From positions 1 through 7,290 of the forward strand of contig CAMLLJ010000145.1 of NCBI GenBank assembly GCA_946480845.1: 7,290 nucleotides of DNA. Reading direction: 5' to 3'. Source of the DNA: an uncultured Gemmatimonadota bacterium. Its GTDB lineage: Bacteria; Gemmatimonadota; Gemmatimonadetes; Gemmatimonadales; GWC2-71-9. A program made the translations under genes and the position numbers. This document shows, one piece after another, positions 1 through 7,290 of this stretch; within the stretch, counting starts at the first letter, position 1; the number at the start of each line of letters is the position of its first letter. The notes beneath the pieces are model-generated. The model had not been told where the DNA came from and made no database searches. It saw only the letters and a list, made by a program, of their open reading frames with translations.

Positions 1-958
1 GGAAGCGCACGATGCGCAGCTTGATCACGAAGTCGTCGATGATCTCCTGCGCCTGCTCCTCGCCGAGGCGGCCGGCCGCCATGTCGCGCTCGAAGTAGAC
101 GTCGAGGAAGGTCGAGCAGCGGCCGAGCGACATGGCGGCGCCGTTCTGCTCCTTGACCGCCGCGAGGTAGGCGAAGTACAGCCACTGCACCGCCTCGCGC
201 GCGGTGGCCGCCGGGCCGGAGATGTCGTAGCCGTAGCTGGCCGCCATCTCCTTGAGCTCCTGGAGGGCCCGGATCTGCTCGGCCAGCTCCTCGCGGTCGC
301 GGATGACGCCCTCGCTCGACGCCTCGTTGTCGAGCGCCGCCTTCTCCTGCTGCTTGGCCGCGATCAGCCGGTCGGCGCCGTAGAGCGGCACGCGGCGGTA
401 GTCGCCGATGATGCGGCCGCGCCCGTAGGCGTCCGGCAGGCCGGTGAGGATGTGCGAGCTGCGGCAGCGGCGGACGTCGGCGGTGTAGGCGTCGAACACC
501 CCGTCGTTGTGCGTCTTGCGGTACTTGGTGAAGGTCTCGACCACCTGCGGGTCGGGCGTGTAGCCGTAGGCCTCGAGCGACGAGAGCACCATGCGCAGGC
601 CGCCGTTCGGCATGATCGCGCGCTTGAGCGGCGCGTCGGTCTGGAGCCCGACGATGATCTCGTTCTCGCGGTCGATGTAGCCCGGCGCGTGCGCCGTGAT
701 CGAGGAGGGGATCTGCGAGATGGCGAGGACGCCCTTGTGCCGCTCCTCGACGAACAGCTCGGTCAGCATGCCCCAGATGCGCTTGGTCCGCGCGGTGGCG
801 GGCGCCAGGAAGCCGGCGTCGCCCTCGTAGGGCGTGTAGTTCAGCTGGATGAAGGCGCGGACGTCGATCGTCTTCTGCCACAGCGCGCCCTGGAATCCTT
901 CCCAGGGCGAGGCGTGGTCCGCGGGCCCGCTGGTGGCCATCTCCGCCGTCGTGCTCAT
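1..958 (-). CDS. pflB: Formate acetyltransferase (pyruvate formate-lyase), N-terminal part
   Basis: Glycyl-radical enzyme of the cytoplasm that converts pyruvate and CoA to acetyl-CoA and formate in anaerobic fermentation. The window holds the first 319 codons of a family usually near 760 residues; the reading frame runs off the left edge. Segments I recognise as matching E. coli PflB in order are WEGF (19-22), NYTPYEGD (40-47), the IVGLQTDAPLKR block (about 102-113), KYRKTHNDGVFDAYT (145-159), GLPDAYGRGRIIGDYRR (173-189), which includes an arginine known to bind pyruvate, YGYDISGPA (242-250) and QNGAAMSLGR (271-280). The catalytic cysteine pair and the C-terminal glycyl-radical loop lie outside, so an active enzyme is inferred. 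The ATG has an AGGAG six bases upstream (965-969). A DosR-like promoter lies about 124 nt upstream of the start, and the start codon overlaps the stop of a small leader frame. The activating enzyme PflA is not in view. Confidence 0.96.
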   Translation of the reverse strand, partial: MSTTAEMATSGPADHASPWEGFQGALWQKTIDVRAFIQLNYTPYEGDAGFLAPATARTKRIWGMLTELFVEERHKGVLAISQIPSSITAHAPGYIDRENEIIVGLQTDAPLKRAIMPNGGLRMVLSSLEAYGYTPDPQVVETFTKYRKTHNDGVFDAYTADVRRCRSSHILTGLPDAYGRGRIIGDYRRVPLYGADRLIAAKQQEKAALDNEASSEGVIRDREELAEQIRALQELKEMAASYGYDISGPAATAREAVQWLYFAYLAAVKEQNGAAMSLGRCSTFLDVYFERDMAAGRLGEEQAQEIIDDFVIKLRIVRF

Positions 959-969
959 TCCGTGCTCCT
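883..969 (-). repeat. pflB-start copy of a two-block repeat shared with the ackA 3' end
   Basis: Bases 951-969 (ribosome binding site and start of pflB) match 1259-1277 at 16 of 19 positions. Bases 883-916 (codons for HASPWEGFQGA) match 1228-1261 at 30 of 34 positions. The two blocks are collinear in both copies, but the ackA copy lacks about 37 nt between them. The second block contains an 8-bp perfect stem, CGCCCTGG/CCAGGGCG (886-893 with 902-909), whose arms are identical in both copies. This copy lies in a conserved part of PflB and is the functional one. Confidence 0.65.
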
Positions 970-1008
970 GAGGGGGATGCGCGGCGGGCGGATGGTGCGG
1001 TAACTCAT
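955..1008 (-). CDS. Possible 17-codon leader peptide ahead of pflB
   Basis: A short frame encodes MSYRTIRPPRIPLRSTE and ends in a TGA that overlaps the pflB start as ATGA. A GGGGAG (1016-1021) sits seven bases before its ATG, which is a plausible ribosome binding site, and the pflB Shine-Dalgarno lies inside the frame. It falls within the predicted pflB leader transcript, so translation of this frame could couple to pflB or control it. Its last codons (AGC ACG GAA TGA) resemble the last codons of ackA (AGC ACG GCC TGA) in the same frame, so it may be a relic of an ancestral ackA-pflB overlap and not a selected peptide. An in-frame ATG five codons upstream (1021-1023) is an alternative start. 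I know no family for the peptide. Confidence 0.3.
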   Translation of the reverse strand: MSYRTIRPPRIPLRSTE

Positions 1009-1058
1009 CGCACATCTCCCCATGAGGAACGGCGAATGCTTCGCCGGTTGGCAGTTGG

Positions 1059-1079
1059 GGCACCGACACGTGCGGTGCC
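1059..1079 (-). other. Stem-loop at the 5' end of the predicted pflB leader RNA
   Basis: Perfect 7-bp inverted repeat GGCACCG/CGGTGCC with a 7-nt loop (CACGTGT on the minus strand). It starts about four bases after the predicted transcription start at 1082. A 5'-terminal stem-loop often protects an mRNA from 5'-end-dependent decay; that role is inference here. No T-tract follows, so an attenuator is less likely. Confidence 0.5.
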
Positions 1080-1081
1080 TG

Positions 1082-1133
1082 TAGATGGACAATGCCAGCG
1101 CCGTCACAGCCGGTAAATTGGACCTTGGTCCCA
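1082..1133 (-). promoter_or_regulatory. DosR-like box and promoter for pflB
   Basis: The minus strand reads TGGGACCAAGGTCCAAT at 1133-1117, an imperfect dyad GGAC-N4-GTCC. It differs at two of 17 positions from two identical boxes at 4238-4222 and 4825-4809. Downstream, CATTGT (1094-1089) lies at the same distance from the box centre as CATCGT and CATGTT at the other two sites and fits a -10 hexamer (A2, T3 and T6 match). If so, the box is centred near -43.5 and transcription starts at the A at 1082. This is a typical activator position overlapping the -35 region. The half-site agrees with the known Mycobacterium DosR/DevR box (GGGACT...AGTCCC). The regulator itself is not in the window. Confidence 0.65.
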
Positions 1134-1227
1134 TCGCACCGGGGGGGCCCGGGCCGGCCCCGTCGTGGCCGGCGGGGAACGGCTGCCATGCGGGTGGCAC
1201 CGGCCGGCTGCTGGTGCGGAGAGGGGG
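1134..1227. other. Non-coding stretch between the ackA 3' end and the pflB promoter
   Basis: No gene is supported here. The stretch is extremely G+C-rich with runs of G. It contains a perfect 7-bp inverted repeat with a 7-nt loop (GCCGGCC at 1153-1159 with GGCCGGC at 1167-1173) and a weaker TGCCA/TGGCA pair (about 1184-1199). Either could help end transcription from ackA or insulate the pflB promoter, but neither has a T-tract on the minus strand. In sequence this composition such stems arise easily by chance. Confidence 0.35.
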
Positions 1228-1277
1228 GCGCGCCCTGGAAGTCTCCCCAGGGCGAGGGGTGCTCAGGCCGTGCTCCC
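1228..1277 (-). pseudogene. Apparent relic of a pflB start fused to the ackA 3' end
   Basis: The last bases of ackA and the bases just after it match the start region of intact pflB. First comes the ribosome-binding-site and start block, GGAGCACGG then TGAGCAC, with the pflB ATG replaced by CTG. Next comes a block that in one frame reads HPSPWGDFQGAP against HASPWEGFQGAL of PflB. The 37-nt segment between the blocks in pflB is missing and could have been lost by recombination between the short GAGCAC/GACCAC repeats. Beyond 1228 the similarity stops. This is best read as a decayed copy of the pflB 5' end that once overlapped ackA; a chance match of two collinear blocks is unlikely but not excluded. 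Confidence 0.5.
1231..1254 (-). terminator. Candidate hairpin after ackA
   Basis: Perfect 8-bp stem CGCCCTGG/CCAGGGCG with an 8-nt loop, beginning eight bases after the ackA stop. It is followed on the minus strand by a C-rich, T-poor stretch, so it is not a canonical intrinsic terminator. It could stabilise the 3' end of the message or be a weak terminator. The same stem exists inside the pflB coding region, which shows that it was inherited from pflB-like sequence and did not evolve here as a terminator. Confidence 0.35.
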
Positions 1278-2486
1278 GGGGGCCGCGTCCGCGAGCGCGG
1301 GCTGGAGCAGCCCCAGCAGGTCGCCCGTGTGGCGGGCGATCATCAGCTCCTCGTTGGTGGGGATCACCCAGGCGGAGACGCGGCTGCCCGGCTGCGAGAT
1401 CTGCGGGCCGTGGCCGTCGTTGGCCGCCCCGTCCAGCTCGACGCCCAGCCACGCCGACGCCGCGCAGATGCGGTGCCGGATCTCGGCCGAGCGCTCGCCG
1501 ATGCCCGCCGTGAAGACCAGCGCGTCCACCCCGCCGAGGACGGCCGCGAGCGCGCCGATCTGCTTCGCCGCCTGGTAGACGAAGTAGTCCACCGCCTGCC
1601 GCGCGGCGGGCTCGGGATTGCCGACCAGGTCGCGCATGTCGTTGCTGACCCCCGAGAGGCCGAGCAGGCCCGACTTCTTGTAGAGGAGGGCCTCGACCTC
1701 CGCGGGCGACATGCCGAGCGCCTGGAAGAGGTGGAGGACCACGCCCGGGTCGAGGGTGCCGGGGCGCGTGCCCATGCACAGACCGTCGAGCGCGGTGAAG
1801 CCCATGGAGCAGTCGACGCTCTGCCGCCCCCGCAGGGCGCATAGGCTGGCGCCGCTGCCGAGGTGCGCGACGATGACGCGCCGTTCGGCGATCTCCGGCG
1901 CCACCGCGGGGAGCGTCGCGGCGATGTACTCGTAGGACAGGCCGTGGAACCCGTAGCGCTGGACGCCGGCGGCGCGGATCTCCCTGGGCAGCGGCACGAG
2001 CTGCGCGACCGGCGGCTGGCCGCGGTGGAAGCCGGTGTCGAAGCAGGCCACCTGCGGCACGCCCGGCAGCCGCTCGGCCACGGCCTCGATGGCGCCCACG
2101 TTGTGGGGCTGGTGGAGCGGCGCGAGCGGCACCAGCGCACGCAGGTCGGCGATCACCTGGGGGGTGACGACGCACGGCCTGGCGTACTGCGCGCCGCCGT
2201 GCACGACGCGGTGGCCGACGCCGGCGACCGCCGTGCCGCCGTAGCGGTCGCGCAGCCAGCCGGCCAGCACGTCGAGGGCGGCGCGTACGTCGCGCACCCT
2301 GGCGGTGAGCTCCTGATCGGCAACGAGGGCGCCGGCCCCGTCGCGTGCGGCGAGGCGCGGCGCCGTCCCGATGCCTTCCACCCCGCCGCGCACGGCGAGC
2401 TGCCATCCCCCGCCTTCCGGACGCCCGAAGACGCAGAACTTGAGGCTCGACGAGCCGGCATTGAGGACCAGCGCGTGGTGGCTCAT
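1263..2486 (-). CDS. ackA: Acetate kinase
   Basis: Cytoplasmic kinase of the ASKHA fold that interconverts acetyl phosphate plus ADP with acetate plus ATP, the ATP-yielding end of acetate fermentation. The 407 residues fit the family length (about 400). Motifs in order are LVLNAGSSSLK (6-16, with catalytic N9), GHRVVHGG (91-98, R93), PLHQPHN (123-129, H125), ACFDTGFH (147-154, D150), YGFHGLSY (178-185, H181), HLGSGAS (208-214), MGTRPGTLDPG (238-248, R241), FTAGIGE (325-331) and PTNEELMIAR (376-385, the metal-site glutamate). All the known active-site positions look intact. The start lies 25 nt after the sdaA stop with only a weak Shine-Dalgarno, so the gene is probably co-transcribed with sdaA. 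The last codons and the stop coincide with a pflB-like block. No phosphotransacetylase gene is nearby in the window. Confidence 0.97.
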   Translation of the reverse strand: MSHHALVLNAGSSSLKFCVFGRPEGGGWQLAVRGGVEGIGTAPRLAARDGAGALVADQELTARVRDVRAALDVLAGWLRDRYGGTAVAGVGHRVVHGGAQYARPCVVTPQVIADLRALVPLAPLHQPHNVGAIEAVAERLPGVPQVACFDTGFHRGQPPVAQLVPLPREIRAAGVQRYGFHGLSYEYIAATLPAVAPEIAERRVIVAHLGSGASLCALRGRQSVDCSMGFTALDGLCMGTRPGTLDPGVVLHLFQALGMSPAEVEALLYKKSGLLGLSGVSNDMRDLVGNPEPAARQAVDYFVYQAAKQIGALAAVLGGVDALVFTAGIGERSAEIRHRICAASAWLGVELDGAANDGHGPQISQPGSRVSAWVIPTNEELMIARHTGDLLGLLQPALADAAPGSTA

Positions 2487-2511
2487 CGGCCTGCAGGTCC
2501 CCGGACGAGGG

Positions 2512-4110
2512 TCAGCAGAGCGCCAGCGAGACGGCGAGGCCGCCCTCGGAGGTCTCCTTGTACTTGGAGTTCATCTCCTTGGCGGTGAGCGCCATGGCGT
2601 CCACCGTGGTGTCGAAGTCGACGCGGCGGTGGGCCGGGATCTCGTTGCTGGCGATCATGAAGCCGGTCCAGGCCTTGACCGCGCCGTAGGCGCAGCGCTC
2701 GATGCACGGCACCTGCACGAAGCCCGCGACCGGGTCGCAGGTCATGCCGAGGTGGTGCTCCAGCGCCGATTCCGCGGCGTTCGCGATCACCTGCTGCGGG
2801 AAGTCGTGCGCCTGCGCGATGAGCGCCGCCGCCATCGCCGAGGCCACGCCGATCTCGGCCTGGCAGCCGCCCTCGGCGCCGGCGAGCGTCGCATTGTGCT
2901 TGCAGAGGTAGCCGATCGCCGCGGCGGCGAGCAGGCCGGCGCGGATCTTCTCCTGCGGCAGCTTGCGGCCGCCCTCGCCGAGCGCGTAGACGATCGCCGG
3001 CAGCACGCCCGCCGAGCCGCCGGTCGGGGCGGTCACCACCAGGTGGCCGCGGGCGTTCTCCTCGGAGCCCGCGAGCGCGTAGGCGGCGACCACGCCGACG
3101 CCGCGCTGCTTCTCGTACTCGTCGTCCATGGCGCGCTTGTAGACGTCGCCGGCCTTGGTCTTGAGCTTGATCGGCCCGGGCAGCGTGGCGGACGGCGCGT
3201 TGAGGCCCGACTTCACGATGTTGACCATGGCGGTGGTGATCTTGTCGAGGAACGCGTTGATCTCCGCCTCGCTCTTGCCGGAGACCGCGACCTCGTTGGC
3301 CATCACCACCTGCGCCACGCTGAGGTCGTTCTTCTCCGCGTGTGCCTGCAGCTCCCGCATCACCGAATAGGGGTACTTCGGCGCGCCCTTCTTGGGCGGC
3401 TGGTAGCCCTTCCACTCGATGAAGCCGCCGCCGACCGAGTAGTACTCCTGCTCGAGGAGCACCTTGTCGCCGGCCAACAGCTTGCAGGTCATGGTGTTGG
3501 GGTGGGGGAAGTCGCCCTTGGTCGCGTCGTAGACGATGTCCTTGAGCGAGGCGTTGAAGGTGGCGCTCCCCAGCTTGACCGGGAAGGTCTGGTCGGGCTT
3601 GGCGGCCAGCTCGTCGAGGAACGCCGGGTCGATGGTCGCCGGCTCCTTGCCGATGATGCCGGCGAGCGCCGCGCGCTCGGTGCCGTGCCCCTGGCCGGTC
3701 GCGCTCAGGCTGCCGAACAGGTGGACTTTCAGGGCCGTCGCCTTGGCGAGCTGGTCGGCGGGCAGCTTGGTGCAGCGCTGGTAGAAGTCGTAGGTGATGC
3801 GCATCGGGCCGATGGTGTGGGAGCTCGAGGGGCCGGGGCCGACCTTGTAGAACTCCTCGAGGGTGGTCATCACCGGCCCCTTGGTGCTCTTCTTGACGTC
3901 GAGGGCCTGCGAGACGTTGCTCTTGGGGGGGGTGGCGGAGGCCGCCTTCTTCGTGGTCTCCTCCGGCGAGGCGGGAGGGGCGCCCGCGAGCACGGCGACG
4001 GCGCCGATCATCGCGCTGCGCATGAGGAAGGCGCGGCGGTCGACCCCCTGCGGGGCCTCGGGCAGCTCGGTTGGAAGTGGGACGTCCGGGTCATCTGTGA
4101 ACGTGGTCAT
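2512..4110 (-). CDS. sdaA: Iron-sulfur L-serine dehydratase with a Tat-like N-terminal extension
   Basis: Deaminates L-serine to pyruvate and ammonia using a [4Fe-4S] cluster. The 532 residues are an 80-residue extension plus 452 residues that align end to end with E. coli SdaA (454). Motifs: VGPGPSSSHTIGPM (90-103), LFGSLSATGQGHGT (131-144), YYSVGGGF (223-230) and VVTAPTGGSAG (358-368). Cluster cysteines fit C416 (GGCQAEIGVA), C458 (MTCDPVAG) and C469 (VPCIER); the final residue, C532, matches the C-terminal Cys tail that occupies the cluster in the Legionella enzyme. The extension has VDRRAFLMR (23-31), a hydrophobic run to about residue 43, then a Lys/Ala/Thr-rich linker, which is Tat-signal architecture; no clean AxA cleavage site is visible. 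AGGGAG seven bases before this ATG (4118-4123) supports the long start. M81 (3868-3870) is the usual SdaA start and has AAGGGG six bases upstream, so a second, cytoplasmic form is possible. Promoter at 4187-4238; ackA follows. Confidence 0.93.
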   Translation of the reverse strand: MTTFTDDPDVPLPTELPEAPQGVDRRAFLMRSAMIGAVAVLAGAPPASPEETTKKAASATPPKSNVSQALDVKKSTKGPVMTTLEEFYKVGPGPSSSHTIGPMRITYDFYQRCTKLPADQLAKATALKVHLFGSLSATGQGHGTERAALAGIIGKEPATIDPAFLDELAAKPDQTFPVKLGSATFNASLKDIVYDATKGDFPHPNTMTCKLLAGDKVLLEQEYYSVGGGFIEWKGYQPPKKGAPKYPYSVMRELQAHAEKNDLSVAQVVMANEVAVSGKSEAEINAFLDKITTAMVNIVKSGLNAPSATLPGPIKLKTKAGDVYKRAMDDEYEKQRGVGVVAAYALAGSEENARGHLVVTAPTGGSAGVLPAIVYALGEGGRKLPQEKIRAGLLAAAAIGYLCKHNATLAGAEGGCQAEIGVASAMAAALIAQAHDFPQQVIANAAESALEHHLGMTCDPVAGFVQVPCIERCAYGAVKAWTGFMIASNEIPAHRRVDFDTTVDAMALTAKEMNSKYKETSEGGLAVSLALC

Positions 4111-4186
4111 GGCCTATCTCCCTCAAGGAGTGAATGGCGAGGGATCGCCGTTGCGGGGTATGGCGGCCGGCACGGTACGGTGCTCC

Positions 4187-4238
4187 TAGGTGGACGATGC
4201 CAGGGAGCCGCGCACGGGTAAATCGGACTTTGGTCCCA
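4187..4238 (-). promoter_or_regulatory. DosR-like box and promoter for sdaA-ackA
   Basis: The minus strand reads TGGGACCAAAGTCCGAT at 4238-4222, identical to the DUF2780 box and 15/17 to the pflB box. A -10-like CATCGT lies at 4199-4194, giving a predicted start at the A at 4187 and a leader of about 77 nt. Similarity to the pflB promoter extends well beyond the box: the ATTTACC that follows it and the block CTGGCAT-GTCCA-CTA around the -10 are shared, while the roughly 12 bases between are not. This pattern suggests conserved promoter parts with a free spacer. The site lies just after the DUF2780 stop, so sdaA has its own promoter. Confidence 0.65.
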
Positions 4239-4245
4239 CAAGGGC

Positions 4246-4734
4246 TCACTGGGACTTCAAAGCGCCGGCGAGGAGATTCCCGACGTCCGCGCCGCCCGCT
4301 TTGCTCACGTAGTTGGTGAGGACCGGCACGGCCTTCGCCACCATCTCCGGCTTGAGCCCCAGCTTCTTGAACGCATCCGTGGCGCTCGCCAGGCCGCCGA
4401 TGTCGCCGACGCTGCCGAGGCCGCCGGCGCCGGACAGCGCGCCCAGAACGCCGCCGGCTCCGGCGGTGGCGGCGGGAGCTGCCTTGAGGAGGCCGTCCAT
4501 GCCGGGCACGGCGCCGGCGACCTTGGTCCACTCCTCCGCCTTCAGGCGGGACTTCGCGAGGCCGAACAGGGCGCCCGCCGCGCCTTCTGCCTGCTCGGGC
4601 GTGCTGCCGATCTCCTTCGCCAGCGCACCCACGAGCTCCGGGTTGGCGGGCGGGGTCGGCGTCTGGGCCGGCAGCACGGCAGCCAGCAACGCTGCTGCGA
4701 TCGCGAGGACGGACGAGATCTGCTGGGTCTTCAT
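4246..4734 (-). CDS. Secreted DUF2780 (VcgC/VcgE-like) protein
   Basis: Encodes 162 residues of a family whose function I do not know. A hydrophobic signal peptide spans about residues 1-23 (MKTQQISSVLAIAAALLAAV, then LPA), so export through the inner membrane is expected. The mature part shows the DUF2780 pattern: ELVGALAKEIGSTPEQAEGAAGALFGLAK (about 33-61), then AVPGMDGLLKAAP, a Gly/Ala-rich low-complexity middle (about 86-113), and the C-terminal block LGLKPEMVAKAVPVLTNYV with GNLLAGALK. The start used here has AGGAGG six bases upstream (4741-4746). A longer frame to 4785 is rejected because its ATG would sit in the predicted -10 element. The gene is transcribed from its own DosR-like promoter and is not obviously part of the serine pathway. 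Shared control with fermentation enzymes suggests a role in low-oxygen or stress physiology, which is inference. Confidence 0.85.
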   Translation of the reverse strand: MKTQQISSVLAIAAALLAAVLPAQTPTPPANPELVGALAKEIGSTPEQAEGAAGALFGLAKSRLKAEEWTKVAGAVPGMDGLLKAAPAATAGAGGVLGALSGAGGLGSVGDIGGLASATDAFKKLGLKPEMVAKAVPVLTNYVSKAGGADVGNLLAGALKSQ

Positions 4735-4761
4735 CGGCTTCCTCCTCGCGCCGGACATCAC

Positions 4762-4775
4762 GAGCGCCGGCGCTC
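4762..4775 (-). other. Perfect palindrome at the start of the predicted DUF2780 leader
   Basis: GAGCGCCGGCGCTC is a perfect 14-bp palindrome spanning the predicted transcription start (4774), 27 bases before the start codon. It could be a 5' mRNA stem or an operator. Its position parallels the stem-loop at the 5' end of the pflB leader. Confidence 0.4.
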
Positions 4776-4825
4776 TCCTGAACATGAGCGGAGAAGCGGA
4801 TGCTGTCTATCGGACTTTGGTCCCA
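4774..4825 (-). promoter_or_regulatory. DosR-like box and promoter for the DUF2780 gene
   Basis: The box at 4825-4809 reads TGGGACCAAAGTCCGAT on the minus strand, identical over 17 bases to the sdaA box. CATGTT (4786-4781) lies at the same distance from the box centre as the -10-like hexamers of the other two promoters, which predicts a start at the A at 4774 and a 40-nt leader. Outside the box and the -10 the sequence does not resemble the other two, so the shared spacing is independent support for function. Confidence 0.62.
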
Positions 4826-4844
4826 CGGCAGGGCACCGCCGTGG
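4823..4844. repeat. Inverted repeat between the lipoprotein gene and the DUF2780 promoter
   Basis: CCACGGC (4823-4829) and GCCGTGG (4838-4844) form a perfect 7-bp stem with an 8-nt loop, overlapping the outer edge of the DosR-like box. An alternative stem CCGCCG/CGGCGG (4836-4841 with 4846-4851) overlaps it. It could be a terminator for the upstream lipoprotein gene, but no T-tract follows on the minus strand. Confidence 0.3.
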
Positions 4845-4904
4845 CCGGCGGCGCGCTGCCTGGGCTCCTCTGTTCGCCGGGCTGGAGCTGGCTGACCGCC
4901 TGAC

Positions 4905-5678
4905 CTAGCGCGGCATCTGGAAGCTCGCCGGGTCGAGCTGCGGGTCGAGCTCGATCGTCTCGACGACGATCGTCATGACCTGCGGCCGGTCCTTGGCGCG
5001 GATCTCGAGGCGGTGCGGGAAGACGAGGCCGGCGACCTCCCGGAAGTCCGAGAAGGTGCTCTGCAGCTCGGTGCGATGCCCCCGGACGATGCGCGAGACG
5101 TCGGAGCGCACCACCAGGTGCGACGCGGCGTCCACGTAGTCGTAGCGCACCACGCCGCCCTTGAGGGTCACCTTGAGCTTGTCGACCTCTGCGCCGGCGA
5201 GCGCTTCGCGGCCGGCGAGCTCGACGACATGCCCCTTCTGCCGCCAGTCGACGAGCGGCCCCTCGATGTCGCGCTGGTCGGCGCCGCCCGCCGCGTCGGT
5301 CTCGGGCGGCATCGCGCGGGGCTCGAACTGGCCCTGGAGCGGCGCGACCTGCCAGCCGGTCGTGCCGTCGTGCGCGAAGACGCTGGTCGTCCCCTGGTAG
5401 GTGAACTCGAGCCGGAAGAGCCCCGGGCGCTGGATCTCGCGGACGATGCGGGCGGTCCGCCCGTCGCTCGCGGTCACCGTGCCGGTCTGGCGGATCGAGC
5501 GCAGCGCCTGGAGCCGCTCCTCGCCCCCGCGGGCCGCGAGGTGCGCGGCGACGATCTCGTCGACCTGGTTCGCCGGCGCCGGCGGCGCCGCCGGCGGCGA
5601 CGGCGAGCAGGCCGCGACGAGCGCGGCGAGGAGGGCGAGCGCCCGCAGCGGCCGTCTGGTTGCGGAAAGGTCTCTCAT
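4905..5678 (-). CDS. LolA-like lipoprotein
   Basis: Encodes 257 residues. The N-terminus has arginines, a hydrophobic stretch (about 11-23) and the lipobox LVAAC with C24 as the lipidated residue. Serine at +2 argues for outer-membrane sorting by the Enterobacteria rule. A Pro/Ala linker (25-38) precedes a domain resembling the LolA/LolB-like outer-membrane lipoprotein-sorting family (COG2834 type): a helix (HLAARGGEERLQALRSIR, about 46-63), then beta strands with RPGLFRLEFTYQG (84-96), FAHDGTTGWQVAPLQG (101-116), IEGPLVDWRQKGHVVELAG (138-156), KLKVTLKGG (167-175) and a closing LDPASFQMP (248-256). Members with this order are usually of unknown role; LolA itself carries lipoproteins across the periplasm, but this protein is anchored and need not do so. 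Its ATG overlaps the previous stop (ATGA, 5675-5678) and has no clear Shine-Dalgarno, so translation is probably coupled. Confidence 0.8.
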   Translation of the reverse strand: MRDLSATRRPLRALALLAALVAACSPSPPAAPPAPANQVDEIVAAHLAARGGEERLQALRSIRQTGTVTASDGRTARIVREIQRPGLFRLEFTYQGTTSVFAHDGTTGWQVAPLQGQFEPRAMPPETDAAGGADQRDIEGPLVDWRQKGHVVELAGREALAGAEVDKLKVTLKGGVVRYDYVDAASHLVVRSDVSRIVRGHRTELQSTFSDFREVAGLVFPHRLEIRAKDRPQVMTIVVETIELDPQLDPASFQMPR

Positions 5679-6367
5679 GGCAGGTTCACCGGTTGTGCGG
5701 GCCAGACCGCGGGGAAGTAGCCGAAATGGTCCCAGTAGTCCTGAGGCTGATCCAGCGGTCCGCTCCAGATGTCCTTCTCCTCGGCTTCGCGCGCCTCGTC
5801 CTCGGCCCGCCGCTCCTCGTCGGCCGCGATCTGGGCGGCCAGTTCCTGGCGGTCCGCCTCCTCGGCGGCCTGCCGCTCCGCCAGGATCTCCTGACGTTCT
5901 CCCGGCGTCATCCATTCGCCCTCGAACTGCACGAAGCCGCGGGCGGTGAAGCTCTCCTTCTCGGTGACCCAGCGGCCGTCGAGCAGCACCAGGCCGAGGA
6001 CGCGGTTCGCCTCCGGATCGTCGGGATCGACGGCCTTCACCTTGGCGAAGGCCTCGCGGGCCTGCTTGTTGAGCCCCTGGCCCGCCGCCCAGCGGCCCAG
6101 CTTCCGCCACCCCTCGACGTCGTCGGGGGCGAGGGCCGCGGCCTGGGCGCGGTACTGCTGCAGCGGCGACTCGCTCTTCTCGAACCGCACCACGGACGAC
6201 TTCTGGACGGTCATGGTCCCGGCGCCGATGTCGACGGTCACCGCGGTCGCCGTCTCTTGCACGATCTCGCCCGTGACCCTGCCGCCGCCCTTGAGGTGCA
6301 GCTCATCGCCCAGGAGCGGAGATGCCGCCAGAGCGAGCACGAGGACTTGCCATTTCACGTTCGCCAT
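5675..6367 (-). CDS. Secreted protein with a small beta domain, TPR-like segment and charged helix
   Basis: Encodes 230 residues; I do not recognise a named gene. A signal peptide spans about 1-20 (VKWQVLVLALAASPLLG). Next is a small, probably all-beta domain (DELHLKGGGRVTGEIVQETATAVTVDIG..., about 21-63) of the kind found in planctomycete, myxobacterial and acidobacterial secreted proteins. A TPR-like helix pair follows (about 82-122, WRKLGRWAAGQGLNKQAREAF and PDDPEANRVLG). Two W-containing strands, GRWVTEKE (131-138) and GEWMTPGE (150-157), look like an internal repeat. A highly charged Glu/Ala/Arg helix (about 158-198), likely coiled coil, leads to an aromatic, proline-rich tail (WSGPLDQPQDYWDHFGYFPAVW). 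The start is chosen for its good signal peptide; upstream there is only a G-rich stretch. The stop overlaps the lipoprotein start, so the two probably work together in the envelope. Confidence 0.75.
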   Translation of the reverse strand: MANVKWQVLVLALAASPLLGDELHLKGGGRVTGEIVQETATAVTVDIGAGTMTVQKSSVVRFEKSESPLQQYRAQAAALAPDDVEGWRKLGRWAAGQGLNKQAREAFAKVKAVDPDDPEANRVLGLVLLDGRWVTEKESFTARGFVQFEGEWMTPGERQEILAERQAAEEADRQELAAQIAADEERRAEDEAREAEEKDIWSGPLDQPQDYWDHFGYFPAVWPAQPVNLP

Positions 6368-6386
6368 CCGTTTCGGCCCGCCCCCC

Positions 6387-6407
6387 CCGCGCCGGCCGGC
6401 GGCGCGG
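6387..6407 (-). other. GC hairpin between glsA and the secreted-protein gene
   Basis: Perfect 8-bp stem CCGCGCCG/CGGCGCGG with a 5-nt loop, 17 bases after the glsA stop. On the minus strand it is followed by a G-run and not T residues, so intrinsic termination is doubtful. A run of eight Cs on the plus strand (6381-6388) overlaps one arm and is prone to slippage or assembly error. Confidence 0.35.
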
Positions 6408-6424
6408 AGGGCAGCGGCTGTTCG

Positions 6425-7290
6425 TCAATCGGCGTACGGGTTGCCGCCGAGGGCGTTCGAGATGTCGGCGATCGCCTTCTGGGCGCGCACGCTGTTGCCC
6501 GCCTCGTCGAGCGGCGGCGAGACGACCGCGATGCCGAACTTGCCGGGCGAGACCGCGATGATGCCGCCGCCGACGCCGCTCTTGGCCGGCAGGCCGGTGC
6601 GGTAGAGCCACTTGCCGGAGTCGTCGTAGAGGCCCGCCGTCGCCATCACGGCGAGCACCTCGGGGACGTTCTCCGCCTTCATCACCTGCTTGCCGGTCAC
6701 CGGGTTCTTGCCGTGGTTGGCGAGCGTCGCCGCCATCACCGCGAGGTCCTTGGCGTTGACCGCCACCGAGCACTGCTCGGTGTAGATGTCGGTGGCGCGC
6801 ACCGGCTCCTCCTTGATGAAGCCGTAGGCGAGCATGAGGTGCCCGATCGCCTGGTTGCGCTGGTTGGTGGCCGCCTCCGACTCGTAGACCTCCTGGTCGA
6901 CGGTGAGCGGGCGCCCCGCGAAGTCGGAGTAGAAGGCCAGGATCTTCTTCCAGATGTCGTCGCGGTCGCGCCCCTGCACCATGCTGGTGGCGGTGATCGC
7001 GCCGGGGTTGACCAGCGGGTTCATCTCCGGCCCGCCGAGGGCCTTCTGCGCCATCTCGACCGCCACGATCGAGTTGAACCGCATGCCGGTGGCGTCGACG
7101 CCGATGCGTTTGGCGATGGCGTCCACGCCCTGGTCCTCGATCACCTTGGCCATGGTGAAGACCTTGGAGATCGACTGGATCGAGACCTGCGACTGGACGT
7201 CGCCCGCGGTGTAGACCTTGCCGTCGGTGGTGACCAGCGCGATGCCGTAGATCTTCGAGTCGACCTTGGCGAGCGCCGGGATGTAGTCGG
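6425..7290 (-). CDS. glsA: Glutaminase (serine-dependent beta-lactamase fold), missing its extreme N-terminus
   Basis: Hydrolyses L-glutamine to glutamate and ammonia. The frame stays open to the right edge and gives 287 residues; bacterial enzymes are near 308, so roughly 20-30 residues are missing, judging from the position of the catalytic serine. Fragment motifs: DYIPALAKVD (1-10), the S-x-x-K catalytic pair in QSISKVF (serine 39, lysine 42, near 7163-7174), GMRFNSI (68-74), LVNPGAI (92-98), QAIGHLMLAYGF in the middle, NHGKNPVTGKQVM, GLPAKSGVGGGI and SPGKFGIAVVSPPLD near the end. All agree with the glutaminase A/B family. No frameshift was found. The next gene starts 57 nt downstream, so co-transcription is possible. 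No DosR-like box is seen after it, and its own promoter is outside the window. Signal-peptide status cannot be judged because the start is missing. Confidence 0.95.
   Translation of the reverse strand, partial: DYIPALAKVDSKIYGIALVTTDGKVYTAGDVQSQVSIQSISKVFTMAKVIEDQGVDAIAKRIGVDATGMRFNSIVAVEMAQKALGGPEMNPLVNPGAITATSMVQGRDRDDIWKKILAFYSDFAGRPLTVDQEVYESEAATNQRNQAIGHLMLAYGFIKEEPVRATDIYTEQCSVAVNAKDLAVMAATLANHGKNPVTGKQVMKAENVPEVLAVMATAGLYDDSGKWLYRTGLPAKSGVGGGIIAVSPGKFGIAVVSPPLDEAGNSVRAQKAIADISNALGGNPYAD

Follow-up and report, generated by a model that had tools for sequence, protein, structure and literature searches.

Three copies of TGGGACCAARGTCCRAT occur in a window of 7,290 nt from an uncultured Gemmatimonadota bacterium, and they raise the question of whether one regulon is marked here and what kind of regulator would read it. 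By chance 0.01 copies are expected (200 shuffles), and a search of the window allowing up to 3 mismatches found no match to the sequence beyond the three exact sites. The original prediction described these sites as DosR-like boxes with a -10 element at identical spacing. Its coordinates and orientation for the three 17-mers are correct, with 0 mismatches each, and every box has a gene downstream of it in its own orientation: pfl with its start at 958, sdaA-ackA with its start at 4110, or the gene for a DUF2780 protein. The spacing also holds: CATNNT, which occurs at 0.0018 per window position, begins exactly 22 bp past the 18-bp box in all three cases. It is very probable that a single two-component regulator, of the StyR/FixJ kind, reads the three boxes; it resembles the tuberculosis hypoxia switch but is distinct from it.

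Table 1. Boxes, -10-like elements and genes in the window.
Feature	Position	Strand	Basis
Regulator box ahead of pfl, ATGGGACCAAGGTCCAAT	1117..1134	-	Window search and consensus of related sites
-10-like CATTGT (pfl promoter)	1089..1094	-	22 bp from box; geometry common to relatives
Regulator box ahead of sdaA-ackA, GTGGGACCAAAGTCCGAT	4222..4239	-	Window search and consensus of related sites
-10-like CATCGT (sdaA-ackA promoter)	4194..4199	-	22 bp from box
Regulator box ahead of DUF2780 gene, GTGGGACCAAAGTCCGAT	4809..4826	-	Window search and consensus of related sites
-10-like CATGTT (DUF2780 promoter)	4781..4786	-	22 bp from box
pfl, formate C-acetyltransferase, 5' part only (gene cut by window edge)	1..958	-	PF02901
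ackA, acetate/propionate kinase; follows sdaA behind the box at 4222	1263..2486	-	PF00871; TIGR00016 above cut-off
sdaA, one-chain L-serine ammonia-lyase with N-terminal extension	2512..4110	-	PF03313 and PF03315; TIGR00720 above cut-off
DUF2780 (VcgC/VcgE) protein	4246..4734	-	PF11075, E 1.8e-31; homologue in G026 box cluster

The pfl product has a partial match to TIGR01255, under the whole-protein cut-off of that model. Its promoter has a -35-like TTTACC that shares a single base with the end of the box, and the -10 elements of the window are poor matches (CATNNT). A longer open reading frame for the DUF2780 protein starts at 4785, within the -10 element; the start should therefore be the ATG at 4734. 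This protein is probably exported. Transcription starts had been predicted at 1082, 4187 and 4774, positions compatible with the geometry of the boxes and -10 elements.

Beyond the window, the analysis covered genomes of relatives only. The window box represents one variant of the palindrome ATTGGACCAARGTCCAAT (consensus of 41 distinct strict sites), whose complete form is ATTGGAC-N4-GTCCAAT. The 18-mer ahead of pfl has identical copies in three of these genomes (G026, G216 and G217). Downstream of the box, on one strand only, [TC]ANNNT is found at 22 bp in 26 of the 41 sites and at 23 bp in 5, although the set takes in orthologous sites, which are therefore not independent. Other offsets from 12 to 35 have at most 3 sites each, and on the opposite strand no offset has more than 1. 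The spacer sequence varies while the phase of the -10 stays conserved.

An improbable alternative is that the box is the site of a repressor, either the StyR/FixJ-type regulator itself or some other dimeric protein, which blocks the -35 region. The position of the box is one from which polymerase could be blocked. Nevertheless, where a single box keeps to one helical phase and the promoter combines a weak -10 and a poor -35, the layout is the one generally known from activators. StyR can repress through a second upstream site; its main site, at about -40, is one from which it activates (PMC2442086).

In the Vicinamibacteria the box adjoins a gene for a response regulator of the FixJ/StyR type. 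The linked regulators have Response_reg and GerE domains, and the kinases next to them in relatives have PAS, GAF or MASE1 domains; a GAF domain by itself is as compatible with a haem sensor like DosS/DosT as with a kinase that has no haem. A regulator-first survey of 193 genomes from the class of G026 gave 31 regulator places in 22 genomes, and the DNA was examined for 30 of these. Where the recognition helix reads EK[TN], the box is present at 11 of 11 places (10 strict, 1 with one substitution); for other helices, a strict box is present at 0 of 19 places, five of them covered by only about 3 kb. The difference in strict boxes is significant by Fisher's test (4e-7, uncorrected for kinship). 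Six of the 11 EK[TN] places (G213, G218-G222) were found via the regulator, and the box there was previously unknown. One DAT-helix regulator among the 19 has a symmetric variant of the box, ATTAGACCAAGGTCTAAT, and G214 provides a second DAT/AGACC pair. Regulators with EIT or EAT helices had no common candidate box among perfect 8-bp arms (14 loci). Box and regulator recur in another phylum: in Paraburkholderia, one plasmid carries an EKT regulator as well as boxes whose -10 is at 22-23, and strain PREW-6R has an EKT regulator with boxes immediately behind it.

It is quite unlikely that some other transcription factor owns the boxes, with the neighboring regulator linked to them through gene order only. 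Such a factor might serve G539, G610 and G718, in which there is a strict box yet no EKT regulator was found, and G211, in which GGACC boxes are on a different contig and the single regulator found has a DAT helix. The covariation of helix and box argues the other way: EKT goes with GGACC, DAT goes with AGACC in two genomes, and the remaining helices have no box. The proposed NarL/FixJ-superfamily response regulator is supported by the domains of the linked regulators and by a helix sequence that tracks the box. Box geometry, linkage and helix/box association together give good support to a NarL/FixJ activator and to the predicted class II layout, with the operator at -35 and a fixed distance to the -10. 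One regulon in a non-actinobacterial genome, as originally predicted, is likewise supported.

The claim that lacks support as it was worded is the kinship with DosR/DevR. When two of the regulators were compared with solved structures, the nearest was 1yio (E 1e-50 and 1e-56), which we take to be StyR (the record itself reads "response regulatory protein"), and the second was FixJ (6e-40 and 5e-46). DevR scored 9.7e-17 for one of them and was absent from the list at 1e-12 for the other. In NCBIfam, FixJ was the best model for three of three regulators (193.7, 201.2 and 217.7 bits), all under the NF006900 cut-off of 255. With StyR and FixJ as the closest structures, "DosR-like" can therefore denote resemblance only. 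A true DosR/DevR orthologue of actinobacterial origin, governing a hypoxia regulon, would explain the shared AC-N4-GT geometry with its preceding GG, and low oxygen suits fermentation targets. Moreover, the EKT regulators apparently have lysines at the positions of Lys179 and Lys182 (by our own alignment). These residues and Asn183 contact DNA in DosR (PMC4082495). Such an orthologue is still highly unlikely given the structural matches and an operator, ATTGGAC-N4-GTCCAAT, that is not GGGACT-WW-AGTCCC; GGG occurs in one half only of the window sites.

Away from the clusters, the short pattern does not rise above chance – its backward control matched in 16 genomes against 11 for the pattern in one search, and in 29 against 19 in another – and in 274 genomes from the class of G007 the long pattern was found in 2 and the control in 1. 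Such counts are what chance would give, but an origin of the boxes by chance or as a mobile repeat is scarcely credible against the expectation for the window, a backward control with no match in searches using the longer pattern or the box-bearing genomes, and a -10 phase that is conserved while the spacer is not.

The sdaA box is not conserved in relatives: 20 copies of GGACNNNNGTCC were found across 80 sdaA loci (1.16 Mb), and 0 of the 20 are GGACCAARGTCC. DUF2780 was rejected as a conserved target, having a relative in only 2 (G026 and G169) of 26 genomes chosen for regulator or box. The G026 homologue is within a box cluster, with the nearest box behind the gene and pointing away; the G169 copy showed no box. 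Other DUF families near boxes in relatives are DUF3300, DUF3302, DUF2950, DUF2092 and DUF3604. DUF3300 on proteobacterial plasmids was also rejected as a target, since five of six loci (from 181 matching records) lack GGACNNNNGTCC; in the sixth, from Paraburkholderia phenoliruptrix, a nearby box precedes a hypothetical gene that itself lies upstream of DUF3300. The low-oxygen locus of Burkholderia cenocepacia was rejected as a home of the box, with no TNGGACCAARGTCCNA in the 3.2-Mb record, and a term search of a start-site paper on this species (PMC4603805) did not find GGTCC, GGACC or "palindrom". In a literature collection with few subscription papers, no paper on this regulon was found: the literal box led to unrelated work only, and combinations of these DUFs to one title, PMC4653623.

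In one clade of Vicinamibacteria, the box precedes a structured RNA of about 200 nt. By eye this was suspected to be 6S RNA, an identity rejected when cmscan with Rfam 15 (E up to 0.5) gave 0 matches in five RNA loci (L149, L189, L192, L150 and L196). The RNA is apparently undescribed, and its putative structure includes a proposed loop-loop contact.

In all likelihood, judging from the sequence comparisons, a single two-component response regulator of the StyR/FixJ type uses the three boxes as its operators and activates fermentation genes. A partner histidine kinase, its sensor parts of the PAS, GAF or MASE1 type, would phosphorylate the regulator, and the regulator dimer would recognize the inverted repeat (AT)TGGAC-N4-GTCC(AAT), centered about 44 bp upstream of the transcription start and adjoining the -35 region. 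Once bound, the regulator would bring sigma-70 RNA polymerase to a weak promoter whose -10 lies exactly 22 bp beyond the box. The pfl, sdaA-ackA and DUF2780 genes would then be switched on together, yielding formate, acetate and ATP from pyruvate and serine. We infer the binding and activation at the boxes, and also the presence of an EKT-type regulator in the window's own genome; low oxygen or fermentation as the signal is a guess from the target genes alone.

By a narrow preference, we propose an undescribed two-component regulon common to Acidobacteriota and Burkholderiales, in which the half-site is dictated by the residues that precede the threonine of the recognition helix: EK goes with GGAC, DA with AGAC and, in StyR, EV with AAAC. 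Within one clade of Vicinamibacteria, the only, or nearly only, strict box of the genome would drive the new structured RNA beside the regulator gene, and in the window lineage the same regulator would have directly taken over pfl, sdaA-ackA and DUF2780. This provides a candidate regulator, operator and promoter rule for the fermentation genes of the window and the DUF genes near boxes, in hosts known here mostly from metagenome-assembled genomes. It also offers a natural test of half-site choice by one helix position in FixJ-like proteins, and it suggests that a two-component system may have an unclassified structured RNA among its outputs.

Among known systems, the DosR/DevR dormancy regulon of Mycobacterium has a similar-looking box with the same half-site spacing, and possibly low-oxygen targets in common, but its regulator is distant in sequence, and the outer half-site and the window targets are unlike. 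FixJ, of the rhizobial oxygen system, differs in its kinases and in its operator. TdiR, of anaerobic toluene metabolism in Azoarcus, is a NarL/FixJ-family protein like the box regulators, but its half-site sequence is unrelated – the palindrome proposed for it, upstream of the -35, is GGTGTTCGCACC (PMC5874301). The styrene and toluene systems of Pseudomonas (StyR, TodT and TmoT) share with the linked regulators a receiver plus GerE and an inverted repeat with an AC-N4-GT core. StyR-like proteins may recognize ATAAACN4GTTTAT (same paper), compared with ATTGGACN4GTCCAAT in the box sites, and the helix of StyR (1yio) is AEVT in the alignment, compared with EKT. StyR has its targets in aromatic breakdown, whereas the box is found with fermentation genes, DUF proteins and an RNA.

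The 17-mer TGGGACCAARGTCCRAT occurs three times in the window, at 1133–1117, 4238–4222 and 4825–4809 on the minus strand, with no mismatches in any copy, as originally noted. With a tolerance of three mismatches there were zero additional sites in the window (shuffle mean 0.01). The CATNNT element noted downstream of each box was also found, exactly 22 bp after the 18-bp box, as CATTGT, CATCGT or CATGTT. The boxes stand upstream of pfl, which the end of the window truncates, of sdaA-ackA and of a DUF2780 gene. Because the -10 element of the third site covers the initial ATG of the longer reading frame, 4734 is the likely start of the DUF2780 protein. The G+C content of the window is 71%, and 2 of the 120 best relatives of its DUF2780 protein carry a Vicinamibacterales name, which puts the window, with moderate confidence, within or close to the Vicinamibacteria (Acidobacteriota). 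Judging from pfl and acetate kinase alone, low oxygen may be the signal.

Several other features of these genes were observed. Single-sequence folds of the leaders of pfl (957–1083) and sdaA (4110–4188) look similar: each shows one hairpin with GCACCG, another with GGCGA/TCGCC and a third close to the ribosome site. The N-terminal extension of the L-serine ammonia-lyase (2512–4110) carries both a twin-arginine-like stretch and a hydrophobic segment, which is odd for a cytoplasmic iron-sulphur enzyme; the motif was present in two of the three readable N-termini of its relatives, too few to use. Adjacent sdaA, ackA and pfl genes in the same order, without this box, were found at seven loci (L001, L002, L003, L006, L007, L008 and L011), and the MAGs with this order bear titles of different phyla.

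Starting from 80 loci of sdaA relatives, the short pattern GGGACYWWRGTCCNA was searched in 44 of the genomes behind them and was absent from 33. A match turned up in 19 of the 193 genomes searched in the class of G026, a Vicinamibacteria MAG. Hits to the backward control were seen in 16 genomes of the first set and 29 of the second, so single matches to this pattern are uninformative and clusters alone count. G026 had such a cluster, with ten matches at nine distinct places, five of them on one contig, and zero control matches. In a sample of 396 Acidobacteriota, 5 genomes contained the longer GGGACCAARGTCCRAT, G026 seven times, and no control was among the matches listed. Genes of the G026 cluster encode a DUF2780 protein, DUF1254/1214, DUF2092 and a HAD protein. 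A search for a DosR-like response regulator and a sensor kinase had been proposed, and the cluster contains a receiver/GerE response regulator and two MASE1 histidine kinases. In another genome, G431, a DUF3300 gene and a DUF3302 gene are each preceded by boxes.

Relatives of the G026 response regulator were found near boxes in further genomes. To avoid circularity, the 193 class genomes were then searched by regulator (E up to 1e-45), which was found in 22 of them at 31 places; the box test covered 30 places, leaving out G092:C262. The recognition helix starts with EK[TN] at 11 of the 30, and 10 of these 11 have a strict GGACC box (the eleventh, in G218, has GAGACCAAGGTCC). In nine the box lies 11–129 bp from the regulator; in G026 the distance is 2.3 kb, and in G169:C388, where the regulator gene contains an internal stop, it is 492 bp. 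No strict box was found in the stretches examined around the 19 places with other helices, five of which were only about 3 kb. The Fisher value for EK[TN] with the strict box (4e-7) overstates independence, because only 22 genomes, several of which are closely related, supply the 30 places. For six of the eleven EK regulators (G213, G218–G222), the regulator search led to a place where a box had not been seen before; the other five genomes had already been noticed for boxes. Outside this count, the neighbourhoods of G431, G358 and G513, picked for the box, also have EKT helices; in G539, picked likewise, the best regulator has a different helix.

One of the 19, in G211, has the helix TDAT and the box ATTAGACCAAGGTCTAAT, with both halves altered symmetrically. 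The DAT/AGACC pair recurs in G214, a genome reached later through the RNA described below. In G211 (L194, L130) the AGACC box is at the RNA, yet a different contig carries GGACC boxes. A second regulator was not found in this genome at E 1e-45, and the MAG may be mixed.

In eleven genomes (G200, G211, G213, G214 and G216–G222) the box points at a conserved stretch of ca. 200 nt. This box is directly behind the regulator gene, and has a variant form in G211, G214 and G218. No shared reading frame was seen in the stretch, and five loci gave zero Rfam matches at E up to 0.5; on the basis of these five, it appears to be a new structured RNA. In the consensus fold the RNA is closed by a stem of 16 pairs and forms more hairpins. 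Covariation is present but modest, since 3 of 47 pairs change on both sides, and the GAGUG and CACUC loops could pair.

A model built on ten copies matched 12 of the 193 class genomes: the ten sources, G214 (E 1e-48) and, weakly, G190 (5e-5), whose 3.2 kb has neither box nor regulator. There are thus 11 strong copies. The model had no match in the window at E up to 1, or in G026 at 0.001. Among the ten genomes scanned, the RNA promoter is the sole GGACCAARGTCCAA genome-wide in seven (G200, G213, G216, G217, G219, G220 and G222); G221 has one extra and G211 two on another contig. G218 has none because of a substitution in its box, and G200 carries a looser additional site, GGGACTAAGGTCCAAT.

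Strong copies of the conserved RNA, by locus
Locus	Coordinates
L148	9199–9397
L149	97–293
L189	277–474
L190	8533–8732
L191	8496–8692
L192	526–724
L193	9329–9524
L194	8522–8718
L196	4519–4713
L150	2544–2734
L265	

Boxes also occur on Paraburkholderia plasmids, as ATTGGACCAARGTCCAAT or ATAGGACCAAAGTCCAAT with TATTCT, TAGGCT, TAGACT or TAATCT at 22–23 bp. They lie near DUF3300/DUF2950, in a lactate dehydrogenase region, and ahead of ornithine decarboxylase and a cation:proton antiporter. The box was in 4 of 7 plasmid records searched and the control in none, the four having been preselected for likeness to a box region. The P. phenoliruptrix plasmid itself encodes an EKT regulator; none was found in the examined stretches of the other three. 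Among eight additional regulator loci, chosen out of 431 matching plasmid records, the single EKT locus has boxes directly behind the regulator, and the seven with other helices show none. In the class of G007, which we take to be Gammaproteobacteria in the GTDB sense, 2 of 274 genomes had TNGGACCAARGTCCAAT and one had the control. Both (L278, L279) have a perfect box with a -10-like hexamer at 22 bp, one ahead of a DUF2092-like gene, and neither has the regulator at E 1e-40.

The predicted class II layout was borne out across genomes. Of 61 GGACCAARGTCC sites in the DNA examined, 41 distinct strict sites satisfy the flank rule, with strand set by the central AA; these include the three window sites and orthologous sites. 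[TC]ANNNT follows at a spacing of 22 in 26 of the 41 and 23 in five, compared to at most three at each other offset from 12 to 35 and at most one on the opposite strand. The promoter is thus of the activator type, and its operator is centred near -44 relative to an inferred start site.

The kinship to DosR that had been proposed was not upheld. Both regulators tested, from relatives' genomes, are nearest to 1yio, which we take to be StyR, and to FixJ (5xso); DevR/DosR ranked much lower for one of them and was missing from the list for the other. For StyR-like proteins, ATAAACN4GTTTAT is a possible recognition sequence and Lys175, Val176 and His179 are proposed DNA contacts (PMC5874301), and StyR is described as activating from a site at about -40 (PMC2442086). 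The DNA contacts given for DosR are Lys179, Lys182 and Asn183 (PMC4082495). AC-N4-GT is common to the box found here, the StyR-like operator and the DosR box as cited in the original prediction. The EKT lysine would occupy the place of DosR's first contact lysine and read the GG before AC, and this would give the two boxes their resemblance without shared descent at that level.
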